A stretch of DNA of 64,000 nt from assembly GCA_024402405.1 (NCBI GenBank), contig JAKSTW010000001.1, forward strand, positions 1-64,000. Direction: 5' to 3'. A program made the translations under genes and the position numbers. The DNA is from Spirochaetia bacterium (GTDB lineage: Bacteria; Spirochaetota; Spirochaetia; CADAEX01). Shown here piece by piece: positions 1 to 64,000 of the stretch (its first letter is position 1; every line of letters begins with the position of its first letter). The notes beneath the pieces are model-generated. The model saw only the letters and a program-made list of their open reading frames with translations, had not been told where the DNA came from and did no database searches.

Positions 1-218
1 CAATCTTTCAAGTATTCCTTGATTTGAGCGAGACAGTTCCTGACATCTTTCACAAGCTGTACTTCTTCCGAACTCGCCTTCCCCGCTACAGAAATTATCT
101 TTTCTTCCGACAGCTTTAACAAGAAATCCAATACTTCATGGCTCTCATGTTTCTTCCCGATTCTTTTCTTTGTTAATCCGAACCTAATCGTCTTTGAAAT
201 TTGATATTTATTTTCCAT
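1..218 (-). CDS. N-terminus of a possible second Cas12-type effector (partial, runs off window)
   Basis: An open frame starts at ATG 218 and is still open at position 1, giving 72 residues. The protein begins MENKYQISKTIRFGLTKK, which shares the pattern Y-x-(I/L)-S-K-T-(I/L)-R-F-x-L with the N-terminus of the neighbouring Cas12a (YSLSKTLRFELKP). A lysine/glutamate-rich, probably helical stretch follows. The start is well supported: GAAGG lies 6 bases before the ATG, and only 19 bases separate it from the Cas12a stop codon, so the two genes are almost certainly co-transcribed. The resemblance covers about a dozen residues, so assignment to Cas12a2, a duplicated Cas12a or another type V family is inference. 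No catalytic motif is inside the window. Confidence 0.5.
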   Translation of the reverse strand, partial: MENKYQISKTIRFGLTKKRIGKKHESHEVLDFLLKLSEEKIISVAGKASSEEVQLVKDVRNCLAQIKEYLKD

Positions 219-237
219 AAAGAACCTTCTATTTTAC

Positions 238-3200
238 CTAGTTTTGGTATTCTTTTTCTTGAATAAACTTAAACCAGTCGGCGTTAGAAATATTGATTTT
301 CAACTTTTTCAAATCCTTTGTATCAGCAGTATCAAACCGTTTCAACAGTTCAAGTCCTTTCAACGCGATATTAAATGCACCGTTTGCATCTGCATTTGCC
401 GGTAATGTAGCCATATCACCTTTCTTCAACTGTTCACGACTGTCAAAGAAAGTGCCATCGTCAGCCATTACAGGTGAAATAATATAATCTTCCCCTGTCT
501 GAGCATTTGAATTACGCATCTGCAGAACAAGCTTGAAATTATAAAGAAGCGTATCCCAGAATTCTGCAATTTCTTTTACTGGTCTTTCGCCGTCTTTCAA
601 ATCTGCGCCGATTGTCATAATAGAGTCTAGAATATCGTCACCATTCTGATAAGCAATACCCTGTTTTTCAAAACACTTAGCCAGTTTTTCAGTCACATTG
701 ACATCTTCATATTTCTTCTCTTTGAAAAGATAGACAATACGCTTATCCTTTGAATATACATTCCACTTTGTGCGGCTAAGTTCTTTACCACCTTTACCAT
801 CAAAGTTCTTATAATCAAAAGTGAAAACAAATGAATCTGTTTTATTGTCATACCTTATGCTGTCAAATCTGCTGAAGAAATCGTGTTTCTTATGAACATT
901 CGTCAGATCTTTGAATGAAAGCATATCGACAAAACCTGTCTTAGGATCAATTTTAGAGGTGTAACCAGCGGGAACATAAAACAGGAAGCCAGACTGTTTT
1001 CCAAGTTTTTGGAAACTTTCGAACTGGCCTGCAAGCTGGTAACCATTCAAAACGCCACCAGATTCTGTTAAACCTCGATTCTTAAATACAAGATAATTCA
1101 GTTTATCTATAAGCATGTGTTCAAATTTCTGATAAACTTGTTTTTCAACATGAAAACGTCCTCGTTTAAAACCAAAGTTTAAATCTTCCATAACAATAAT
1201 TGCATTGTTTTCAACCATAAGTTTTGTGAGTTGATGAATTACAGCAGAAAGATAACCTTCTTTTAATTCTGCAATCTTACCGATTGACTGCCAGCTCTTT
1301 CTAGCAGCATCGCGCTCCTGTTCTCTCTGATTCAGTTTCTCATGGTAGTTTACTTTAATCTTCTGACCGTTTTTTACACGTTCGACCTCATTGAAAGTAA
1401 ACTGTTTAAGAATTTCCCCTTTTTGATTGATTAACGTACAGTAAATCAGATGACGTTCGCCACGATCCAATCCAATTACATTTACGTCAGGGTTGTTTTT
1501 CAAGAACTTACGGACACGCTCATTCATAGATAATGAAGACCCAGAAGCCTTGAAATTGATGGTAAGTGGAACATGGAACAGGAATTTTGGTTCTGTATAG
1601 TGCCTGTCTTTTGTAATGTCGTGAGAAACAGTTTTTATAATAACCCTATGGTTCGATTTATATTCTTCTGCTTCTTTTGATAATGTAGAACTCATTCCAT
1701 TTTCAAACTTGTAGATATCTGTATAGATAACTTCTGGAATTGATTCTCCTTCCGAAGTAATCTTGTTTACAAGCTTACTGCCTGTCTTATGAACAACAGG
1801 ATCTTTGATACCTTCAGGGCGATAGAACAATTCTGCCTCGCCATTCAGTTTAAGTACAACATCCGCGAGGTTTTCCTTGCTAAACAGATTTTTCCAATAT
1901 AATGTGTGCATATTAGGGGTACCAGTAGCACCGGGGGCAAAATCTTTGTTATAGATTTCAAAGAGATACAGCTTATTTTCCCGAACCATCTGAGTTATTT
2001 CACTTTCTGGAATATCAACGAAGGAGAGTTTATATCCCTGTTCAGATACTTCACGATAAAAATCACTTATATCCTTGTATGATTTCGTGTCTGAAAATTT
2101 GAAATTGAAGTTCTTCCAATCTTCATGTCTGTTGATGGCATCTTTGAACCAATCAATCAATTCATGACAGAACGAGATATCAAAAGAAGATCCCTTTTTG
2201 TGCTTCCCCTGTTCATAGCCAGTTACTATATATTCAGGTGGATTAAAAGTTGCTTTTCCTTTTGCTGAGAAGAAAACTTTTGGCAACATTTTATTCGGGC
2301 CAGGCAGCAATTTATACACCATTTTCTGATAGCAAGATTCACCCTTTGCTTCATAGACATCCAGAAACTTAGGTTTATCCTTTGGATTCATAATGCCCAG
2401 ATAATATTTACCGTCTTTCATCATCAGAACAGAAGTGTTTGCTTGTTCTTTGTTAAGATCCCAGCCATCTGCCAGTGTAGGATTATCGAAGTTCAATTTA
2501 TACTTTTCAGGGCTTGCAATTTTCTTAGTTATGTAATTTCTTGTTTTGTTATACAAACTGACAATTTCTCTTAAAGACGAGAAAACTGAATCGTACAAAG
2601 CGTAAAAACTTACATCACCAATTCCATTTACATTAAGTGGTTTGATTCTGTGAATTAACTCCTGAACTGAGTCCAGATAAGCCTTAATGCTGGCAACATC
2701 ATCGGCATTTTCGCGTAATGGATTTGCGGCATCAAGATTTTTCCAAACGGAATTCATCTTCTCCCGTTTCGAAAGAATATCATCACAAGTTTCTTTAATT
2801 GACAAAGCGACAAGGTCATTTCCCTGCACAAAGCAGCCAGTTTCTTTTTCTGTATAAAACCTGTTTCTGTGAGCAAAATAGTCTTCTATGCGAATATCTG
2901 TTGCAGAGATCTTTTCACTTTCATATTCAAGCATAGAGTTCAATTCAAAGAGACTGTAAACACCTTTGGACTTATTTTCACCTTCATCATCAAGTGATTT
3001 CTGCCAACGAGCCTTGTCAGTCTTGTTTGTAAATACTTCATCAGCATAGGCATTCATTCTGGACTGCAGCCAGCTCCAGTCCCCGGTCAGAATTCTTGAA
3101 ATATTGTTAATATCTTTGCGGTTTATATAAATCTCAGAAGTATTCTGTGTTTCGATGTTTTCAAACAAATCACAGCAGATATCAAAAACAGATTTTTTAT

Positions 3201-4212
3201 CGTCTCCTGATTTCTGTTCCAGTTTATCTGCACAAGTAAGAATGGCCTCTTTCAGCTCTTCATCAGAATCAACAGATGCAATTTTGAATGAGAGACTTGT
3301 ACGATCACTAAGTATCTGCTTATAAAGAGGAACCAACTTGATTTTTCTGTTTGTCTTGGCGAATTCAGGATTCTGCTGCCAATACAAGTTCAGAAACTCA
3401 TTAAACCCTCGCTTCTTACCTTCACTAGTGGAAACACCACCAATAACCTGATTATAGAAATCAATACCACGCTGTTTCTCACTGCCTTTCTGACAAAGAT
3501 ACTTGTTGAAAGAATTAATCTTAAAGATTTCTTCCAGTGTTTCTTCACCCAAATACTCTTTCAGTTCTTCTTCAACCTGCGCAAGTACAGAAGGACACTT
3601 TTCTTTAATCACTCTATAGAGTGAAATGTTCTGCAGAAATTTTGGGAAATTATCATTAACAAGACGGTAAGGAACTGCAGTCGGAATAGATTCTGCAGAA
3701 TATACATTCTTTCGGTTTTCCTGAAAACCCGTAAAATACGATGTGAACTTCTGGAAAGTTATAACAGCTTCTTTATTCAGTTCTTGTATGTTATTTTTTC
3801 CGAACCACTCTGGAAGAATATCGTTGAACAGATCTTTTGGAGTCGCAGCGTTCAAAGCTGCAAATCTCTTATCAGAACTGAATAATTTCAATATTGCTGT
3901 CCGAAGTTTTGACTGTTCTTTCTCAAGAAGAGTATCATCTGCTTTATCTTTTGCATAATTTTCAATTTCTTTTGCAAGAACAGACCAATCAAATTCAGCA
4001 TTTTGCAAGACATCATCAATAAAATACTGATGATAATTATCAATGATTCTTTTTACATCCTTATAGTCCTCAGACTTTTTTTTGTCTGATTCCAGAAACT
4101 TTCCCTTACGGATATTTTCTATTGTTTCAGCTTTAGGTTTCAATTCAAATCTCAATGTCTTTGAGAGTGAATACCCATTTCCCTGACCACAAAACTGTTC
4201 AATACCACTCAT
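238..4212 (-). CDS. cas12a: Cas12a (Cpf1), type V-A CRISPR effector nuclease
   Basis: RNA-guided DNA nuclease of 1324 residues, full length for Cas12a. The N-terminal signature YSLSKTLRFELKP is followed by the alpha-helical recognition lobe. The PAM-interacting/WED region carries GTPNMHTLYWKNLFS and LNGEAELFYRPEG. The pre-crRNA processing residues appear intact: H808, K817 nine residues later, and K868 (in TKDR) align with FnCas12a H843/K852/K869. RuvC I is GLDRGERH (D916), RuvC II is VMEDLNFGFKRGR (E1009), RuvC III is DANGAFNIA (D1275), and the Nuc arginine is in QMRNSNAQTGEDY (R1233). All key residues are present, so the protein should process crRNA and cut DNA. Its ATG overlaps the stop of the SPFH gene (ATGA), and GGTG just upstream can serve as ribosome binding site. 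No array or adaptation gene is in the window. Confidence 0.97.
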   Translation of the reverse strand: MSGIEQFCGQGNGYSLSKTLRFELKPKAETIENIRKGKFLESDKKKSEDYKDVKRIIDNYHQYFIDDVLQNAEFDWSVLAKEIENYAKDKADDTLLEKEQSKLRTAILKLFSSDKRFAALNAATPKDLFNDILPEWFGKNNIQELNKEAVITFQKFTSYFTGFQENRKNVYSAESIPTAVPYRLVNDNFPKFLQNISLYRVIKEKCPSVLAQVEEELKEYLGEETLEEIFKINSFNKYLCQKGSEKQRGIDFYNQVIGGVSTSEGKKRGFNEFLNLYWQQNPEFAKTNRKIKLVPLYKQILSDRTSLSFKIASVDSDEELKEAILTCADKLEQKSGDDKKSVFDICCDLFENIETQNTSEIYINRKDINNISRILTGDWSWLQSRMNAYADEVFTNKTDKARWQKSLDDEGENKSKGVYSLFELNSMLEYESEKISATDIRIEDYFAHRNRFYTEKETGCFVQGNDLVALSIKETCDDILSKREKMNSVWKNLDAANPLRENADDVASIKAYLDSVQELIHRIKPLNVNGIGDVSFYALYDSVFSSLREIVSLYNKTRNYITKKIASPEKYKLNFDNPTLADGWDLNKEQANTSVLMMKDGKYYLGIMNPKDKPKFLDVYEAKGESCYQKMVYKLLPGPNKMLPKVFFSAKGKATFNPPEYIVTGYEQGKHKKGSSFDISFCHELIDWFKDAINRHEDWKNFNFKFSDTKSYKDISDFYREVSEQGYKLSFVDIPESEITQMVRENKLYLFEIYNKDFAPGATGTPNMHTLYWKNLFSKENLADVVLKLNGEAELFYRPEGIKDPVVHKTGSKLVNKITSEGESIPEVIYTDIYKFENGMSSTLSKEAEEYKSNHRVIIKTVSHDITKDRHYTEPKFLFHVPLTINFKASGSSLSMNERVRKFLKNNPDVNVIGLDRGERHLIYCTLINQKGEILKQFTFNEVERVKNGQKIKVNYHEKLNQREQERDAARKSWQSIGKIAELKEGYLSAVIHQLTKLMVENNAIIVMEDLNFGFKRGRFHVEKQVYQKFEHMLIDKLNYLVFKNRGLTESGGVLNGYQLAGQFESFQKLGKQSGFLFYVPAGYTSKIDPKTGFVDMLSFKDLTNVHKKHDFFSRFDSIRYDNKTDSFVFTFDYKNFDGKGGKELSRTKWNVYSKDKRIVYLFKEKKYEDVNVTEKLAKCFEKQGIAYQNGDDILDSIMTIGADLKDGERPVKEIAEFWDTLLYNFKLVLQMRNSNAQTGEDYIISPVMADDGTFFDSREQLKKGDMATLPANADANGAFNIALKGLELLKRFDTADTKDLKKLKINISNADWFKFIQEKEYQN

Positions 4213-5126
4213 TTCTTCACCACTTCGGAAAGGCTGCTTACCAGACCGGTCATGCTCTGGATCTCTGACGGAATGATTATCTTGGTGGACTGTCCCTCTC
4301 CTACTCGCTCAAAGGCTTCCAGACTACGCAGCTTTATGACTGCATCATCCGGCTGGGCATTCCGCAGCAGCTTGATACCTTCTGCCTTGGCATTCTGCAC
4401 TTCCACAATGGCCTCTGCCTCACCCTGAGCCCTCTTGACAGCAGCTTCCTTGTCTGCCTCCGCACTCAGGATCCTGGCCTCTTTCTGTGCCTGTGCCTCC
4501 AGTATCATTGCCTGTTTCTTTCCTTCAGCCTCCAGAATAGCACTCTGCTTGTGTCCCTCTGCAATAAGGATCTGCTCACGGCGCTCACGTTCGGCACGCA
4601 TCTGCTTTTCCATGGCTTCTCTGATGGCATCCGGCGGAATGATGTTCTTCACCTCAACACGGTTCACCTTGATTCCCCATGGGTCTGTGGCCTCATCCAG
4701 AATGCTTCTCATCTTTGTATTGATGACATCACGGCTGGTCAGTGTCTGATCCAGTTCCAGCTCTCCGATGATATTACGCAGTGTGGTTGCAGAAAGATTT
4801 TCCAGGGCATTTATAGGCTTCTCAACACCGTATGTATACAGCTTCGGATCTGTGATCTGGAAATAGACCACAGTATCGATCATCATGGTCACATTATCCT
4901 TGGTGATCACAGGCTGCGGAGGGAAATCCAGGACCTTCTCCTTCAGTGAGACACGGTTCACATAGCGGTCAATGAAAGGAACCTTCACATGCAGACCCAC
5001 ATTCCATGTCTTGTAATAAGCACCCAGCCTCTCAATGATCACAGCCTGAGACTGTGACACCAGCTTTATATTGAAAATTATTATCAGCAGAACCAGTCCG
5101 CAGAATCCCATAAAAACATTCATCAT
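4209..5126 (-). CDS. SPFH/Band 7 (stomatin/QmcA-like) membrane protein
   Basis: 305 residues. An N-terminal membrane anchor (about residues 5-22) is followed by the SPFH domain (AVIIERLGAYYKTWNVGLH, then VITKDNVTMMIDTVVYFQI) and a long Glu/Ala/Arg-rich coiled coil from about 170 to 250. The C-terminus (IQSMTGLVSS) is typical of the family. Such proteins form oligomeric membrane scaffolds and usually pair with NfeD proteins, as here: the NfeD gene is immediately upstream with a 13-base gap. AAGGAGGA precedes the tandem ATGs at 5126/5123. The stop codon overlaps the Cas12a start, which is unusual for this otherwise housekeeping pair. Confidence 0.93.
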   Translation of the reverse strand: MMNVFMGFCGLVLLIIIFNIKLVSQSQAVIIERLGAYYKTWNVGLHVKVPFIDRYVNRVSLKEKVLDFPPQPVITKDNVTMMIDTVVYFQITDPKLYTYGVEKPINALENLSATTLRNIIGELELDQTLTSRDVINTKMRSILDEATDPWGIKVNRVEVKNIIPPDAIREAMEKQMRAERERREQILIAEGHKQSAILEAEGKKQAMILEAQAQKEARILSAEADKEAAVKRAQGEAEAIVEVQNAKAEGIKLLRNAQPDDAVIKLRSLEAFERVGEGQSTKIIIPSEIQSMTGLVSSLSEVVKK

Positions 5127-5139
5127 CTTATTTTCCTCC

Positions 5140-5586
5140 TTAATATTCCTTTACGATCAGGGTATTTCCCTCTATATCCACGACCACGCACTTTGTCCCT
5201 ATCTCCAGAACTTTGCCGTCCGCAGCCATGGCATTCCATATCACTCCGTTTGAAGCCTTCACTGTCCCTTTGTCGAACTCAGTGATCCTTCCGGACACCA
5301 GTACATTTTTTCCCACCAGAGAGTCAGCATTAGTCCTGTACTTGCCAACCTTAAGCTTCCGCATGAAAAAAGATCTGGTGAACAGGATCAGCAGCACATT
5401 CAGAACTACAAAGATCACCACCTGAAGGCTGAACACCAGTCCGGTCAGTGAAATAAAAATCAGTACAAAAGCACTGATGGCACTCCAGATAGTCACCAGC
5501 CCCACAGTCATGGCCTCTATTATCACCGCCAGTACCAGAACGCCGAACCAGAACCAGAACAGATGGCACATAAGAAATTCAATCAT
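5140..5586 (-). CDS. NfeD-family membrane protein
   Basis: 148 residues from the preferred ATG at 5586, which has AGGAGG six bases upstream. A longer frame to 5646 lacks a ribosome site and would run into the promoter. Two to three hydrophobic segments (about residues 8-70) precede a C-terminal OB-fold domain with the NfeD pattern, including SLVGKNVLVSGRI, KGTVKASNGVIWNA and VVDIEGNTLIVKEY. Short NfeD proteins are standard operon partners of SPFH proteins and are thought to support membrane-domain assembly. It is the first gene of the run NfeD-SPFH-Cas12a-second effector. Confidence 0.88.
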   Translation of the reverse strand: MIEFLMCHLFWFWFGVLVLAVIIEAMTVGLVTIWSAISAFVLIFISLTGLVFSLQVVIFVVLNVLLILFTRSFFMRKLKVGKYRTNADSLVGKNVLVSGRITEFDKGTVKASNGVIWNAMAADGKVLEIGTKCVVVDIEGNTLIVKEY

Positions 5587-5605
5587 CCATTCCCTCCTTT
5601 TTGTT

Positions 5606-5614
5606 ATTATAGCA
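5606..5614 (-). promoter_or_regulatory. Extended -10 promoter for nfeD-SPFH-cas12a
   Basis: On the minus strand the sequence reads TGCTATAAT, a perfect extended -10 (TGnTATAAT), about 20 bases before the NfeD start. No good -35 is seen, as expected for extended -10 promoters. It is the only clear promoter found upstream of cas12a. Confidence 0.5.
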
Positions 5615-5645
5615 TATCTACCTGTATCAAATAATGCTACATCCA

Positions 5646-5674
5646 TTGAAAAATTCCATAATTTTTGTTATTTT
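5646..5674 (+). promoter_or_regulatory. Promoter of the nucleotidyltransferase-TPM-LemA operon
   Basis: TTGAAA (5646-5651) and TATTTT (5669-5674) are separated by exactly 17 bases, upstream of the ATG at 5693. It lies back to back with the NfeD promoter. Confidence 0.45.
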
Positions 5675-5692
5675 TTTGTCGGAGTTTGAAAG

Positions 5693-6421
5693 ATGAAGAT
5701 CACCCAGCAAGATGAAAGACTGGCAAAAGTCGAGAAAGAGCTTCTGCCGCAGATAAAAACAGCATTTGGAGAAAATCTCCATTCTGTAATCATTTATGGA
5801 AGTATCCTGACAAAGCAGTTCAATCCGCTCACCTCTGATGTCAATGTTCTGATCATTCCAAAAGAGGCTGATCCTGAACGTATTGTCGTGCTGGGAAAAT
5901 ACTGTGCCAAGACCTTCACTCAATACAAGATCACACCTACAGTCATGAGCTGCAGGGAATTCATTGACTCCGCTGACGTATTTCCAATGGAATACCTGGA
6001 TATAAAAGACAAGCACAAAACTATTTACGGGGAAGATATAACAGACCGGCTGGACATAACCACCAGAAATCTGCGTCATCAGGTGGAGGACAGGCTCCGC
6101 GGATGCATCAACTCGCTGCGTCAGGTTCTCATGCTCTCCGACAGCAGACCGCGGCTTCTGGCTCTGGGCGTTCGGAACACACATGGTCTCTACAATGCCA
6201 TATTCCGGGCAATACTCAGACTGAAAAAACACCCGGAAGTATATTTCAGCTATAAGAACAACCTGACAGCATTATCAGAATATATCAACTTTGACATAGA
6301 TCCATTCCTTCAGCTGCGCAGCATCAACAAGGAGACACCGCTGGAAAAAGTGATATGCGATGCCATTCTGCAGCTGCTCATAATAGTTGAGGATGTTGAC
6401 AAAATGGAAGTGGACGGATGA
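5693..6421 (+). CDS. Nucleotidyltransferase-fold protein of unknown substrate
   Basis: 242 residues. The pol-beta-type motif is visible at about residues 41-60: VIIYGSILTKQFNPLTSDVN. The usual D-x-D metal pair reads D-V-N, so the second carboxylate is missing; catalysis may be altered, or this may be the norm in its subfamily. The C-terminal half is helical (RHQVEDRLRGCINSLRQ). GGAG lies about 9 bases before the ATG. Its stop overlaps the next start (ATGA), coupling it to the TPM and LemA genes. The role is unknown; a conserved hypothetical nucleotidyltransferase is the safest call. Confidence 0.7.
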   Translation: MKITQQDERLAKVEKELLPQIKTAFGENLHSVIIYGSILTKQFNPLTSDVNVLIIPKEADPERIVVLGKYCAKTFTQYKITPTVMSCREFIDSADVFPMEYLDIKDKHKTIYGEDITDRLDITTRNLRHQVEDRLRGCINSLRQVLMLSDSRPRLLALGVRNTHGLYNAIFRAILRLKKHPEVYFSYKNNLTALSEYINFDIDPFLQLRSINKETPLEKVICDAILQLLIIVEDVDKMEVDG

Positions 6422-7203
6422 AAAAAGTTCTCCTTCTTCTGTGCATCATCTGCCTCTGTCCGTTCATCACACTGGCTGACGATGTGCCCGACTATGTTGG
6501 TTTCGTCAACGATTTTGCCAATATCATCCCTGAAAAAGACAAGAGGATCATGAACACTGTGATCACGGAGCTCAGGGAAAAGACAAAGGCTGAGATCGCA
6601 GTGCTCACAGTAAAATCCATGGCGCCATATACGGTCATTGAGGATTTTTCCATGGCCGTGGCGGAGAAATGGAAAGTAGGCTCCAAGGATGATGAGGGAA
6701 TAATACTGGTCCTGGCACTGGAAGAAAGGCAGATCCGTCTGGAAGTGGGTTACGGACTTGAGGGCATAATAAATGACGCCATGGCTGGGCGGATCCTCAG
6801 GAACAATATAATTCCATTCTTCAATGGCGGAGAATACGGTACAGGTCTGCGCCATGGTGTATGCAAGATAGCAGATATAATCAGCAAGGAAAAAGGCGTT
6901 GAGCTGGAAGAGAATCCGGTGATGGACAACAAGCAGAGTGAGAGCATATGCCTGCTGATTTTCATGGGTGTTGTAATCTATATACTGATCATGGCTAACA
7001 GGAGAAGGATCTCCTCCAGCCGTACAGGAAGGAAATATTACGGTGGAAGTTTCGGAGGAATGCATTCCGGACGCGGCAGCGGACGGGGCAGTTTCGGCGG
7101 ATTCGATGGCGGCAGTTTCGGCGGCTACGGAGGCTTTGGCGGAGGTGGCGGCGGATTCGGCGGCGGTGGGTTCGGCGGTGGCGGAGCTTCCAGCGGATTC
7201 TGA
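6418..7203 (+). CDS. TPM-domain (YgcG-like) membrane protein with Gly-rich tail
   Basis: 261 residues. A signal peptide (about 1-20) is followed by a TPM domain (VPDYVGFVNDFANIIPEKD, later VGYGLEGIINDAMAGRIL), a single transmembrane helix around residues 178-194, and a C-terminal tail rich in Gly, Ser and Phe ending in a run of FGGGG-type units. This architecture is typical of YgcG-type proteins of uncertain function that occur next to LemA genes, as here (13-base gap). The tail's repetitive DNA (about 7040-7195) is simply the Gly codons. Confidence 0.9.
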   Translation: MKKVLLLLCIICLCPFITLADDVPDYVGFVNDFANIIPEKDKRIMNTVITELREKTKAEIAVLTVKSMAPYTVIEDFSMAVAEKWKVGSKDDEGIILVLALEERQIRLEVGYGLEGIINDAMAGRILRNNIIPFFNGGEYGTGLRHGVCKIADIISKEKGVELEENPVMDNKQSESICLLIFMGVVIYILIMANRRRISSSRTGRKYYGGSFGGMHSGRGSGRGSFGGFDGGSFGGYGGFGGGGGGFGGGGFGGGGASSGF

Positions 7204-7215
7204 AAGGAGAGAAAG

Positions 7216-7782
7216 ATGAAGAATAAAGGATTTACAGCAGTACTGGTATTTATCGTTGCCATCGTGGCAGTCGTAGGCTGGTACTTCAGCACAAGAAACA
7301 AACTGGTGACACTGGAAGAGGATACATCCTCAGCATGGGCAGAGATCGACAATCAGCTCCAGCGCCGCTGCGACCTGATACCAAACCTGGTGAACACAGT
7401 GAAGGGTTATGCAAAGCATGAGAGCGAAGTTTTCGGCAACATTGCTGAAGCCAGATCTAAGCTGGCAGGTGCCCAGACAGTAGAAGAGAAATCTGAAGGC
7501 TACAACGAGCTCCAGGGTGCACTGAGCAGACTGCTCATGGTCGTGGAAAATTATCCTGAACTTAAGAGCAATGCAAACTTCCAGCAGCTTCAGGACGAGC
7601 TGGCAGGAACAGAAAACCGCATCGCAGTTGCCAGAAAACGCTATAACGACAAGGTGCGCAGTTTCAATACTCAGATAAAGGTCTTCCCATCATCTTTTGT
7701 AGCAGAGAGAATGGGACTGGAGAAAAAATCCTACTTTGAGATCGCAGAATCAGCAAGAGCTGTTCCGAAGGTAGAGTTCTGA
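7216..7782 (+). CDS. lemA: LemA family protein
   Basis: 188 residues. One N-terminal membrane helix (about 5-23) is followed by the LemA domain with its hallmark signature around residues 40-60: WAEIDNQLQRRCDLIPNLVN and then VKGYAKHE. LemA proteins have an N-out membrane anchor and a long helical body; their molecular role is unclear. GAAAGGAGAGAAAG precedes the ATG. The last 33 bases overlap the 3' end of the convergent dihydroorotase gene. Confidence 0.95.
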   Translation: MKNKGFTAVLVFIVAIVAVVGWYFSTRNKLVTLEEDTSSAWAEIDNQLQRRCDLIPNLVNTVKGYAKHESEVFGNIAEARSKLAGAQTVEEKSEGYNELQGALSRLLMVVENYPELKSNANFQQLQDELAGTENRIAVARKRYNDKVRSFNTQIKVFPSSFVAERMGLEKKSYFEIAESARAVPKVEF

Positions 7783-8808
7783 TTCCATTATTGTCTTGAG
7801 AATCCCCTTGTGGTAACTCCAGGAAACATTTTTTCCTGCCATGAGGGGAACCACTCCGTCTATTTCATCAGGGATCCTGAATCCGGCTTTAACCAGAGTG
7901 ATCTTATCCTCAGACACAGGCAGCCCATAAAATTCAGGACCGAACACGGACATAAAGTTTTCCAGTTTATCCAGACAGCCGTATTGCTCAAAAAGCTCAG
8001 CCATCAGCGGAACAGCACATGGGGCAGAATAAATGCCGCCGCCGGCAGAACCTGATTCCTTTTTTATCCTCAGATGAGGCGCACTGTCAGATCCGAAAAA
8101 GAATTTCTTATTCCCGGAAAAGGCAGCTTCCCGTATGGCAGCTCTGTCCCTTTCAGTCTTAACTACAGGTTTGCAGAAATTATGGGGATTCATATTGCCG
8201 CCTATCACATCATCCAGAGTCAGCAGCAGATGATGGGCAGTGATGGTTCCGGCTATATTTTCCCCCATGCCATCCACCAGATCAATAGAACGACGGTCAG
8301 AAATATGTTCAAACACGATCTTCAGATCAGGAAAAGCTTTGGCTATCGCACGGAATTCGCTGTGATATTTATATTCCCTGTCCAGACAATATGCATCAGG
8401 TCTTTCACAATGGATGGAAAGGATCATCCCCAGATCACACATAGTGGCCAAGGCTATCTTGATATTATGCCAGGTCTTTACGCCATCCTCGGAATTTGTC
8501 GTAGCTCCTGCAGGATAAAGCTTACCCACGGCAGCACCGGCATCATGGAGCTTTCTGACAACAGAACTTTTCATCCCGGGCAGCAGCTTGAAGGACATGA
8601 CTGTTCTGAAATCCGGATTCAGCTTTCTGATCTGCCCGGCATAATCTGTCAGCCTTTCAGGAGTGCTTACAGGCGGAATCGTATTGGGCATGACCAGCCC
8701 GCCGCAGAACCATTTTGACTGATCCCGCACTGTAGTGGCCAGCAGTTCTCCCTGCCGGAGATGCATATGCATATCATAAGGTTTCCGCATCGTAAAGCTA
8801 TTTTCCAT
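7750..8808 (-). CDS. pyrC: Dihydroorotase (E. coli PyrC type)
   Basis: 352 residues, close to the usual length of about 348. It interconverts N-carbamoyl-aspartate and dihydroorotate in pyrimidine synthesis. The metal-binding H-x-H is in PYDMHMHLRQGE. Other metal or substrate motifs are VGKLYPAGATTNS (the carbamylated Lys is expected here), ILSIHCERPD, IVFEHISDRRS, TITAHHLLL and FFGSDSAPH. AAAGGGAG precedes the ATG. It is monocistronic, divergent from the dehydrogenase gene and convergent with lemA. Confidence 0.96.
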   Translation of the reverse strand: MENSFTMRKPYDMHMHLRQGELLATTVRDQSKWFCGGLVMPNTIPPVSTPERLTDYAGQIRKLNPDFRTVMSFKLLPGMKSSVVRKLHDAGAAVGKLYPAGATTNSEDGVKTWHNIKIALATMCDLGMILSIHCERPDAYCLDREYKYHSEFRAIAKAFPDLKIVFEHISDRRSIDLVDGMGENIAGTITAHHLLLTLDDVIGGNMNPHNFCKPVVKTERDRAAIREAAFSGNKKFFFGSDSAPHLRIKKESGSAGGGIYSAPCAVPLMAELFEQYGCLDKLENFMSVFGPEFYGLPVSEDKITLVKAGFRIPDEIDGVVPLMAGKNVSWSYHKGILKTIMESELYLRNSSC

Positions 8809-8865
8809 ATAAACTCCCTTTCCTTTACTATAAGTTTAAAGTATAATCTTTGCAAGGAGATAGAA

Positions 8866-9837
8866 ATGGCAGGTAAAAAAGTACTGGTTGCCCTTGATGT
8901 GGAAGAAAGGCACAAAAAAACTCTGGAAAGTGCATATCCGGAAGGAGAATTCATCTATTGCGGCAGCAAGGGTTATGAGCCATTTCTGTCACAGGCAAAT
9001 ATAATCATAGGCGATATCAAGCCTGCCATGCTCAGACAGGCCGTAAACCTGGAATGGCTCCAGACTCCTAATGCGGGAGTGGATCCATTTACCAGCAATA
9101 TCGATATGATTCCTGAGAATCTGATCCTGACCTGTGCAACAGGTTCTTATGGTCTTGCCATATCAGAATACATGCTGGGCTGTGTCCTGTCCCTCATGAA
9201 ACATCTGGACAGATACAGGATCAACCAGACGAAACACCTGTGGAAAGATGAGGGACATGTGACCTCTATCCAGGGAAGCACCACACTGGTAGTCGGAATG
9301 GGAGACATCGGCAGTGATTTCGGCAGGAAAATGCACCTGCTGGGCAGCACTGTGTATGGCATCCGCAGGCATCAGGCACCAAAGCCTGACTGGGCTGAGG
9401 CAGTATATACCATGGATGCACTGGACGATCTCCTTGGCAGGGCTGATATTGTGGCACTGTGTCTTCCGAAGACTCCATCCACCATACATCTCATGGATAT
9501 GGCTAAATTCAGGAAAATGAAAAAAACAGCCATTCTTGTAAATATAGGCAGAGGAGCAGCCATAATGACTGACGACCTGTGCACAGCCCTGAATCAGCAC
9601 ATAATAGCAGGTGCTGCAGTTGATGTGACAGACCCGGAACCACTCCCTCCTGATCACCCACTGTGGGATGCAGAGAACATAATCATCACCCCGCATACAT
9701 CAGGACAGAACCACCTGCCGGAGACCTTCGAACGGATCATCAGGCTGAGTGCAAGAAATCTGGCACTTTACAAAGAGGGAAAGCCGCTGGAAAGCCAAGT
9801 GGATCTCAAAGCTGGCTATAGAATATACAGAGGCTGA
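8866..9837 (+). CDS. D-isomer 2-hydroxyacid dehydrogenase family protein
   Basis: 323 residues from ATG 8866, which follows AAGGAGA at good spacing; TATAAT lies at 8842-8847. A longer frame from 8761 would run through the dihydroorotase promoter region and is rejected. The Rossmann motif is VVGMGDIGSDFG. The catalytic Arg is in NIGRGAAI, the Glu in DVTDPEPLP and the His in IITPHTSGQ, so all three are present. The substrate cannot be read from sequence; members reduce glyoxylate, hydroxypyruvate or other 2-oxoacids with NAD(P)H. The aminotransferase follows after 9 bases, suggesting linked amino-acid/2-oxoacid chemistry. Confidence 0.92.
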   Translation: MAGKKVLVALDVEERHKKTLESAYPEGEFIYCGSKGYEPFLSQANIIIGDIKPAMLRQAVNLEWLQTPNAGVDPFTSNIDMIPENLILTCATGSYGLAISEYMLGCVLSLMKHLDRYRINQTKHLWKDEGHVTSIQGSTTLVVGMGDIGSDFGRKMHLLGSTVYGIRRHQAPKPDWAEAVYTMDALDDLLGRADIVALCLPKTPSTIHLMDMAKFRKMKKTAILVNIGRGAAIMTDDLCTALNQHIIAGAAVDVTDPEPLPPDHPLWDAENIIITPHTSGQNHLPETFERIIRLSARNLALYKEGKPLESQVDLKAGYRIYRG

Positions 9838-9846
9838 GGAGATAAT

Positions 9847-10995
9847 ATGACAGCAGAAAGAGTCGCTAATTCAGAAACCACAATATTCACAGTGGTGAAC
9901 ACACTGGCAGCAAAATATAATGCGGTGGGACTCAGCCAGGGAGCTCCTGACTTTGACACACCGGCATGGGTCCTCGACATAGTGCGTGAAGCCTTCACAC
10001 TGGGACGGAATCAGTATGCACCGCTGTCAGGAGTACCTGAGTTCAGACAGGCTATCAGTGATGTATACAGCAGAAAATACGATCTGCATTTCAACCCGAA
10101 CACACAGATCACAGTGACCAGCGGAGCCACTGAAGCGATCTTTGACAGCGTCATGGCTGTGTGCGACCCAGGCGATGAGCTTATAGTATTCGAGCCTTTC
10201 TTTGATTCATATGCAGGCAGCGCAAAAATGGCAGGCTGCCGCATGAAAGCCGTTACTCTCCATCTGCCGGACTTCACATTTGACAGAAAAGAGCTGGAAA
10301 ATGCCATAACACCTAAGACAAAAGCCATTCTCATAAACAATCCGAACAATCCGTCAGGCAAGGTCTATTCAAGAGAAGAACTGACTGTGATATCAGAAAT
10401 AGCCAATAAATACGATCTGACAGTCATAAGTGATGAGGTCTATGAGAATCTTGTGTTTGATGGTTTGAAACACATTCCTACAGCATCAATACCAGGACTT
10501 GAGAACAGGACCATAACAATAAATTCCACAGCCAAGACATTTTCTGCCACAGGCTGGAAAATAGGTTATATATGTGCCCCTGAATATCTGACCGCCGCAG
10601 TTCAGGCTGTCCACCAGTGGGTCACTTTCGCAGTGAATACCCCTATTCAGATAGCATTTTCCAAGATTCTTCCACAGGCAGACAGATACTCAGCTGATTT
10701 CTGCACAGAAATGGAAAAGCGGAGAAATTATCTTCTGGAAAGATCTGCGAACTGGGGATTTGATCCGATAAGACCTTCCGGCTCATATTTCTTCATGGCC
10801 ACATTCGGCAAACTGTCAGCATCAAGTGACATGGATTTTATGGAGCAGCTTATCCGTGAAAGACACGTGGCACTGATTCCGGCATCACCGTTCTACCTGA
10901 ATGCCAAAGATGAAGGACAGAAACTGCTGAGATTCAACTTCGTCAAATCAATGGCAGCCCTTGAGCAGGCTGATAAAAATATGACAATGTTCTGA
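9847..10995 (+). CDS. PLP-dependent aminotransferase, class I/II
   Basis: 382 residues. Fold-type I features include GLSQGAPDFDTP near the N-terminus, TVTSGATEAIFDS, the NNPNNPSGKVY motif, ISDEVYENL, and the Schiff-base lysine in STAKTFSATGWKIGY. The C-terminal substrate-carboxylate Arg is probably the one in LLRFNFVKS. It resembles aspartate/methionine/kynurenine-type aminotransferases; the substrate is unknown. GAGGAGATAAT precedes the ATG. The gene sits directly behind the dehydrogenase and 7 bases before the hydrolase, probably as one operon. Confidence 0.93.
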   Translation: MTAERVANSETTIFTVVNTLAAKYNAVGLSQGAPDFDTPAWVLDIVREAFTLGRNQYAPLSGVPEFRQAISDVYSRKYDLHFNPNTQITVTSGATEAIFDSVMAVCDPGDELIVFEPFFDSYAGSAKMAGCRMKAVTLHLPDFTFDRKELENAITPKTKAILINNPNNPSGKVYSREELTVISEIANKYDLTVISDEVYENLVFDGLKHIPTASIPGLENRTITINSTAKTFSATGWKIGYICAPEYLTAAVQAVHQWVTFAVNTPIQIAFSKILPQADRYSADFCTEMEKRRNYLLERSANWGFDPIRPSGSYFFMATFGKLSASSDMDFMEQLIRERHVALIPASPFYLNAKDEGQKLLRFNFVKSMAALEQADKNMTMF

Positions 10996-11002
10996 AATTT
11001 CC

Positions 11003-11752
11003 ATGGAATATTTTAAATTCGGATCAGGAAAGAAAACATTTGTCATCATACCAGGAATTTCATTGAAAAGTATCATGCCGCAGAAATCGGCTATAGCCAA
11101 TATGTATTCTAAATTTGCAGAAAAATACACAATATATTTATTTGACAGAGAAAAAGAGCTGAAAACAGACTGTACTGTAATGGATATGGCGGAAGATACA
11201 GCACGTGCAATGAAAGAGCTTGGGCTCTCCAATGCTTGCATAACGGGAGCATCCCAAGGAGGAATGATAGCCCTTTATCTGGCAGCATACCATCCGGAGC
11301 TGGTATATAAGGCTGTGATAGCAGGTTCTGCATCCAGATGTACTGACCATTCCAAAGTGACCTTTCAGCGATGGATCAGATATGCAGAAAAAAAAGATAT
11401 CAGAAGTCTGATAGCTGATTTCTGCAAGATACTTTATACTGACAATTTCTGCAGTCAATTCCAAGATTCCATAATTGCCGCCAATATGGATGCCACAGAG
11501 CATGATCTGAAGCATTTCATCATTCTATGTCAGGCATGTATAGATTTTGACTTCTACAATGAACTAGATGCTATAAAACGCCCTCTGCTGGTTCTTGGAG
11601 CTGACAAGGATACTGTTTTCGGACCTAATGCCTCTGTAGAAATAGCAGAAAAGACAGGATGTCAGTCTTACATATATAAAAATTATAAACATGCTGTTTA
11701 TGATGAGGCCCCTGATTTCCTTCAGCGAATGCTGGACTTTTTTGCATCCTGA
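11003..11752 (+). CDS. Alpha/beta hydrolase
   Basis: 249 residues. The nucleophile elbow is ITGASQGGMIAL (G-x-S-x-G). The acid is in VLGADKDTVFG and the His in NYKHAVYDEAPDF, giving a complete Ser-Asp-His triad. No signal peptide is visible, so it should be cytoplasmic. It follows the aminotransferase by 7 bases with a weak ribosome site, so expression probably depends on the upstream operon. The substrate is unknown. Confidence 0.88.
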   Translation: MEYFKFGSGKKTFVIIPGISLKSIMPQKSAIANMYSKFAEKYTIYLFDREKELKTDCTVMDMAEDTARAMKELGLSNACITGASQGGMIALYLAAYHPELVYKAVIAGSASRCTDHSKVTFQRWIRYAEKKDIRSLIADFCKILYTDNFCSQFQDSIIAANMDATEHDLKHFIILCQACIDFDFYNELDAIKRPLLVLGADKDTVFGPNASVEIAEKTGCQSYIYKNYKHAVYDEAPDFLQRMLDFFAS

Positions 11753-11758
11753 TTTTAT

Positions 11759-11783
11759 AAAAAGCCCCGGAATGATCCGGGGC
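11759..11783 (-). terminator. Intrinsic terminator after the PLD-like gene
   Basis: The hairpin GCCCCGG-AATGAT-CCGGGGC is followed on the minus strand by five T residues. It sits just past the PLD-like gene and may also stop the convergent hydrolase operon. Confidence 0.8.
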
Positions 11784-11801
11784 ATATATTAAGCCGATCT
11801 A

Positions 11802-13382
11802 TTACTTTTCAGAATATTCATCCATAAGCCGGTCAATAAAAGACTTATAGGCATCGAATATCTGATGATTTTTTTCATCTTCAATAAATGCCACAGAAGC
11901 ATTTCCCTTGTCATGACAGCCATCCATTTTCAGATTGCATGAACCGCATATCGTCACATATTTCTGTCTGCCGTTCAACTTGTATGACATAAGCATTTCC
12001 TTGCAATGAGTCCTCAGTTTGTGATCCACTTTATAATACAGGGCATTTCCATCAGAGATCATTTTCAGACCGGACAGGAATCCTGCATCGCTTCCGAATC
12101 TGTGCTTTGCATTGGTGCTGGTCTCAACGATCCACTTCATTGTCAGAGGACTTTCAGCATCAGGTCTCAGAGTGCCTGCTGTAATTGCAGCCTGATCAGC
12201 AGCCTGTGCCTCAAGATCGTAATGGTCATCAGTATCAGGCAGACCGTTTCCATTAGGATATGCCGGTGTATATGATGGACCAAAATAAAGTTTCTTCAGA
12301 GTCTTGAAAACTTTCCAGCCCATAAGATCATTCCCGGCTGTCTTATAGTGATACATATTGGCATAAAACATCCTAGGCCCGACATCAGAAGCCGCCATCT
12401 CATCAAGATATTTTGCAAACATATTATTATCAGTATCCCATGCAGTCTCTTTATTTCCATCTGCATAAGTCTGGTTATAATAAAAAGAATCATATTCCTC
12501 GACCGACTGCACCGGGCTGAACTGAGTCCGTATATACTTACCGGAATAATCAAGCCCTTCCTTATGAGCCGCCCTTACATCTTCCTGGAATTTAGCCTGA
12601 TTCTCATTGTTTGCAAAAATAATGGCATGATATTTATTGAACGCCTCATAAAGTCCCGCGTTGCCAGTCAGCAGCATACCATCCTGATTTCTGTCCTGAG
12701 CCGGTTTGAACGCATCATTCTCCAGACCGTCAATATTGCTGGAAGCCACATAAACCACATTGGAGACTGTCTTTCCGGCATCATTCTTAATTTTATTCAC
12801 CGTCAGAAATTTACAGTGCATCTGCTGTTCGGACTTACTTCCCCAGGTGATATAGCGATAATTCAGATAATCACTGACCTTACCGATTCCATCATTGCAC
12901 AATTCATCTTTATGAGTATTGATCTCAGCGGAAACATCGGAGTGAGCGACAAAATTCACAGTAATATTATTCTTTGCCAGCCGTACCAGGGATTCCACGA
13001 TATTCTCTGTCCGTCCCTCCACCGGGGTTGAGGTAATCTCACCATATTTCTCATCGTTCTGATCAAAATAAAACAATGTGGTCAGCGAAAGATTATACAT
13101 GGCAAAATTCAGCACCACATCTTTCTGCGGTGCAGACTGCTTATAATTTATAGCCTGGTTGATGACATCCACATATTTAAAAAGTGGCTGACATGGATAT
13201 TCCTTCACTTCTCTCTGGTAAACTTTTACAGTTGTCCTATCAGGAAAAGTCTTGCATGTCACTGCCGGAATTCTATCCTGAACAGCACCATTGTCAGACT
13301 TTTCGCTTCCAGATGAAGCACAACCGCACAACAATATACTGCCTATAAGCATAACAAGCAGTAACGATCCGAACTTTTTCAT
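11802..13382 (-). CDS. Phospholipase D-like lipoprotein
   Basis: 526 residues from ATG 13382, which has GGAGG five bases upstream; the longer frame from 13439 has no such site and would mask the signal peptide. The N-terminus is a lipoprotein signal with lipobox LLCGC. Two HKD-like motifs are present (QMHCKFLTVN and RTHCKEMLMSY), each H-C-K but with N or S where the canonical Asp of HxKxxxxD would be. Each is followed by a beta strand and a polar turn (VYVASSNID, VTICGSCNL), as in the PLD fold. It is probably tethered to the outer or inner membrane facing the periplasm. The substrate (phospholipid, nucleic acid or other phosphodiester) is unknown. Confidence 0.8.
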   Translation of the reverse strand: MKKFGSLLLVMLIGSILLCGCASSGSEKSDNGAVQDRIPAVTCKTFPDRTTVKVYQREVKEYPCQPLFKYVDVINQAINYKQSAPQKDVVLNFAMYNLSLTTLFYFDQNDEKYGEITSTPVEGRTENIVESLVRLAKNNITVNFVAHSDVSAEINTHKDELCNDGIGKVSDYLNYRYITWGSKSEQQMHCKFLTVNKIKNDAGKTVSNVVYVASSNIDGLENDAFKPAQDRNQDGMLLTGNAGLYEAFNKYHAIIFANNENQAKFQEDVRAAHKEGLDYSGKYIRTQFSPVQSVEEYDSFYYNQTYADGNKETAWDTDNNMFAKYLDEMAASDVGPRMFYANMYHYKTAGNDLMGWKVFKTLKKLYFGPSYTPAYPNGNGLPDTDDHYDLEAQAADQAAITAGTLRPDAESPLTMKWIVETSTNAKHRFGSDAGFLSGLKMISDGNALYYKVDHKLRTHCKEMLMSYKLNGRQKYVTICGSCNLKMDGCHDKGNASVAFIEDEKNHQIFDAYKSFIDRLMDEYSEK

Positions 13383-13473
13383 ATTTTCCTCCATAAATAT
13401 CCAAATCTGATAAAATTGTGGATTGCATATTTTCAGCAAACAAGTCAGGAAAAATACTTAATTTAACGGTATT

Positions 13474-14682
13474 TTATGCGTTTTTCCTTTCCAGACGGGC
13501 CAGAATAAATATGGAGAACATGATCAGAGGGACCATCACCAGTGCGATTCCTGTAAAATCATTGGTGACAGCATAAATGGCATACCCCAGGAACGGACCG
13601 GCAGCACTGCCGGCATCCTGAAATGTGGAGAAACGGTTCATGAACAGTGCCTGCTCCCCAGGAAGTGAGCTTTTTCCGGCATAGGCTGTACGAAGCACCT
13701 GAGTGGCTGACTCAGTCACCAGGTCCAGCACCAGCAGACCAAGAACGATATACCAGAGTCTGAAAACAGCAAACAGAATGATGATCGCAGCCTGTCCGGT
13801 CATTGATATGATCAGAGGTCTGCGGCATCCGAACTTATCTCCGAAATAACCGAATATAGGGGCAGCCATCATGATCACAGGTGTCAGCATGGCAAAAAAA
13901 CCTGCGAAAGTGGCAGCTCCGATGTTCAGCCCGGAACCTGGCAGTATGACATCAACTATCAGACGCCCTCTGAGTGATGTGGTCATCGTCGATGCAGTGG
14001 CAGTGACAAAAGTGACCAGCCCGACGATCAGCAGCATTCCGATATTTGAAATATGCATTCTGGACTTGGATTTTTTCTTATCATCCACCACTGCCGGTTC
14101 AGCCACAGCAGTATCTCTCCACATCTGCTCCTGATTTCTGATGAAGAAAAGGCTGCCGAAAATCAGTGCTGCGAAAATCACCGGGACTGCCAGCGGATTC
14201 AGCATATCAGCCAGGAATCCTGACAGAATCATCATCACCCTGTAAATACCTGATTTTATTGTGGCAAACCAGCCCATCAGCCGTCCCACATTCTCATCAG
14301 AAGAAACCCTGAGAGTAGCGATATAAGCCTCGATGCGCAGCAGTGAAAAACAGGCGCCCCAGAGGATGCGCAGTGCAAGCAGCCACCAGAATCCCAATGG
14401 AATGGCATATCCCAGAGTGACGAATGCGGCCATCCAGACACCTGCAACCAGTGGTTTATATGACTCTGTTCCTGCCACAATAAAATTGGAAAGTTCGTTG
14501 GTAATAAGGCGGATAAAACGGTTTACTGACAGCAATATTCCGATCTGGAATACAGTTATCCTGAAATTTTCAGGAGTGACGGGAAGAATGCAGTACATCA
14601 TCGCATCGCCGGACATTGCCAGTCCAACTATTATAGAAATAAGTATGAATGTCTTGGTATCTCTGCTTACCTTCTTCATCAT
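13474..14682 (-). CDS. Major facilitator superfamily permease (paralogue 1)
   Basis: About 402 residues from ATG 14682; the upstream in-frame codons lie in or before the -10 box and are unlikely to be translated. There are roughly 12 hydrophobic segments. A central cytoplasmic loop (about residues 190-215) is charged, and the sequence after loop 2-3 (LRILWGACFSLLRIEAY) and GYFGDKFGCRRPL fit the MFS pattern. It is closely related to the protein at 40140-41363 along its whole length. The substrate is unknown. It is transcribed from a promoter that is conserved with its paralogue. Confidence 0.88.
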   Translation of the reverse strand: MMKKVSRDTKTFILISIIVGLAMSGDAMMYCILPVTPENFRITVFQIGILLSVNRFIRLITNELSNFIVAGTESYKPLVAGVWMAAFVTLGYAIPLGFWWLLALRILWGACFSLLRIEAYIATLRVSSDENVGRLMGWFATIKSGIYRVMMILSGFLADMLNPLAVPVIFAALIFGSLFFIRNQEQMWRDTAVAEPAVVDDKKKSKSRMHISNIGMLLIVGLVTFVTATASTMTTSLRGRLIVDVILPGSGLNIGAATFAGFFAMLTPVIMMAAPIFGYFGDKFGCRRPLIISMTGQAAIIILFAVFRLWYIVLGLLVLDLVTESATQVLRTAYAGKSSLPGEQALFMNRFSTFQDAGSAAGPFLGYAIYAVTNDFTGIALVMVPLIMFSIFILARLERKNA

Positions 14683-14691
14683 CCGATTCCA

Positions 14692-14720
14692 ATTATACCT
14701 GAAAACCATCCACACATAAA
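14692..14720 (-). promoter_or_regulatory. Promoter of MFS paralogue 1
   Basis: TATAAT at 14692-14697 lies 17 bases downstream of TTTATG (14715-14720), within CTTACTTTATGTG. The same block with the same spacing stands before the paralogue at 41.4 kb. The start codon lies only 9 bases after the -10, implying a very short leader. Confidence 0.6.
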
Positions 14721-14764
14721 GTAAGTAAAATCACTTATTATAAAAATAATAATGCGTTACAATG

Positions 14765-14788
14765 AAAAAGCCCCGGCAGAACCGGGGC
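14765..14788 (-). terminator. Intrinsic terminator after the dehydratase/activase gene
   Basis: The hairpin GCCCCGG-CAGAA-CCGGGGC is followed on the minus strand by five T residues, a few bases past the stop of the large gene. Confidence 0.8.
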
Positions 14789-14794
14789 CTTGAT

Positions 14795-17700
14795 TTATTT
14801 ACTTTCTTCTTCGTAATCTATCAGATCAGCAGCACCAGGATTATCCTTATACCGCTTGACGTTCAGCATGAAAATATTCAGCTTGTTGATGATATTCGGA
14901 GGCAACTGGTTTCCGTCGATCTCAATTGAAATAGCCGGGAACTTGTTCTGTCTTGCATATGGGATATAGAGTCCCTCAATGACACGGCCGATAAGACATG
15001 CAAACGGAGAAATATTTATGACTCCGCAATATCCCTCTTCCATGGCTGTAGCAGCCGCACCGCTGGAAATAGTGATCTCAGAGTTAAGCTCGAAGCTTAC
15101 AAACTTCTGTGCATTAGCCATTATCTTGTCCATATCGTGCGGTGAATGAGGAATAAGTCCGCATGGAGAGAGAGCCTCTTTGATCTTAGCCTCAGAAACT
15201 TCTTTCCACTTCTTGGCAGCTTTCAGTATCAGCAGTTTTTTTGTGTTCTCACTGAACAGCTTCTTGTACCATGGGAATACTGTCCTCTCACGTTTCAGAT
15301 AATATTCCTGTACAAAGTCAGTATAGTGGATCCACTCGCCGATACCGGAAACCTTGGCGATGATTCCATTGTTTGCACATTTGCCGATGATCTCATCATC
15401 AGCATAGTCATCACGGCGGACATAGATCTCGCCAACCACCAGAACTTTAGGAACCTTATTAGGATCTTTCTTCAGAGGAATCTTCTTCACTCTTTCTGCA
15501 AAAGTCCTGAGGGCCGGAAGAATATTCTTCTGATCCTTCTGAGACTCAGCCAGAACATATTTGACTCCTTCCTGAACCTCATTGAGAGCATACTGCTGGT
15601 CTGCGGCACAGGTACGGAGCACAGTCTGTATATCTTTCAGATAGTCAGCTGCACAAAGAGCCTGCCACATGATCTTGGAGAAATCACCGCCAAGCTCAGA
15701 ATATGAGTGGTCTGCACTGAGTGTGAATACCACAACATTCTCCAGATGCAGATCTCTGAACAGGTTCTGATAATAAACGAAATACTGTCCGGTCCTGCAA
15801 GGTCCTGTTGTGATAGGAACGAAGATCATATAGATCTTGCTCTTGTCATATTTCTCTGATGCAAAATACTCCAGCATGGAACCCAGCAGCAGCAGTGAAG
15901 GAACACATTCCTTTCCTGATGCATGGTTTCTTGCGAATCTCAATGTCCTAGGAGTTGGGATCGGAACTGCCTCAGCCTGGAATCCCAGGGAATTGGCAGT
16001 GGAAGCCATGAACCGGGCAGAAATATCACCCATGTTGCTCAGCAGGATCTTGACACGCTTGTTGTTGCGGATCGGAATATCTTCCCCTGTGTGCTCATTT
16101 CTCAGATGAGGCTCATTCTGACCGTCATTCACGAAACGGAGACCATTGTCATAGCGCTCCTCATCTTTGCCGCTGTATTTCAGTCTGTATCCCTCGATGA
16201 TATCCAGGAATGCCTCAACTCTGGTATCCACACCTGCATCAGCGGAGTGAGAGTCCAGCTCAAGGATCAGGAATGGTTTGGTTCCCATTATCCATTTCAG
16301 ATAGTGGAGCATGAAAGAGTCAGGCGCACATGAGAAGTTGCTGACCCATGTAACAAACACATTAGGATTGTCCTTCAGGTTGAATGCCTGGTGCATATCC
16401 TTCTGGCCGTAATACCAGTACATATTAGGGAATATCTTTTTGTCACCGATAGGAAGAATATCAAAAGGAATAACAGTATTTCCTCTTGATGTGAATTTCC
16501 TAGGGATTCCGATATTGGCCTCTTTTGCCAGTGCGTTGTATGGACGTCCAAGAAGTGCGATGACCGGCTGTTTCTGAGTCTTGGCATATTCCAGGGCCTC
16601 AGCGCCAAGAGCAAAAGCTTTCTCCTGATATTCATTCTGCTTTGCAAGCGCCTTGTCAAAAGCTTTTCCTGACTCATCATCGGTATAGCCCAGCTTTTTG
16701 CCCAGTTCCAGGAAGAATTCCTTAGCTTTTTCCAGTGTTGTTCTGAAGCTGACTACAGGAGAGAGGATCTTCTCTTCCGGAATCTCCGGGAAAGCCTTTC
16801 TGATGTAGTATGGAAGACTCTGTGTTATAGGACAGAAGTTGGCATGTATATCTGTCTCATGGCTTGGCATATCCCTGAAATGAGGCAGGAATATGTAATC
16901 TGTCTTCTTGTCCAGAATATCCTGTACTGCTCCGTGAGCGATCTCTGATGGGAAACAGTATGTGGACTCTGTTCTGGCAATTCCTGCATGAGGCACTTTG
17001 TCAGAAAGAACAGTCCTGATACCCAGCTCATGGAAGAACCATGAATAGAACGGATAAAGTGTATATACGGAGAATGCCTTAGGAATACCAACCGTATAGT
17101 CACGGCGTTTTATGAAATCCTCTTCCTTCGGAGCACAGATGTTGAACATCAGGTCATTTCTCTCATCCACAAAGTTTCTGATGGCATTCTCATCAAAATT
17201 TTTCTTCTTTCTGGAATTGGTGTATTTTGAGCACCGTCCTCCGAACATATACTTGTTGCCATTTACATTTAGAACACGGATAGGACACTGGTTCTCGCAT
17301 GACTTACAGTTGAACTCGCGCTCGTAAACGATCTCAGAATTGATGATCTTGTCAATGTCGAAAGATCCCTTGGAGATGATTCCATCCTGGAATTTCTCCT
17401 TGGCAAGCAATCCGACGCCGAAACATCCCATCAGCTCAGGATCAGGCGGCACCATGATCTCTTTGCCCAGAAGCAGCGAGAAAGCCAATGGAATGGCTTT
17501 ATTCTTGGCAACACCACCCTGCAGGAAGATCCTGTTTCCTACAGTTCTGTTGCCAACTACTCTGTTCAGGTAGTTCGATACAATGGAAGTGACGATACCG
17601 GCAGTGATATTGGCCTTTGAGGCACCCTGCTGGATCGCCTTTCTGATATCAGAGTTGATGAATGCAGAACAGTGCTCACCGAATTTCAGCGGATTGTCTG

Positions 17701-19075
17701 CCTCCAGTGCTATGTCACCGATCTCCCAGGCATGGCTGATATTCAGATCTCCGGATGCAGATTCCTCCAGGAAAGAACCGGTACCAGCAGAACATGCCTC
17801 ATTCATGGCATAGTCAATAGGAACCCTGTTCTTCAGAAGTACATACTTGGCATCCTGACCGCCGATCTCAAAGATCGTATCCACATCATGGGCAAAATAT
17901 GTTGTTCCTACAGTATGGGCAATGATCTCGTTATATACAGCAGGTGTCTCCAGGAAAACTCCCAGGATCTCACGGGATGAACCGGTCGTGGAAGCCAGTG
18001 TGATATTGATCTTTCCATCGCCGATATCAGCCTTGACCTGTTTTCTGATCTCCTCCAGACAGAGCTTGAGAGCCTTCACCGGGTCTCCGTGAGTTCTGCC
18101 ATAATAAGAGGCAGTGATAACATCAGTCTCCATATCGATAAGGCAGGCCTTTGTTGTTGTGGAACCTCCATCAACACCCAGGATATACTCTCTGCCTGCA
18201 ACTGTCTTACCGTGTTTTGCAGGGAAGTATGTCACCTTGTCCAACTGTGTCTTAAGACTATCCAGATTACCGAAGCTTATCTTGTTGTGTGTGATAAGTT
18301 TGTCAGGAGCAGGCAGCTTGCTTCCGTTCTCAGCAGCCAGATATGCAGCGCCCAATGCCTCAAAATATGAAGCCTCGGCCGGGATGATGAATTCGATATC
18401 CGGTGCTTTTTCCTTGATGAAGCGTACAATATGGCGGTTTCTTGTTATTCCGCCGACAAGAATTACTTTTCCTTTTGTAATTCTTGCCTTTTTCAGAAAG
18501 TCTATGACTTTGACAGCCATTACATTGCTGAGTGAAAGAACGATATCGTCTTTGGTTGCTTCACCCTTGTTAAGACGGTGAGTACAGTCGCTCTTCATGA
18601 ATACTGAACATCTTGTGGAAAGCTCCAGTATTCTTGCTGTCTCAGGAACTGAGTTGACATCTTCCAGCTTCATGTTCATTCTTGCCAGCTGCTGTTTGAA
18701 AAACTCTCCTGTTCCAGATGCGCATTTGCTTCCCGAAAAATTATTAATTATTCTGCCTTCCCCATTGAGTGCATACACCACAAGGTCTTCGCCACCCATG
18801 GAAACAATGGCATCCGCCTTTAGAGACAGCCTTTTCAGTGCCTCTTCAATACAGATCGGCTCCACTGTCTTGTTCACAGCAAAGAGGAAGCGTCCCTCTG
18901 TTCCTGTGGCCAGGGCTTTGACCCCACTCTCAATTTTGTGGGAGGATAATATCTTATCCGCAGCTTCATGGAAGTTACCTTCATGGGGTATACTTTCTGC
19001 CCATAAAAGCTTGCCATCTTCAACACAAGCCACTTTCAGGCTTGAAGATCCGATATTAATTCCAACGCTTTGCAT
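14795..19075 (-). CDS. Fused 2-hydroxyacyl-CoA dehydratase activase/dehydratase-like protein
   Basis: 1426 residues from ATG 19075, which follows AAAAGGAG; the longer frame to 19096 starts inside that site. Two BcrAD/BadFG-type ATPase modules are in tandem: GINIGSSSLKVAC with the iron-sulfur cysteines in SKCASGTGEFF, and LGVDGGSTTTKACLID with NEACSAGTGSFLEE. A Cys-rich segment follows (CKSCENQCP). The rest is the DUF2229/HgdB-like part with several Cys and conserved LLGRPYNALAKEANIGIP. Proteins of this architecture are ATP-driven, oxygen-sensitive electron activators or reductases related to (R)-2-hydroxyglutaryl-CoA dehydratase. The specific substrate is unknown. It points to an anaerobic lifestyle. 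Confidence 0.9.
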   Translation of the reverse strand: MQSVGINIGSSSLKVACVEDGKLLWAESIPHEGNFHEAADKILSSHKIESGVKALATGTEGRFLFAVNKTVEPICIEEALKRLSLKADAIVSMGGEDLVVYALNGEGRIINNFSGSKCASGTGEFFKQQLARMNMKLEDVNSVPETARILELSTRCSVFMKSDCTHRLNKGEATKDDIVLSLSNVMAVKVIDFLKKARITKGKVILVGGITRNRHIVRFIKEKAPDIEFIIPAEASYFEALGAAYLAAENGSKLPAPDKLITHNKISFGNLDSLKTQLDKVTYFPAKHGKTVAGREYILGVDGGSTTTKACLIDMETDVITASYYGRTHGDPVKALKLCLEEIRKQVKADIGDGKINITLASTTGSSREILGVFLETPAVYNEIIAHTVGTTYFAHDVDTIFEIGGQDAKYVLLKNRVPIDYAMNEACSAGTGSFLEESASGDLNISHAWEIGDIALEADNPLKFGEHCSAFINSDIRKAIQQGASKANITAGIVTSIVSNYLNRVVGNRTVGNRIFLQGGVAKNKAIPLAFSLLLGKEIMVPPDPELMGCFGVGLLAKEKFQDGIISKGSFDIDKIINSEIVYEREFNCKSCENQCPIRVLNVNGNKYMFGGRCSKYTNSRKKKNFDENAIRNFVDERNDLMFNICAPKEEDFIKRRDYTVGIPKAFSVYTLYPFYSWFFHELGIRTVLSDKVPHAGIARTESTYCFPSEIAHGAVQDILDKKTDYIFLPHFRDMPSHETDIHANFCPITQSLPYYIRKAFPEIPEEKILSPVVSFRTTLEKAKEFFLELGKKLGYTDDESGKAFDKALAKQNEYQEKAFALGAEALEYAKTQKQPVIALLGRPYNALAKEANIGIPRKFTSRGNTVIPFDILPIGDKKIFPNMYWYYGQKDMHQAFNLKDNPNVFVTWVSNFSCAPDSFMLHYLKWIMGTKPFLILELDSHSADAGVDTRVEAFLDIIEGYRLKYSGKDEERYDNGLRFVNDGQNEPHLRNEHTGEDIPIRNNKRVKILLSNMGDISARFMASTANSLGFQAEAVPIPTPRTLRFARNHASGKECVPSLLLLGSMLEYFASEKYDKSKIYMIFVPITTGPCRTGQYFVYYQNLFRDLHLENVVVFTLSADHSYSELGGDFSKIMWQALCAADYLKDIQTVLRTCAADQQYALNEVQEGVKYVLAESQKDQKNILPALRTFAERVKKIPLKKDPNKVPKVLVVGEIYVRRDDYADDEIIGKCANNGIIAKVSGIGEWIHYTDFVQEYYLKRERTVFPWYKKLFSENTKKLLILKAAKKWKEVSEAKIKEALSPCGLIPHSPHDMDKIMANAQKFVSFELNSEITISSGAAATAMEEGYCGVINISPFACLIGRVIEGLYIPYARQNKFPAISIEIDGNQLPPNIINKLNIFMLNVKRYKDNPGAADLIDYEEESK

Positions 19076-19094
19076 AGAAATACTCCTTTTCCTC

Positions 19095-19115
19095 ATGTAA
19101 ATAGGGGATTTACAT
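19095..19115. promoter_or_regulatory. Operator-like inverted repeat upstream of the dehydratase/activase
   Basis: ATGTAAAT-N5-ATTTACAT is a perfect 8-base inverted repeat between the ribosome site of the large gene and a possible promoter (minus strand TTGATT-17-TATTTT further upstream). Its position just downstream of the likely start of transcription suits a repressor site. No regulator gene is adjacent. Confidence 0.45.
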
Positions 19116-19199
19116 AATATATATGAAAATACTTATATTATTCTTTTTAATCAAGAGAAATTTTGTTTTCGTACTATTTAAAATAATTTAAAAATTTAA

Positions 19200-20714
19200 T
19201 TACCTCAGAAAAACATTGGAGGCAAACGCAGGATCACTGGTAACATGGAATCCCAGCTTGCGGAGCCCTGCCTCATCACCAGGCGACGGAATATGGGTCA
19301 GATGTATCTCACATCCCTCCAGCTCACGCAATTTCTTCAGCGCCACACCTGCACGCTGGTCAGTGGCAGCTGCCAATGCAAAGGCAATAAGTGTCTCCTC
19401 CAGATTCAGGCTGACAGAATTACTCTTGAAGATCTTCTCCTTGAAATCAGCCAGAGAAGTCAGAATACTTGCCGGCAGCAGATCCACCTCGCTGGGAATA
19501 CCAGCCAGACGCTTGGCGGCAGACAGCACCACACTTGAAGCCGCATGGAGAAGAGGAGAATTATGACCTGTGACGATCGTTCCGTCAGGAAGCTCAATGG
19601 CAGCACCGCTGTAAATTCCCTTATTTCCCTTGTTAAGCAGTCTGGCTCTCTGTGCCGCATCCCGGGCTGGCCGAACAGTGCTCCTGTCCTCCTGGGTAAG
19701 CCCCATCTCCTTCATTATAAGCTCAACTCTCTGCAGTGTCTCTTTGCTGCACAGTCCCATAACATGCTCACCGGAATACCTGAAATAACGTCTTATCACT
19801 TCCTGCCCTGCCGCTTTTCTGACAACATCATCATCAACAATGGCAAAACCGGCTCTGTTCACGCCCATATCTGTAGGAGATTTATAACAGCACGGAGAAT
19901 CCGTTATCTTCTCTATTATCCTCTGAAGAAGCGGGAATGCCTCTATATCTCTGTTATAATTGACAGTCTTGATATCATAAGCCTCCAGATGGAAGTGATC
20001 TATCATATTAACATCATTAAGCTCTGCGGTGGCAGCCTCATAAGCTATATTCACAGGATGTTTCAGCGGAAGATTCCAGATAGGGAAAGTCTCGAACTTG
20101 GCATAAGCGGCTCTTATCCCTCTCTTATGGTCATGATACATCTGAGAAAGGCAGGTGGCCAGCTTGCCGCTTCCCGGACCAGGTCCGGTCACCACCACAA
20201 TAGGCTTTTCGGTCTCAATATATGAATTGGCACCATAACCGGCCTCACTGACAATAAGATCCACATCTGTAGGATATCCTTTGGTGAAACCATGAGTATA
20301 GACTTTCATGCCCATACATTCCAGTGCATTCTTAAAGACAACAGCTGACGGCTGCTCTGTATATCTTGTGATGACAACAGCCTTGACCTGGATTCCCCAG
20401 CGGGCAAAGTCGTCAATGCTCTTCAGAGTATCAGCATCATAGGTAATTCCGAAATCAGCTCTGACTTTCTTTTTTTCTATATCTATGGCACAGATACACA
20501 TGATGACATCAACAGTATCCTTCATGTGGGAAAGAAGACGCATCTTCACATTAGGATCAAAACCAGGCAGCACTCTGGCCGCATGATAGTCATAAAGAAT
20601 CTTTCCGCCGAATTCCAGATAAAGTTTATCACAATCAGAATTTTTTATTCTTTCAAGAATAGTCTCGCTCTGCTGTTTCAGATATAGATCATTGTCAAAG
20701 CCTATTTTGTTCAT
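19200..20714 (-). CDS. DUF1846 family protein
   Basis: 504 residues from ATG 20714 (GGGGAG immediately upstream), typical for the DUF1846 family. Recognisable segments are KIGFDNDLYLKQQSETILER at the N-terminus, LYLEFGGKILYDYHAARVLP, VVVTGPGPGSGKLATCLSQM (a P-loop-like GPGPGSGK), and FRYSGEHVMGLC. The family is a conserved cytoplasmic protein of unknown biochemical role; the GSGK segment suggests phosphate or nucleotide binding. It is upstream of, and in the same direction as, the dehydratase/activase gene, but the AT-rich 120-base gap carries its own likely promoter. Confidence 0.88.
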   Translation of the reverse strand: MNKIGFDNDLYLKQQSETILERIKNSDCDKLYLEFGGKILYDYHAARVLPGFDPNVKMRLLSHMKDTVDVIMCICAIDIEKKKVRADFGITYDADTLKSIDDFARWGIQVKAVVITRYTEQPSAVVFKNALECMGMKVYTHGFTKGYPTDVDLIVSEAGYGANSYIETEKPIVVVTGPGPGSGKLATCLSQMYHDHKRGIRAAYAKFETFPIWNLPLKHPVNIAYEAATAELNDVNMIDHFHLEAYDIKTVNYNRDIEAFPLLQRIIEKITDSPCCYKSPTDMGVNRAGFAIVDDDVVRKAAGQEVIRRYFRYSGEHVMGLCSKETLQRVELIMKEMGLTQEDRSTVRPARDAAQRARLLNKGNKGIYSGAAIELPDGTIVTGHNSPLLHAASSVVLSAAKRLAGIPSEVDLLPASILTSLADFKEKIFKSNSVSLNLEETLIAFALAAATDQRAGVALKKLRELEGCEIHLTHIPSPGDEAGLRKLGFHVTSDPAFASNVFLR

Positions 20715-20738
20715 ACTCCCCTCTAAGCACATTGGTGA

Positions 20739-21425
20739 TTATATGAAGAACTGAAAAAAAGTTTCAAGATTGTTTTTGATAATTGTTTCAAGGACACCCG
20801 CAGAAGTGCCCTTTTCACCAGCTGCCATCGTATATAAATTTTTCAGCCTGTCACTGACAGACACCATGGAATCTGTCTCAAGAAAGAGCCTGTCTACCGG
20901 AATCTTTCTGAAGATCTCCGCACTTTTGCTCCCGGCATCAAGTGCTTCCAGCTGAAAAGAGAACCATGTGTTGCGTCTCAGCAGAGATCTGGCAGTCTCC
21001 CAGGAGCCAGAATAATAATGCATCAGAATCGGTATATCGGGATTCACATCCTGCAATATCTCATTCAATATCCCCCAGGCTCTGACACAGTGAACCGATA
21101 CAGGCAGTCCGAATCTTTCAGCCAGTTCCAGATGTTTTCTGAAAAACTCCACCTGGGAATCCTCCGGCGGATTACGCCCGGCACGGTCAATTCCAGTTTC
21201 GCCCAGGCCAAACCTTCCATTCTTTTTATCCATGGATGATATAAATCTCTCAAGTTCGGAAACATCATATTTTTTATTATCTGCATACCATGGATGAATG
21301 CCATAAAATGGGATGATATTGTTCTGCAGGGGAATCTTAGCCCAGTCATCAGGTGTCACAGAGTTATACAGCACCAGAATATCATCGTCAGAAGCAGGAA
21401 AATAATGACAGTGGGCATCCAGCAT
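20739..21425 (-). CDS. TatD-family metal-dependent hydrolase
   Basis: 228 residues. The N-terminal metal ligands are in LDAHCHYF. Other family motifs are FYGIHPWYAD, FGLGETGIDRAGR (metal-binding Glu), LPVSVHCVRAW, PILMHYYSGS and LFLETDSM. TatD proteins are 3'-5' exonucleases/deoxyribonucleases or related amidohydrolases. It is somewhat shorter than typical members (about 260). It precedes the DUF1846 gene with a 24-base gap. It diverges from murD. Confidence 0.88.
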   Translation of the reverse strand: MLDAHCHYFPASDDDILVLYNSVTPDDWAKIPLQNNIIPFYGIHPWYADNKKYDVSELERFISSMDKKNGRFGLGETGIDRAGRNPPEDSQVEFFRKHLELAERFGLPVSVHCVRAWGILNEILQDVNPDIPILMHYYSGSWETARSLLRRNTWFSFQLEALDAGSKSAEIFRKIPVDRLFLETDSMVSVSDRLKNLYTMAAGEKGTSAGVLETIIKNNLETFFQFFI

Positions 21426-21515
21426 GAATAAATTTTAAACCCACAGAAACCACCAGTCAATCCTTCTTTTATACAAATTGAAATTATGTTATATTGCCAG
21501 AAGAGGATCAACTTT

Positions 21516-22877
21516 ATGGAAAATTTTAATGGTAAGAAAATCACGATCATGGGACTGGGACTTAACGGAGGCGGAATGGCTGCCGCAAAATTTTTTGCCA
21601 GCCGGGGGGCCACAGTTACAGTAACCGATCTAAGGGATGCCGCTACACTGAAGCCGTCCATGGATATGCTGTCTGATCTTAATATCAGATATGTGCTGGA
21701 AAAACATGACTTCGCTGATTTTGAGGATGCGGATATTGTCATCAAGAATCCGGCAGTTCCCCTCTCATCCCCTTACCTTGCGAAAGCAAAAAGAATAGAG
21801 ACCGATATTTCCATATTCCTCTCACAGTTCACAGGAGATGTCATAGCTGTGACAGGCAGCAAAGGTAAATCGACCACAGTATCAGCCATCTATCATGGAA
21901 TAAAAAAGCTGAAGGATGATACATTCCTGGGCGGTAATATCACAATATCGCCACTGACATTCATAGACCAGCTGACACCTTCATCACTGGTCATCCTTGA
22001 GCTGTCATCCTGGCAGCTGGCAGATATCAGAGGAAAAAATCTCCTGAAACCAGCAGTATCAGTCATAACCAATATCATGCATGAGCATCAGAACCGCTAC
22101 AGCAGTGTTCAGGAATATGCTGACGACAAGAAAGTCATATATCAGAGCCAGAATAAAGATCAGTACACACTCTGCAACTTTGACGACAGCTACGGACAGC
22201 AGTTCTTCAGCGAGACACCGGGACATCCTATATGGTTCTCAAGCCATGATATCCCATATGATGAAAAAATATGGATCGAAAACAAGAAGGGATATATCTG
22301 CCTGAACAATAAAAAATATCAGATATTACCGGAAGATATTATGATACCTGGAGAACACAACCGGAAAAATCTGCTGATCGCCGCTGCTGTTATGTATCTT
22401 TATGGCTTCAAGCCACAGGAAATTCAGAATACACTGCAGGATTTCAGGGGAATACCTCACCGGCTGGAATTTGTCAGGGAGATCAATGGCAGGAAATTCT
22501 ATAACGACACCACCGCCACAGTGCCGCAGGCATGTCTGGCAGCAGTGAAAAGCTTTGAATCTCCAGTCGTTCTCATTGCAGGAGGAACGGATAAAAATCT
22601 TGAATTTGACCTGGTTCCTGAAATAGCCAGAAAAGTGAAGAAACTGATCCTTCTGGACGGCAGTGCCACAAAAAAGTTCATGAAGCTTCTGGATGATGAA
22701 AATCTTCCGTTTTTCGGACCATTCGATTCTCTTGAGAAAGGGCTCCAGAAAGCAGTTTCTGAATCTTCCGCAGGAGATGTCATACTGTTTTCACCCGGCA
22801 GCACTTCCTTCGAGATGTTTAAAAATGAGTTTGACAGAGGAAATTCATTCATAAAACTGGTCAGCCAGCTCTGCTGA
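21516..22877 (+). CDS. murD: UDP-N-acetylmuramoyl-L-alanine--D-glutamate ligase
   Basis: 453 residues from ATG 21516 (AGAGGA upstream). It adds D-Glu to UDP-MurNAc-L-Ala in peptidoglycan synthesis. The N-terminal Rossmann-like segment is ITIMGLGLNGGGMAAAKFFA; the ATP loop is VIAVTGSKGKSTTVSAIYHG. Further Mur ligase motifs are VILELSSWQLAD, NIMHEHQNRY, MIPGEHNRKNLLIAAAV, GIPHRLEFV, FYNDTTATVPQA and the C-terminal LFSPGSTSFEMF. All key elements are present. It appears to be a single gene; its usual cell-wall cluster partners are not adjacent. Confidence 0.95.
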   Translation: MENFNGKKITIMGLGLNGGGMAAAKFFASRGATVTVTDLRDAATLKPSMDMLSDLNIRYVLEKHDFADFEDADIVIKNPAVPLSSPYLAKAKRIETDISIFLSQFTGDVIAVTGSKGKSTTVSAIYHGIKKLKDDTFLGGNITISPLTFIDQLTPSSLVILELSSWQLADIRGKNLLKPAVSVITNIMHEHQNRYSSVQEYADDKKVIYQSQNKDQYTLCNFDDSYGQQFFSETPGHPIWFSSHDIPYDEKIWIENKKGYICLNNKKYQILPEDIMIPGEHNRKNLLIAAAVMYLYGFKPQEIQNTLQDFRGIPHRLEFVREINGRKFYNDTTATVPQACLAAVKSFESPVVLIAGGTDKNLEFDLVPEIARKVKKLILLDGSATKKFMKLLDDENLPFFGPFDSLEKGLQKAVSESSAGDVILFSPGSTSFEMFKNEFDRGNSFIKLVSQLC

Positions 22878-22933
22878 TAAATTTTATATCGCCTGAATAA
22901 AATCAGATTCTCATTTTTTCGTATTAATCAGAT

Positions 22934-23593
22934 ATGGAAATAAATCAGTTGGCGGAAGAAGAACGCCCAAGAGAAAAATTATTGCAATACGGAAGCAGCT
23001 ATCTTAATGATACGGAACTTATTGCCATAATATTAGGATCCGGCATCAAAGGTAAAGGGATAATGCAGCTGGCCAGGGAAATTGTCAGGATCATCGACAG
23101 AAGCGGTGACAGTCTGGATATCAGAACACTTATGGATGTGAACGGTCTTGGAATAGCAAAGGCATCACTTATCATGGCAGCCCTTGAATTTTCCAGAAGA
23201 AGATTCCAGCCAAGTCTGAAACGGATACATCTTCCTTCGGATGTGCTTCCGGCACTGGCACACTATGCGGATCGCACCCAGGAGCATTTTATCTGCATAT
23301 CACTGAACGGAGCTTATGAGATACTGCAAGAACGTGTTGTCTCCATAGGACTGGTAAACCGGACAATGGTACACCCACGGGAAGTTTTCTCAGATCCCAT
23401 CAAAGACAGAGCCACTGCCATAATCTGCGCCCATAACCATCCCAGCGGCAACACAGAGCCAAGCCAGGAAGACAGAGATGTGACAAAAATGTTGCGGCAG
23501 GCAGGAAAAGTACTGGGGATCGAACTCCTTGACCACATAATTTTTTCGCAGAAAGGCTATTATAGCTTTGCCGAAAACAATGAATTAGTGTAA
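22934..23593 (+). CDS. radC: RadC-family JAMM-domain protein
   Basis: 219 residues. The N-terminal UPF0758 region has REKLLQYGSSYLNDTELIAI and a helix-hairpin-helix-like segment (VNGLGIAKASLIMAALE). The JAMM/MPN metal site is AHNHPSGNTEPSQED near the C-terminus. The biochemical function of RadC proteins remains uncertain despite the name. TATTAA ends 6 bases before the ATG, suggesting a leaderless start, though no -35 is visible. It heads a run with the DUF3783 and efflux genes. Confidence 0.94.
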   Translation: MEINQLAEEERPREKLLQYGSSYLNDTELIAIILGSGIKGKGIMQLAREIVRIIDRSGDSLDIRTLMDVNGLGIAKASLIMAALEFSRRRFQPSLKRIHLPSDVLPALAHYADRTQEHFICISLNGAYEILQERVVSIGLVNRTMVHPREVFSDPIKDRATAIICAHNHPSGNTEPSQEDRDVTKMLRQAGKVLGIELLDHIIFSQKGYYSFAENNELV

Positions 23594-23602
23594 TATGAAT
23601 TT

Positions 23603-23803
23603 ATGGACGACAAAGTAATATTCATAAATGGATTTCAGCGAGAAGAGGTATTCGACATAATGAGGGCTGTCAAAAAGGCAGTGAAAGATCCAGAGAAAAT
23701 AGCATTCTGCATGGGAACAGAGGACAATATGTCTTTTACAGTAAAGGAGCTTATCAGCCAGGTCTCTGCAGAGCATCATATTATGACAGGGAGAAAAAAA
23801 TGA
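23603..23803 (+). CDS. Small DUF3783-like protein
   Basis: 66 residues, beginning MDDKVIFINGFQREEVFDIM and predicted to be a small alpha/beta domain without membrane segments. The fold pattern (short strand, helix, CMGTEDN, helix) resembles the DUF3783 family of unknown function. It lies 9 bases after radC and its stop overlaps the efflux gene start (ATGA), which supports it as a real gene. Confidence 0.7.
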   Translation: MDDKVIFINGFQREEVFDIMRAVKKAVKDPEKIAFCMGTEDNMSFTVKELISQVSAEHHIMTGRKK

Positions 23804-24975
23804 CAGAATGGATCGTAAAAACATTCATAAAAAATCACGATAAAGTCACAGAACCGACAGTTCGGACAGCCTACGGGAAACTGGCAAGTACAGTCGGTAT
23901 TTTCTGTAACGTGCTCCTGTTCGCCGGAAAACTCCTGGCCGGTCTTATCACCGGAAGTATCGCAATCATGGCAGATGCAGTCAACAACCTTTCTGATGCT
24001 TCAGGCAACATAGTCAGTCTGGCAGGATTCAAACTGGCTGCAAAAGCACCGGATCAGAAACACCCTTATGGATATGCACGCTATGAATATCTGGCAGGAC
24101 TCACAGTGTCAGCCATGATTCTGGCCATCGGATTCTCACTGTGCAAAGAATCAGTAATCAAAATATATGCTCCGGCTGAGATACTGTTCAGCTGGCTTTC
24201 CATGGGAATTCTGGCATCTTCCATTGCCGTGAAGCTGTGGATGAGTCATTTCAACAAAGTGCTGGGAGACAAAATCAATTCAGATACACTGAAAGCTACC
24301 GCCGCAGACAGCAGGAATGATGTCATCAGTACAGGTGCAGTACTGGTCAGTTCTCTTATAGGACATTATACAGGAATTGCCAGGATAGATGGAATAATGG
24401 GTCTTCTGGTGGCAATATTCATCATCTACAGCGGCTTCAATCTGGTGAGGGAAACCATGTCTCCGCTGCTGGGAGAAAGCCCTGATCCCGAACTGGTGAC
24501 AATGATAGAAAAAAAAGTCATGAGCTATCCGGGAGTTCTGGGAATCCACGATCTGATGGTACATGACTATGGTCCGGGACATAAGTTCGCCAGTCTTCAC
24601 CTGGAAATGCCGGCAGAGAATGATGCCATGGCGAGTCATGACCTGATAGACAACATCGAAAACGATTTCCTGAAAAATGATAAGCTTTTGGTCTCCATCC
24701 ACTTTGATCCTATCATCACAGCAGACAGCAGAGTGTCAGAAACACGGATGAAGATAGCGGCAGGAGTTCATGATCTGGACAGTCGGCTTTCCATCCACGA
24801 TCTGCGAATGGTAGTGGGACCGACCCATACAAATGTGCTCTTCGATCTTGCTTTTCCGGCAGATTTCCGCAGTGATATACCGACATTGGTCCGCGCTGTG
24901 GAAAAAATAGTCACAGACATAGACAGCAAATATATTCCCAAAGTGAAGGCAGAGCAGAGTTTCGTAACCAAGTGA
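23800..24975 (+). CDS. Cation diffusion facilitator (CDF) family transporter
   Basis: 391 residues with six hydrophobic segments followed by a cytoplasmic ferredoxin-like domain. The metal site of transmembrane helix 2 is ADAVNNLSDASGNI (D-x3-D) and that of helix 5 is AADSRNDVISTG. Such proteins export Zn2+, Mn2+, Fe2+ or Co2+ using the proton gradient. The C-terminal domain (LMVHDYGPGHKFASLHLEM) is longer than in short members. It is translationally coupled to the small upstream gene and ends one base from the stop of the convergent glycerate kinase gene. Confidence 0.94.
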   Translation: MTEWIVKTFIKNHDKVTEPTVRTAYGKLASTVGIFCNVLLFAGKLLAGLITGSIAIMADAVNNLSDASGNIVSLAGFKLAAKAPDQKHPYGYARYEYLAGLTVSAMILAIGFSLCKESVIKIYAPAEILFSWLSMGILASSIAVKLWMSHFNKVLGDKINSDTLKATAADSRNDVISTGAVLVSSLIGHYTGIARIDGIMGLLVAIFIIYSGFNLVRETMSPLLGESPDPELVTMIEKKVMSYPGVLGIHDLMVHDYGPGHKFASLHLEMPAENDAMASHDLIDNIENDFLKNDKLLVSIHFDPIITADSRVSETRMKIAAGVHDLDSRLSIHDLRMVVGPTHTNVLFDLAFPADFRSDIPTLVRAVEKIVTDIDSKYIPKVKAEQSFVTK

Positions 24976-24976
24976 G

Positions 24977-26101
24977 TCAGCGCAGCATTCTTAAGACATT
25001 ATAAGCCGTATATTTCAGATTGGCAGCACTTTTATGTCTGCTGATGGAAAAATCTTCCGGCAGTCTGTTTATGCTGAAAACAGCAGTCATTCCATTGCCA
25101 TAAGCAGACGAAATCTCATCATCAACAACCCCTCCTACGAGTGCTATGAGAGGTTTATTATATAATTTTGCACGGTCAGCAACACCAGAAAGTACTTTTC
25201 CGCAAAGGCTCTGTCCATCCATACGGCCTTCTCCGGTAATAATAAAATCAGCATCAGCTATCACTGAATCAAAATTTACAGTATCAAGCATTGTCTGTAT
25301 TCCGCTTTTCAGTTCAGCCCCCAGGAAAAACCGCATACCTGCCCCCATAGCTCCAGCAGAACCACTGCCAGGAATAGAAGCAATATCGACCCCGCTCATC
25401 TGTTCAAATATATCTCCCAAATGCACAAGTCCTGAATCCAGATGCTGAATCATCGCCAGATCAGCCCCTTTCTGAGGACCATATACATAGGCAGCTCCAT
25501 TCTTACCATACATAGGATTGGAAATATCACACATGGTTATTACGGAAACATCATTCAGCAACATATCTTTATCTTTCAGATCAATCCGTTCTATCAGTTC
25601 CAGTGTGCCGCCAGTCGGAATGAATGACTCTCCGCATTTATTATAAAATTTAATGCCTAAAGCTGAAGCCATTCCACAACCAGCATCATTAGTTGAGGAT
25701 CCGCCCAAACCCAGAATCACTTTTTTCGCCCCTTTTTTTACAGCATCCAACAGCAATTCACCAACCCCACAAGTAGTAGTCAACTCAGGATTTCTATCAT
25801 CACCAACCAGCGGCAACCCAGAACACGCAGCCATTTCTATAACAGCAGTCTTTCCATCAGGCAACATTCCATATTCAGCATCCACATTACGGAAATATGG
25901 GCCGCTGACTGTCAGATGTTCCTTTTTACCGCCTAAAGCCATCAAATAGGCATTGACTGTCCCTTCTCCACCATCAGCAATAGGAATCGACACAATTTCA
26001 GAATCAGGGAAAACTGTCTTTATTTCATTGCTGATGATCTGACATATTTCCATAGAACTCAGAGTACCTTTAAAGGAATCTGGTATCAGTACAAATTTCA
26101 A
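24977..26101 (-). CDS. glxK: Glycerate kinase (GlxK/GarK type)
   Basis: 374 residues, a normal length for class-II glycerate 2-kinases. N-terminal MKFVLIPDSFKGTLSS, then PIADGGEGT, VILGLGGSSTNDAGCGMASA, and FIITGEGRMDGQSL are diagnostic. It phosphorylates glycerate with ATP. Its ATG overlaps the stop of the LarA gene (ATGA), indicating a two-gene unit handling short hydroxy-acids. Confidence 0.95.
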   Translation of the reverse strand: MKFVLIPDSFKGTLSSMEICQIISNEIKTVFPDSEIVSIPIADGGEGTVNAYLMALGGKKEHLTVSGPYFRNVDAEYGMLPDGKTAVIEMAACSGLPLVGDDRNPELTTTCGVGELLLDAVKKGAKKVILGLGGSSTNDAGCGMASALGIKFYNKCGESFIPTGGTLELIERIDLKDKDMLLNDVSVITMCDISNPMYGKNGAAYVYGPQKGADLAMIQHLDSGLVHLGDIFEQMSGVDIASIPGSGSAGAMGAGMRFFLGAELKSGIQTMLDTVNFDSVIADADFIITGEGRMDGQSLCGKVLSGVADRAKLYNKPLIALVGGVVDDEISSAYGNGMTAVFSINRLPEDFSISRHKSAANLKYTAYNVLRMLR

Positions 26102-27387
26102 ACACGCCTCCCTGGATTTACTATCACAGAAACTCCATCCGGAATAATATTCAGACTGAAATTTTCATGTCCATGCATTTTTATGGCGATATCAAAAGCT
26201 TCCTCAAAAGATCTGGCCGGGATCATATGCATCTCCCTGACCAGCTCGTCAGGATATGATGAGATAAAAATGATCCTGGCTTTCATAAGGACTCTGGCAA
26301 AAATCTGAGACTGCCACTGGTCTGGAATTGTATCCGCAGGACTGCGTGACAGGATCTTTTCCATTATGATCCCATTATCATCCTCAGCCTTAAATGTCTC
26401 ATAAAAAGATTTTCCGCCATGTCCGTCAGAACATTCAGATGCCATAATTATAATACCGCCATCTTTAATTGCAGCCTCTGCCGCTGTCATTCCCTTAACA
26501 GACTGATAAATATTCTGATCCATAGGATAACCGCCGTTTGTTGTAATCACAACATCAGCCGGTTCAGCATAAACACAGCAGTGATTCAATAAAAATTCCC
26601 GGCCCGCTTTATGAGCCAGTTCACAGTCTCCTGCAACAGCAAAAATTGGATCATGATGAGCGTCTATCACAACATTCACTATAAAGGCTAACCTGGCTGC
26701 CCTTGCAGCAAAAAGCATATCAGCATGAATCGGATTATTTTCCAGAACTCCTGTACGTGCATCTTTTGAGGCTATGAATGAAGAATTATGGTTATACATA
26801 ACTGTTTCCCTGGATGCAATGCCGGGCAGCACACTTTTCCGACCGCCTGAGAAACCAGCGAAGAAATGCGGCTCAATAAATCCCTCAGAAACAAGAAGAT
26901 CGGCCTCTGCAGCAAGACGATTGATCACAAGTCTGCCGCCTGAAGGCAATGTTCCCAGGAAAGTCATATTTTCTGAATCATCACAATCATGTATGACAAT
27001 TCTCTCATTATCCACAATTTCCTTACCGAACTTATTCACAAGCTCTTTTCTGGAAGTAGACCGGTGAAGACCTGTGGCAATCAAGATCGTTATATCAGCA
27101 TCAGGATTACCAGCCCTTATTTCCTGCAGCATCAGAGGCATGATCATACGGCTTGGAACAGGTCTTGTGTGATCAGAAGCAATAATCACAACTTTATTTT
27201 TACCGGCAGCCAGTTCATGCAGAGGTCTGGTTCCAATCGGATGTTCCATAGCCAATCTGACAGTTTCAGCACCATTTTCAGGCTGTCTGTATTCAGAAAG
27301 TCCGGAATTATAAACAGAATAATTCATATCATCCGGAATATTCAGCGGCATATTATTCCTGCCGTAAGGAAGATACAAAGTTTTCAT
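26098..27387 (-). CDS. LarA-family nickel-dependent 2-hydroxyacid racemase
   Basis: 429 residues, the usual LarA length. Diagnostic segments are VVIIASDHTRPVPS, LIATGLHRSTSRKE (catalytic His) and EPHFFAGFSGGRKSVLPGI (second His and the Lys that anchors the nickel-pincer cofactor). LarA proteins racemise lactate or related short hydroxy-acids; pairing with glycerate kinase suggests glycerate or a related acid, which is inference. No larB, larC or larE cofactor genes are in the window. Its start overlaps the stop of a broken regulator gene (ATGA). Confidence 0.9.
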   Translation of the reverse strand: MKTLYLPYGRNNMPLNIPDDMNYSVYNSGLSEYRQPENGAETVRLAMEHPIGTRPLHELAAGKNKVVIIASDHTRPVPSRMIMPLMLQEIRAGNPDADITILIATGLHRSTSRKELVNKFGKEIVDNERIVIHDCDDSENMTFLGTLPSGGRLVINRLAAEADLLVSEGFIEPHFFAGFSGGRKSVLPGIASRETVMYNHNSSFIASKDARTGVLENNPIHADMLFAARAARLAFIVNVVIDAHHDPIFAVAGDCELAHKAGREFLLNHCCVYAEPADVVITTNGGYPMDQNIYQSVKGMTAAEAAIKDGGIIIMASECSDGHGGKSFYETFKAEDDNGIIMEKILSRSPADTIPDQWQSQIFARVLMKARIIFISSYPDELVREMHMIPARSFEEAFDIAIKMHGHENFSLNIIPDGVSVIVNPGRRV

Positions 27388-27720
27388 ATATCTACCAGAC
27401 CTATGTGAATGGCATATTTAATAAGTTCAACCATATTGCTGCAATTCAATTTCTGCATGATATTGGTTCTGTGGTTAATGGCAGTCTTGACACTGATACA
27501 CAGATCTTTGGCTATATCCTTAATGTCCTTACCCTCAGCAAGAAGTCTGAGTATCTCCTGCTCTCTGGATGTCAGGCTGTCATAAGAATTATTCTCTGCA
27601 ACTTCTATATTTTCTTCCGGGGCAAGCAGACTGGAAATCACCTTGCCGCTGATACGGCTGTCCACATAAGTCTCTCCTGCTATCACTTTAATAAAGGAGG
27701 TTCTTTTTTGCGGTAAATGG
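27384..27720 (-). pseudogene. Remnant of a NarL/FixJ-type response regulator (receiver lost)
   Basis: The intact part (about 100 residues from GTG 27686) is the end of a receiver plus a LuxR-type HTH: SLTSREQEILRLLAEGKDIK, NHRTNIMQKLNC, YAIHIGLVD. It aligns closely with the C-terminus of the intact regulator at 28148-28807. The frame continues upstream to about 27777 without receiver-like sequence before an in-frame stop, and a neighbouring frame retains a receiver-like RKKEPPLLK, so the receiver was probably lost by deletion plus frameshift. No ribosome site precedes the GTG. A free HTH domain is possible but less likely. Confidence 0.7.
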
Positions 27721-27788
27721 GAAATTTTCCTATTTAGAAATAGATGCGGCTGTTTTTTCCTGAGAAATAAATCTTTATTTTATTGCTC

Positions 27789-27817
27789 TTGTCTTTCGGG
27801 CTTTTAACAAGTATAAT
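27789..27817 (+). promoter_or_regulatory. Promoter of small membrane protein gene
   Basis: TTGTCT (27789-27794) and TATAAT (27812-27817) are separated by 17 bases. The start codon at 27824 is 6 bases after the -10, so the mRNA should be leaderless. Confidence 0.65.
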
Positions 27818-27823
27818 CTTATT

Positions 27824-28045
27824 ATGAATAAATCAAACAATCTGAGCAAACTGGGAGTGGTATTCATAGCATCAGGCTTCTTGCTTCTGGTGGTGGCTTT
27901 CATTGTGCAGTCCCGTGGTTCTGAGCCGGTTTTCCTCCTTTCTTTAGGATGGTTCATCATAACCACAGGAATGATCATTCTGGCTCTTATGGGTGTTCTT
28001 TATGCCATAAAGAGAGTCATAGGCAAGTTCAGGAAACAGCTCTGA
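27824..28045 (+). CDS. Small two-helix membrane protein, unknown function
   Basis: 73 residues with two hydrophobic helices (about 10-28 and 38-62) and a basic C-terminus (KRVIGKFRKQL). No family is recognised. Support comes from a well-formed promoter placed for a leaderless start and from the clean position just before tRNA-Gly (23 bases), with which it may be co-transcribed. No ribosome binding site is present, consistent with leaderless initiation. Confidence 0.65.
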   Translation: MNKSNNLSKLGVVFIASGFLLLVVAFIVQSRGSEPVFLLSLGWFIITTGMIILALMGVLYAIKRVIGKFRKQL

Positions 28046-28068
28046 GGTTTATTCAGATCAGTTCTTCT

Positions 28069-28140
28069 GCGGGCGTCGTATAATGGTTAATACGTAAGCT
28101 TCCCAAGCTTGAGTCGGGGGTTCGATTCCCCTCGCCCGCT
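28069..28140 (+). tRNA. tRNA-Gly (anticodon CCC)
   Basis: The 72-base cloverleaf has acceptor GCGGGCG paired with CGCCCGC, anticodon loop TTCCCAA, T arm GGGGGTTCGATTCCCCT and discriminator T, as expected for bacterial tRNA-Gly. No CCA is encoded. No terminator is seen downstream; the convergent regulator gene ends 8 bases away. Confidence 0.95.
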
Positions 28141-28147
28141 TATCATC

Positions 28148-28807
28148 TTAATCAACCAAACCAATATTTATAGCGTAACGTACAAGTTCCACTAAATTTT
28201 TACAGTTTAGTTTACTCATAATGTTTGTTTTATGGGTCTCCACAGTCTTTCCACTTATAAACAAGCGCCTGGCAATATCCCGCGTGGACAATCCCTCAAC
28301 TAAAAGATTAAGTATTTCCTGTTCGCGGGTTGAAAGTTTTTTATAATCATTTAATCCCGTATTTTCACAATCCAGAACATCTTTATTCATCAATTTACCA
28401 ATAACCTTATTAGATATATGACTGTCTATGAATAATTCGCCCAGCAGCACAGCTTTAATGCCATTAATCAATATCTCATTATCAGAATCTTTCAAAATAT
28501 ATCCGCGTGCCCCCAAATCAATTGCCCTGATGATATATTCAGTCTTAGCATACATGCTGACCATGATAATCTTGATCTCTGGCTTTTCCGTCAGAATCTT
28601 TGCAGCCAAATCAATGCCAGATAATCCATGGATAGAAACATCCATTAAAATAATATCAACAGAACAAGAAACAGCACTTTTAAAACCATCCTCCAAATTC
28701 CCAGCCTCATTGATATTCTCAAAACACCCCATTGATTTCAATATTGTTTTTAATCCAGTACGAACAGCTGGATGATCGTCAACTATCAAAATGTTATACT
28801 TTTTCAT
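28148..28807 (-). CDS. Response regulator, NarL/FixJ family
   Basis: 219 residues. The receiver has acidic residues in ILIVDDHPAVR, phosphoacceptor Asp in DIILMDVSIHG and the Lys in YILKDSDNE. The LuxR-type HTH is LSTREQEILNLLVEGLSTRD with KTVETHKTNIMSKLNC. It overlaps the histidine kinase gene by 14 bases, so the two form one operon. The divergent TAXI-TRAP operon is the likely target. Two inverted repeats in the intergenic region are candidate binding sites. Confidence 0.95.
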   Translation of the reverse strand: MKKYNILIVDDHPAVRTGLKTILKSMGCFENINEAGNLEDGFKSAVSCSVDIILMDVSIHGLSGIDLAAKILTEKPEIKIIMVSMYAKTEYIIRAIDLGARGYILKDSDNEILINGIKAVLLGELFIDSHISNKVIGKLMNKDVLDCENTGLNDYKKLSTREQEILNLLVEGLSTRDIARRLFISGKTVETHKTNIMSKLNCKNLVELVRYAINIGLVD

Positions 28808-30068
28808 CAGAATACTTACTCCTGCTAGGAACAGTAAAAATCAGAATAGTTCCATGCCCAACTTCAGAAATTATTTTCATGGATCCATTTATAAATTTAA
28901 CACGTCCTTCCATGCCCTTTAATCCCATATGCTCTACAGCATTGACCGTATCATTGATAAATCCAACTCCATTATCTTCAACTCTAATAAGAATATTTGG
29001 ATAAACAGGGATTATCTTGACAATAATTTTAGATGCCTTTGAATGCTTGACACTGTTATTGACAGCTTCATATACAAGCCGATATACCATAATTTCTATA
29101 TCCTGTTCGATAACAAAATCATCATTACATAAGAATAAAAATTCAGTGCTGATTTTTGTTCTCATTTCTATATCGGAAAGGAAATATTCAATAGATTTTT
29201 TCAATCCATCAATAAGTTCTGGAGGCCGCAGATTAAAAGCTATATTTCTGACAAGCATTATATTTTTATGTATTTCTGCTTTTAATTTATCTATTCTTTC
29301 AGATATTTTATATGGCAATTGATACTGGTTCTCTTGTAATATTCCATCTGCAAGTAAACAAGAATATAATAGATTTTGCACAATCTCATCATGCAAATCA
29401 GCAGCAATTCTTGTCCGTTCTTGATCACGTATATTTATTAGAGATTTTGATAATTCTTTTATCTTCTGTTTTTCTTCAGACACTTTAAAATATCTTATAG
29501 CCAAATTTCCCAACAGGATCAGCAATAATATGACCAAAGAGGTCCCCAGAATAAATAAAATCAAATTAAGTTTAACTCGTTTATTAATGTATTGATTTAT
29601 TACATCTTGGAATAATTTTAGCTGTACTTCAAAATCATCTGTACCATTAATCATAAAACCAATTATCTCATTCGCAAAAAAGCCGATATCCTGATTAAAA
29701 AAAAGCGCCTTTATGAGCTTGAATTGAATGTCTTGCCACATCAGGATCAATTTTTCAAACTCCCCATTCAGGAAGTCCCGACTATAATAATGATTGCGGG
29801 AAATATTGATTATATTTTCTATAGAAATCTCGTAGGCAGATACACTGTCAATAAGAGAATATGGTGTTTTTGGGTAAGTCAATGTATATTTAACAGTCTC
29901 AGTTTTAATGGCAAGCCAATTCTCGTAAATCTTATTCAAACCATCTGACTGCTGAATAATCATTTCTATATTTTTATATGATGATCTTGTAAAAAATAAA
30001 ACACTGGCTCCAATAACAATAATAACTGTTAAATTATAGAATTTTCTACTATTTAGAATATTTACCAT
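28794..30068 (-). CDS. Sensor histidine kinase (HisKA_3 family)
   Basis: 424 residues. Two transmembrane helices (about 12-28 and 165-188) flank a helical periplasmic sensor domain of about 135 residues. The cytoplasmic part has the phospho-His in RIAADLHDEIVQNLLYS, the N box in YRLVYEAVNNSVKHSK and the G box in RVEDNGVGF. It should phosphorylate the adjacent regulator. Located divergently from the TRAP operon, it probably senses the TRAP substrate or a related compound. An inverted repeat begins at its start codon. Confidence 0.94.
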   Translation of the reverse strand: MVNILNSRKFYNLTVIIVIGASVLFFTRSSYKNIEMIIQQSDGLNKIYENWLAIKTETVKYTLTYPKTPYSLIDSVSAYEISIENIINISRNHYYSRDFLNGEFEKLILMWQDIQFKLIKALFFNQDIGFFANEIIGFMINGTDDFEVQLKLFQDVINQYINKRVKLNLILFILGTSLVILLLILLGNLAIRYFKVSEEKQKIKELSKSLINIRDQERTRIAADLHDEIVQNLLYSCLLADGILQENQYQLPYKISERIDKLKAEIHKNIMLVRNIAFNLRPPELIDGLKKSIEYFLSDIEMRTKISTEFLFLCNDDFVIEQDIEIMVYRLVYEAVNNSVKHSKASKIIVKIIPVYPNILIRVEDNGVGFINDTVNAVEHMGLKGMEGRVKFINGSMKIISEVGHGTILIFTVPSRSKYSDEKV

Positions 30069-30088
30069 ACATTTATATTTTAAATGTA
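30068..30088. promoter_or_regulatory. Inverted repeat at the histidine kinase start
   Basis: TACATTT-N7-AAATGTA is a perfect 7-base inverted repeat whose first base is the A of the histidine kinase ATG. It could be an autoregulatory operator or an mRNA hairpin at the start codon. Confidence 0.35.
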
Positions 30089-30185
30089 ATTTCCGCTGTT
30101 GTCAAAATCATAATATTCTCTAAAGTCCAATAGAAACAAAAATAAGCAAATTATCATTTTTTAATAAAAATATAAGGTTTATGCT

Positions 30186-30204
30186 GATATTTTTTATAAA
30201 TATC
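30186..30204. promoter_or_regulatory. Inverted repeat upstream of the TAXI-TRAP operon
   Basis: GATATTT-N5-AAATATC is a perfect 7-base inverted repeat 35 bases before the TAXI ATG, in a very AT-rich 171-base intergenic stretch. It is a candidate site for the adjacent response regulator. No clear -35/-10 pair was identified around it. Confidence 0.35.
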
Positions 30205-30239
30205 GTAAGTCATAATTAAAGAAAAAAACAGGAGAAAAT

Positions 30240-31250
30240 ATGAAAAAATTTTTTAGAACATGTGTGATCTTAATTGCGATTTTAATGTTGACAACAGCTT
30301 GTTCAAAAAAAGCTGAAACCACTGAAGTTTCATCATCCGATTCTTCAGCACCTGTGGCGGCCCCAGCACCACAGAAAAAATTCCTTCAGATTAAAACATC
30401 TGCTATTGGTGGTACTTGGCATGCTTGTGGAGCCGTATGGGCAAAACTCATAAGTGAGAATACCCCTTACATTGGTGTAAACAGTGCATCACCAGGACTT
30501 GAATTTGAAACAATGCAGAAACTTAAAGAAGGTACTGTAGATTTAGGTTTCGCAGGAACAAGTACTGCATACTATGGGTGGAAAGGTGGAGTAATCTGGG
30601 AAGAACCAATTGATCTGGTCGCTCTGTTCGCAACACAGCCAGGAATACTTAATTTCGTAGGCATTGACAAACCAGGCATCAATACCCTTAAAGACTTAAA
30701 GGGCAAAACTATTGCAACTTACCCGGTTGGTAACTACTGGGGTGATATGGTCCTTGAAATTCTTGCTCTTCATGGCGTAACTGAAGAGAACTCCAGAATC
30801 ATGAGAATCATGAAAAACGACTCCGCAAGAATGTTGGCAGATGGTCAGGTAGATTGTATCGTTCACAAATTCGGTTATGGGCATGGAACATTGAAACAGT
30901 TAGCTGCATCCAGAAAGATCAAATTCATCGAAGGTGATCCTGATATTATGAAAGCTTATCTTGAGAAAAACAAATTTTTCAAAACTGTACCATTTGGAGA
31001 GGAATTTGGAGTAGCGAATGCAGAGCAGCTTGTAAGTAACTATGTTGCAATCACAATGGCTAGCCTTCCAGATGAGATTGCTTATGAGGTAACAAAAATT
31101 TGGTTTGAAAACAAAGATTACCTTAACAAGACATTGCCAAGTATCGCGCCATATATAAACTGGGATGATCCAACTGATGGAGTTACAATTCCATTCCATC
31201 CAGGTGCAATTAAATATTTTAAAGAAGTTGGTCTCTGGCACGAAAAATAA
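30240..31250 (+). CDS. TAXI-type TRAP transporter solute-binding lipoprotein
   Basis: 336 residues. The signal peptide ends in the lipobox LTTAC, followed by an S/A/P-rich linker (about 20-45) and the TAXI domain (IKTSAIGGTWHACGAVWAKL, VDLGFAGTSTAYYGW, LKGKTIATYPVG). It binds a substrate, probably a carboxylate, and delivers it to the membrane component. CAGGAG precedes the ATG. Codon use looks more AT-rich than in most neighbours, so the block may be a later acquisition. It is followed after 12 bases by the permease. Confidence 0.95.
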   Translation: MKKFFRTCVILIAILMLTTACSKKAETTEVSSSDSSAPVAAPAPQKKFLQIKTSAIGGTWHACGAVWAKLISENTPYIGVNSASPGLEFETMQKLKEGTVDLGFAGTSTAYYGWKGGVIWEEPIDLVALFATQPGILNFVGIDKPGINTLKDLKGKTIATYPVGNYWGDMVLEILALHGVTEENSRIMRIMKNDSARMLADGQVDCIVHKFGYGHGTLKQLAASRKIKFIEGDPDIMKAYLEKNKFFKTVPFGEEFGVANAEQLVSNYVAITMASLPDEIAYEVTKIWFENKDYLNKTLPSIAPYINWDDPTDGVTIPFHPGAIKYFKEVGLWHEK

Positions 31251-31262
31251 GAGGATTTTTAC

Positions 31263-33185
31263 ATGAGAAAAAAATTACCAGAAGATAAAATTGATATTTT
31301 TGATGAAAATAGTTTTAAGGGAATAACTATTGGAAATAAGAATATCATCAAATCAATCATCTTTGTAATAGGTCTTTTGGCAGCAATAATTCCAATACTT
31401 GAAATCATATTTGGTCCATTAACTCCAATGTTTCAGCGTCCTATACATTTGTTTTTGATGATCGGATTGACATTTTTTCTTTACCCATCTGGTTTCTTTA
31501 AGAATGAAAAGGCAGAGAGTATATTAAATATTATTTTGGTAGCATTGCTGGCTTTTGTCTGCTGTTGGGCTAGTTACAGATGGACATATTTCTACATGAC
31601 ACCATCACCACTGCCAATAGAAGCATTGTTTGGACTTATATTTGTAATTCTTGTTTTTGAGGCAACAAGAAGAGCAATTGGTATTGCAATGGCTATAATT
31701 GGTTCTATATTCCTTATATACTGCTTTGTTGGACCATATATGCCAAGATTCTTTGCGCACCAAGGTTACAAACCAACGGAACTCGTAACACACTTGATTG
31801 TCGGAGTCGAGGGCATGATGGGTGAATTGGCAGCAATAAGTGCAAACCAAATTGTATTTTTCATGATGTTTGCAGCATTTTTGAGGTACACCCATTCAAC
31901 TGAAATCTTTATGGACTTTTCCAAAGCTATTGCGGGAGATAAAATAGGAGGACCTGCAAAGGTTGCTGTTGTTTCCAGTGGATTTATGGCTATGGTATCT
32001 GGAAGTGCAAGTGGTAATACAGCTACAACCGGAGCTGTCACTATACCGCTGATGATTTCACTTGGATTCAAACGGCATGTTGCTGGTGCTATTGAGGCAG
32101 TTTCTTCAACAGCAGGCCAGTTCATGCCACCGATCATGGGAGCAGCAGCCTTTGTCATTGCAGAATATACTGGACTTAGTTACTGGGATGTAGCTATTGC
32201 GGCTTTCTTACCATCCTTGATTTACTTCATCATTATGTTCTTTGTGGTTGATATGATGGCAAAGAAAGATAATATTTCCGGACTGCCAAAAGATCAGCTT
32301 CCGCCTATTGGCCCAAGTTTCAGAAAAACAATTCCAATTTTAGTTCCAATAATCATTTTGGTTATTATGCTTGCCTTAAGAATGAGTGTTCAGCTTTCTA
32401 TTGTAGTCAGCTTGATTGCTTTAATTCTTATCTGTATTCCTATTAAGAGTCAAAGAATTGGTGTTGTACAAATTTTTAAAGCTCTAGCACTTACTGCAAA
32501 AATTCTTATTCCAATAACTACATCATGTGCAGTTGCCGGACTTATCGTCGGTGTAATGTCATTAACAGGATTCGGTGAAAGACTTTCTTATGGTATATTA
32601 GCATTTGCAGATGGCAATCTTTTCAGAGGACTTCTTCTTACTGCCATTGTATGCCTTATTTTAGGCATGGGGTTGCCTACACTTGGAGCATATGTAGTAC
32701 TTGCAACATTAGGCGCACCTGCATTGCAGACACTGGGAGCTCCGATCCTTGCCTCTCATTTGTTTATTTTCTACTTTGCAATTATTTCTGCTATCACACC
32801 ACCTGTATGTCTTTCATCATATGTAGGCGCAAGTATAGCAGGTGCCAATCCTATGAGAGTCGGCGTTACATCTTTAACTTTAGCACCATTTATTTATGTT
32901 CTTCCATTTTTGTTTGTTTTTAATCCTGCAATTTTGTTCCAGGGGAATATTGGTCTTGTAGCACTCGCAACAGTAAAAACGCTGATAATATTGTTCAATG
33001 TTACATTGCTTTTCCAAGGATACCTTTTCGCAAGAACAAAGATATATGAGTATATAATTATATTAGTAAATCTTATTTTCTTTGTTTATAGCGGAAATTT
33101 CCTAATCTTCCTGGTTGTCTTTGCAGGTTTCGTATTATTACATGGAATTAGAACTGGAAAATTTATAAAAAGGAAAAATGTATGA
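31263..33185 (+). CDS. TRAP transporter fused permease (4TM/12TM)
   Basis: 640 residues, highly hydrophobic. The small DctQ-like part (about 1-150) is fused to the large DctM-like part. Segments such as MVSGSASGNTATTGAVTIPL, STAGQFMPPIMGAAAFVIAE and LILGMGLPTLGAYVVLATL are typical of TAXI-associated DctM domains. It imports the solute caught by the TAXI protein using an ion gradient. Its stop overlaps the start of the next gene (ATGA). Confidence 0.95.
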   Translation: MRKKLPEDKIDIFDENSFKGITIGNKNIIKSIIFVIGLLAAIIPILEIIFGPLTPMFQRPIHLFLMIGLTFFLYPSGFFKNEKAESILNIILVALLAFVCCWASYRWTYFYMTPSPLPIEALFGLIFVILVFEATRRAIGIAMAIIGSIFLIYCFVGPYMPRFFAHQGYKPTELVTHLIVGVEGMMGELAAISANQIVFFMMFAAFLRYTHSTEIFMDFSKAIAGDKIGGPAKVAVVSSGFMAMVSGSASGNTATTGAVTIPLMISLGFKRHVAGAIEAVSSTAGQFMPPIMGAAAFVIAEYTGLSYWDVAIAAFLPSLIYFIIMFFVVDMMAKKDNISGLPKDQLPPIGPSFRKTIPILVPIIILVIMLALRMSVQLSIVVSLIALILICIPIKSQRIGVVQIFKALALTAKILIPITTSCAVAGLIVGVMSLTGFGERLSYGILAFADGNLFRGLLLTAIVCLILGMGLPTLGAYVVLATLGAPALQTLGAPILASHLFIFYFAIISAITPPVCLSSYVGASIAGANPMRVGVTSLTLAPFIYVLPFLFVFNPAILFQGNIGLVALATVKTLIILFNVTLLFQGYLFARTKIYEYIIILVNLIFFVYSGNFLIFLVVFAGFVLLHGIRTGKFIKRKNV

Positions 33186-33550
33186 AAAAATTATTATTAA
33201 TCACTTGTTTAATTAGTTTGGTTTGTGTTGGTTCATTGTTTGCAGAAGAACATATGATTACGGACAAAGCAGAATTACAGAAAATATCTTTTGAATTGAA
33301 ACCAGTAGTTAAGGGTTCAACAGAAAATATGGTTCTTTTTTCTGTACAGTTGAAAAACATCAGTGGAAAACCAATGATGTATAAAATGACAGCTATTCTT
33401 GATGAAAAATACGCTGGAGAGGGAATTGTCCCTGTAGATGAACAGAGACAACAGAGAGTTCAGCCAGATGAAGTGGTTACTGGCAAAATTGCCGTTACCT
33501 ATGACAAAATCCCTACAAACTTTATTCTGTTCATTGATGAAGAAAATTAA
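33182..33550 (+). CDS. Small secreted protein of a TAXI-TRAP operon, unknown function
   Basis: 122 residues. The signal peptide (about 1-21, ending SLFAEE) is followed by a beta-rich, Ig-like domain of about 95 residues (MVLFSVQLKNISGKPMMYKM, then ILDEKYAGEGIVPVDE). No lipobox Cys, so it should be soluble in the periplasm. Translational coupling (ATGA) to the permease and a strong terminator behind it show it belongs to the transporter operon. No family is recognised. It may be an accessory binding, docking or assembly factor, which is inference. Confidence 0.75.
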   Translation: MKKLLLITCLISLVCVGSLFAEEHMITDKAELQKISFELKPVVKGSTENMVLFSVQLKNISGKPMMYKMTAILDEKYAGEGIVPVDEQRQQRVQPDEVVTGKIAVTYDKIPTNFILFIDEEN

Positions 33551-33575
33551 TTAAAAGAACAAGTACACATCTTTG

Positions 33576-33607
33576 CCGCAGGTTAGTCTGCTAACCTGCG
33601 GTTTTTT
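33576..33607 (+). terminator. Intrinsic terminator of the TAXI-TRAP operon
   Basis: An 11-base-pair perfect stem (CCGCAGGTTAG/CTAACCTGCGG) with a 4-base loop is followed by TTTTTT. It is the strongest plus-strand terminator in the window. Confidence 0.92.
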
Positions 33608-33652
33608 ATTATTTAAATCAATTCGTTACATCCTTATAAATTCAATCCACAT

Positions 33653-34288
33653 TTATCTTCTTCCGAAAAGTCTGTCCACGGGATTGACTCTGAAGCGCAC
33701 TACAAAATACAGAAATGCAAAGGCAAATCCACCCAGATGTGTCAGATGGGCAACTCCGGACTGATATCCTGTTATCTGGGAAAAAATCTCAATGGCTGTA
33801 TATCCCAGCACCAGCACAGGAGCTTTCAGCGGAACTATTCCCATCAGATAGACAGTGGAATCAGGATAAATTATGGCATAGGCCAGCATGACAGCAAACA
33901 GTGCACCGGAAGCTCCCAGCAGAAAAACCCGGTAATATCCGGTAGATTCATACACAACAAATGAAAAAATTCCGGCAAGAATTCCACAGGTCATGTAGAA
34001 CAGCAGAAATTCCTTGCTTCCCATGCTCCGTTCCACCATGGTCCCGAAAAAGAAAAGTCCCAGCATGTTGAAGAAAAGATGATTCACATTGGCATGGGCA
34101 AACATATATGTGACAAACTGCCAGTACATATGGCGGTGTATCACATTAAGCGGATTCATTGACAGATATGTCAGATAATCCCTGTGCAGATAGGTAGCCA
34201 GAAAGACAGCCACATTGATTATGATTATATAAAGACACCAGTTGGAATACTGATATCTGAAAGGCCGCTGAATGATTGAATTGTTCAT
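33653..34288 (-). CDS. Rhomboid family intramembrane serine protease
   Basis: 211 residues with six hydrophobic segments. The catalytic Ser is in LLGASGALFAVM and the His in VAHLTHLGGFAFAF; NHLFFNMLGLFFFG is the conserved helix-2 region with His and Asn. It cleaves membrane proteins within the lipid bilayer. Its ATG overlaps the stop of the polyprenyl synthase gene (ATGA). No substrate is evident from the context. Confidence 0.94.
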   Translation of the reverse strand: MNNSIIQRPFRYQYSNWCLYIIIINVAVFLATYLHRDYLTYLSMNPLNVIHRHMYWQFVTYMFAHANVNHLFFNMLGLFFFGTMVERSMGSKEFLLFYMTCGILAGIFSFVVYESTGYYRVFLLGASGALFAVMLAYAIIYPDSTVYLMGIVPLKAPVLVLGYTAIEIFSQITGYQSGVAHLTHLGGFAFAFLYFVVRFRVNPVDRLFGRR

Positions 34289-35355
34289 TTTTCCTCCAGT
34301 TTTACAGATTTTGCAAATGAGTCAAAGATATATGCGATGATATCTAGAGCCTCACACGGCTTATATGCGGAAAGTATTCTGTCACGGCTGGAATCCAGAA
34401 TACAATGTGCCTCAGCCAATGCCAGTTCAAGGGCTCCTGACTTCTGTATCAGAGCTATGGCCTCTTCAACCGCGTCATTTCCGGCATCGATCCCAAGTTT
34501 TCCGGCAATGCTGAAAAACTCAGACAGCCTTTTCATGTCGCCGCCATTCTCCCGGAAAAGAATCACAGGCAGGCTCTTCTTACCCTCCACAATATCGTCA
34601 CCCCGCTTCTTGCCAGGATTGCCTGTAACCAGGTTGGTCACATCATCCACGATCTGGAATCCGATTCCCATAGCCTCGCAGGCAGTACCCATCCGCAGGG
34701 CATCCATTTCAGAGCCACCGCCGGCACGGACACCCATACGGCCGGAGAACAGCGCCAGTCCACCAGTCTTGAAACTGCACATGGCCATATATTCATCCAC
34801 AGTCGGGATATAGTCACAGTTATGCCACTGGATATCCAGCCCCTGCCCTATATGCAGCCTGGTCATAGTCTCGCTGTAATACCGGTATGCAGAAAGTTTT
34901 ATCTCATCAGAAAAATCGCAGGAATCGATCAGCACATGCGGCAAGAAATAGAGCAGATTTCCGGTATTGATGGAAACATCCGTACCATACAGCAGATGCA
35001 CTGCGGGCTTGCCCCGACGGAAATCAGAGGAATCCTCGATATCATCCACAATAAGTGTGCCATTGTGAGGCAGTTCCACCAGCGGAGTCAGCGGCAGGAT
35101 ACGGTCATCACCTCTGTAAAGCTCATAGAACAGAGTCATCAGCACAGGACGCCAGCGTTTACCTCCGCGCCCCAGCAGATCTCTGGCAGGTGCATTTATC
35201 ATGTCCAGAAACTCATTTTTCAGCTTCTCAGGAGCAGTGACCTGGGAAAAATTGCCGACAACAGCATCTTTCCAATTTTTATTCACTTTTTCAGGAAGAA
35301 TGGTCTGTAAATACTCTTCAATTTTTGTTAATCTTTCAGCATACTTTTCTTTCAT
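34285..35355 (-). CDS. Polyprenyl (trans-isoprenyl) diphosphate synthase
   Basis: About 356 residues from ATG 35355. The first Asp-rich motif is TLIVDDIEDSSDFRRGKPAVH (DDIED) and the second is GFQIVDDVTN, where the final Asp is Asn. GKKRGDDIVEGKKSLPVI follows as in the family. It elongates isoprenoid diphosphates; chain length and product cannot be read from sequence. The -10 box is 7 bases before the ATG, implying a near-leaderless mRNA. It heads a two-gene unit with the rhomboid protease. Confidence 0.92.
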   Translation of the reverse strand: MKEKYAERLTKIEEYLQTILPEKVNKNWKDAVVGNFSQVTAPEKLKNEFLDMINAPARDLLGRGGKRWRPVLMTLFYELYRGDDRILPLTPLVELPHNGTLIVDDIEDSSDFRRGKPAVHLLYGTDVSINTGNLLYFLPHVLIDSCDFSDEIKLSAYRYYSETMTRLHIGQGLDIQWHNCDYIPTVDEYMAMCSFKTGGLALFSGRMGVRAGGGSEMDALRMGTACEAMGIGFQIVDDVTNLVTGNPGKKRGDDIVEGKKSLPVILFRENGGDMKRLSEFFSIAGKLGIDAGNDAVEEAIALIQKSGALELALAEAHCILDSSRDRILSAYKPCEALDIIAYIFDSFAKSVKLEEK

Positions 35356-35362
35356 CACTTAT

Positions 35363-35391
35363 AATTTATGAAGAATGGAGATTTAGTTCAA
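35363..35391 (-). promoter_or_regulatory. Promoter of the polyprenyl synthase gene, overlapping the rlmE promoter
   Basis: On the minus strand TTGAAC (35386-35391) and TAAATT (35363-35368) are 17 bases apart. On the plus strand TATAAT at 35360-35365, the likely -10 of rlmE, overlaps the same bases, so the two promoters should compete. Confidence 0.5.
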
Positions 35392-35392
35392 G

Positions 35393-35989
35393 ATGGCAAA
35401 AAAAGGTAGCTGGGATGACGACTTCTATACAAAAAAAGCTCAGAAAGAGGGATATCCTGCCCGTTCTGTGTACAAGCTGCAGGAAATACAGCAGAAATTC
35501 AATGTGATAAAAAAAGATTTCAGAGTGCTGGATGTTGGCGCCGCACCAGGCAGCTGGTCCATGTACATAATGAAATTTCTGGGAAACACCGGGTTTCTGT
35601 CAGCTATCGATCTGAAGCCGCTGGGCATACAGGTACAGAATAAGAATTTTTTCTTCATACAGGGTGATGCATTCTCGCAGGAGAATATACAGGCACTGGC
35701 AGAAAAAGGACCCTACAATGCGGTTCTCAGCGATGCCGCACCGTCTACCACTGGAAACAAAATAGTGGACACTGAGCGTTCTATCCAGCTGATAGAGTCA
35801 ATCTACAATACAGCTCTGCAGGTACTGCTTCCGGGAGGAAACTTCGTGTTCAAAATGTTCCAGGGAGGCAAGGAAAAAGAGATTCTGGAAAGCATGAGGA
35901 AAAATTTCAATTCTGTTAAGATACTGAAGCCACAGGCATCCAGAACTAATTCTTTCGAGACTTTCGTCATCGGTCTGGGAAAAAAATAA
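35393..35989 (+). CDS. rlmE: 23S rRNA (uridine-2'-O) methyltransferase RlmE (FtsJ/RrmJ)
   Basis: 198 residues, normal length. The SAM site is VLDVGAAPGSWSMYIM. The K-D-K-E tetrad is recognisable: KKAQKEGYPARSVYKL, LSDAAPSTTGNK, FVFKMFQGG and FETFVIGLG. It methylates the 2'-O of a uridine in the 23S rRNA A loop. GGAG precedes the ATG at long spacing. Its stop codon directly abuts the stop of the convergent LRAT-like gene. Confidence 0.96.
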   Translation: MAKKGSWDDDFYTKKAQKEGYPARSVYKLQEIQQKFNVIKKDFRVLDVGAAPGSWSMYIMKFLGNTGFLSAIDLKPLGIQVQNKNFFFIQGDAFSQENIQALAEKGPYNAVLSDAAPSTTGNKIVDTERSIQLIESIYNTALQVLLPGGNFVFKMFQGGKEKEILESMRKNFNSVKILKPQASRTNSFETFVIGLGKK

Positions 35990-36457
35990 TCAGATAAGTC
36001 CGCCGCCTTTTTTGCCGCCACCCAGCAATTTACCGCCCAGAACCACTCCCAGGGCAACAGCAGCAACACCAGCCACAGCCTTCAGAACTCCATCCACCTG
36101 ATTAGATTTCTTGGTTCCATATTTGCACCAGTAGGCAAAATGCTCACAGTTGTTGAAAACCAGATCATACTCTCCTTCCTGCTTTCCCACCATAGTTCTG
36201 GCACGGAAAATCACCTGATCGGGAGGAAATGCCCCTGGTTCATCAGAATCCTCCACCAGCAGCGGAGAACCATTGAGAAATTCTGTCAGGGAAGTCTCTA
36301 TTATTTTTGCTTTATCGGCATCCAGCTCGCATCCATTCTCAGCACCGAAATGGATCACCCGTGTGTTGCCTGCATAAATTCCGTAGTGTTTGTAAAGTCC
36401 CCGGTCTGCCACCACAATATCACCAGGCAGTGGAACTTTTTCTGTCATACTGGTCAT
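35990..36457 (-). CDS. LRAT-like (NlpC/P60 circularly permuted) domain protein
   Basis: 155 residues. The catalytic His is in YKHYGIYAGNTRVIHFG and the catalytic Cys in FNNCEHFAYWCKYG, the H...NCEHF pattern of lecithin:retinol acyltransferase-like proteins. The N-terminus (LPGDIVVADRGLY) is also typical. The C-terminal 35 residues are hydrophobic and Gly-rich (VAGVAAVALGVVLGGKLLGG), suggesting a membrane anchor or hairpin. LRAT-like proteins are acyltransferases or phospholipases in eukaryotes; bacterial members are mostly uncharacterised. Confidence 0.85.
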   Translation of the reverse strand: MTSMTEKVPLPGDIVVADRGLYKHYGIYAGNTRVIHFGAENGCELDADKAKIIETSLTEFLNGSPLLVEDSDEPGAFPPDQVIFRARTMVGKQEGEYDLVFNNCEHFAYWCKYGTKKSNQVDGVLKAVAGVAAVALGVVLGGKLLGGGKKGGGLI

Positions 36458-36504
36458 ATATTAAATATAAGGATTTTCCAGAAGTTCTTCAATGGAAGCG
36501 CTAT

Positions 36505-36536
36505 AAAAAAAGGGAATCCGTATTTGGATCCCCTTT
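36505..36536 (-). terminator. Intrinsic terminator of dapB-dapA
   Basis: On the minus strand an 11-base-pair stem (AAAGGGGATCC/GGATTCCCTTT, one G-U) with a 6-base loop runs into a T-rich tract. It lies 25 bases past dapA. Confidence 0.85.
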
Positions 36537-36560
36537 CAACTGCTCAACCTAAACTATGTC

Positions 36561-37436
36561 TCAGAGACCAAGCTTAGCCATTGCAGCGTCCATCTGTGCC
36601 TTGCATGCATCGTTCATAGGACAGAGTGGCAGTCTGTAAACTTCCTTGATCATTTTCTTCTTTGCCATCGCATACTTGATCGGCACTGGGTTTGTGTCGC
36701 AGAACTCAGCTCTGAAGAATGGCAGCAGCTGATACTGAAGCTTTTTTGTCTCTTCCATATTTCCTGCCAGAGCTGCATTGCAGAGTGCATTCATTTCCTT
36801 AGGAATGATGTTGGATGCTACAGATACAATTCCCTTTCCGCCCATGGCGATAAGGAGGAATCCCAGGTTGTCATCACCGGAAAGCACTGTGAATGTGTCA
36901 GGCTTTGCTGCGATCAGGTTCATCATCTGGTTAACATCACCGCTGGCTTCCTTCACAGCCTGGATATTAGGATGCTTTGCCATTCTCAGCATTGTGGCAT
37001 TGTCAATATTTTTTCCTGTTCTTCCAGGAATGTTGTAAACTACAATTGGCAGATCAACGATATCTGCGATCGTCATATAGTGGCGGTAGAAACCCTCCAT
37101 ACTTGGCTTATTGTAATAAGGTGCAACCTGGAGTGTGGCATCCACGCCCATATCCTTGGCAATCTTTGTCATCTTGATAGCCTCATCTGTGCAGTTGGAA
37201 CCTGTTCCAGCAATGATCTGGCATCTTCCTGCAGCCTGCTTTGTGACAAACTCGATGATCTTCAGATGATCCTCATGAATAATTGTAGGGCTCTCACCTG
37301 TTGTTCCCATAGGTGCGATTCCGGCAACACCAGATGCCACCTGGAAATCCACCAGATCTCTAAGTGCACCCCAGTCGATTGAACCGTCCTCATTGAACGG
37401 TGTTATAAGTGCGGTATATATTCCTTCAAATTTCAT
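36561..37436 (-). CDS. dapA: 4-hydroxy-tetrahydrodipicolinate synthase
   Basis: 291 residues, normal length. It condenses pyruvate with aspartate semialdehyde in lysine/diaminopimelate synthesis. Motifs are GIYTALITPFNEDGSIDW, GIAPMGTTGESPTI, the proton-relay Tyr in IVVYNIPGRTG and the Schiff-base Lys in AVKEASGD. GGAGAA precedes the ATG. It follows dapB by 14 bases. Confidence 0.97.
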   Translation of the reverse strand: MKFEGIYTALITPFNEDGSIDWGALRDLVDFQVASGVAGIAPMGTTGESPTIIHEDHLKIIEFVTKQAAGRCQIIAGTGSNCTDEAIKMTKIAKDMGVDATLQVAPYYNKPSMEGFYRHYMTIADIVDLPIVVYNIPGRTGKNIDNATMLRMAKHPNIQAVKEASGDVNQMMNLIAAKPDTFTVLSGDDNLGFLLIAMGGKGIVSVASNIIPKEMNALCNAALAGNMEETKKLQYQLLPFFRAEFCDTNPVPIKYAMAKKKMIKEVYRLPLCPMNDACKAQMDAAMAKLGL

Positions 37437-37450
37437 TTTTTTCTCCTAAA

Positions 37451-38194
37451 TCATGCTAAAATTTCTTTTATAAAATCATCAACAGCATAGAATCCCTTCT
37501 TGTTCTGGATCCATTCAGCCGCCATGACAGCCCCCAGCGCAAATCCGCTGCGGTTTCTTGCAGAATGCGAGATCTGGATCGTATCAGCAGGTGAGTCGAT
37601 ATAAACAGTATGAATACCAGGAATATCGCCTCCTCTTGTTGATGAGACATGCAGTTCGCAGTCTTCGATCTTTCTGTCCAGACATTCTGTGACGATCTTG
37701 GTCTTTCTTGTATTGACCTCAAGAATTCTCTCAGCCAATGTTATTGCAGTCCCGGAAGGAGAATCTTTCTTCCTTTTATGATGCATCTCATGAACCATGA
37801 TGTCATATTCAGGAATTCCATTAATCATTGCTGATGCATAAGCTGCGATCTTGAACAGCATATGAGCGCCAATGGAAAAGTTGGAACCCCATACAAAACC
37901 GATTCCCGATTTCTCAATGATACCTTTAATGAGGTCATATTTATCACCCCATCCTGTAGTTCCAAGTACAACTGGTGTAGAGCCCAGAGCATAAGCTTCA
38001 CAGTTCTTCTGAACCGCAGAAGGTGTTGAAAAATCAATTACCACATCAGCAGAATCCAAAGCCTCTTTGGTGACTTCCTTATAAGCACCATCCAGCATCG
38101 GATCTACGATTCCAGCTACTTTATGACCACGGGAAACAAGAATTTTTTCAATCTCCTTTCCCATGGTTCCGTATCCTGCTAACAAAATTTTCAT
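37451..38194 (-). CDS. dapB: 4-hydroxy-tetrahydrodipicolinate reductase
   Basis: 247 residues. The NAD(P)-binding start is KILLAGYGTMGKEI. The catalytic His/Lys segment is VHEMHHKRKKDSPSGTA, matching the family E-x-H-H-x3-K-x-D-x-PSGTA signature. It reduces the DapA product. First gene of the dapB-dapA pair, supplying meso-diaminopimelate or lysine. Confidence 0.97.
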   Translation of the reverse strand: MKILLAGYGTMGKEIEKILVSRGHKVAGIVDPMLDGAYKEVTKEALDSADVVIDFSTPSAVQKNCEAYALGSTPVVLGTTGWGDKYDLIKGIIEKSGIGFVWGSNFSIGAHMLFKIAAYASAMINGIPEYDIMVHEMHHKRKKDSPSGTAITLAERILEVNTRKTKIVTECLDRKIEDCELHVSSTRGGDIPGIHTVYIDSPADTIQISHSARNRSGFALGAVMAAEWIQNKKGFYAVDDFIKEILA

Positions 38195-38213
38195 TTTTTC
38201 CCCTTAACGGTTA

Positions 38214-38242
38214 ATTTTGATTTCCTATCTTAATGTTGTCAA
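38214..38242 (-). promoter_or_regulatory. Promoter of dapB-dapA
   Basis: A perfect TTGACA (38237-38242) and CAAAAT (38214-38219) lie 17 bases apart on the minus strand, giving a leader of roughly 15 bases before dapB. No lysine riboswitch fits in this space. Confidence 0.55.
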
Positions 38243-38274
38243 TAGAATATACAATATATTTTTCTTTTTTTCCA

Positions 38275-38303
38275 TTGAATAAGAGTATAAGATAGGCTAA
38301 ATT
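38275..38303 (+). promoter_or_regulatory. Promoter of tcdA, placed for leaderless start
   Basis: TTGAAT (38275-38280) and TAAATT (38298-38303) are 17 bases apart, and the ATG at 38310 is 6 bases after the -10. Confidence 0.55.
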
Positions 38304-38309
38304 CTGATT

Positions 38310-39062
38310 ATGGAAAGATTTTCTAGAATCATACAGCTGCTGGGACAGGAACAATGGGACAGAATATCCAGAAGCAAAGTCGCTGTTTTCGGTCTTGGCG
38401 CCGTCGGGGGATGGGCTTCTGAGATCCTGGCCAGAAGCGGTGTCAGCCATTTCATACTAACAGATTTCGACAGGATAGCAAAAACCAATATCAACCGGCA
38501 TGTCTGTGCCTTGGAATCCACAGTGGGAATTCCCAAGGTGGAGGCCCTTAAAGCCAGAATTCTGGATATCAATCCAAAGGCAGAGGTCATCACTTTCCAG
38601 ACTTTTGCTGACAGAACAAATTTTGCAGATATCATAACGGAGGGCACAGATGTGATAATTGACGCCATCGATTCCCTTGGCCCAAAGATCGAACTGCTGG
38701 AATATACCAGCAGGAACAACCTTCCGGTGATCTCATCCATGGGCGCCGCGCTGAAGACAGATCCTTCAGCCATACGCACCGGCTATCTGTTCGAGACCGA
38801 GATATGTCCTCTGGCAAGAGCATTGCGGAAACATCTGAGGAGACGTGGCATCGAAAGCGGTATTCCATGTGTCTATTCTGTGGAATCACCTGACAACAAT
38901 GCACTTATTGCTCCGGATGAAGACAATGATGACAGTTCACTTAAACGTGGTCGTCCAAGGAATATCCTGGGAAGCTATCCTGCGGTCACAGCTATTTTCG
39001 GAATCACACTGGCAGACATGGCGATAAAGATGATACTTGGTGGTACAGATAATCAGAAATAA
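38310..39062 (+). CDS. tcdA: tRNA threonylcarbamoyladenosine dehydratase (TcdA/CsdL family)
   Basis: 250 residues. An E1/ThiF-like Rossmann domain with VAVFGLGAVGGWASEILARS, FDRIAKTNINRH, DVIIDAIDSLGPKIELLEY and SSMGAALKTDPS matches TcdA. It cyclises t6A in tRNA using ATP. No thiocarrier-protein or moeB-type partner lies nearby, favouring TcdA over ThiF/MoeB. No ribosome site is seen, in keeping with a leaderless start. The gene ends at a bidirectional terminator. Confidence 0.92.
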   Translation: MERFSRIIQLLGQEQWDRISRSKVAVFGLGAVGGWASEILARSGVSHFILTDFDRIAKTNINRHVCALESTVGIPKVEALKARILDINPKAEVITFQTFADRTNFADIITEGTDVIIDAIDSLGPKIELLEYTSRNNLPVISSMGAALKTDPSAIRTGYLFETEICPLARALRKHLRRRGIESGIPCVYSVESPDNNALIAPDEDNDDSSLKRGRPRNILGSYPAVTAIFGITLADMAIKMILGGTDNQK

Positions 39063-39088
39063 AAAAGCCTCTCCGAAAGGAGAGGCTT
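39061..39088 (-). terminator. Intrinsic terminator of tRNA-Arg (bidirectional)
   Basis: A 10-base-pair stem AAGCCTCTCC/GGAGAGGCTT with a GAAA loop is followed on the minus strand by a T run. It begins 3 bases from the tRNA 3' end and also faces the end of tcdA. Confidence 0.9.
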
Positions 39089-39090
39089 CT

Positions 39091-39164
39091 TACGCCCTAG
39101 AAGATTCGAACTTCTGACCTACGGCTTAGAAGGCAGTTGCTCTATCCAGCTGAGCTAAGGGCGC
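39091..39164 (-). tRNA. tRNA-Arg (anticodon TCT)
   Basis: The 74-base cloverleaf has acceptor GCGCCCT/AGGGCGT, D arm AGCTCAGCTGGATAGAGC, anticodon loop CTTCTAA, T loop TTCGAAT and discriminator A. The anticodon stem ACTGC/GCCGT contains one T-C mismatch. No CCA is encoded. Confidence 0.94.
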
Positions 39165-39194
39165 ATATAAACAGACAGGCTGTTTACTCTAAGC

Positions 39195-39223
39195 AGTATA
39201 TAGATGACAAAATTTGTTGTCAA
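39195..39223 (-). promoter_or_regulatory. Promoter of tRNA-Arg
   Basis: A perfect TTGACA (39218-39223) and TATACT (39195-39200) are separated by 17 bases, about 25 bases before the mature tRNA 5' end. Confidence 0.7.
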
Positions 39224-39238
39224 GTGATGCAGAGAGTT

Positions 39239-40168
39239 TTAACCAAAAATTCCGGTAGAAAGATATCTTTCCCCTGTATCAGGAATTATCACCACAATAT
39301 TTTTTCTGGCATTTTCTTTCTCAGCAGCCAGCTGGATTCCGGCCCATAGTGCAGCTCCGGCAGAGATACCAGCCAGGATTCCCTCCTTTTTTACAAGTTC
39401 TCTGGCACAGTCAAAGGCATCCTCCGCCTCTGCTGTAATCACCCGGTCGCAGATGCTGGCGTCAAACAGCGCAGGAATGAAATTGGCACCGATTCCCTGA
39501 AGCTTATGTGGTGCTGCCTTTCCACCTGAGATCACAGGAGAATCAGCAGGTTCCACAGCCACAACTTTCACAGAAGGATCCTGGGATTTCAGATAACGGC
39601 CACTTCCTATGAGAGTACCGCCGGTACCGACTCCGGCCACCAGATAATCCACCTTTCCATCCGCAGCTTTCCAGATCTCAGGTCCGGTAGTCTCAAAATG
39701 AGCTCTGGAATTGGCAGGATTGTCAAACTGCCCCGGAATAAAAGCTCCAGGAATAGAAGCCGCCAGTTCCTGTGCCCTCTCTATGGCACCTTTCATACCG
39801 GCAGCACCGTCTGTCAGTATGATCTCAGCGCCATAAGCCTTCAGCAGCATACGCCGCTCAGCACTCATGGTGTCAGGCATTGTCAGAATGACTCTATATC
39901 CTTTGACTCCGCCTATCCAGGCCAGCCCGATACCGGTATTTCCGCTGGTAGGCTCAATTATTACGGAACCCTCCTTCAGCAGCCCTTTCTTCTCCGCATC
40001 CTCAATCATATACAGTGCCGCACGATCCTTGGCACTTCCTGCGGGGTTGAAAGATTCCACCTTTGCCAGCAATTTTCCATACAATTTTCTGTCTTTTTCT
40101 ATATTGCACAATTCTATAAGCGGTGTGTTTCCAACAGCTTCAACAAAGTTTTTCAATATTTTTTCCAT
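39239..40168 (-). CDS. cysK: Cysteine synthase (O-acetylserine sulfhydrylase)
   Basis: 309 residues, normal length. The PLP lysine is in NPAGSAKDRAALYMI, the substrate loop is EPTSGNTGIGLAWI and the phosphate-binding loop is GVGTGGTLIGSGRYLK. It makes cysteine from O-acetylserine and sulfide. The gene overlaps the end of the upstream MFS gene by 29 bases, so the two are probably co-expressed. Confidence 0.95.
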   Translation of the reverse strand: MEKILKNFVEAVGNTPLIELCNIEKDRKLYGKLLAKVESFNPAGSAKDRAALYMIEDAEKKGLLKEGSVIIEPTSGNTGIGLAWIGGVKGYRVILTMPDTMSAERRMLLKAYGAEIILTDGAAGMKGAIERAQELAASIPGAFIPGQFDNPANSRAHFETTGPEIWKAADGKVDYLVAGVGTGGTLIGSGRYLKSQDPSVKVVAVEPADSPVISGGKAAPHKLQGIGANFIPALFDASICDRVITAEAEDAFDCARELVKKEGILAGISAGAALWAGIQLAAEKENARKNIVVIIPDTGERYLSTGIFG

Positions 40169-41363
40169 TTTTTACTCCGATCCTATCAAAAATATACAAA
40201 ATATAAACTGATATCAGCAGCAGAGGAATCATAATTACTGCCAGTCCTACGAAATTCCCGGTAAGAGAATATATGGCAAATCCCAGGAAAGGCCCCAGGG
40301 CACTGCCCAGATCCTGAAAAGTAGAATACCTGTTCAGGAATACAGTCTGCTCACCCGGACATGCATTCTCAGCAGCAAAAGAAGACCGCAGCACCTCTGA
40401 ACTGACATTTATGAAAATCTGCAGTATAAAAATACCCAGGACAATGAACCAGACATGGCATACAGCCAGAACTGCCATAACTACGGTCATACTGAGCCCT
40501 ACTCCGATCAGAGCCTTCCTTTTGCCATACCGGTCTCCTATAGTTCCCATAACAGGTCCGAAGAACACTCCCATCTGGTACAGTACGGAAAACAGCCCTG
40601 CAAATGTGGCAGCACCAATACCGAATCCAGATCCCGGCAGAATAGTATCAACTATAGCTCTTCCCCTGAGGGATGAAAGCATCTGGCTGGAAGATACGAC
40701 CACCAGTACCACCACACCTATCGCCATAAGGACCAATGGATTGCTGACCTTTATCTTATCCCTTTTCCGGCTGATCTCAGGCATACCCACAGAGACAGTT
40801 CCCCACATCTGCACAGGCTTTCTTATAAGCAGCAATGTGGAAGCCACAACAATGCCCAATATAACAGCTGTAACAAGCGGATTCAGGACATCAGCAAGAA
40901 TTCCTGAAATAACTGTAATGGTATAATAGGCTATGGCCTTGATGATCTCATACCAGCCTATGATCTTACCTATGCTTTCTCCTTTGGAGCATTTCAGGGC
41001 AGCAATATATCCCTCAATCCTCAGCACAGAAAAGCACCCGCCCCAGATGATCCTGAGAAAAAGAAGCCACCAGAACCCCAGAGGAACAGCATATCCGAAA
41101 GTAATGAGTGCCGCCACTATGACAGCATATACCAGTGGTTTATAAGAACAGGCTCTGGCCACAAAATATGTGGAGACCTCATTGGTGATAAGTCTGACAA
41201 ATCTGTTTACAGAAAGAAGTATTCCGACCTGAAATACATTGACTCTGAAAGTCTCGGGAGTCACAGGCAGAACACAATACAGCATAGCATCTCCAGCCAT
41301 TCCCAGTCCTACAACAGCAGCAACAAGAATGAATGTTCTGGTATCTTTGCTCACATTCTTCAT
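40140..41363 (-). CDS. Major facilitator superfamily permease (paralogue 2)
   Basis: About 407 residues from ATG 41363; the ATG at 41381 overlaps the -10 box and is rejected. There are roughly 12 hydrophobic segments. It is closely similar to the permease at 13474-14682 throughout (for example VSKDTRTFILVAAVVGLGMA, MLYCVLPVTPETFRVNVFQV, GILLSVNRFVRLITNE). Given its overlap with cysK it could export or import a thiol, amino acid or related compound, but this is speculation. Confidence 0.88.
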   Translation of the reverse strand: MKNVSKDTRTFILVAAVVGLGMAGDAMLYCVLPVTPETFRVNVFQVGILLSVNRFVRLITNEVSTYFVARACSYKPLVYAVIVAALITFGYAVPLGFWWLLFLRIIWGGCFSVLRIEGYIAALKCSKGESIGKIIGWYEIIKAIAYYTITVISGILADVLNPLVTAVILGIVVASTLLLIRKPVQMWGTVSVGMPEISRKRDKIKVSNPLVLMAIGVVVLVVVSSSQMLSSLRGRAIVDTILPGSGFGIGAATFAGLFSVLYQMGVFFGPVMGTIGDRYGKRKALIGVGLSMTVVMAVLAVCHVWFIVLGIFILQIFINVSSEVLRSSFAAENACPGEQTVFLNRYSTFQDLGSALGPFLGFAIYSLTGNFVGLAVIMIPLLLISVYILYIFDRIGVKNGKNIEKLC

Positions 41364-41379
41364 CGTCTCATCCGATTTC

Positions 41380-41408
41380 ATTATATAATCAAATCATATA
41401 CACATAAA
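41380..41408 (-). promoter_or_regulatory. Promoter of MFS paralogue 2
   Basis: TATAAT (41380-41385) and TTTATG (41403-41408), 17 bases apart, lie in the block CTTACTTTATGTG shared with the first MFS gene. Confidence 0.6.
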
Positions 41409-41508
41409 GTAAGATAAAATACCTATTTCTATGCTGTCGTCTGCATTATTTCGAAAAAATCCGATTTGAAACAAAACATGAATTTTTTTATCGCTTCCGT
41501 CTATCAGC

Positions 41509-42114
41509 TCAGACAGAGGTTCTGCCCAGAAGTGATCTGGTCAGCGTCATCCTGTCCACATATTCCAGATCGCCGCCTACCGGAAGTCCTGATGCAAGCC
41601 TGGTAACCTTCACTTTCATACCGCGGTTCTCAATCATCTTCTGGATATACAATGCAGTGGTCTCACCCTCCACGGAGGGATTCAGAGCAAAGATAACTTC
41701 TTTGAAATTCCCTTCCTCCAGCCGCTTCAGCATAGGAAACACATTCAGCTGTTCCGGCCCTATACCATCTATAGGAGAAAGAAGTCCTTTCAGAACATGG
41801 TAATATCCCTCATAAGCTCCTGTACTCTCGATGATATCAATATCCTGAGGATTTTCCACAACACACAGCAGATTTCCGTCTCTGGCAGGATTGCCGCAGG
41901 TTCCGCACACCTCACTGTCAGTATAAGTGCCACAGACAGCACATGAATGAATGGAATCTTTCAGAAGCTTTATATTTCCAGCCAATGTATCGGAAAAATT
42001 CTTATCAGCATTCAGAAGATAATATACAATCCGAGATGCGCTTTTTCTTCCGATGCCAGGCAGGGACGAAAAATTCTTTATCAGCACATCTATCACTGTC
42101 TCAGAGGTTTTCAT
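41509..42114 (-). CDS. recR: Recombination mediator protein RecR
   Basis: 201 residues. An HhH segment (LPGIGRKSASRIVYYLL), a four-Cys zinc finger (CAVCGTYTDSEVCGTCGNP) and a Toprim domain (LLCVVENPQDIDIIE, FALNPSVEGETTALYI) are all present. It acts with RecO/RecF to load RecA. The gene directly abuts ybaB in the classic dnaX-ybaB-recR order. Confidence 0.97.
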   Translation of the reverse strand: MKTSETVIDVLIKNFSSLPGIGRKSASRIVYYLLNADKNFSDTLAGNIKLLKDSIHSCAVCGTYTDSEVCGTCGNPARDGNLLCVVENPQDIDIIESTGAYEGYYHVLKGLLSPIDGIGPEQLNVFPMLKRLEEGNFKEVIFALNPSVEGETTALYIQKMIENRGMKVKVTRLASGLPVGGDLEYVDRMTLTRSLLGRTSV

Positions 42115-42432
42115 TCAGGCTCCGAAAAATCCAGGAGGAAGTCCGCCCATTTTGGATGATAACTCTTCATTCATCCTGGCCTTGATCTTTTCATAGGCAT
42201 CAGCACAGGCAGCCTTCACCAGCTCCTCAACCATGGACGGATCAGCCGGATCCACCGCATCAGGAGAAATTTTCACCCCTATGATCTGCATCTTGCCGTT
42301 CATATCAACCCGAACCATGTCTCCTCCTGCAAATCCACTTGCAGAAAGATTCTCCACAGCTCTCTTCATCTCCTCCATCCTGGCCTGAATACCAGAAGCA
42401 TTGCGCAATATTTCCATAGGATCAAAATTCAT
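42115..42432 (-). CDS. ybaB: YbaB/EbfC nucleoid-associated protein
   Basis: 105 residues. N-terminal coiled coil (NASGIQARMEEMKRAVENLS) followed by the YbaB fold (GGDMVRVDMNGKMQIIGVKI) and a helix with DAYEKIKARMNEELSSKMGG. It binds DNA as a dimer; the name EbfC comes from its Borrelia homologue. It overlaps the dnaX stop by one base. Confidence 0.95.
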   Translation of the reverse strand: MNFDPMEILRNASGIQARMEEMKRAVENLSASGFAGGDMVRVDMNGKMQIIGVKISPDAVDPADPSMVEELVKAACADAYEKIKARMNEELSSKMGGLPPGFFGA

Positions 42433-44024
42433 TATCTCACCCTTTTCTTTTCTACTATCTCACCTTTAAAAATTTTCTGCACCATCTCAACACGGGAATC
42501 CATCTCAGCAGATACATTATCCTCGATCTGACTTTTTTTCTGCAGTGGCTTTATCTCCACTCTGTAATCCTTGCCTGAGATATTATGCACCTCAGAAGTC
42601 AGCCACTGGATGTTTTCCCTGAGCTTTGAGATAAACAGACTGTCCTCACACGGAATATAGATCATACCGCCGTCTTCCTGCCAGTCAAAAGTCTTGCCCA
42701 GCGCAGAAAGCAGCATAATGTTATTTCCATTCTTTTTCACAGATTCTATAACTGCATCCCGCAGAGATGCCATATCCATAGCTGCAGCAGATGATTTTTC
42801 CATGGAAGATCTGTCTGGCTGAACCTCTTCAACCTCCGGTACCGCAGCATCAGAATTGTCCGCTCCATTATCCTGCACCGGAATAAAACCAGCCTTCAGT
42901 TTCTGTATTTTATCCAGCAGCTCCTGCCGAGAGATAAAATTCTTCATGCCGGCAAGGCGTGTCACCAGCAGTTCCAGTTCAAACCGCTGGGAAATGGAAT
43001 AACGCATATCACGGTACAGCTGCAAAGTCAGTGCCAGTGCCTGCTCCAGCTGGAAGACAGAAAAAGCATCAACCACTTTATTGGAAAAACTGCCGGCAGA
43101 ATACCCCAGGACAGTCTCTTTTGTCACACTGTTCTTTATCAGCAGAACATTTCTGAGATACTCAGTCAGCTCAGTGACAAACTGTTCGGCAGCCACTCCG
43201 CTGCCAATAATGCCATCAAGTATTTCCAGAGCCTTGTTTCCGTCCATATCGGCAAAACATTCAGCCAGCTCATTGATCTTGTCAAAACCAGCCAGTCCCA
43301 TCTTTTCTTTTATCAGATCAAGGGTCATAGGGTCATCGCCTGCGAATGCAGCAACTTTGTCAAAAAGTGTGTATGCATCCCGCAGAGAACCGGTGGCTTC
43401 CTTTGCAACCCAGAAAAGCACATCGTCATCAGCCTTTATGCCATTCTTATCACAGACATTTCTAAGAAGATCCCTTATCACATCTGTATGGATAAGTCTG
43501 AAATTAAAATGCTGGCATCTGGATCTGATAGTGGCAGGAACCTTGTGCACCTCGGTAGTGGCAAAAATAAAGACGATATACGGAGGCGGCTCCTCGATAG
43601 TCTTCAGCAGAGCATTGAATGCACTGTTGGAGAGCATATGAACTTCATCTATGATATATACTTTGTATTTAGAATTGACCGGAGCAAAGAGAACCTCATC
43701 CTTTATCTGCCTGACATCGTTGACAGATGTATTGGAAGCACCGTCGATCTCGATGACATCCATGGAAGATCCCTGGGCGATCTCACGGCAGCTGGAACAC
43801 TGGCAGCATGGATTCCCATCTTTCCGATCCTGGCAGTTTATGGCTCTGGCCAGAATTCTGGCGGCAGAAGTCTTTCCCACTCCTCTTGGTCCTGAGAACA
43901 GATAAGCATGGGCGATCTTGCCAGACTCCACTGATTTCTTAAGGCTTGTGGCGACAAAATCCTGTCCTGCAAGCTGGTCAAAGACAGCGGGTCTCATTTT
44001 TGTAGCTGTAACAGTATACGACAT
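42432..44024 (-). CDS. dnaX: DNA polymerase III subunit gamma/tau
   Basis: 530 residues from ATG 44024. Walker A is SGPRGVGKTSAARILARAIN, the zinc module is CCQCSSCREIAQG and Walker B is VYIIDEVHMLSNSAFNALLK. The C-terminal part after about residue 370 is the tau region. It is the clamp-loader motor of the replicase. A promoter with its -10 box 7 bases before the ATG implies near-leaderless translation. No convincing slippery heptamer for a gamma product was found. Confidence 0.96.
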   Translation of the reverse strand: MSYTVTATKMRPAVFDQLAGQDFVATSLKKSVESGKIAHAYLFSGPRGVGKTSAARILARAINCQDRKDGNPCCQCSSCREIAQGSSMDVIEIDGASNTSVNDVRQIKDEVLFAPVNSKYKVYIIDEVHMLSNSAFNALLKTIEEPPPYIVFIFATTEVHKVPATIRSRCQHFNFRLIHTDVIRDLLRNVCDKNGIKADDDVLFWVAKEATGSLRDAYTLFDKVAAFAGDDPMTLDLIKEKMGLAGFDKINELAECFADMDGNKALEILDGIIGSGVAAEQFVTELTEYLRNVLLIKNSVTKETVLGYSAGSFSNKVVDAFSVFQLEQALALTLQLYRDMRYSISQRFELELLVTRLAGMKNFISRQELLDKIQKLKAGFIPVQDNGADNSDAAVPEVEEVQPDRSSMEKSSAAAMDMASLRDAVIESVKKNGNNIMLLSALGKTFDWQEDGGMIYIPCEDSLFISKLRENIQWLTSEVHNISGKDYRVEIKPLQKKSQIEDNVSAEMDSRVEMVQKIFKGEIVEKKRVR

Positions 44025-44031
44025 CAAATCC

Positions 44032-44060
44032 AGTTTATTTCAATTAAGGGTATAAGTCAA
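44032..44060 (-). promoter_or_regulatory. Promoter of dnaX-ybaB-recR
   Basis: TTGACT (44055-44060) and TAAACT (44032-44037) are 17 bases apart on the minus strand; the ATG follows the -10 after 7 bases. Confidence 0.6.
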
Positions 44061-44063
44061 TTG

Positions 44064-44513
44064 TCAGCCAAAGAATCGGTCAGGCGCGGCTTCATTCAGC
44101 TTCTTTGAGTCATTTGAAACATACATGGTTGACATACCGCGGCACAGAAGACGTCCGTTTTCATCAGAGATCTCAACTTCCATTACAGCCATGCGCCGAC
44201 TGTGCGATACCGCGTGGGCTACGGCAGTGATTTTGCCTTCTGTTGCCGCCGCAAGGAATGACACATTGGAGGACAGAGTGACGCAATGGCTTCCATATGC
44301 GAAAAAGGCGCAGGCAGCTGAAATATCCACAAGTCCGAAAAATACGGCTCCATGCACAGTTCCCATAAAATTAAGATGTTCTTTTGTGACATCAACTTCC
44401 GCCACAGCATAGCCTGGTTTCATCTCAACAATGCGAAGCCCGTTAATTTTTGTAAATCCGTCAGTTTTATTGAAATATTCGATGAATTTTGAATAGTTCC
44501 GATCCTGTTCCAT
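44064..44513 (-). CDS. Hotdog-fold thioesterase (PaaI-like)
   Basis: 149 residues. The hotdog pattern is visible: VAEVDVTKEHLNFMGTVHGA, VFFGLVDISAACAFFAYGS, VSFLAAATEGKITAVAHAVS. The NFMGTVHGA segment matches the PaaI acyl-CoA thioesterase active site. The substrate is unknown. AAAGGGAT precedes the ATG. It lies between SRP RNA and dnaX on the same strand. Confidence 0.88.
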   Translation of the reverse strand: MEQDRNYSKFIEYFNKTDGFTKINGLRIVEMKPGYAVAEVDVTKEHLNFMGTVHGAVFFGLVDISAACAFFAYGSHCVTLSSNVSFLAAATEGKITAVAHAVSHSRRMAVMEVEISDENGRLLCRGMSTMYVSNDSKKLNEAAPDRFFG

Positions 44514-44544
44514 TAAATATCCCTTTCATTCATGGATAAAAAAA

Positions 44545-44641
44545 CAGCCAAGCGAACTGAGTCACATTACCTATCGCTTACCGCTGCTACCTTCCGATCC
44601 TGACGGGGTTGGGCGAAGATGAATTGCTCAGAGCCTGGCTG
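44545..44641 (-). ncRNA. ffs: 4.5S signal recognition particle RNA (small bacterial SRP RNA)
   Basis: About 97 bases. The conserved domain IV core GTCAGGATCGGAAGGTAGC with GGAA tetraloop and the asymmetric AGCAGC side is present. The ends close into a 9-base-pair stem (CAGCCAGGC/GCTTGGCTG), followed directly by a run of seven T residues, so the molecule carries its own terminator. It partners with Ffh in co-translational membrane targeting. Its 5' end lies only 3 bases after tRNA-Ser, so both are probably cut from one transcript. Confidence 0.93.
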
Positions 44642-44644
44642 AAA

Positions 44645-44729
44645 CGGAGAGAAAGGGATTCGAACCCTTGGTACCTTTCGATACGCAACCTTTCCAAGAT
44701 TGTACCTTAAACCGCTCGGACATCTCTCC
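44645..44729 (-). tRNA. tRNA-Ser (anticodon GGA)
   Basis: The 85-base class II tRNA has acceptor GGAGAGA/TCTCTCC, anticodon stem CAATC/GGTTG with loop TTGGAAA, a long variable arm (GCGTATCGAAAGGTACC region), T loop TTCGAAT and discriminator G. No CCA is encoded. Confidence 0.96.
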
Positions 44730-44740
44730 AAGGTTCTACT

Positions 44741-44770
44741 AGAATATCCTTAAAATAAGCAAATTGTCAA
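44741..44770 (-). promoter_or_regulatory. Promoter of tRNA-Ser/SRP RNA
   Basis: TTGACA (44765-44770) and TATTCT (44741-44746) are 18 bases apart, placing initiation a few bases before the tRNA. The -35 shares bases with that of the divergent M23 peptidase gene. Confidence 0.65.
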
Positions 44771-44792
44771 GACTTACAATTTATGTTATCCT
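44764..44792 (+). promoter_or_regulatory. Promoter of the M23 peptidase gene
   Basis: TTGTCA (44764-44769) and TATCCT (44787-44792) are 17 bases apart; the ATG follows after 8 bases. The heptamer TTGTCAA serves as -35 on both strands. Confidence 0.5.
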
Positions 44793-44800
44793 AGACCATT

Positions 44801-45958
44801 ATGAAATACAGCTGGTCAAAACTTATTATTTATTTTCTGCTTATATTATGTGCCATACCTGCATTTTCAATGGAAAAAGTAATTGAGATAACAAAGGGTT
44901 CAACCGCAGTGGATCTCCTCAAAGAAATCGGAGTTCCAGGTGGCGAGGCCTATGATGCGATAGAGGCACTTTCAACATATTATGACTCACGGCGATTCAG
45001 AGCCGGACAGGAACTGACGATCACCATGGAAGAAAATCAGATTCCGGTACTGAAAAAAATTGAATTTCAGCATTCATTTGATGAAAAGCTGACAGTTATC
45101 TACAACGGATATAATTTCGAGGCCAATATAGAGAAACTGGAATTCAAGCTCGCCTACAGGGCAGCATCCGGCATCATAGACAGCAATCCTTATCTGGCAA
45201 TGAAAAAGGCGGACATGCCTGACTCAGTGATAATGGAAATTTTCAGATGCTTTGCCTCTGCCGTGGATTTTTCCAGAGATATAAGGGAAGGCGATTCTTT
45301 CAAAGTGCTTTATGAGATGTATACCGATGATGACGGCGAGGATGTGAAAGGTGGTCCTGTGGTCTTTGTGGAGCTGATGCTTTCCGGGAAACCGATGCAG
45401 CTATATGGCTTTGTCAACAATGCAGGTTTCTATGATTATTATGACAATGATGGAAAAAGTGTCAGAAAAGCATTGATAAAAACACCGATCGACAACTACA
45501 TCATAACTTCCAGATTCGGTATGAGGGAAGATCCTATACTGGGATATAATAAAAGCCATACAGGCATTGATTTCGCCGCACCTAAAAATACACCGATAGT
45601 TGCAGCAGGCAATGGTGTGGTGGAGAAAGCTTCCTGGAATGGCGGTTACGGCAACTGCATAATAATACGGCATACCAATGGATATAAGACACTTTACGGC
45701 CATCTGAATGATTATGCCAGAGGGATCACACCAGGAGCCAGAGTGACCCAGGGGCAGGTCATAGGATATGTAGGAACAACAGGACATTCTACCGGCTACC
45801 ATCTGCATTATGAGGTCATCATAAACGGTAAGAAAGTCAATCCGGCAACAGTAAAATCACCTCCTGAAAAAAATCTCACAGAAAAAGAGCTTCTGCGATT
45901 CTTCACCAGAAGGGATGAGATAATCAAGGAATTCCAGCACTTGCAAACCACGGATTAA
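44801..45958 (+). CDS. M23-family peptidoglycan endopeptidase
   Basis: 385 residues. A signal peptide (about 1-23, ending IPAFSM) is followed by an N-terminal OapA/LysM-like region with FRAGQELTITME and a C-terminal LytM/M23 domain. The zinc ligands are in KSHTGIDFAAP and YHLHYEV, with HLNDYARGI between, so the catalytic site is complete. It should cleave peptide cross-links in the periplasm, or activate amidases. No ribosome site precedes the ATG, matching a near-leaderless start. Confidence 0.92.
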   Translation: MKYSWSKLIIYFLLILCAIPAFSMEKVIEITKGSTAVDLLKEIGVPGGEAYDAIEALSTYYDSRRFRAGQELTITMEENQIPVLKKIEFQHSFDEKLTVIYNGYNFEANIEKLEFKLAYRAASGIIDSNPYLAMKKADMPDSVIMEIFRCFASAVDFSRDIREGDSFKVLYEMYTDDDGEDVKGGPVVFVELMLSGKPMQLYGFVNNAGFYDYYDNDGKSVRKALIKTPIDNYIITSRFGMREDPILGYNKSHTGIDFAAPKNTPIVAAGNGVVEKASWNGGYGNCIIIRHTNGYKTLYGHLNDYARGITPGARVTQGQVIGYVGTTGHSTGYHLHYEVIINGKKVNPATVKSPPEKNLTEKELLRFFTRRDEIIKEFQHLQTTD

Positions 45959-45980
45959 CCCGTTATATTCAGAGAAGAGG

Positions 45981-46199
45981 ATGAATATGTCAATTGCATT
46001 TTTGAAATTTGGAGCAGGATGTGTATTGCTTTGCCTGGCCTTCCTGCTTTTTCTCATGGAATTCAAGGCTTTTCCGCATAACCCAAGAAACCCGCAGTTC
46101 TGGGATGATTTTCATGCAAAGCACATAAGGCAGATCAGACTTGGAGGGCGAATGTGCCTGCTGCTGGGACTGACCTTTATGCTTTATGCATTCAGATGA
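45981..46199 (+). CDS. Small membrane protein, unknown function
   Basis: 72 residues. Hydrophobic helices at about 6-27 and 57-70 flank a loop with many aromatic and basic residues (NPRNPQFWDDFHAKHIRQIR). No family is recognised. GAAGAGG precedes the ATG and the gene follows the M23 gene by 22 bases in the same direction. Its stop directly abuts the stop of the convergent helicase gene. Confidence 0.6.
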   Translation: MNMSIAFLKFGAGCVLLCLAFLLFLMEFKAFPHNPRNPQFWDDFHAKHIRQIRLGGRMCLLLGLTFMLYAFR

Positions 46200-48287
46200 T
46201 CACCACTGGCTGATCCTGTCAAAACCTGTATAATTGGTGAGGAATTTAAGGATCCTGCCTGTCTCAAAACGGATCATGACCATAGGCTCATTTTCCTGCA
46301 TCCAGCTCTTTATCACGATCCCTGCGCCATAGTCATCATGATAGAGACATTCTCCCACATGGTACGGCAGCTGACAGCTTACAGTTTTATTCATCGAAGC
46401 CCCATCTGCCTTCACCAGATCCTCCGGTATCTCCTTCAGAAATCGTGATGGTGTGCAGAACTGGCTTCGACCCCATATCATCCGCCGGCTACAGCATGTA
46501 AGGTACAGTTCATCCCTGGCCCTGGTGATGCTGACATAAAAGATGCGTCGCTCTTCCTCGACCTCTTCCTTATCCTCTCCTCCCCGCCCGGGAAAAAGTT
46601 CGTCCTCCAGTCCGGTAACTATGACACGGTCAAATTCCAGTCCCTTAGTGTTGTGCATTGTTATAAAAACAACACGGCTGTCATTCTCATCAGTCTCTTT
46701 GGCGGCAGAGCTATCCAGTTCTATGTTCTCCAGAAATGCAGCGATTCCACCTCTGGTGCATGGCATATCCTTACCGCCATTGGACAGTTCTTTTATATTA
46801 TCCACTTTATATGTATCTGCGGTCAGATCTTCCTGATGGAAGAAATCCCCCAGGCCGGATCTTGAAGATATGGCCTCAATAAAATCAGCAAGAGTTTTCT
46901 CCTCATTGTCCAACTCAGATACGATCTCACGATAAATCGTACGGAACTCTTCCATACCTGCATGACTTTTTCCTTTCGCTGTACTCATCACAGCATCCAG
47001 CCGCTCAAGGAAATCAGCACCATCAGCCGCTGATATCTTCTCCAAAGCAGCTTTTCCTATTCCTCTTGCAGGCTTGTTGATGATCCGCATGAATGCTATC
47101 TCATCCTTAGGATTCATTATGAAACACAGCCAGGCCAGAATATCCTTCACTTCTTCACGCTCATAAAATCTCAGGGAACCGACAATGCGGTACGGAATGT
47201 TATGTCTGGTGAAAACGGTCTCAAAAGTATGGGACTGCGCATTTGTCCTATAAAGAATAGCAGTTTCCATATCGTCTTTCTGTACAAGTCTGGCACAGAA
47301 CTCAGCCTCATCCTCTGCAGTATTAAAAACATGCAGCTCCGGTTTCTTTCCACCTTTTCTGGAAGTCCACAGCTTTTTTCCCAGCCGTCCTTCATTGTTA
47401 TCCACCACAGCACCGGCAATATCCAGAATAGGAGATGTGGAACGGTAATTCTCCTCCAGCCGGATGACTCTGGTGTTGGCGAAATATTCAGGAAATCCGA
47501 TTATATTTTTGACCTCAGCTCCACGGAACTTATAAATAGACTGGTCATCATCACCTACCACCGTAAGCCCTCTGCCGTCTCCTGCCAGCAGTTTCAACAG
47601 CTCAAACTGGGCAATATTGGAATCCTGATACTCATCCACAAGAATAATACTGAACCGTCTGGCCAGCCTTTCACGGATATCGGAATTCTCACGCAGCAGC
47701 ACCACAGGCCGAAGGATCAGATCTCCGAAATCCACATTGCCTATCTCAGACAGTCTGTTCTGATAATCCTTATATACAGAACTCAGCTCAGGATCATATG
47801 AAACAATGTCCAGATCATCCTCGGGAAGAAGACAGTAATCCTTTGCCCGGCTGATAAGATTGGCATACATTCTTATATTATCTTTCAATGTCCCACGGCA
47901 GACAGACTTCAGCAGTGACTGCATATCTGAATCATCATAAATGGTAAAATCAGGAGAAAGACCGGCAAATTCGGCATTTCTCCTCAGCAGCCAGGCTCCA
48001 AAAGAATGAAATGTCCTTATCATAGGCATATCATGTGAATTCATATCACCAGAATACCCCAGAAAATCTGCCACTCTCTGACGCATTTCCCCGGCAGCTT
48101 TATTGGTGAATGTCACAGCCAGGATAGAATATGGTGATATGCCGCATTCCTGAATAAGATATGCTATTTTAGATGTGATGACCCTGGTTTTTCCTGAGCC
48201 TGCACCGGCCAGAATAAGAAGAGGCTGTCCCTGGCTTATGACAGCCTCATACTGAACAGAATTAAGCTTCTGAAGATAATCCTGCAT
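46200..48287 (-). CDS. UvrD/PcrA-type superfamily 1 DNA helicase
   Basis: 695 residues. Motifs in order: Q motif LNSVQYEAV, Walker A LAGAGSGKTRVIT, Walker B ILVDEYQDSN, GDDDQSIYKFRGA, LEENYRSTSPIL, and the C-terminal TMHNTKGLEFDRVIV and VSITRARDEL. It is a 3'-5' DNA translocase of the UvrD/Rep/PcrA group used in repair and replication restart. It overlaps the upstream rimO by 26 bases. The PcrA name is plausible but not certain. Confidence 0.95.
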   Translation of the reverse strand: MQDYLQKLNSVQYEAVISQGQPLLILAGAGSGKTRVITSKIAYLIQECGISPYSILAVTFTNKAAGEMRQRVADFLGYSGDMNSHDMPMIRTFHSFGAWLLRRNAEFAGLSPDFTIYDDSDMQSLLKSVCRGTLKDNIRMYANLISRAKDYCLLPEDDLDIVSYDPELSSVYKDYQNRLSEIGNVDFGDLILRPVVLLRENSDIRERLARRFSIILVDEYQDSNIAQFELLKLLAGDGRGLTVVGDDDQSIYKFRGAEVKNIIGFPEYFANTRVIRLEENYRSTSPILDIAGAVVDNNEGRLGKKLWTSRKGGKKPELHVFNTAEDEAEFCARLVQKDDMETAILYRTNAQSHTFETVFTRHNIPYRIVGSLRFYEREEVKDILAWLCFIMNPKDEIAFMRIINKPARGIGKAALEKISAADGADFLERLDAVMSTAKGKSHAGMEEFRTIYREIVSELDNEEKTLADFIEAISSRSGLGDFFHQEDLTADTYKVDNIKELSNGGKDMPCTRGGIAAFLENIELDSSAAKETDENDSRVVFITMHNTKGLEFDRVIVTGLEDELFPGRGGEDKEEVEEERRIFYVSITRARDELYLTCCSRRMIWGRSQFCTPSRFLKEIPEDLVKADGASMNKTVSCQLPYHVGECLYHDDYGAGIVIKSWMQENEPMVMIRFETGRILKFLTNYTGFDRISQW

Positions 48288-49608
48288 AAGCAGCTTCCAG
48301 GTCCATATTATTGCGCCTGATCACTCTGGCAGCAACCACAGCACCAGGCTTGATCTTTTCTCTGTTCACCCCGTCAAAATGGAGTATCACTGCACCATCC
48401 ACCTCCGGAGCATTCATATAACTGCGCCCCAGAGCAATATCTTCCTCCGGAATCAGCTCTTCTATAAGGACTTCGATCTTTTTGCCCACAAAGCGTTCCA
48501 GCTGTTTTTCTGTGACTGATGTCTGAAGAGTCTCAGCCATTTCCTTCCGTTTTCCGGCAACAGCAATAGTAACACGCCCTTTCAGACTGGCAGCCTTTGT
48601 TCCCTCTTCTTTTGAATATGTGAAGAATCCGCACCAATCCAATGCTGCCTCTTTCAGAAATTCCATAAGGCAGTCAAAATCATCTTCCTTCTCACCTGTG
48701 AATCCAAGCATTATTGTCGAACGGATAACACTGTCAGGCAGAGCATCCCGGATAGTTCTTACAATCTCAAGATACTTTTCCTTATTTCCCCGGCGTCCCA
48801 TAGCTGCCAGAATTTTTTCAGAAGCATGTTGGAATGGAATGTCAAAATACGGAATCAACCGCTTATCATTCCTGAATATCTCAAGCAGCGAAGGATCAAA
48901 TTTATCAGGGTGCATATACAGCAGTCTGATACGGAAATTGCCTTCGATCTTCAGGATCTCCTGCAGCAATGACTTCAGATCTGTTCCAATGTCTGAGCCA
49001 TAGGAAGCCTGATCCTGAGATACCAGATTTATCTCGAAGAAACCCCGGTCAACCAGTGATCTAACTTCCTGCAGGATAACTTTAGGAGGAACACTTCTCA
49101 GCGGACCGCGGATGATCGGGATAGCACAATATGTACAGTTGTTGCAGCATCCTTCAGCTATTTTCACATAGGCACTTCCAGGAAAATTATAGAAATGTGT
49201 CCTCTCTACAAAACGGTCAGGAGAAGACTTTTTAGGAGAGACCAGCCTTGTTGTTTTTGCAACTATTTTTTCAACAGCATCAGGAACCGCATAAATATCT
49301 CTGTTTCCTATAAAGCCGTCAGCCTCAGAAAGCTCCTCAGCCAATTCATTTCCATAGCGCTGGGCCAGACATCCTGCTGCAATTATGATTTTATCAGGAT
49401 AACTGTTCCGACAGGATAAGATCGTCTGGATCGATTCTTCTTTAGCATCATTAATAAAACCACAGGTATTTATGATAAGAACTTCAGCGGAATCAGCATC
49501 AGAATACCGCCATCCTTTTTTTTCCATAAGTGCTATTATAGTCTCTGCATCAACCTGATTTTTAGAGCACCCCAGGTTCTCAATATAAAAAGTTTTTTTC
49601 AATTGCAA
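48262..49608 (-). CDS. rimO: Ribosomal protein S12 methylthiotransferase RimO
   Basis: About 446-448 residues. The N-terminal MTTase cysteines are in ENLGCSKNQVDAE, NTCGFINDAKEES and AAGCLAQRYG. The radical-SAM motif is CCNNCTYCAIP (C-x3-C-x2-C), and a TRAM domain ends the protein. The LGCSKNQVDAE and GPLRSVP segments favour RimO over MiaB. No ATG is available; initiation must be at TTG 49608 or TTG 49602, the latter better spaced from AAGGAAGA. Part of an operon with the RodZ-like gene and the helicase. Confidence 0.94.
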   Translation of the reverse strand: MQLKKTFYIENLGCSKNQVDAETIIALMEKKGWRYSDADSAEVLIINTCGFINDAKEESIQTILSCRNSYPDKIIIAAGCLAQRYGNELAEELSEADGFIGNRDIYAVPDAVEKIVAKTTRLVSPKKSSPDRFVERTHFYNFPGSAYVKIAEGCCNNCTYCAIPIIRGPLRSVPPKVILQEVRSLVDRGFFEINLVSQDQASYGSDIGTDLKSLLQEILKIEGNFRIRLLYMHPDKFDPSLLEIFRNDKRLIPYFDIPFQHASEKILAAMGRRGNKEKYLEIVRTIRDALPDSVIRSTIMLGFTGEKEDDFDCLMEFLKEAALDWCGFFTYSKEEGTKAASLKGRVTIAVAGKRKEMAETLQTSVTEKQLERFVGKKIEVLIEELIPEEDIALGRSYMNAPEVDGAVILHFDGVNREKIKPGAVVAARVIRRNNMDLEAAYAGLSSEA

Positions 49609-49614
49609 TCTTCC

Positions 49615-50442
49615 TTAATCCATGGCAACAACAACCATGTTGAATTTTCCGTCAGCAGATTTTTCCCACTGGATCCTATCAGATGAGACAACACCTCTGT
49701 CCCCGAAAAATATCTCATGCCCGGAGACCACACCTTTCAGAGCCCCGGCATTGGACATCCACACCCTTACTTCATTGTAAGCTTCCAGTCTCAGATGATC
49801 TCCCTTCTGAAAATACTTCTCGACCCGTTCTGCATTATCGATCTTATAGCGGAAAAAACAGTATCCGCTGAACTCGATATTCACAGCAAAGTGCTTTTTC
49901 ACAGGAGAAGAAAACAGAACCATCCTGTCAATGGCTTCTGATACGCTTTCCGGACTCGGAATATTCTCATAACTCTGTTCAGGCTCAGCAATCTGAACCG
50001 TCTCTTCTGTAACTAATGGTTTATTTTCTGCTTTTGATTCAACATTTTCAGATCTTGATGAAGAAAACAATGGGATCAAAGTCCAGATCAGCACAGCAAC
50101 AAAAACGATCAGCAGAACAGGAATCGTCAGTTTTCTGTATTTTCCAGTTTTTTTTACAGCTACAGGATTTCCTGTATCGGCTTTCTGCTGCTTATACTGT
50201 TCCAGATCCCGGAATCTTATGCTTTTATAAATTTTTATTATCTCGCTGTTATCCAGTCCGTAATATCGGGACAGATTATTAAGGAATCCCACACAATAGG
50301 CATCCCCAGGAAACTCATCAAAATGTTCCAGCTCAACAGCCTGAATATATTCCTTTGAAATATGAGTTTCCGCAGATACCTGTTCCAGGGTATACCCTTT
50401 TTTATCCCTGGCCTGACTGAAAATAACACCTAAAGAATCCAT
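49615..50442 (-). CDS. RodZ-like helix-turn-helix membrane protein
   Basis: 275 residues. The Xre-type HTH (about 5-70; LEQVSAETHISKEYIQAVE, DEFPGDAYCVGFLNNLSRYY) is followed by a basic linker, one membrane helix (about 105-125; LTIPVLLIVFVAVLIWTLI) and a periplasmic beta domain resembling DUF4115 (RLEAYNEVRVWMSNAG). This is the RodZ layout, linking MreB to the cell-wall elongation machinery. A DNA-binding role is not excluded. Confidence 0.88.
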   Translation of the reverse strand: MDSLGVIFSQARDKKGYTLEQVSAETHISKEYIQAVELEHFDEFPGDAYCVGFLNNLSRYYGLDNSEIIKIYKSIRFRDLEQYKQQKADTGNPVAVKKTGKYRKLTIPVLLIVFVAVLIWTLIPLFSSSRSENVESKAENKPLVTEETVQIAEPEQSYENIPSPESVSEAIDRMVLFSSPVKKHFAVNIEFSGYCFFRYKIDNAERVEKYFQKGDHLRLEAYNEVRVWMSNAGALKGVVSGHEIFFGDRGVVSSDRIQWEKSADGKFNMVVVAMD

Positions 50443-50451
50443 ATGAAGATC

Positions 50452-51111
50452 CTATTCCGCATCAAAAAGGAAATTCTCAAATATATTTGCAGTGGCAGGT
50501 GCATCATAATCGAATCTTGTGTCAGGAATATTCTGGTTCAATTTTATATTCTTAAAATCAAACTTTATCTCCTGATATCCGGAAGTAATTCCCACCATTC
50601 TGCGAATAAGATTATTTTCTCCGATCGACATCTCGATCTGTCTGAATCCCTCGTCAGAAGAGCGCCATACGAACTTAAGTTTTTTCACCATTTCTGAACT
50701 GCCCTCATCAAGAGGAACAAAATCAGGAGTTTTCAGATAAGCGACCGTATAATTTCTTTTAAGAAGCTGCAGTCCATCTTTAGTTGCCAGAGAAACGCCT
50801 CTTTTCTTCAGCTTCTGTGACATGGTGACCCGGTATTTAGGGATATATATCGTAAGTTTCTCCTTGTCGACCACAAGCACCTGTTCAGCAGGTCTGGAAA
50901 AATTTATCCGGAGCAGATTCGGATTCTTATAATACATAACACCAGTCATAACTTCACTGTCTCTGGTTATTGTGACATTTGCCTCATAATCAGTTATGCT
51001 TCCATAATACGATGAAATCTTATTCAAATAATCCTGGGCGGTGACAATCTGAGCAAAAGATGCAACAGCCGGAAAAACGATCAACAGAATAATAAATTTA
51101 AAAATTCTCAT
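50452..51111 (-). CDS. LolA-like outer membrane lipoprotein carrier protein
   Basis: 219 residues from ATG 51111, which lies 12 bases past the rsuA stop; the frame extends further but would overlap rsuA. A signal peptide (about 1-20, ending VASFA) is followed by a LolA-type half-barrel: TVAYLKTPDFVP, TITRDSEVMTGVMYYKNPNL and LTIYIPKYRVTMSQ. It should ferry lipoproteins or lipids across the periplasm, indicating an outer membrane. Confidence 0.85.
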   Translation of the reverse strand: MRIFKFIILLIVFPAVASFAQIVTAQDYLNKISSYYGSITDYEANVTITRDSEVMTGVMYYKNPNLLRINFSRPAEQVLVVDKEKLTIYIPKYRVTMSQKLKKRGVSLATKDGLQLLKRNYTVAYLKTPDFVPLDEGSSEMVKKLKFVWRSSDEGFRQIEMSIGENNLIRRMVGITSGYQEIKFDFKNIKLNQNIPDTRFDYDAPATANIFENFLFDAE

Positions 51112-51125
51112 TTCTTTCAGTTTAT

Positions 51126-51905
51126 TCAAAGATACCTGTTTGTCAAGGTATGGCAAAGTTTTATCAGTTCATCTTCAGAAAGTTCCCTGTACTCACCAGG
51201 CTTCAGATCAGTGTCCAGCTCAAGCCCATTGACTCTGACCCGTTTCAGATAAACCACTTTATTCCCAAGAGCAGAAAAAATACGCTTCACCTCATGGTAC
51301 AGTCCTTCATAAATCGTAAGCAGACAGGTCGAACCGTCGATCCATGTCAGCTCACCGCCCTTGCACAGTGCACTATCCTCATGATCTTCCGGAGGAATCC
51401 GGACTCCTTCTGCAATTTTATCAGTATATTCAGCCTGCTGCAAACAGTCCGTCATCTGTTCCAGCCGCACAAAATAAGTCTTCGGAATATCATATTTAGG
51501 AGAAGTCAGCTGATGATTCAGCTCTCCGTCCGTAGTCAAGATCAGAAGTCCTTCCGTATCTATATCCAGCCGGCCTACAATTCCAAGATCGCCGCCGAGC
51601 CTCCGGCCTCTGTCTTTCTCATCCAGCAGTTCAAACACAGTAGGATTTGCACCTGTCTTTGCAGTACATACATAACCGGCTTTTTTATTCATCATAAAAT
51701 AAACATGAGGTTTGATCTCCAGAATCTCACCATCAACAGCAATTCTGTCCTTACTGAGCTCTATATGGATATCGCTGTTCTTAACAACCGTGTCATTCAC
51801 GGTCACGCATCCATTCTTCACTATCCTTTTGACTTCACTTCTGGTGCCAAAACCATGATTAGCCAGAATCTTATCCAGCCGTTCCTGCAACTTTATCTGT
51901 CTCAT
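51126..51905 (-). CDS. Ribosomal pseudouridine synthase, RsuA/RluB/E/F family
   Basis: 259 residues. The N-terminal S4 domain (QERLDKILANHGFGTRSEVK) is followed by the catalytic domain with GRLDIDTEGLLILTTDGEL, whose first Asp is the nucleophile, and YEGLYHEVKRIFSALGNKV. It isomerises a uridine in rRNA; the 16S-specific RsuA is most likely. TATAAT ends 5 bases before the ATG, implying leaderless translation. LolA follows on the same strand. Confidence 0.92.
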   Translation of the reverse strand: MRQIKLQERLDKILANHGFGTRSEVKRIVKNGCVTVNDTVVKNSDIHIELSKDRIAVDGEILEIKPHVYFMMNKKAGYVCTAKTGANPTVFELLDEKDRGRRLGGDLGIVGRLDIDTEGLLILTTDGELNHQLTSPKYDIPKTYFVRLEQMTDCLQQAEYTDKIAEGVRIPPEDHEDSALCKGGELTWIDGSTCLLTIYEGLYHEVKRIFSALGNKVVYLKRVRVNGLELDTDLKPGEYRELSEDELIKLCHTLTNRYL

Positions 51906-51910
51906 ACCTC

Positions 51911-51919
51911 ATTATAACA
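51911..51919 (-). promoter_or_regulatory. Extended -10 promoter of the pseudouridine synthase gene
   Basis: On the minus strand TGTTATAAT is a perfect extended -10; the ATG lies 5 bases after it. Confidence 0.6.
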
Positions 51920-51943
51920 TATTCGCACAAAATCCCCCAGTAG

Positions 51944-51972
51944 TTGACATATCACTTTTTAAACCTTAAAAT
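51944..51972 (+). promoter_or_regulatory. Promoter of the XPB-like helicase gene
   Basis: A perfect TTGACA (51944-51949) and TAAAAT (51967-51972) are 17 bases apart; the ATG at 51979 sits exactly where transcription should start. Confidence 0.75.
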
Positions 51973-51978
51973 TTTCAA

Positions 51979-53646
51979 ATGCTTAATTCAGATGACAGAC
52001 CGATCATAGTACAAAGTGACGGAACAATTCTGCTGGATGTCCACTCCGCAAATTTTCAGGATGCCAGAGATGATATATCCGGCTTTGCAGAGCTTATAAA
52101 ATCGCCTGAACATATCCATACTTATGAGATATCGTCCCTTTCACTATGGAATGCGGCATCTGCAGGAATCTCACCTGAACAGGCTATTGCATCACTGGAT
52201 AAATGGTCCAGATTCAAGATCCCGGAAAATATCATTTTCAAAATAAAAGAAAGCGGCAGCCTTTTCGGGAAAATAATACTGCTTCCGTCTGAGTTTCCTG
52301 AAAAATATATTCTGAAAGTCACAGATGACAAGATCTTCCTTGAGCTGCTGGCCATAAAAAAACTGCAGAAATATTTACTGCCATTATACGATCAGAGCGG
52401 TTTTTATATTTCGGCGCTTAACAGAGGCATCATCAAACAGGAACTTATCACCCAGGGATATCCTGTAAGAGATAATATTCCGCTGGCTTCAGGTGATTCC
52501 ATGGAGATCAGCTTCAGAAAAACAACATCATCCGGCAAACCGTTCAGCATCAGAAATTATCAGGAAGAGGCGGCTCAGGCATTCTACGGCAACAATCTGC
52601 CAGGCAATGGATACGGAACCATAGTGCTGGCCTGCGGTTCAGGCAAGACTGTGGTAGGCATGAGAATAATGGAACTCTGCCAGACAAAAACTCTGATACT
52701 GACCACCAATATTGCGGCTGTGCATCAGTGGATAAATGAGCTTCTGGACAAAACCACACTGACCAGAGATGACATCGGAGAATACAGCGGCGACAAAAAG
52801 GAAATAAAACCGGTGACAATAGCCACCTATCAGATACTTACCTGGCGTCCCGGCAAAGAAGAGAATTTCCCGCACTTTGAACTTTTTAAGAAAGACAACT
52901 GGGGTCTGGTCATATACGATGAGGTGCATCTGCTTCCTGCACCGGTATTCAGGATAACAGCAGAGATCCAGGCTATAAGCCGTGTCGGTCTGACAGCAAC
53001 ACTTATAAGAGAGGATGGCCTTGAAAAAAATCTGTTCTCTCTTGTTGGACCAAAAAGATTTGACTGTCCATGGAAAATACTGCAGGAAAAAGGATGGATC
53101 GCCCAGGCTTCCTGCCATGAAATCCGGATCGAACTGCCTGAAGAACTTAAAATTCCCTATGCCACAGCCACCAGAAGAGAGAAATTCCGCATTGCCTCAG
53201 AAAATCCGAGAAAAATGGAAATCATCAAAGAAATAATAGAAAACAGAAAGGATGATTTCATTCTTATCATAGGTCAATACCTGAGTCAGCTGAAGGAGGT
53301 CAAAAAACTTATCAACGTGCCTCTCATCACCGGGCAGACTCCGAATAAACTCAGAGAAGAGATCTATGCAAAATTCCGTGAAGGCAAGGAAAGGATAATA
53401 ATTGTATCAAAAGTCGCAAATTTCGCCATAGACCTGCCTGATGCTTCTGTCGCAATACAGATATCCGGAAGTTTCGGCTCAAGGCAGGAAGAAGCACAGA
53501 GACTGGGACGCATTCTCAGACCCAAAGAGAGAAACTCATATTTTTATTCACTGACTTCAAGATTCACAGTAGAAGAGGAGTTCTCAGCAAACCGGCAGAA
53601 ATTCCTTACAGAACAGGGATACGAATATCAGATAGAAACCAGATGA
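51979..53646 (+). CDS. XPB/Ssl2-type superfamily 2 DNA helicase
   Basis: 555 residues. Bacterial XPB layout: N-terminal domain (about 1-190), then Walker A LACGSGKTVVGMRIM, DEVH box VIYDEVHLLP, GLTATLIREDG, and the C-terminal motifs VSKVANFAIDLPDAS and QRLGRILRPKE. XPB homologues unwind DNA in repair and transcription in eukaryotes; bacterial forms occur in spirochaetes and actinobacteria. The gene has a near-consensus promoter with zero leader. It is convergent with murA (1-base gap). Confidence 0.92.
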   Translation: MLNSDDRPIIVQSDGTILLDVHSANFQDARDDISGFAELIKSPEHIHTYEISSLSLWNAASAGISPEQAIASLDKWSRFKIPENIIFKIKESGSLFGKIILLPSEFPEKYILKVTDDKIFLELLAIKKLQKYLLPLYDQSGFYISALNRGIIKQELITQGYPVRDNIPLASGDSMEISFRKTTSSGKPFSIRNYQEEAAQAFYGNNLPGNGYGTIVLACGSGKTVVGMRIMELCQTKTLILTTNIAAVHQWINELLDKTTLTRDDIGEYSGDKKEIKPVTIATYQILTWRPGKEENFPHFELFKKDNWGLVIYDEVHLLPAPVFRITAEIQAISRVGLTATLIREDGLEKNLFSLVGPKRFDCPWKILQEKGWIAQASCHEIRIELPEELKIPYATATRREKFRIASENPRKMEIIKEIIENRKDDFILIIGQYLSQLKEVKKLINVPLITGQTPNKLREEIYAKFREGKERIIIVSKVANFAIDLPDASVAIQISGSFGSRQEEAQRLGRILRPKERNSYFYSLTSRFTVEEEFSANRQKFLTEQGYEYQIETR

Positions 53647-53647
53647 C

Positions 53648-54928
53648 TTATTCGGAGACCCGTTCAATCCTTGCACCAAGATTTCGAAGTCTGTTCACAA
53701 GATTCTCGTATCCGCGCTCGATCTGATAAACATTTCTTATCACACTTTTTCCATCAGCGCACAGAGCAGCAATGACCATAGCCATACCTGCACGCACATC
53801 GGGAGAAACCAAGTCACAGCCCTTAAGTCTGGAAGGCCCGCTGACGACCGCACGATGAGGGTCGCACAGCACTATCTTGGCACCCATCTCTATAAGCTTG
53901 TCAACGAAAAACATTCTGGATTCAAACATTTTCTCATGAATCAGCACCGTCCCCTTGACCTGTGTGGCAACTACTGTGACAATACTTGTCAGATCAGGAG
54001 GGAATCCAGGCCACGGTGCATCATCAATAGTCGGTATCTGTCCTCCAAGATCAGAGACCACAGCAAGCTTCTGACCAGGACGGACAAGAATTGAATTGCC
54101 GGAAGTCTCCCAGGAGATGCCAAGTTTACCAAAAGCGATCTTTGCCATGCGCAGATTCTTAGGCTCTGCATCCTCTATCTCCAGCTCACTGCGTGTCACA
54201 GCAGCCAATCCGATATATGATCCCACTTCCATGAAATCAGAACCTATGCGATATTCAGCACCATGAAGCTTCTTCACACCGCTGATATACAGAATATTTG
54301 AGCCAACACCTGTGATCTCAGCACCCATGGCTATCAGCATACGGCACAGATCCTGAACATGAGGCTCTGAAGCTGCATTCTGGATCACAGTCTCACCATC
54401 CGCCAGGACTGCTGTCATAATGGCATTCTCTGTAGCTGTAACTGATGCCTCATCCAGAAAGAGATCCACCCCAACCAGCTTATTGGCAGAAATATGGAAA
54501 ACTCCGTCAGCAGAAACCCGGGCCCCCAGCTCTGTGAATGCAAGGAAATGGGTATCCAGCCTTCTGCGTCCTATGACATCGCCACCAGGAGGTGGAAAAG
54601 TCACCTTGCCTGTTCTGGCCAGAAGCGGTCCTGCAAACAATACAGAAGCCCGGATAGCCTTTGCATATTCCATAGGAATTTCAGGATTTTTGATATCACC
54701 TGTCTTTATCTCATACCGGTTGGCATTTATTTTCTTTACATCTGAGCCCAGAAATCTGAGTATATTCAGCATCACATTCACATCTTCAATTTCAGGAATG
54801 TTGTCAAGAATAACTGTCTCATCTGTCAGAAGTGTGGCCGCAATACATGGAAGCGCCGCATTTTTATTTCCACTGGCTCTCAGTTTTCCCTTCAGAGGAT
54901 AAGAGCCGTCAATAACATATTTAAACAT
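53648..54928 (-). CDS. murA: UDP-N-acetylglucosamine 1-carboxyvinyltransferase
   Basis: 426 residues, normal length. It transfers enolpyruvate to UDP-GlcNAc, the first committed step of peptidoglycan synthesis. The N-terminus has [19 protein letters not shown]. The active-site loop reads [17 protein letters not shown]117 stands where most MurA enzymes have the catalytic Cys that fosfomycin alkylates. [16 protein letters not shown] and [17 protein letters not shown] are also typical. Known Asp-type MurA enzymes (Borrelia, Chlamydia, Mycobacterium) are active and fosfomycin-insensitive. The mRNA is predicted leaderless. Confidence 0.96.
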
Positions 54929-54934
54929 GAATTA

Positions 54935-54963
54935 ATAGTACAATGGAGAAAAACAGGTGTCAA
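54935..54963 (-). promoter_or_regulatory. Promoter of murA, placed for leaderless start
   Basis: A perfect TTGACA (54958-54963) and TACTAT (54935-54940) are 17 bases apart on the minus strand; the ATG at 54928 is 6 bases after the -10. Confidence 0.7.
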
Positions 54964-54964
54964 G

Positions 54965-56164
54965 TCAAAGGAGGATCTGACCATACTGTCCGTCAAATCC
55001 ATACTTGATCCTGAACCTGTTTTCTTTTACGGCGATGATTCCCTCCAGCACCTCATCCGGAACATCCCGGATACCAAGAAGGCCATCATCAAACCAGATA
55101 TTGCTTTCTCTTCCGATCTGACCGGTAATTTTCTCATAAAGTCTGACAGCCTTGCCGCTGCCACATCCGCAGCCAAGACTTTCTGCTATTATCTCAATGA
55201 GAGGGATCTGGTAGACAAAATCCTGTCTCTTGAAATTCCCCGCAGGAGAAATACGCCGTATCCGCTGTCTGACTCCCTCCACAAAATGTTTTCCGCACAC
55301 AGGGCATATCTCCGGAGGATCATCAATGAAAAACACATCCTCGCCATCATGACCAGGACGGTCTCCCCGATGACCTGTCAGATAGTAGCGTCCCTCAAAC
55401 GGAGGAAACTCAGCTGTCTTAAGAACTTTTCTATCTCTTATCCCGGCAAGCACACCAGATGCAGAACATTCCTCAATATCCAGAAGTGTAAATTCTCTGC
55501 CCAGCCTGTTAAAAGCAGCTGAATGGGCATCACTGGAAGAAATCACAGGTATGCCAAGACTGCCGGCAATACCAGACAGCATATCAGGATCAGCACTGAG
55601 ACCTGACTCCAAGGCATCCACCAGTTCTGTCTGCTGTCCCCAGATCTCAGAGATCGAATCCACCGGATTCTTGCCCCCCAGTATTCCGTCGGGAGTGACA
55701 ACATGCGCAGGAACAATGACCACATCAGCCAGCTTTTTCATCTCAGCAAAAAACTCCTGCATTTCCAGGCAGCTGTCAAATTTGACAAACGGACGCCCTA
55801 TTCCCAGCTTCGATCCTCTGGCAAGCATCATTTTTCTTACAGTCCGCACACTTTCAAGCTCAGCAAAGATGATAACCACATGAAAAAGCTTCCGTTTGGA
55901 AATATCGTATTCATAAGGAAGTGTAACGATGATCTCTGTCTGCGGTATAAGATACTGTCCGTCACGGATCACCCAGAATGATCTGGAAGGATCAAATCTG
56001 AAAGCTCCATTAAGTTCATCTTCCCATTTTTCCAGCAGAATATCACCGCTGCCATAAACATCAATTCCCTTGACCTGCATAACATATGAGAGCCTCTGAA
56101 AATCAGATTTACCGGAAGCCCCCGCATATGGAGAATGAGAATGAAGATCTACAATAATTTTCAT
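54965..56164 (-). CDS. Endonuclease Q-like PHP-domain protein
   Basis: 399 residues from ATG 56164, which follows the NlpC/P60 stop; the longer frame would overlap that gene. The PHP metal ligands start in DLHSHSPYAGASG (H-x-H), with VIVPAHVVTPDG and VISSSDAHSAAFNRLGRE further on. FEGRYYLTGHRG and the Cys segment CPVCGKHFVEGVRQRI fit the EndoQ family (Pyrococcus EndoQ, Bacillus YqxK), which nicks DNA 5' of deaminated bases. It therefore probably acts in DNA repair. CGCGSGKAVRLYE lies near the C-terminus. Confidence 0.82.
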   Translation of the reverse strand: MKIIVDLHSHSPYAGASGKSDFQRLSYVMQVKGIDVYGSGDILLEKWEDELNGAFRFDPSRSFWVIRDGQYLIPQTEIIVTLPYEYDISKRKLFHVVIIFAELESVRTVRKMMLARGSKLGIGRPFVKFDSCLEMQEFFAEMKKLADVVIVPAHVVTPDGILGGKNPVDSISEIWGQQTELVDALESGLSADPDMLSGIAGSLGIPVISSSDAHSAAFNRLGREFTLLDIEECSASGVLAGIRDRKVLKTAEFPPFEGRYYLTGHRGDRPGHDGEDVFFIDDPPEICPVCGKHFVEGVRQRIRRISPAGNFKRQDFVYQIPLIEIIAESLGCGCGSGKAVRLYEKITGQIGRESNIWFDDGLLGIRDVPDEVLEGIIAVKENRFRIKYGFDGQYGQILL

Positions 56165-56178
56165 ATAATTTATCCCAA

Positions 56179-56901
56179 TCAGTTTTTCAGCAGATAACCT
56201 TTGCCTATATCCCGGCAAAGCTGTCCCGACAGATATTTATATCCATTCACCTTAGGAAGCCCTCTGGCCCGCATGACTGAATTGCACCTGGAATCATTAG
56301 GTCTAATGAGATTCATTTTTTCCATGGTTATCTTATTATAATAAGAATTGTAATGGACATAGACTATATTTCCGGTTCTGTCATCGCAGGAGACGACCAT
56401 TCCGATATGCGTCAGCTCATCGTCATCTTTTCTGTTCTTGTTGGCATCCCAGGTATCATCCCAGAAAATAAGATCTCCGGGAACAGGTTTCTCAGTCTGA
56501 TAAATAAGCCCTTTTGATGAAAGATATTTATGAATACGCTGCACACCGCCGCCAGTATATCTGCTGTATTCTTTTGTAAGATCTATTCCTGCCCTGGCAT
56601 AAATGGCACATATGACACCTGAACAGTCCATATTGTATCGTCTGCCGTTTACAGAAAGTGTCTTGCAGTTCTGCACCCAACGAGCATTTTCCAACAGTCT
56701 GTCTATAAGTTTACTATCAACACTATCAGCAGCAGTACTTTTATTTTCTGGTTTTTTAACTGTATGACCAGGCTGCGTTTCAGGTATTTTCCGCACCGTC
56801 CCAGGTCTGGGCTTGGTTGTTTTTACAACAGGAGCTGTAGTGCAGCCAGCCAGCATAAAAGCCGATATGAAAATAACCAGAAAGGCCTTCGGGGTTTTCA
56901 T
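56179..56901 (-). CDS. NlpC/P60-family lipoprotein
   Basis: 240 residues. A lipoprotein signal with lipobox MLAGC is followed by a Lys/Pro-rich linker and a papain-like domain. The catalytic Cys is in MDCSGVICAIYARAG and the His in LTHIGMVVSCDDRTGN; VPGDLIFWDD is typical of NlpC/P60. It probably hydrolyses peptidoglycan peptides, although the domain occurs in other enzymes. It overlaps the patatin gene by one base (TGATG). Confidence 0.88.
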   Translation of the reverse strand: MKTPKAFLVIFISAFMLAGCTTAPVVKTTKPRPGTVRKIPETQPGHTVKKPENKSTAADSVDSKLIDRLLENARWVQNCKTLSVNGRRYNMDCSGVICAIYARAGIDLTKEYSRYTGGGVQRIHKYLSSKGLIYQTEKPVPGDLIFWDDTWDANKNRKDDDELTHIGMVVSCDDRTGNIVYVHYNSYYNKITMEKMNLIRPNDSRCNSVMRARGLPKVNGYKYLSGQLCRDIGKGYLLKN

Positions 56902-58844
56902 CAGAACTCAGTACCGATAGAAAACTTGGCAAAAAATTCTCTCTCTTTAAAATCCCAGCCGCCGTAGCACAGGAATTTAATAGGTCTGATACCGATGAAC
57001 ATAACATTGAACTTCATAGCCATACCTGCGGTGAAGAAACAATCATCAAAATAATAGAAATCAGCGAATGGTCCGATTCCAAAATCATTTATTATGAAAG
57101 CCTCAGCCAGACTCGGTCTGAAATCAGGCTGTATATAGAATGTGGAGGCAGCCATAAGCACACGGTCGAAATAACCGGTCTTAGTATCACCACGAACACC
57201 GTCATTCTTATAAAGCCTTACTGTCTTGCTCTGATAGATAGGCATTCTGTAAGTCACCTTCTCATCAAGATTGACAAGCCAGAACAGATGCTGCTGCATA
57301 TATGCAGTGGCACCGATACCATCAACATGCTGGTTCTCCCGGAATCCGAACAGAGAATATCTCAGAAATTTATTATCTCCCACATATCCGTTCAGTCCAA
57401 CACGGTTAAATGAATATTCATCCTTGAATTCATCTGAAAGCTTGCCCTCTATTGTCAGGAAAGGAACCACACCAAAATTATCATAAGAAAAATAAACGAT
57501 CTCATTATTGGTATAATAATATCCGGAATGAAGCTTATTGTCCTCGAAATCTATAAGGCCACGGCTTTTTGACCGGAACATATCAGACAGGGCAAATGAG
57601 AATGTGGAATCAAGACCATAGTTGTCAGGGAACCAGTATTCACGCAGATTAAACCGCACAGTCTTATATCCAAAACACTCACCCAGATAAACATAGTTAT
57701 AATCATTCAGAAAATAATCATTCGGAAGTTCGCCAAGCAACGAAAGTCCCACTGTCAGCATGGTGTTGAACTCATTCAGCGATATGACCTCCCGCTTTTT
57801 ATACTCCCGGCAATAATCATCAAATTTTTTCTGAAATTCTTCCCGTCCTGCCAGGAACTCTTCCTTGATCGTCTCAGGCGATACAGAAGACTCAGCCACA
57901 GCCTTGAGCGCATCAATATTCTCAGAGGCACACTGATAGCCAAGATCAATTATCTCATCGATCTTATCAAATCCCATGAATGAATATTTTTCCACCGGAT
58001 TTCTGAGCCATACCAGATCATCGTGCTGCTTAAGCTCATGCACCGCAGCCCTGGTCTTGCTCACATCCTGCATTCTGTTCACAATGGTCACAAAATTCTT
58101 GAGATTCTGTTTGAAAGTATACAATGTGGAAGAAGCAACTACTCTGTCTGTATATCTGTAAGCCACATTGACCGGAAGCAGATTGGTACATCCGCCGTCC
58201 ATCAGCCGGTATCCCCTGTAATCCTGAGGAGCAAAATCCACAGGAATGGCTATACTTCCAAGAAGCAGCTTATACATATCTCCCTCTTCAAAAATGATCA
58301 TGCGTCTGGAGATAAGATCCTCAGTAACAACTGCCACAGGAATCTTAAGATTTTCAATATTGACATCCCCCAGCAGACCATTAAGAACAGCTATGAATTG
58401 GGATGTATCCAGCACGCCGCCCTGAGTAGGAAGTTTAGGCTGGAAAAGAGTGCCCAGAGGGAAAGTATGCATGATATCATATATCTGATGTGTTGACATT
58501 CCGGCAGAATAGAGAAGTCCCACAATAGAACCCATGGAATCAGTGACAATAAAGTCAGGAATGATTCCCTCCTCCTCCATCTTCTGCAGCACACCCAGAT
58601 GCGCCATAGCCCTGGCAGCACCACCCGAAAGGACCAGTCCAAGCGGCTGATCCCTGCCGGCCGAAGCAGCCCTGGCATGAATCTTCTCAATAAAATTATC
58701 TTCTCCAATGTAAACAGGAACATCCACCAGGAGAATCTCATCTTCAGGAACTGAATTCTCAGCAATATCATTCTCTGCCATGCAAAAAGCAGTCAGAACT
58801 ACAAAAAGCAACAGTATGGAAAATATTTTTTTCATATCATTCAT
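56901..58844 (-). CDS. Patatin-like phospholipase with C-terminal outer-membrane barrel-like domain
   Basis: About 647 residues (start at ATG 58844, or 58835 which gives a cleaner signal peptide MKKIFSILLLFVVL). The patatin oxyanion segment is GLVLSGGAARAMAHLGVL; the nucleophile Ser is in VTDSMGSIVG, with Thr instead of Gly two residues before it; the Asp is in LMDGGCTNLL. The second half (after about 350) is beta-rich and aromatic, ending in FSIGTEF, like type Vd/BamA-like surface proteins. It overlaps the phosphorylase stop. Confidence 0.88.
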   Translation of the reverse strand: MNDMKKIFSILLLFVVLTAFCMAENDIAENSVPEDEILLVDVPVYIGEDNFIEKIHARAASAGRDQPLGLVLSGGAARAMAHLGVLQKMEEEGIIPDFIVTDSMGSIVGLLYSAGMSTHQIYDIMHTFPLGTLFQPKLPTQGGVLDTSQFIAVLNGLLGDVNIENLKIPVAVVTEDLISRRMIIFEEGDMYKLLLGSIAIPVDFAPQDYRGYRLMDGGCTNLLPVNVAYRYTDRVVASSTLYTFKQNLKNFVTIVNRMQDVSKTRAAVHELKQHDDLVWLRNPVEKYSFMGFDKIDEIIDLGYQCASENIDALKAVAESSVSPETIKEEFLAGREEFQKKFDDYCREYKKREVISLNEFNTMLTVGLSLLGELPNDYFLNDYNYVYLGECFGYKTVRFNLREYWFPDNYGLDSTFSFALSDMFRSKSRGLIDFEDNKLHSGYYYTNNEIVYFSYDNFGVVPFLTIEGKLSDEFKDEYSFNRVGLNGYVGDNKFLRYSLFGFRENQHVDGIGATAYMQQHLFWLVNLDEKVTYRMPIYQSKTVRLYKNDGVRGDTKTGYFDRVLMAASTFYIQPDFRPSLAEAFIINDFGIGPFADFYYFDDCFFTAGMAMKFNVMFIGIRPIKFLCYGGWDFKEREFFAKFSIGTEF

Positions 58845-60144
58845 CAATTATTGTATAAATAAGAGGAAGTTCATCCGGCTGCTGTTCTGAAACAGAATAT
58901 GCGGCTTTGAATCTCTTTTCAGCATCTTCCAGATTCTTCTTATCATTCACATGGAATTCAGCCAGGACCTCACCCTTCTTCACAAAATCACCCAATCTTT
59001 TTTTCAGCACAATTCCAACTGAAGGATCTATCGTATCCTCTTTCTTCATTCTCCCGGCACCAAGCATGCAGGCAGCCATTCCGACCTCGCTGGTTCTGAT
59101 CTCAGAAATATATCCCTCATCATCAGCTCTGACATCGATCACTTCTGCGGCCTGTGGAAGCAACGACAGATCATCGACAATATCAGCATTTCCACCCTGA
59201 GCCTCAATCATCTGGGCCAGTTTCACCAATGCTTTTCCGGAATAGAATTTATCTTCCAGCATTTCCATAGCCTCACTGTTATTGTCGCAGATACCTGAAA
59301 GCAGCAGTATTTTGGCAGCAAGTGTCATGGAAACTGTTTTTATATCACATTCAATATTATCTCTGAGAATCTCGATGCTCTCTTTCACTGCCAATGAATT
59401 TCCTATGCAGTTTCCCAGAGGCTGATTCATATCAGTGACAACAGCAGAAGTCTTCACTCCGGCCATTCTGCCGATACCAACCATAATATCCGCCAGCTTT
59501 ATGGAATCCTTAAGATTCTTCATCAGAGCGCCATTTCCGGTCTTCACATCCAGAACTATGGCATCACATCCCATTGCCAGTTTCTTGCTCATTATGCTGG
59601 ATGCGATCAGAGGAAGGCTTTCTACAGTGGCAGTCACATCACGAAGAGCATATAATTTCTTATCTGCAGGTACTATATCTTTTGACTGACCTATTATTGA
59701 AAGTCCGAATTTTGAGACAGTATCAACAAAAGCATTCTGATCCAGATTGACAGAAAAGCCAGGTATGGACTCAAGTTTATCCAATGTACCGCCTGTAAAT
59801 CCCAGACCCCGTCCGGACATCTTGGCCACCTTACAGCCACAGGCAGCAACCAGAGGAGCCACCAGAAAAGAGGTATCATCCCCGACACCACCGGTAGAAT
59901 GCTTATCCACCCTGATCCCATCAATGGCAGAAAGATCAACTTTATCACCCGAATCTCTCATTGCCAGAGTAAGATCCACAGTCTCATCCCTGTCCATTCC
60001 GCGGATACATATTGCCATAAGGAGGGCTGAAGCCTGATAATCAGCGACAGAACCATCCACATATCCATTAATAAAAAATTCGATCTCTTCTTTGGTAAGT
60101 TTCAGACCATTTTTCTTCTTTTCAATAATATCTGTAATGACCAT
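58837..60144 (-). CDS. Pyrimidine-nucleoside/thymidine phosphorylase
   Basis: 435 residues. The family signature is KHSTGGVGDDTSFLVAPLVA followed by KMSGRGLGFTGGTLDKLESI. YALRDVTATVESLPLIASSI and VLDVKTGNGALMKNL are also conserved. It splits thymidine or uridine with phosphate for pyrimidine salvage; whether it is deoA-like or pdp-like cannot be decided. TAAACT ends 6 bases before the ATG without a matching -35, so a leaderless start is possible. Confidence 0.95.
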   Translation of the reverse strand: MVITDIIEKKKNGLKLTKEEIEFFINGYVDGSVADYQASALLMAICIRGMDRDETVDLTLAMRDSGDKVDLSAIDGIRVDKHSTGGVGDDTSFLVAPLVAACGCKVAKMSGRGLGFTGGTLDKLESIPGFSVNLDQNAFVDTVSKFGLSIIGQSKDIVPADKKLYALRDVTATVESLPLIASSIMSKKLAMGCDAIVLDVKTGNGALMKNLKDSIKLADIMVGIGRMAGVKTSAVVTDMNQPLGNCIGNSLAVKESIEILRDNIECDIKTVSMTLAAKILLLSGICDNNSEAMEMLEDKFYSGKALVKLAQMIEAQGGNADIVDDLSLLPQAAEVIDVRADDEGYISEIRTSEVGMAACMLGAGRMKKEDTIDPSVGIVLKKRLGDFVKKGEVLAEFHVNDKKNLEDAEKRFKAAYSVSEQQPDELPLIYTIIDE

Positions 60145-60185
60145 AAAATAAGTTTACCCCAAAAAACTATTTCAACACAAGTATA

Positions 60186-60785
60186 TCAGAGACTCCTGCC
60201 GATATAATACCGGATAAAGTTGATCAGCTTCTCACTGTCCAGCGGTTTCTGCAGAACCAGATCCGCTTTTCTGACATCCTTAACAGTTGAATTCATCTCA
60301 GTTATAAAAACAATGGCAGGTTTCTCATAATCCCGGCGTGTGCTTATAGTGTTATAAAGATTTTCCACAGTGATTTCGGAGAATGTCTCACTGAGGATGA
60401 TCACCTCCGGCTTTTCAGACATGAGAAGACGTCCGGCATCAAAACTTGTGACAGCAGAAATATATGAGCAGTTTGAAAGATGTGCCTCAAGTGTATCCTT
60501 TATATTTTTTATAGCATATCTGTCATTATCAATAATGAGGATCTTATTGCCGGTGATAAATCCATCGTTCAGACTTTCCATAACAGCAGGGGGAATCTTC
60601 ATGCCCCGGTCCTTCAGAAAATCAACCAGATGTTCGGCATATACACGGTACTGTCCCCCAGGGGTCGTAAATGCTTTCAATGATCCGTTTTTTATCCAGT
60701 TAATAGCAGTCTGATTTACAACACCACATATATTAGCTATTTCCAGAGCTGAATAAATTCTGATCTTATTATTCTTCTTTTTCAT
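60186..60785 (-). CDS. Excisionase/MerR-type HTH fused to a degenerate receiver
   Basis: 199 residues. N-terminal HTH (about 8-62; SALEIANICGVVNQTAINWI, then AFTTPGGQYRVY) of the excisionase/MerR type, followed by a CheY-like receiver (about 80-199). The acidic pair (D86, D88 in IIDNDRY) and the Lys in LVLQKPLD remain, but the phosphoacceptor position reads IILSETF, with S132 where Asp is expected. The domain probably does not take part in normal phosphotransfer. The gene overlaps the recX stop by 17 bases. Confidence 0.82.
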   Translation of the reverse strand: MKKKNNKIRIYSALEIANICGVVNQTAINWIKNGSLKAFTTPGGQYRVYAEHLVDFLKDRGMKIPPAVMESLNDGFITGNKILIIDNDRYAIKNIKDTLEAHLSNCSYISAVTSFDAGRLLMSEKPEVIILSETFSEITVENLYNTISTRRDYEKPAIVFITEMNSTVKDVRKADLVLQKPLDSEKLINFIRYYIGRSL

Positions 60786-61377
60786 AAATTCCCCGTGCCA
60801 TAATTTCTCTAATCATATTCATGGAGTACCCCCGGCGAAGAAGCTGACCTATTATCTTATCATTGGTCATGCCCTTTCTGGATGCTATTTTCTTATATGC
60901 CCTGCAAGCTCCATCCATCATGACATCATCATCCAATTCATCAATCACCTGTTCTGCCAACGGGGCAGACAATCCTTTAGCCCGCAGACCAGAGACAAGA
61001 GCAGATCTGCCACATGGATTTTTCTTCAGTCTGGACCGTACCCACAATTCTCCAAACCGGCAGTCGTCAATGTATTTTTTCTCTTCCAGCATGGCAATGA
61101 CATCGCTGACAACCGCAGGCTCAAAACCACGCTGCCGCAGCTTAACAGACAGAGTAAAAGAGGAGTGCTCGGAAAACGACAGCAGATCCAGCGCCTTCTG
61201 TCTGCATAGGATGAACCTGTGACCTCGCTCCAAAGCCTCATATATCTCAGAAGAGACCGGATCTCCCTTGGAGAAGGCATATCTGGCATAATCGGCATCA
61301 GAAATAAAAAAAGAGGCACCGTCTGAGATCAAAACCTCTATGGATGCCTCTTTTATATTGATTCCGGTAATAAACAA
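60769..61377 (-). CDS. recX: Regulatory protein RecX
   Basis: About 202 residues. The frame is open further upstream but would overlap rpsI almost entirely; TTG 61377, directly after the rpsI stop, is the best available start. RecX features are the N-terminal SIEVLISDGASFFIS and the three-helix repeats (LRQRGFEPAVVSDVIAMLEE, CRFGELWVRSRLKKNPCGRS, QLLRRGYSMNMIREIM). It modulates RecA filaments. Read-through from the ribosomal protein operon is likely. Confidence 0.88.
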   Translation of the reverse strand: MFITGINIKEASIEVLISDGASFFISDADYARYAFSKGDPVSSEIYEALERGHRFILCRQKALDLLSFSEHSSFTLSVKLRQRGFEPAVVSDVIAMLEEKKYIDDCRFGELWVRSRLKKNPCGRSALVSGLRAKGLSAPLAEQVIDELDDDVMMDGACRAYKKIASRKGMTNDKIIGQLLRRGYSMNMIREIMARGIYEKEE

Positions 61378-61378
61378 A

Positions 61379-61771
61379 TTAACGTTTAGAGAACTGGAAT
61401 CTTCTTCTTGCACCGCGTCTACCGTATTTCTTTCTCTCAACCATTCTGGAGTCTCTTGTGAGGAATCCGTTGGCATGGAGAACCTTGATATTGGACTCAT
61501 CAAATCCTGCAAGTGCTCTTGCAATACCATGTCTGCAAGCACCAGCCTGACCTGTAATTCCGCCACCCTTAACATTGATGGTGATATCAAATTTATTTTC
61601 TGTAGCAGTTGCAACAAGTGGCTGCTTTACAGTGAATACATGCTCAGGGTTTGCAAAGTATGAATTTACTTCCTTTCCGTTGACAAGAATCTTTCCGTCG
61701 CCGTTTCTAAGATAAACTCTGGCTACAGATGTTTTTCTTCTTCCGGTTCCTAATGACAAATTTTTAATCAT
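61379..61771 (-). CDS. rpsI: 30S ribosomal protein S9
   Basis: 130 residues, normal length, beginning with [20 protein letters not shown] and ending in the basic tail [17 protein letters not shown] that reaches the P-site t[23 protein letters not shown] is also diagnostic. It follows rplM by 17 bases with AAGGAGATAAC before the ATG, as in nearly all bacteria. Confidence 0.99.
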
Positions 61772-61788
61772 CTGTTATCTCCTTGTCC

Positions 61789-62217
61789 TTAAATTTCCAA
61801 CTTCTCTGGATTCTGTGCAGCATGTGGATGCTCAGCACCTGCATAAATCTTCACATTTGCAAAAAGCTTGTTTCCGAGAGCTCCGTGTGGAAGCATTCCT
61901 CTGACAGCCTTTTCCATTGGATAAGTAGGTTTCTTTGCAAGGATTCCCTTGTAAGTCTCAACTTTCATTCCGCCTGGGAAGCCGGAATAATTATAATAAA
62001 GTTTACCTGTCTCTTTATTGCCTGTCATAATAGCTTTTTCAGCATTTATAATGATAACGAAGTCACCGATCTCCTGGTGTGGGACATAACAAGCCTTATG
62101 CTTTCCTCTTGCAAGGTTAGCGGCCTTAACTGCAACACGTCCCATAGGAACACCTTCGGCATCCAGTACGTACCATTTTCTGACAACATCTTTTGGTTTT
62201 ACAAAGATAGTTTTCAT
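61789..62217 (-). CDS. rplM: 50S ribosomal protein L13
   Basis: 142 residues, normal length. WYVLDAEGVPMGRVAVKAAN, GDFVIIINAEKAIMTGNK, MLPHGALGNKLFANVKIYAG and EHPHAAQNPE are diagnostic. AGAAAGGAATATAAC precedes the ATG. First gene of the rplM-rpsI operon; the leader is about 100 bases and could hold a feedback site, but no known structure was recognised. Confidence 0.99.
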   Translation of the reverse strand: MKTIFVKPKDVVRKWYVLDAEGVPMGRVAVKAANLARGKHKACYVPHQEIGDFVIIINAEKAIMTGNKETGKLYYNYSGFPGGMKVETYKGILAKKPTYPMEKAVRGMLPHGALGNKLFANVKIYAGAEHPHAAQNPEKLEI

Positions 62218-62325
62218 AGTTATATTCCTTTCTAAAATTTAACTCCGGTCTCTATTAGAAGCTGGCGATCATAAGTGTAACGGCCTCATAACCGCATAGA
62301 AACAGAAATTAATATACAGCATAAT

Positions 62326-62353
62326 AGAATAATGATTTGGCAGAATTTGTCAA
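62326..62353 (-). promoter_or_regulatory. Promoter of rplM-rpsI
   Basis: A perfect TTGACA (62348-62353) and TATTCT (62326-62331) lie 16 bases apart on the minus strand, about 100 bases before rplM. Confidence 0.6.
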
Positions 62354-62361
62354 TAGCCTGA

Positions 62362-62892
62362 TCAGCCAACGATTCCGTCTGTATAAACATGAGCCATGAG
62401 GAATTCTCCGCCTGCACCGATTTTCTTTCCATCCAGTTCCACATATCCGCCCTTTGTAGTCAGCGGCATATCAAAGAACTTGTCAGGCTTCACATAGCAG
62501 AGCTCTTCCTGCGGAGGTTCGAATCCCTCAGGTTCCAGCACTGTTCCAACCTGGAAATTATCTGCAAAAAGTACCTCACAGGTCTCATGATTCTCGTCTC
62601 CTGCTCTCATAGCAGCCAGCAGCATACCATTGGAACGGACACCGCGGAAATTGGCAGGCTTCAGATTGTATACCAGGACAATATTGTGTCCCAGCAGTTC
62701 CTCCGGCTTATAGTATGGGACGATGGAACTGACGATCTGACGTGGCTCTTCCTCGCCGGTATTCAGCGAGATAATATATAGCATGGTTCCACCCGGATGC
62801 TGCTCCACCTTCTCTATTTTTGATACCTTAAGAATGACTCTTTTGCTGAAACGCTCTGCCAGCGGCAGTTTATCTATTGCTGCAATATCCAT
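62362..62892 (-). CDS. Stand-alone tRNA-binding (EMAP II/MetG C-terminal-like) protein
   Basis: 176 residues, a single OB-fold tRNA-binding domain: ILKVSKIEKVEQHPGGTMLY, QIVSSIVPYYKPEELLG, VLVYNLKPANFRGVRSNGML. This is the domain found at the C-terminus of methionyl-tRNA synthetase and in Arc1p/Trbp111; here it is free. A C-terminal extension of about 50 residues (VKPDKFFDMPLTTKG) follows. It may assist MetRS in trans. GGAGAA precedes the ATG. Confidence 0.88.
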   Translation of the reverse strand: MDIAAIDKLPLAERFSKRVILKVSKIEKVEQHPGGTMLYIISLNTGEEEPRQIVSSIVPYYKPEELLGHNIVLVYNLKPANFRGVRSNGMLLAAMRAGDENHETCEVLFADNFQVGTVLEPEGFEPPQEELCYVKPDKFFDMPLTTKGGYVELDGKKIGAGGEFLMAHVYTDGIVG

Positions 62893-62931
62893 AATTTTCT
62901 CCTTATCTATAAAAATTTATACGCGATTTCA

Positions 62932-63375
62932 TCAGCACTGCTTTCTGCTGTTTGTCAGACGGTGATACACCTTGGCGTACATATCTTCCAGGTCTGTCAT
63001 ATTTTCCAGTTCGGCTTCTGTGGCGCACCGAAATCTTTCCACCAGAGAAGAATAAGAGAATGTGACTCTTTTCTCCTGAGTCTGCTGACGGTTGTACCAC
63101 TCCACATAATCCGCTGCCAGTCTGCTGGCCAGATCTGCATGGATATACCGGAACCCGCACCTGAGCATCAGCACCACCGCAGCCTTTCCCACTGCAGAAT
63201 CATGGGCAGCCAGCACCTCCTGTTTTTTTTCGATATCAGGATCATCAGAAAGAAAATTCTGAAAATCGAACAGAGGGTGCAGCCATTTGCCGCCGCTCTT
63301 AAAAATAAGAGCATTCTGACAATAAACACATAATGTGCACCCGTCAGGAAGCGGTTCTTTATATTTTTCTGTCAT
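62932..63375 (-). CDS. DUF1893-like protein
   Basis: 147 residues from ATG 63375, just past the HD-gene stop; the longer frame would overlap that gene. The pattern LIFKSGGKWLHPLFDF followed by DSAVGKAAVVLMLRCGFRYI resembles DUF1893, whose members carry a conserved D-x-VGKAAA segment. The function is unknown. Weak ribosome site; probably translated by coupling to the HD gene. Confidence 0.6.
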   Translation of the reverse strand: MTEKYKEPLPDGCTLCVYCQNALIFKSGGKWLHPLFDFQNFLSDDPDIEKKQEVLAAHDSAVGKAAVVLMLRCGFRYIHADLASRLAADYVEWYNRQQTQEKRVTFSYSSLVERFRCATEAELENMTDLEDMYAKVYHRLTNSRKQC

Positions 63376-63379
63376 AACT

Positions 63380-63949
63380 TCAGCAGCCGCAGGCTTCATG
63401 CTGGGTTCTCATAGCCATGATACAATGCTGGATAACATCATTCAGTTCCATACCCATCATTTCAGCTCCCTTTCTGATCACATCCCTGCTGCATCCTGCC
63501 GCAAAACCAGCAGACTTGAATTTTTTCACCACTGATTTCACCTCCATGTCGCACACACTTTTGGACGGACGTGCCATGGCACAGGCAAAAATCAGTCCGG
63601 TCAGCTCATCCACAGTAAAAAGCACTTTTTCCATCTGAGCAACAGGCTCCACATCACAGCAAAGTCCCCATCCATGACTCTGCACCGCATGAACCAGCTC
63701 ATCTGTGATTCCAGGGAAATTGCCTTTCTCTTCTTCAAATATATCCCGGCACTTAATGCAGTGTGCATCAGGATATTTCTCAAAATCTATATCATGCAAC
63801 ATTCCCACACATTCCCAGAACTCAGGATCAGATTCCTTATAAAATTCCGCAAAATATCTCATGGCAACAGAGACCGTCTTGCAATGGCGCAGCAAAGTAT
63901 CTCCGCCGACATATTTTTTCAGCAGATCCTCTGCCTCTGTAATTTTCAT
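63380..63949 (-). CDS. HD-domain phosphohydrolase
   Basis: 189 residues. The HD metal site is GMLHDIDFEKYP, with an earlier His in LLRHCKTVSVAMRYFA and later AVQSHGWG and TVDELTGLIFACAMARP. This is the HDIG/HDOD-related arrangement of small phosphohydrolases; the substrate is unknown. AAGGAGAGAAG precedes the ATG. The protein ends in the Cys-containing sequence HEACGC. The last 51 bases of the window upstream of it hold no further gene. Confidence 0.88.
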   Translation of the reverse strand: MKITEAEDLLKKYVGGDTLLRHCKTVSVAMRYFAEFYKESDPEFWECVGMLHDIDFEKYPDAHCIKCRDIFEEEKGNFPGITDELVHAVQSHGWGLCCDVEPVAQMEKVLFTVDELTGLIFACAMARPSKSVCDMEVKSVVKKFKSAGFAAGCSRDVIRKGAEMMGMELNDVIQHCIMAMRTQHEACGC

Positions 63950-64000
63950 ATTCTTCTCTCCTTATAAATTTGAAAACTCAGAAATAATTCTGATTATTTT

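What the first reader, a model, noticed from the sequence alone, without database searches (positions are those of the whole stretch)
1..4212. Cas12a in tandem with a second protein that begins like a Cas12 effector
Nineteen bases after the Cas12a stop, a new gene with a good ribosome site starts and stays open to the window edge. Its first residues (Y-x-I-SKT-I-RF-x-L) mirror the Cas12a N-terminal signature, then diverge. Tandem Cas12a plus a diverged relative is known for Cas12a2, an RNA-triggered nuclease that causes abortive infection and can share crRNAs with Cas12a. A tandem here could be such a pair, a duplicated Cas12a or a new effector class. The similarity is short, so the identity of the second protein is inference.
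Basis: partly seen in the sequence, partly recalled or inferred. Interest (0 to 1): 0.85.

Follow-up and report, generated by a model that had tools for sequence, protein, structure and literature searches.

The report
Cas12a paired with Cas12a2, shared CRISPR
A bacterium carries two different CRISPR nucleases side by side, apparently fed by one memory array: Cas12a, which cuts matching invader DNA, and Cas12a2, whose known relative shuts the cell down when it sees matching invader RNA; such pairs were already described.

Summary
The window begins at base 1 of a contig, so only 72 residues are visible. They match Sulfuricurvum Cas12a2 and no Cas12a among solved structures. The rest starts at the edge of contig C12 of the same genome: a 730-residue frame, 49-51% identical to three Cas12a2 proteins and grouping with them 100/100. 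It keeps the RuvC triad, crRNA-processing residues, four zinc cysteines and the cleaved-strand aromatic clamp. Then come cas4-cas1-cas2 and a 26-repeat V-A array. In three sister genomes the two contigs' flanks lie on one contig, 2.4-7.0 kb apart and facing as predicted, so the contigs adjoin. About 400 residues (1.2 kb) are unassembled. Best reading: Cas12a clears DNA; Cas12a2, loaded from the same array, is an RNA-triggered abortive second tier. Such tandems are in print (PMC9811890), so this is a new member of a known kind. Extra: G030 and, with two small frames between, G568 carry Cas12a followed by a Cas12a3-like effector, hinting at a swappable second slot.

The parts
3..218 (-). 5' end of cas12a2 (72 residues, cut by the contig edge; continues after a gap at G000:C12:3-2195 +)
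238..4212 (-). cas12a, 1324 aa; RuvC residues D916, E1009 and D1275 read from motifs
219..237 (-). 19-base gap between the two genes with a ribosome-site-like AGAAGG
4209..5126 (-). SPFH/Band 7 protein (305 aa), its end overlapping the cas12a start by 4 bases (ATGA); probably a neighbour rather than a part of the system
5140..5646 (-). NfeD-like partner of the SPFH protein (168 aa), a neighbour
5693..6421 (+). conserved flanking gene (242 aa, nucleotidyltransferase-like by eye, no Pfam match): left border of the variable defence slot in sister genomes

Best explanation
The locus is a dual-effector type V CRISPR system: cas12a - cas12a2 - cas4 - cas1 - cas2 - array, on one strand, split over two contigs. 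Most likely mechanism: Cas4-Cas1-Cas2 add spacers to the one array found beside them. Transcripts of the array carry the V-A handle, which both proteins can cut and load. Cas12a uses the guides to cut invader DNA. Cas12a2 uses the same guides to scan RNA; a transcript that matches and carries an A-rich 3' flank opens its RuvC site, and it then degrades RNA, ssDNA and dsDNA without regard to sequence, halting the cell before phage spreads. Shown here: gene order, identity, conserved active-site residues, the array, one cas1 in the assembly. Inferred from SuCas12a2 work (PMC9811890, PMC9849127): guide sharing, RNA triggering, collateral dsDNA cleavage and abortive outcome.
For: The N-terminal 72 residues match Cas12a2 best. 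C12 carries the C-terminal 730 residues: 665 bits to SuCas12a2; 51%, 51% and 49% identical to three Cas12a2 proteins (the third over 485 positions) that are 47-54% identical to one another, 23% to a Cas12a3-like protein, 19-20% to Cas12a; clade support 100/100 (local blastp identities are lower, 46-48%). Conserved in SuCas12a2 numbering: D848, E1063, D1213, K784, R785, Y1069, F1092, C1170, C1173, C1188, C1191 (roles). Adjacency: in G001, G002 and G004 the homologues of window genes 5693-10995 face the homologue of C12's pyruvate carboxylase gene in the orientation that predicts C1's left end meets C12's start. The window and C12 hold the only matches in the genome to Pfam REC1, PDLC01230 and Cas1. 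Array: 26 identical repeats ending AATTTCTACTGTTGTAGAT, 25 spacers of 25-29 nt, starting 105 bases after cas2. The repeat end read from the other strand is AUCUA, the 'self' flank that did not activate SuCas12a2. Tandem with a shared array is in print.
Against: About 400 residues between the two pieces are absent from the assembly, so an internal deletion or frameshift cannot be excluded; Y465 lies there. Y1080 is T, although a later study found Y1080A harmless in vitro. No convincing protospacer was found (8 of 25 spacers in IMG/VR, whole array against phages and plasmids), so PAM/PFS use and strand are untested; the nearest candidate is at chance level (E 6). Whether a second array exists elsewhere in the genome was not searched.
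Confidence: 0.88

Rival explanations
1. The cas12a2 gene is damaged (a deletion, or a deletion plus an insertion in the REC lobe), and only Cas12a works. This would also explain why the assembly breaks here.
For: Two contigs end inside this one gene and no contig holds the middle. A mobile-element copy collapsed elsewhere in the assembly would break contigs.
Against: A simple insertion would leave both ends at neighbouring codons; here about 400 residues lie between them. The first 120 bases of C1 match nowhere else in the genome at E<=0.001 (the start of C12 was not searched). Both ends are open, and the C-terminal part keeps the catalytic and zinc residues, which argues against long decay.
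Confidence: 0.08
2. The second protein is a Cas12a3- or Cas12a4-type enzyme that cleaves RNA (tRNA tails in Cas12a3) and not DNA.
For: Cas12a3 and Cas12a4 share the RuvC, zinc ribbon and processing residues, and Cas12a3-like enzymes lie downstream of Cas12a in two other genomes of the phylum. One of the two clamp residues is not a clean discriminator: the Cas12a3-like G030 protein also aligns F at 1092, though K at 1069.
Against: 38 bits to Ba1Cas12a3 against 665 to SuCas12a2; 23% identity to the Cas12a3-like G030 protein; Y1069 and F1092 kept, where the paper says Cas12a3 lacks the clamp regions and conservation in the two clades is limited. No Cas12a4 sequence was available for comparison.
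Confidence: 0.03
3. The N-terminal piece and the C12 piece belong to two different cas12a2-like genes.
For: The DNA between them is not assembled.
Against: One N-terminal and one C-terminal hit in the genome, at facing contig ends, with sister synteny joining the two contigs, and the same gene order cas12a-effector-cas4-cas1 in G030.
Confidence: 0.02

Closest known systems
Cas12a2 of Sulfuricurvum sp. PC08-66 (SuCas12a2; PDB 8d49, 8d4a, 8d4b)
   Same: About 50% identical over the C-terminal 700 residues; same RuvC triad, processing residues, zinc cysteines and cleaved-strand clamp; same V-A handle AATTTCTACTGTTGTAGAT beside the gene.
   Different: Y1080 is T here; in the 22.2 kb held of the Sulfuricurvum locus there is no Cas12a; the middle of our protein is unseen.
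Published tandem cas12a2-cas12a loci with a shared array (PMC9811890, text and legend of Fig. 1)
   Same: Two effectors, one array, adjoining genes.
   Different: The figure and the supplement could not be read, so whether this very locus or organism is among the examples is unknown.
Cas12a3 (Ba1Cas12a3, PDB 9hlx; PMC12851939)
   Same: RNA-triggered relative with RuvC and zinc ribbon.
   Different: 38 bits only; Cas12a3 is said to lack the aromatic clamp regions, of which two residues are kept here.

Membership tests
Cas12a2 | Sequence clade with known Cas12a2, apart from Cas12a and Cas12a3 | tested here: met
   665 bits to SuCas12a2; 100/100 clade with three Cas12a2 proteins in a tree of 7 rows
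Cas12a2 | RuvC triad D848, E1063, D1213 | tested here: met
   D343, E543, D710 of P0001
Cas12a2 | Zinc ribbon in place of the Nuc domain (C1170, C1173, C1188, C1191) | tested here: met
   All four cysteines align; no Pfam NUC match at E<=0.01; the paper's cysteines
Cas12a2 | crRNA-processing residues K784, R785 | tested here: met
   K282, R283 of P0001
Cas12a2 | Aromatic clamps Y1069/F1092 and Y465/Y1080 | tested here: inconclusive
   Y1069 and F1092 kept, Y1080 is T, Y465 unassembled. The other Cas12a2 proteins vary too: W at 1069 in two, R at 1080 and Y at 1092 in one, L aligned at 465 in one
[quoted passage not shown]
   The region aligned with SuCas12a2 870-1030 is present; no structure was computed
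Cas12a2 | REC1/REC2 lobe of Cas12a2 type | tested here: inconclusive
   About 400 residues are not in the assembly
Cas12a2 | RNA-triggered collateral RNA and DNA cleavage, SOS induction, abortive outcome | not testable with these tools
   Needs the bench
Type V-A locus (Cas12a) | Cas12a with intact domains next to cas4, cas1, cas2 and a V-A array | tested here: met
   adjacency by sister synteny
Cas12a3 | Sequence clade of Cas12a3; clamp regions absent | tested here: not met
   38 bits, 23% identity to a Cas12a3-like protein, two clamp residues present
Cas12a4 | Sequence clade of Cas12a4 | not tested
   No Cas12a4 sequence was at hand

The most novel reading that the evidence does not exclude
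In this phylum the position behind cas12a is a swappable second-tier slot: one adaptation module and one array feed a DNA-clearing Cas12a plus whichever RNA-triggered shutdown nuclease occupies the slot, a DNA shredder (Cas12a2, here) or a tRNA-tail-cutter type (Cas12a3-like, in G030 and G568). Selection may act on the pair, with the second enzyme covering Cas12a escape and anti-Cas12a proteins.
Probability: 0.35. Interest if true: 0.65.

Novelty: new member of a known kind. Interest (0 to 1): 0.42.

Why it matters
How Cas12a and an RNA-triggered relative divide the work when they share guides is an open question; PMC9811890 says further research is needed (passage). This locus supplies a small-genome example with one cas1 and an array of 25 guides. 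Together with the two Cas12a/Cas12a3-like loci it allows a direct comparison: same first effector, different second effector.

Tried and rejected
Duplicated Cas12a: rejected; the fragment and the C12 piece match Cas12a2, not Cas12a. New effector class: rejected on the same evidence. Cas12a3/Cas12a4: see rivals.

Missing middle: searched in the own genome with a model of three Cas12a2 REC regions at E<=10; only the known C12 edge matched. Shared contig-end sequence: none for the first 120 bases of C1; the start of C12 was not searched.

Protospacers: the whole array was compared with 50,697 phage records and 72,556 plasmid records at E<=10. Phages: 68 records matched, best E 0.5; 60 of 68 rows seen. 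Plasmids: 26 records, best E 0.4, all 26 rows seen. Held against the spacer positions, the phage rows fall on the repeat, straddle repeat and spacer, or match part of a spacer. The nearest to a protospacer is spacer 2 in Streptococcus agalactiae phages (14 of 21 rows seen): 23 of its first 24 bases, E 6, in a T-rich stretch. In phage LF1 the 5' flank is TTTA, which fits a Cas12a PAM, and the gene is read so that its mRNA would pair with the guide. E 6 and the distant host make me treat it as chance. Synechococcus phage ACG-2014b rows take 7 repeat bases and 19 of spacer 18 (E 0.5), also treated as chance. Eight of 25 spacers (20 to 22 bases each, exact) gave 0 matches in IMG/VR; 17 were not tested there.

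First genome-contig scan with the 72-aa fragment: 120 stretches, 0 relatives. The plasmid tblastn gave 4 records at E 2 or worse, unrelated. Dropped row: G043 (114-aa frame, E 5.5e-6, profile 863-913 only), taken as a TnpB-like relative and not examined. At E<=10 the PDLC01230 model also rings in 7 of 14 control genomes, at 1e-15 in 0 of 14; the C12 match is at 1.6e-100. In one search the alignment put S opposite E1063 in the window's Cas12a; the motif scan shows the glutamate at 1009, so I treat that cell as misaligned. Positions printed for P0001 count alignment gaps and are not used. No structure was predicted: the rule admits window proteins and loci from other tools, and C12 was fetched another way.

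Full report
WHAT IS THERE. The window starts at base 1 of contig C1 of a 1.52-Mb, 53-contig genome. On the minus strand Cas12a runs from 4212 to 238 (1324 aa), and 19 bases after its stop a second frame starts at 218 and runs off the contig after 72 residues. Cas12a is typical: 1263.8 bits to TIGR04330, Pfam REC1, REC2, PI, RuvC and NUC, with RuvC D916, E1009 and D1275 read from motifs.

IDENTITY OF THE SECOND GENE. Against all PDB chains the 72 residues find SuCas12a2 at 8.5e-7 and no Cas12a. In the same genome the PADLOC model PDLC01230 finds, besides Cas12a and this fragment, a 730-residue frame at the very start of contig C12. It scores 665 bits to SuCas12a2 and 38 to Ba1Cas12a3. A second scan of the genome collection, with two peptide patterns only, returned 4 loci from 3 named genomes: Sulfuricurvum sp. 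PC08-66, an uncultured gammaproteobacterium and a Nanoarchaeota bin (2 contigs). The C12 protein is 51%, 51% and 49% identical to them (the last over 485 positions), which is as close as they are to one another (47-54%); it is 23% identical to the Cas12a3-like protein of G030 and 19-20% to Cas12a; it groups with the three at 100/100 (7 rows). The tool warns of long branches for G030's protein and the Cas12a rows; I judge that this does not touch the grouping of the four. The RuvC, processing and zinc residues align, as do clamp residues Y1069 and F1092; Y1080 is T. G030's Cas12a3-like protein also aligns F at 1092, with K at 1069. The roles of these residues come from passages of PMC9849127, PMC13232221 and PMC9811890.

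ONE LOCUS, TWO CONTIGS. By alignment with SuCas12a2 the two pieces flank about 400 missing residues, not found elsewhere in the assembly. Sister genomes settle the adjacency. In G001, G002 and G004, homologues of window genes 10995 down to 5693 run towards the homologue of C12's pyruvate carboxylase on one contig, with 2.4, 6.6 and 7.0 kb between. These are 3 of the 4 sister regions fetched around that gene; in the fourth (G006) the contig ends first; G003 and G005, whose gene is split between contigs, were not fetched. C12 continues with cas4, cas1 and cas2 and an array of 26 identical repeats (GTTTAATACTTATAAGAAATTTCTACTGTTGTAGAT) and 25 spacers. It holds the only cas1 found in the genome, and the 64-kb window has no V-A handle with up to 2 mismatches. 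Other contigs were not searched for further arrays.

A DEFENCE SLOT. Between the same flanks G001 has, as large frame, only a ligase-like gene named by eye, while G002 and G004 carry an AAA+ gene with an McrC gene, that is McrBC restriction. Near the right flank G006 has a resolvase and a gene with a TaqI-type specificity domain. Cas12a is in 1 of 7 genomes of the genus, own included. So the CRISPR locus looks like one species' occupant of a variable defence position.

HOW IT LIKELY WORKS. The published work on SuCas12a2 shows that it cuts its own crRNA, can exchange guides with Cas12a, needs a 3' flank such as GAAAG on target RNA, and then degrades RNA and DNA, inducing SOS and arrest (PMC9811890: abstract, sections 4 and 5, passages). 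The handle here is the same kind, and the end of the repeat gives AUCUA on the other strand, the self flank that did not activate. A T-rich PAM on DNA reads as an A-rich 3' flank on the RNA, so one acquisition rule could serve both enzymes (inference). Cas12a would be the clearing tier and Cas12a2 the shutdown tier. Guide sharing, triggering and outcome are inferred, not shown, for this protein. No convincing protospacer was found; the nearest, spacer 2 in a Streptococcus phage with a TTTA flank, is at E 6.

COMPARISON. PMC9811890 states that some systems hold cas12a2 and cas12a in tandem next to a shared array, so the arrangement is known. In wider samples, each counting the own genome, Cas12a2/a3-type effectors are rare: 3 of 98 relatives (own, G030 and one dropped fragment hit), 2 of 394 of the class (own, G030), 2 of 392 of the phylum with a second model (own, G568); the samples overlap. 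In all three genomes (own, G030, G568) Cas12a lies upstream on the same strand. G030 has cas12a (1330 aa), a 1220-aa effector with 226 bits to Cas12a3 and no SuCas12a2 match at E<=0.01, then cas4, cas1, cas2 and at least 61 repeats, the stretch held ending there. G568 has the last 113 residues of a Cas12a at a contig edge (149 bits, PADLOC), two small frames without a Pfam match above cut-off or a PADLOC match, a 1166-aa Cas12a3-like effector (386 bits), a BRO gene and cas4-cas1-cas2. In contrast, the three Cas12a2 genomes found show no Cas12a in the DNA held (22.2, 16.9 and 15.3 kb, the last in two pieces): a tblastn with two Cas12a proteins gave only weak matches that fall on the Cas12a2 genes themselves. 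In the main text of the Cas12a3 paper PMC12851939 I found no mention of Cas12a/Cas12a3 tandems (abstract, sections 4, 5, 9, 12, 14 and word searches; of two 'tandem' places one shown is a reference title, the other was not shown); its supplement was not readable. A search for 'Cas12a3' lists 17 of 19 papers, of which I judge from titles and counts that only this one concerns the protein.

VERDICT. Observation confirmed, interpretation supported, new member of a known kind. The added points are the context (a variable slot that holds McrBC in sisters) and the hint that the slot behind Cas12a takes different RNA-triggered partners.

Noticed in passing
L010 5391-18998 (G030:C1, same class): Complete cas12a followed by a Cas12a3-like effector (226 bits to Cas12a3 chain 21we), cas4, cas1, cas2 and at least 61 repeats: a Cas12a/Cas12a3-like tandem.
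   Followed up: partly
L040 365-8172 (G568:C389): Cas12a C-terminus at a contig edge, two small frames without a family match above cut-off, a Cas12a3-like effector, a BRO-N gene, cas4-cas1-cas2 and V-A repeats. A BRO/KilA-like gene sits between effector and cas4 in the Nanoarchaeota bin too (by eye).
   Followed up: partly
L018 2188-2268 (Capybara microvirus Cap1_SP_161, MK496734.1): An intergenic copy of the exact V-A handle AATTTCTACTGTTGTAGAT closed by an 11-bp outer stem and followed by a terminator-like hairpin (fold z -6.24, 0 of 200 shuffles): it looks like an RNA anti-CRISPR (Racr) against Cas12a-type enzymes, in a 5-kb phage. PMC10651486 tested three V-A Racrs; 'microvir' does not occur in its main text (passages; supplement not seen).
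   Followed up: partly
L019 1505-1585 (Leptospira phage LbrZ_5399, KF114879.1): Same layout: exact V-A handle inside a small stem, then a terminator-like hairpin (fold z -3.92), intergenic, with another repeat-like stretch directly upstream by eye.
   Followed up: partly
L041 121-152 (Capybara microvirus Cap1_SP_223, MK496751.1): A handle variant AATTTCTACTTTTGTAGAT lies intergenic before the replication gene.
   Followed up: partly
window 4209-4212: The SPFH gene end overlaps the cas12a start as ATGA; a close SPFH relative (E<=1e-20) is in 2 of 7 genomes of the genus, and G006, the other one, has no Cas12a.
   Followed up: partly
L032 9276-12999 and L033 6829-10564: McrB-like AAA+ gene with McrC at the chromosomal position of the CRISPR locus in two sister genomes.
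   Followed up: yes
L042 41-64 (Streptococcus phage LF1, MH853355.1): Weak candidate protospacer for spacer 2: 23 of 24 bases, 5' flank TTTA, gene read so that its mRNA pairs with the guide; E 6 and a distant host, so probably chance.
   Followed up: partly
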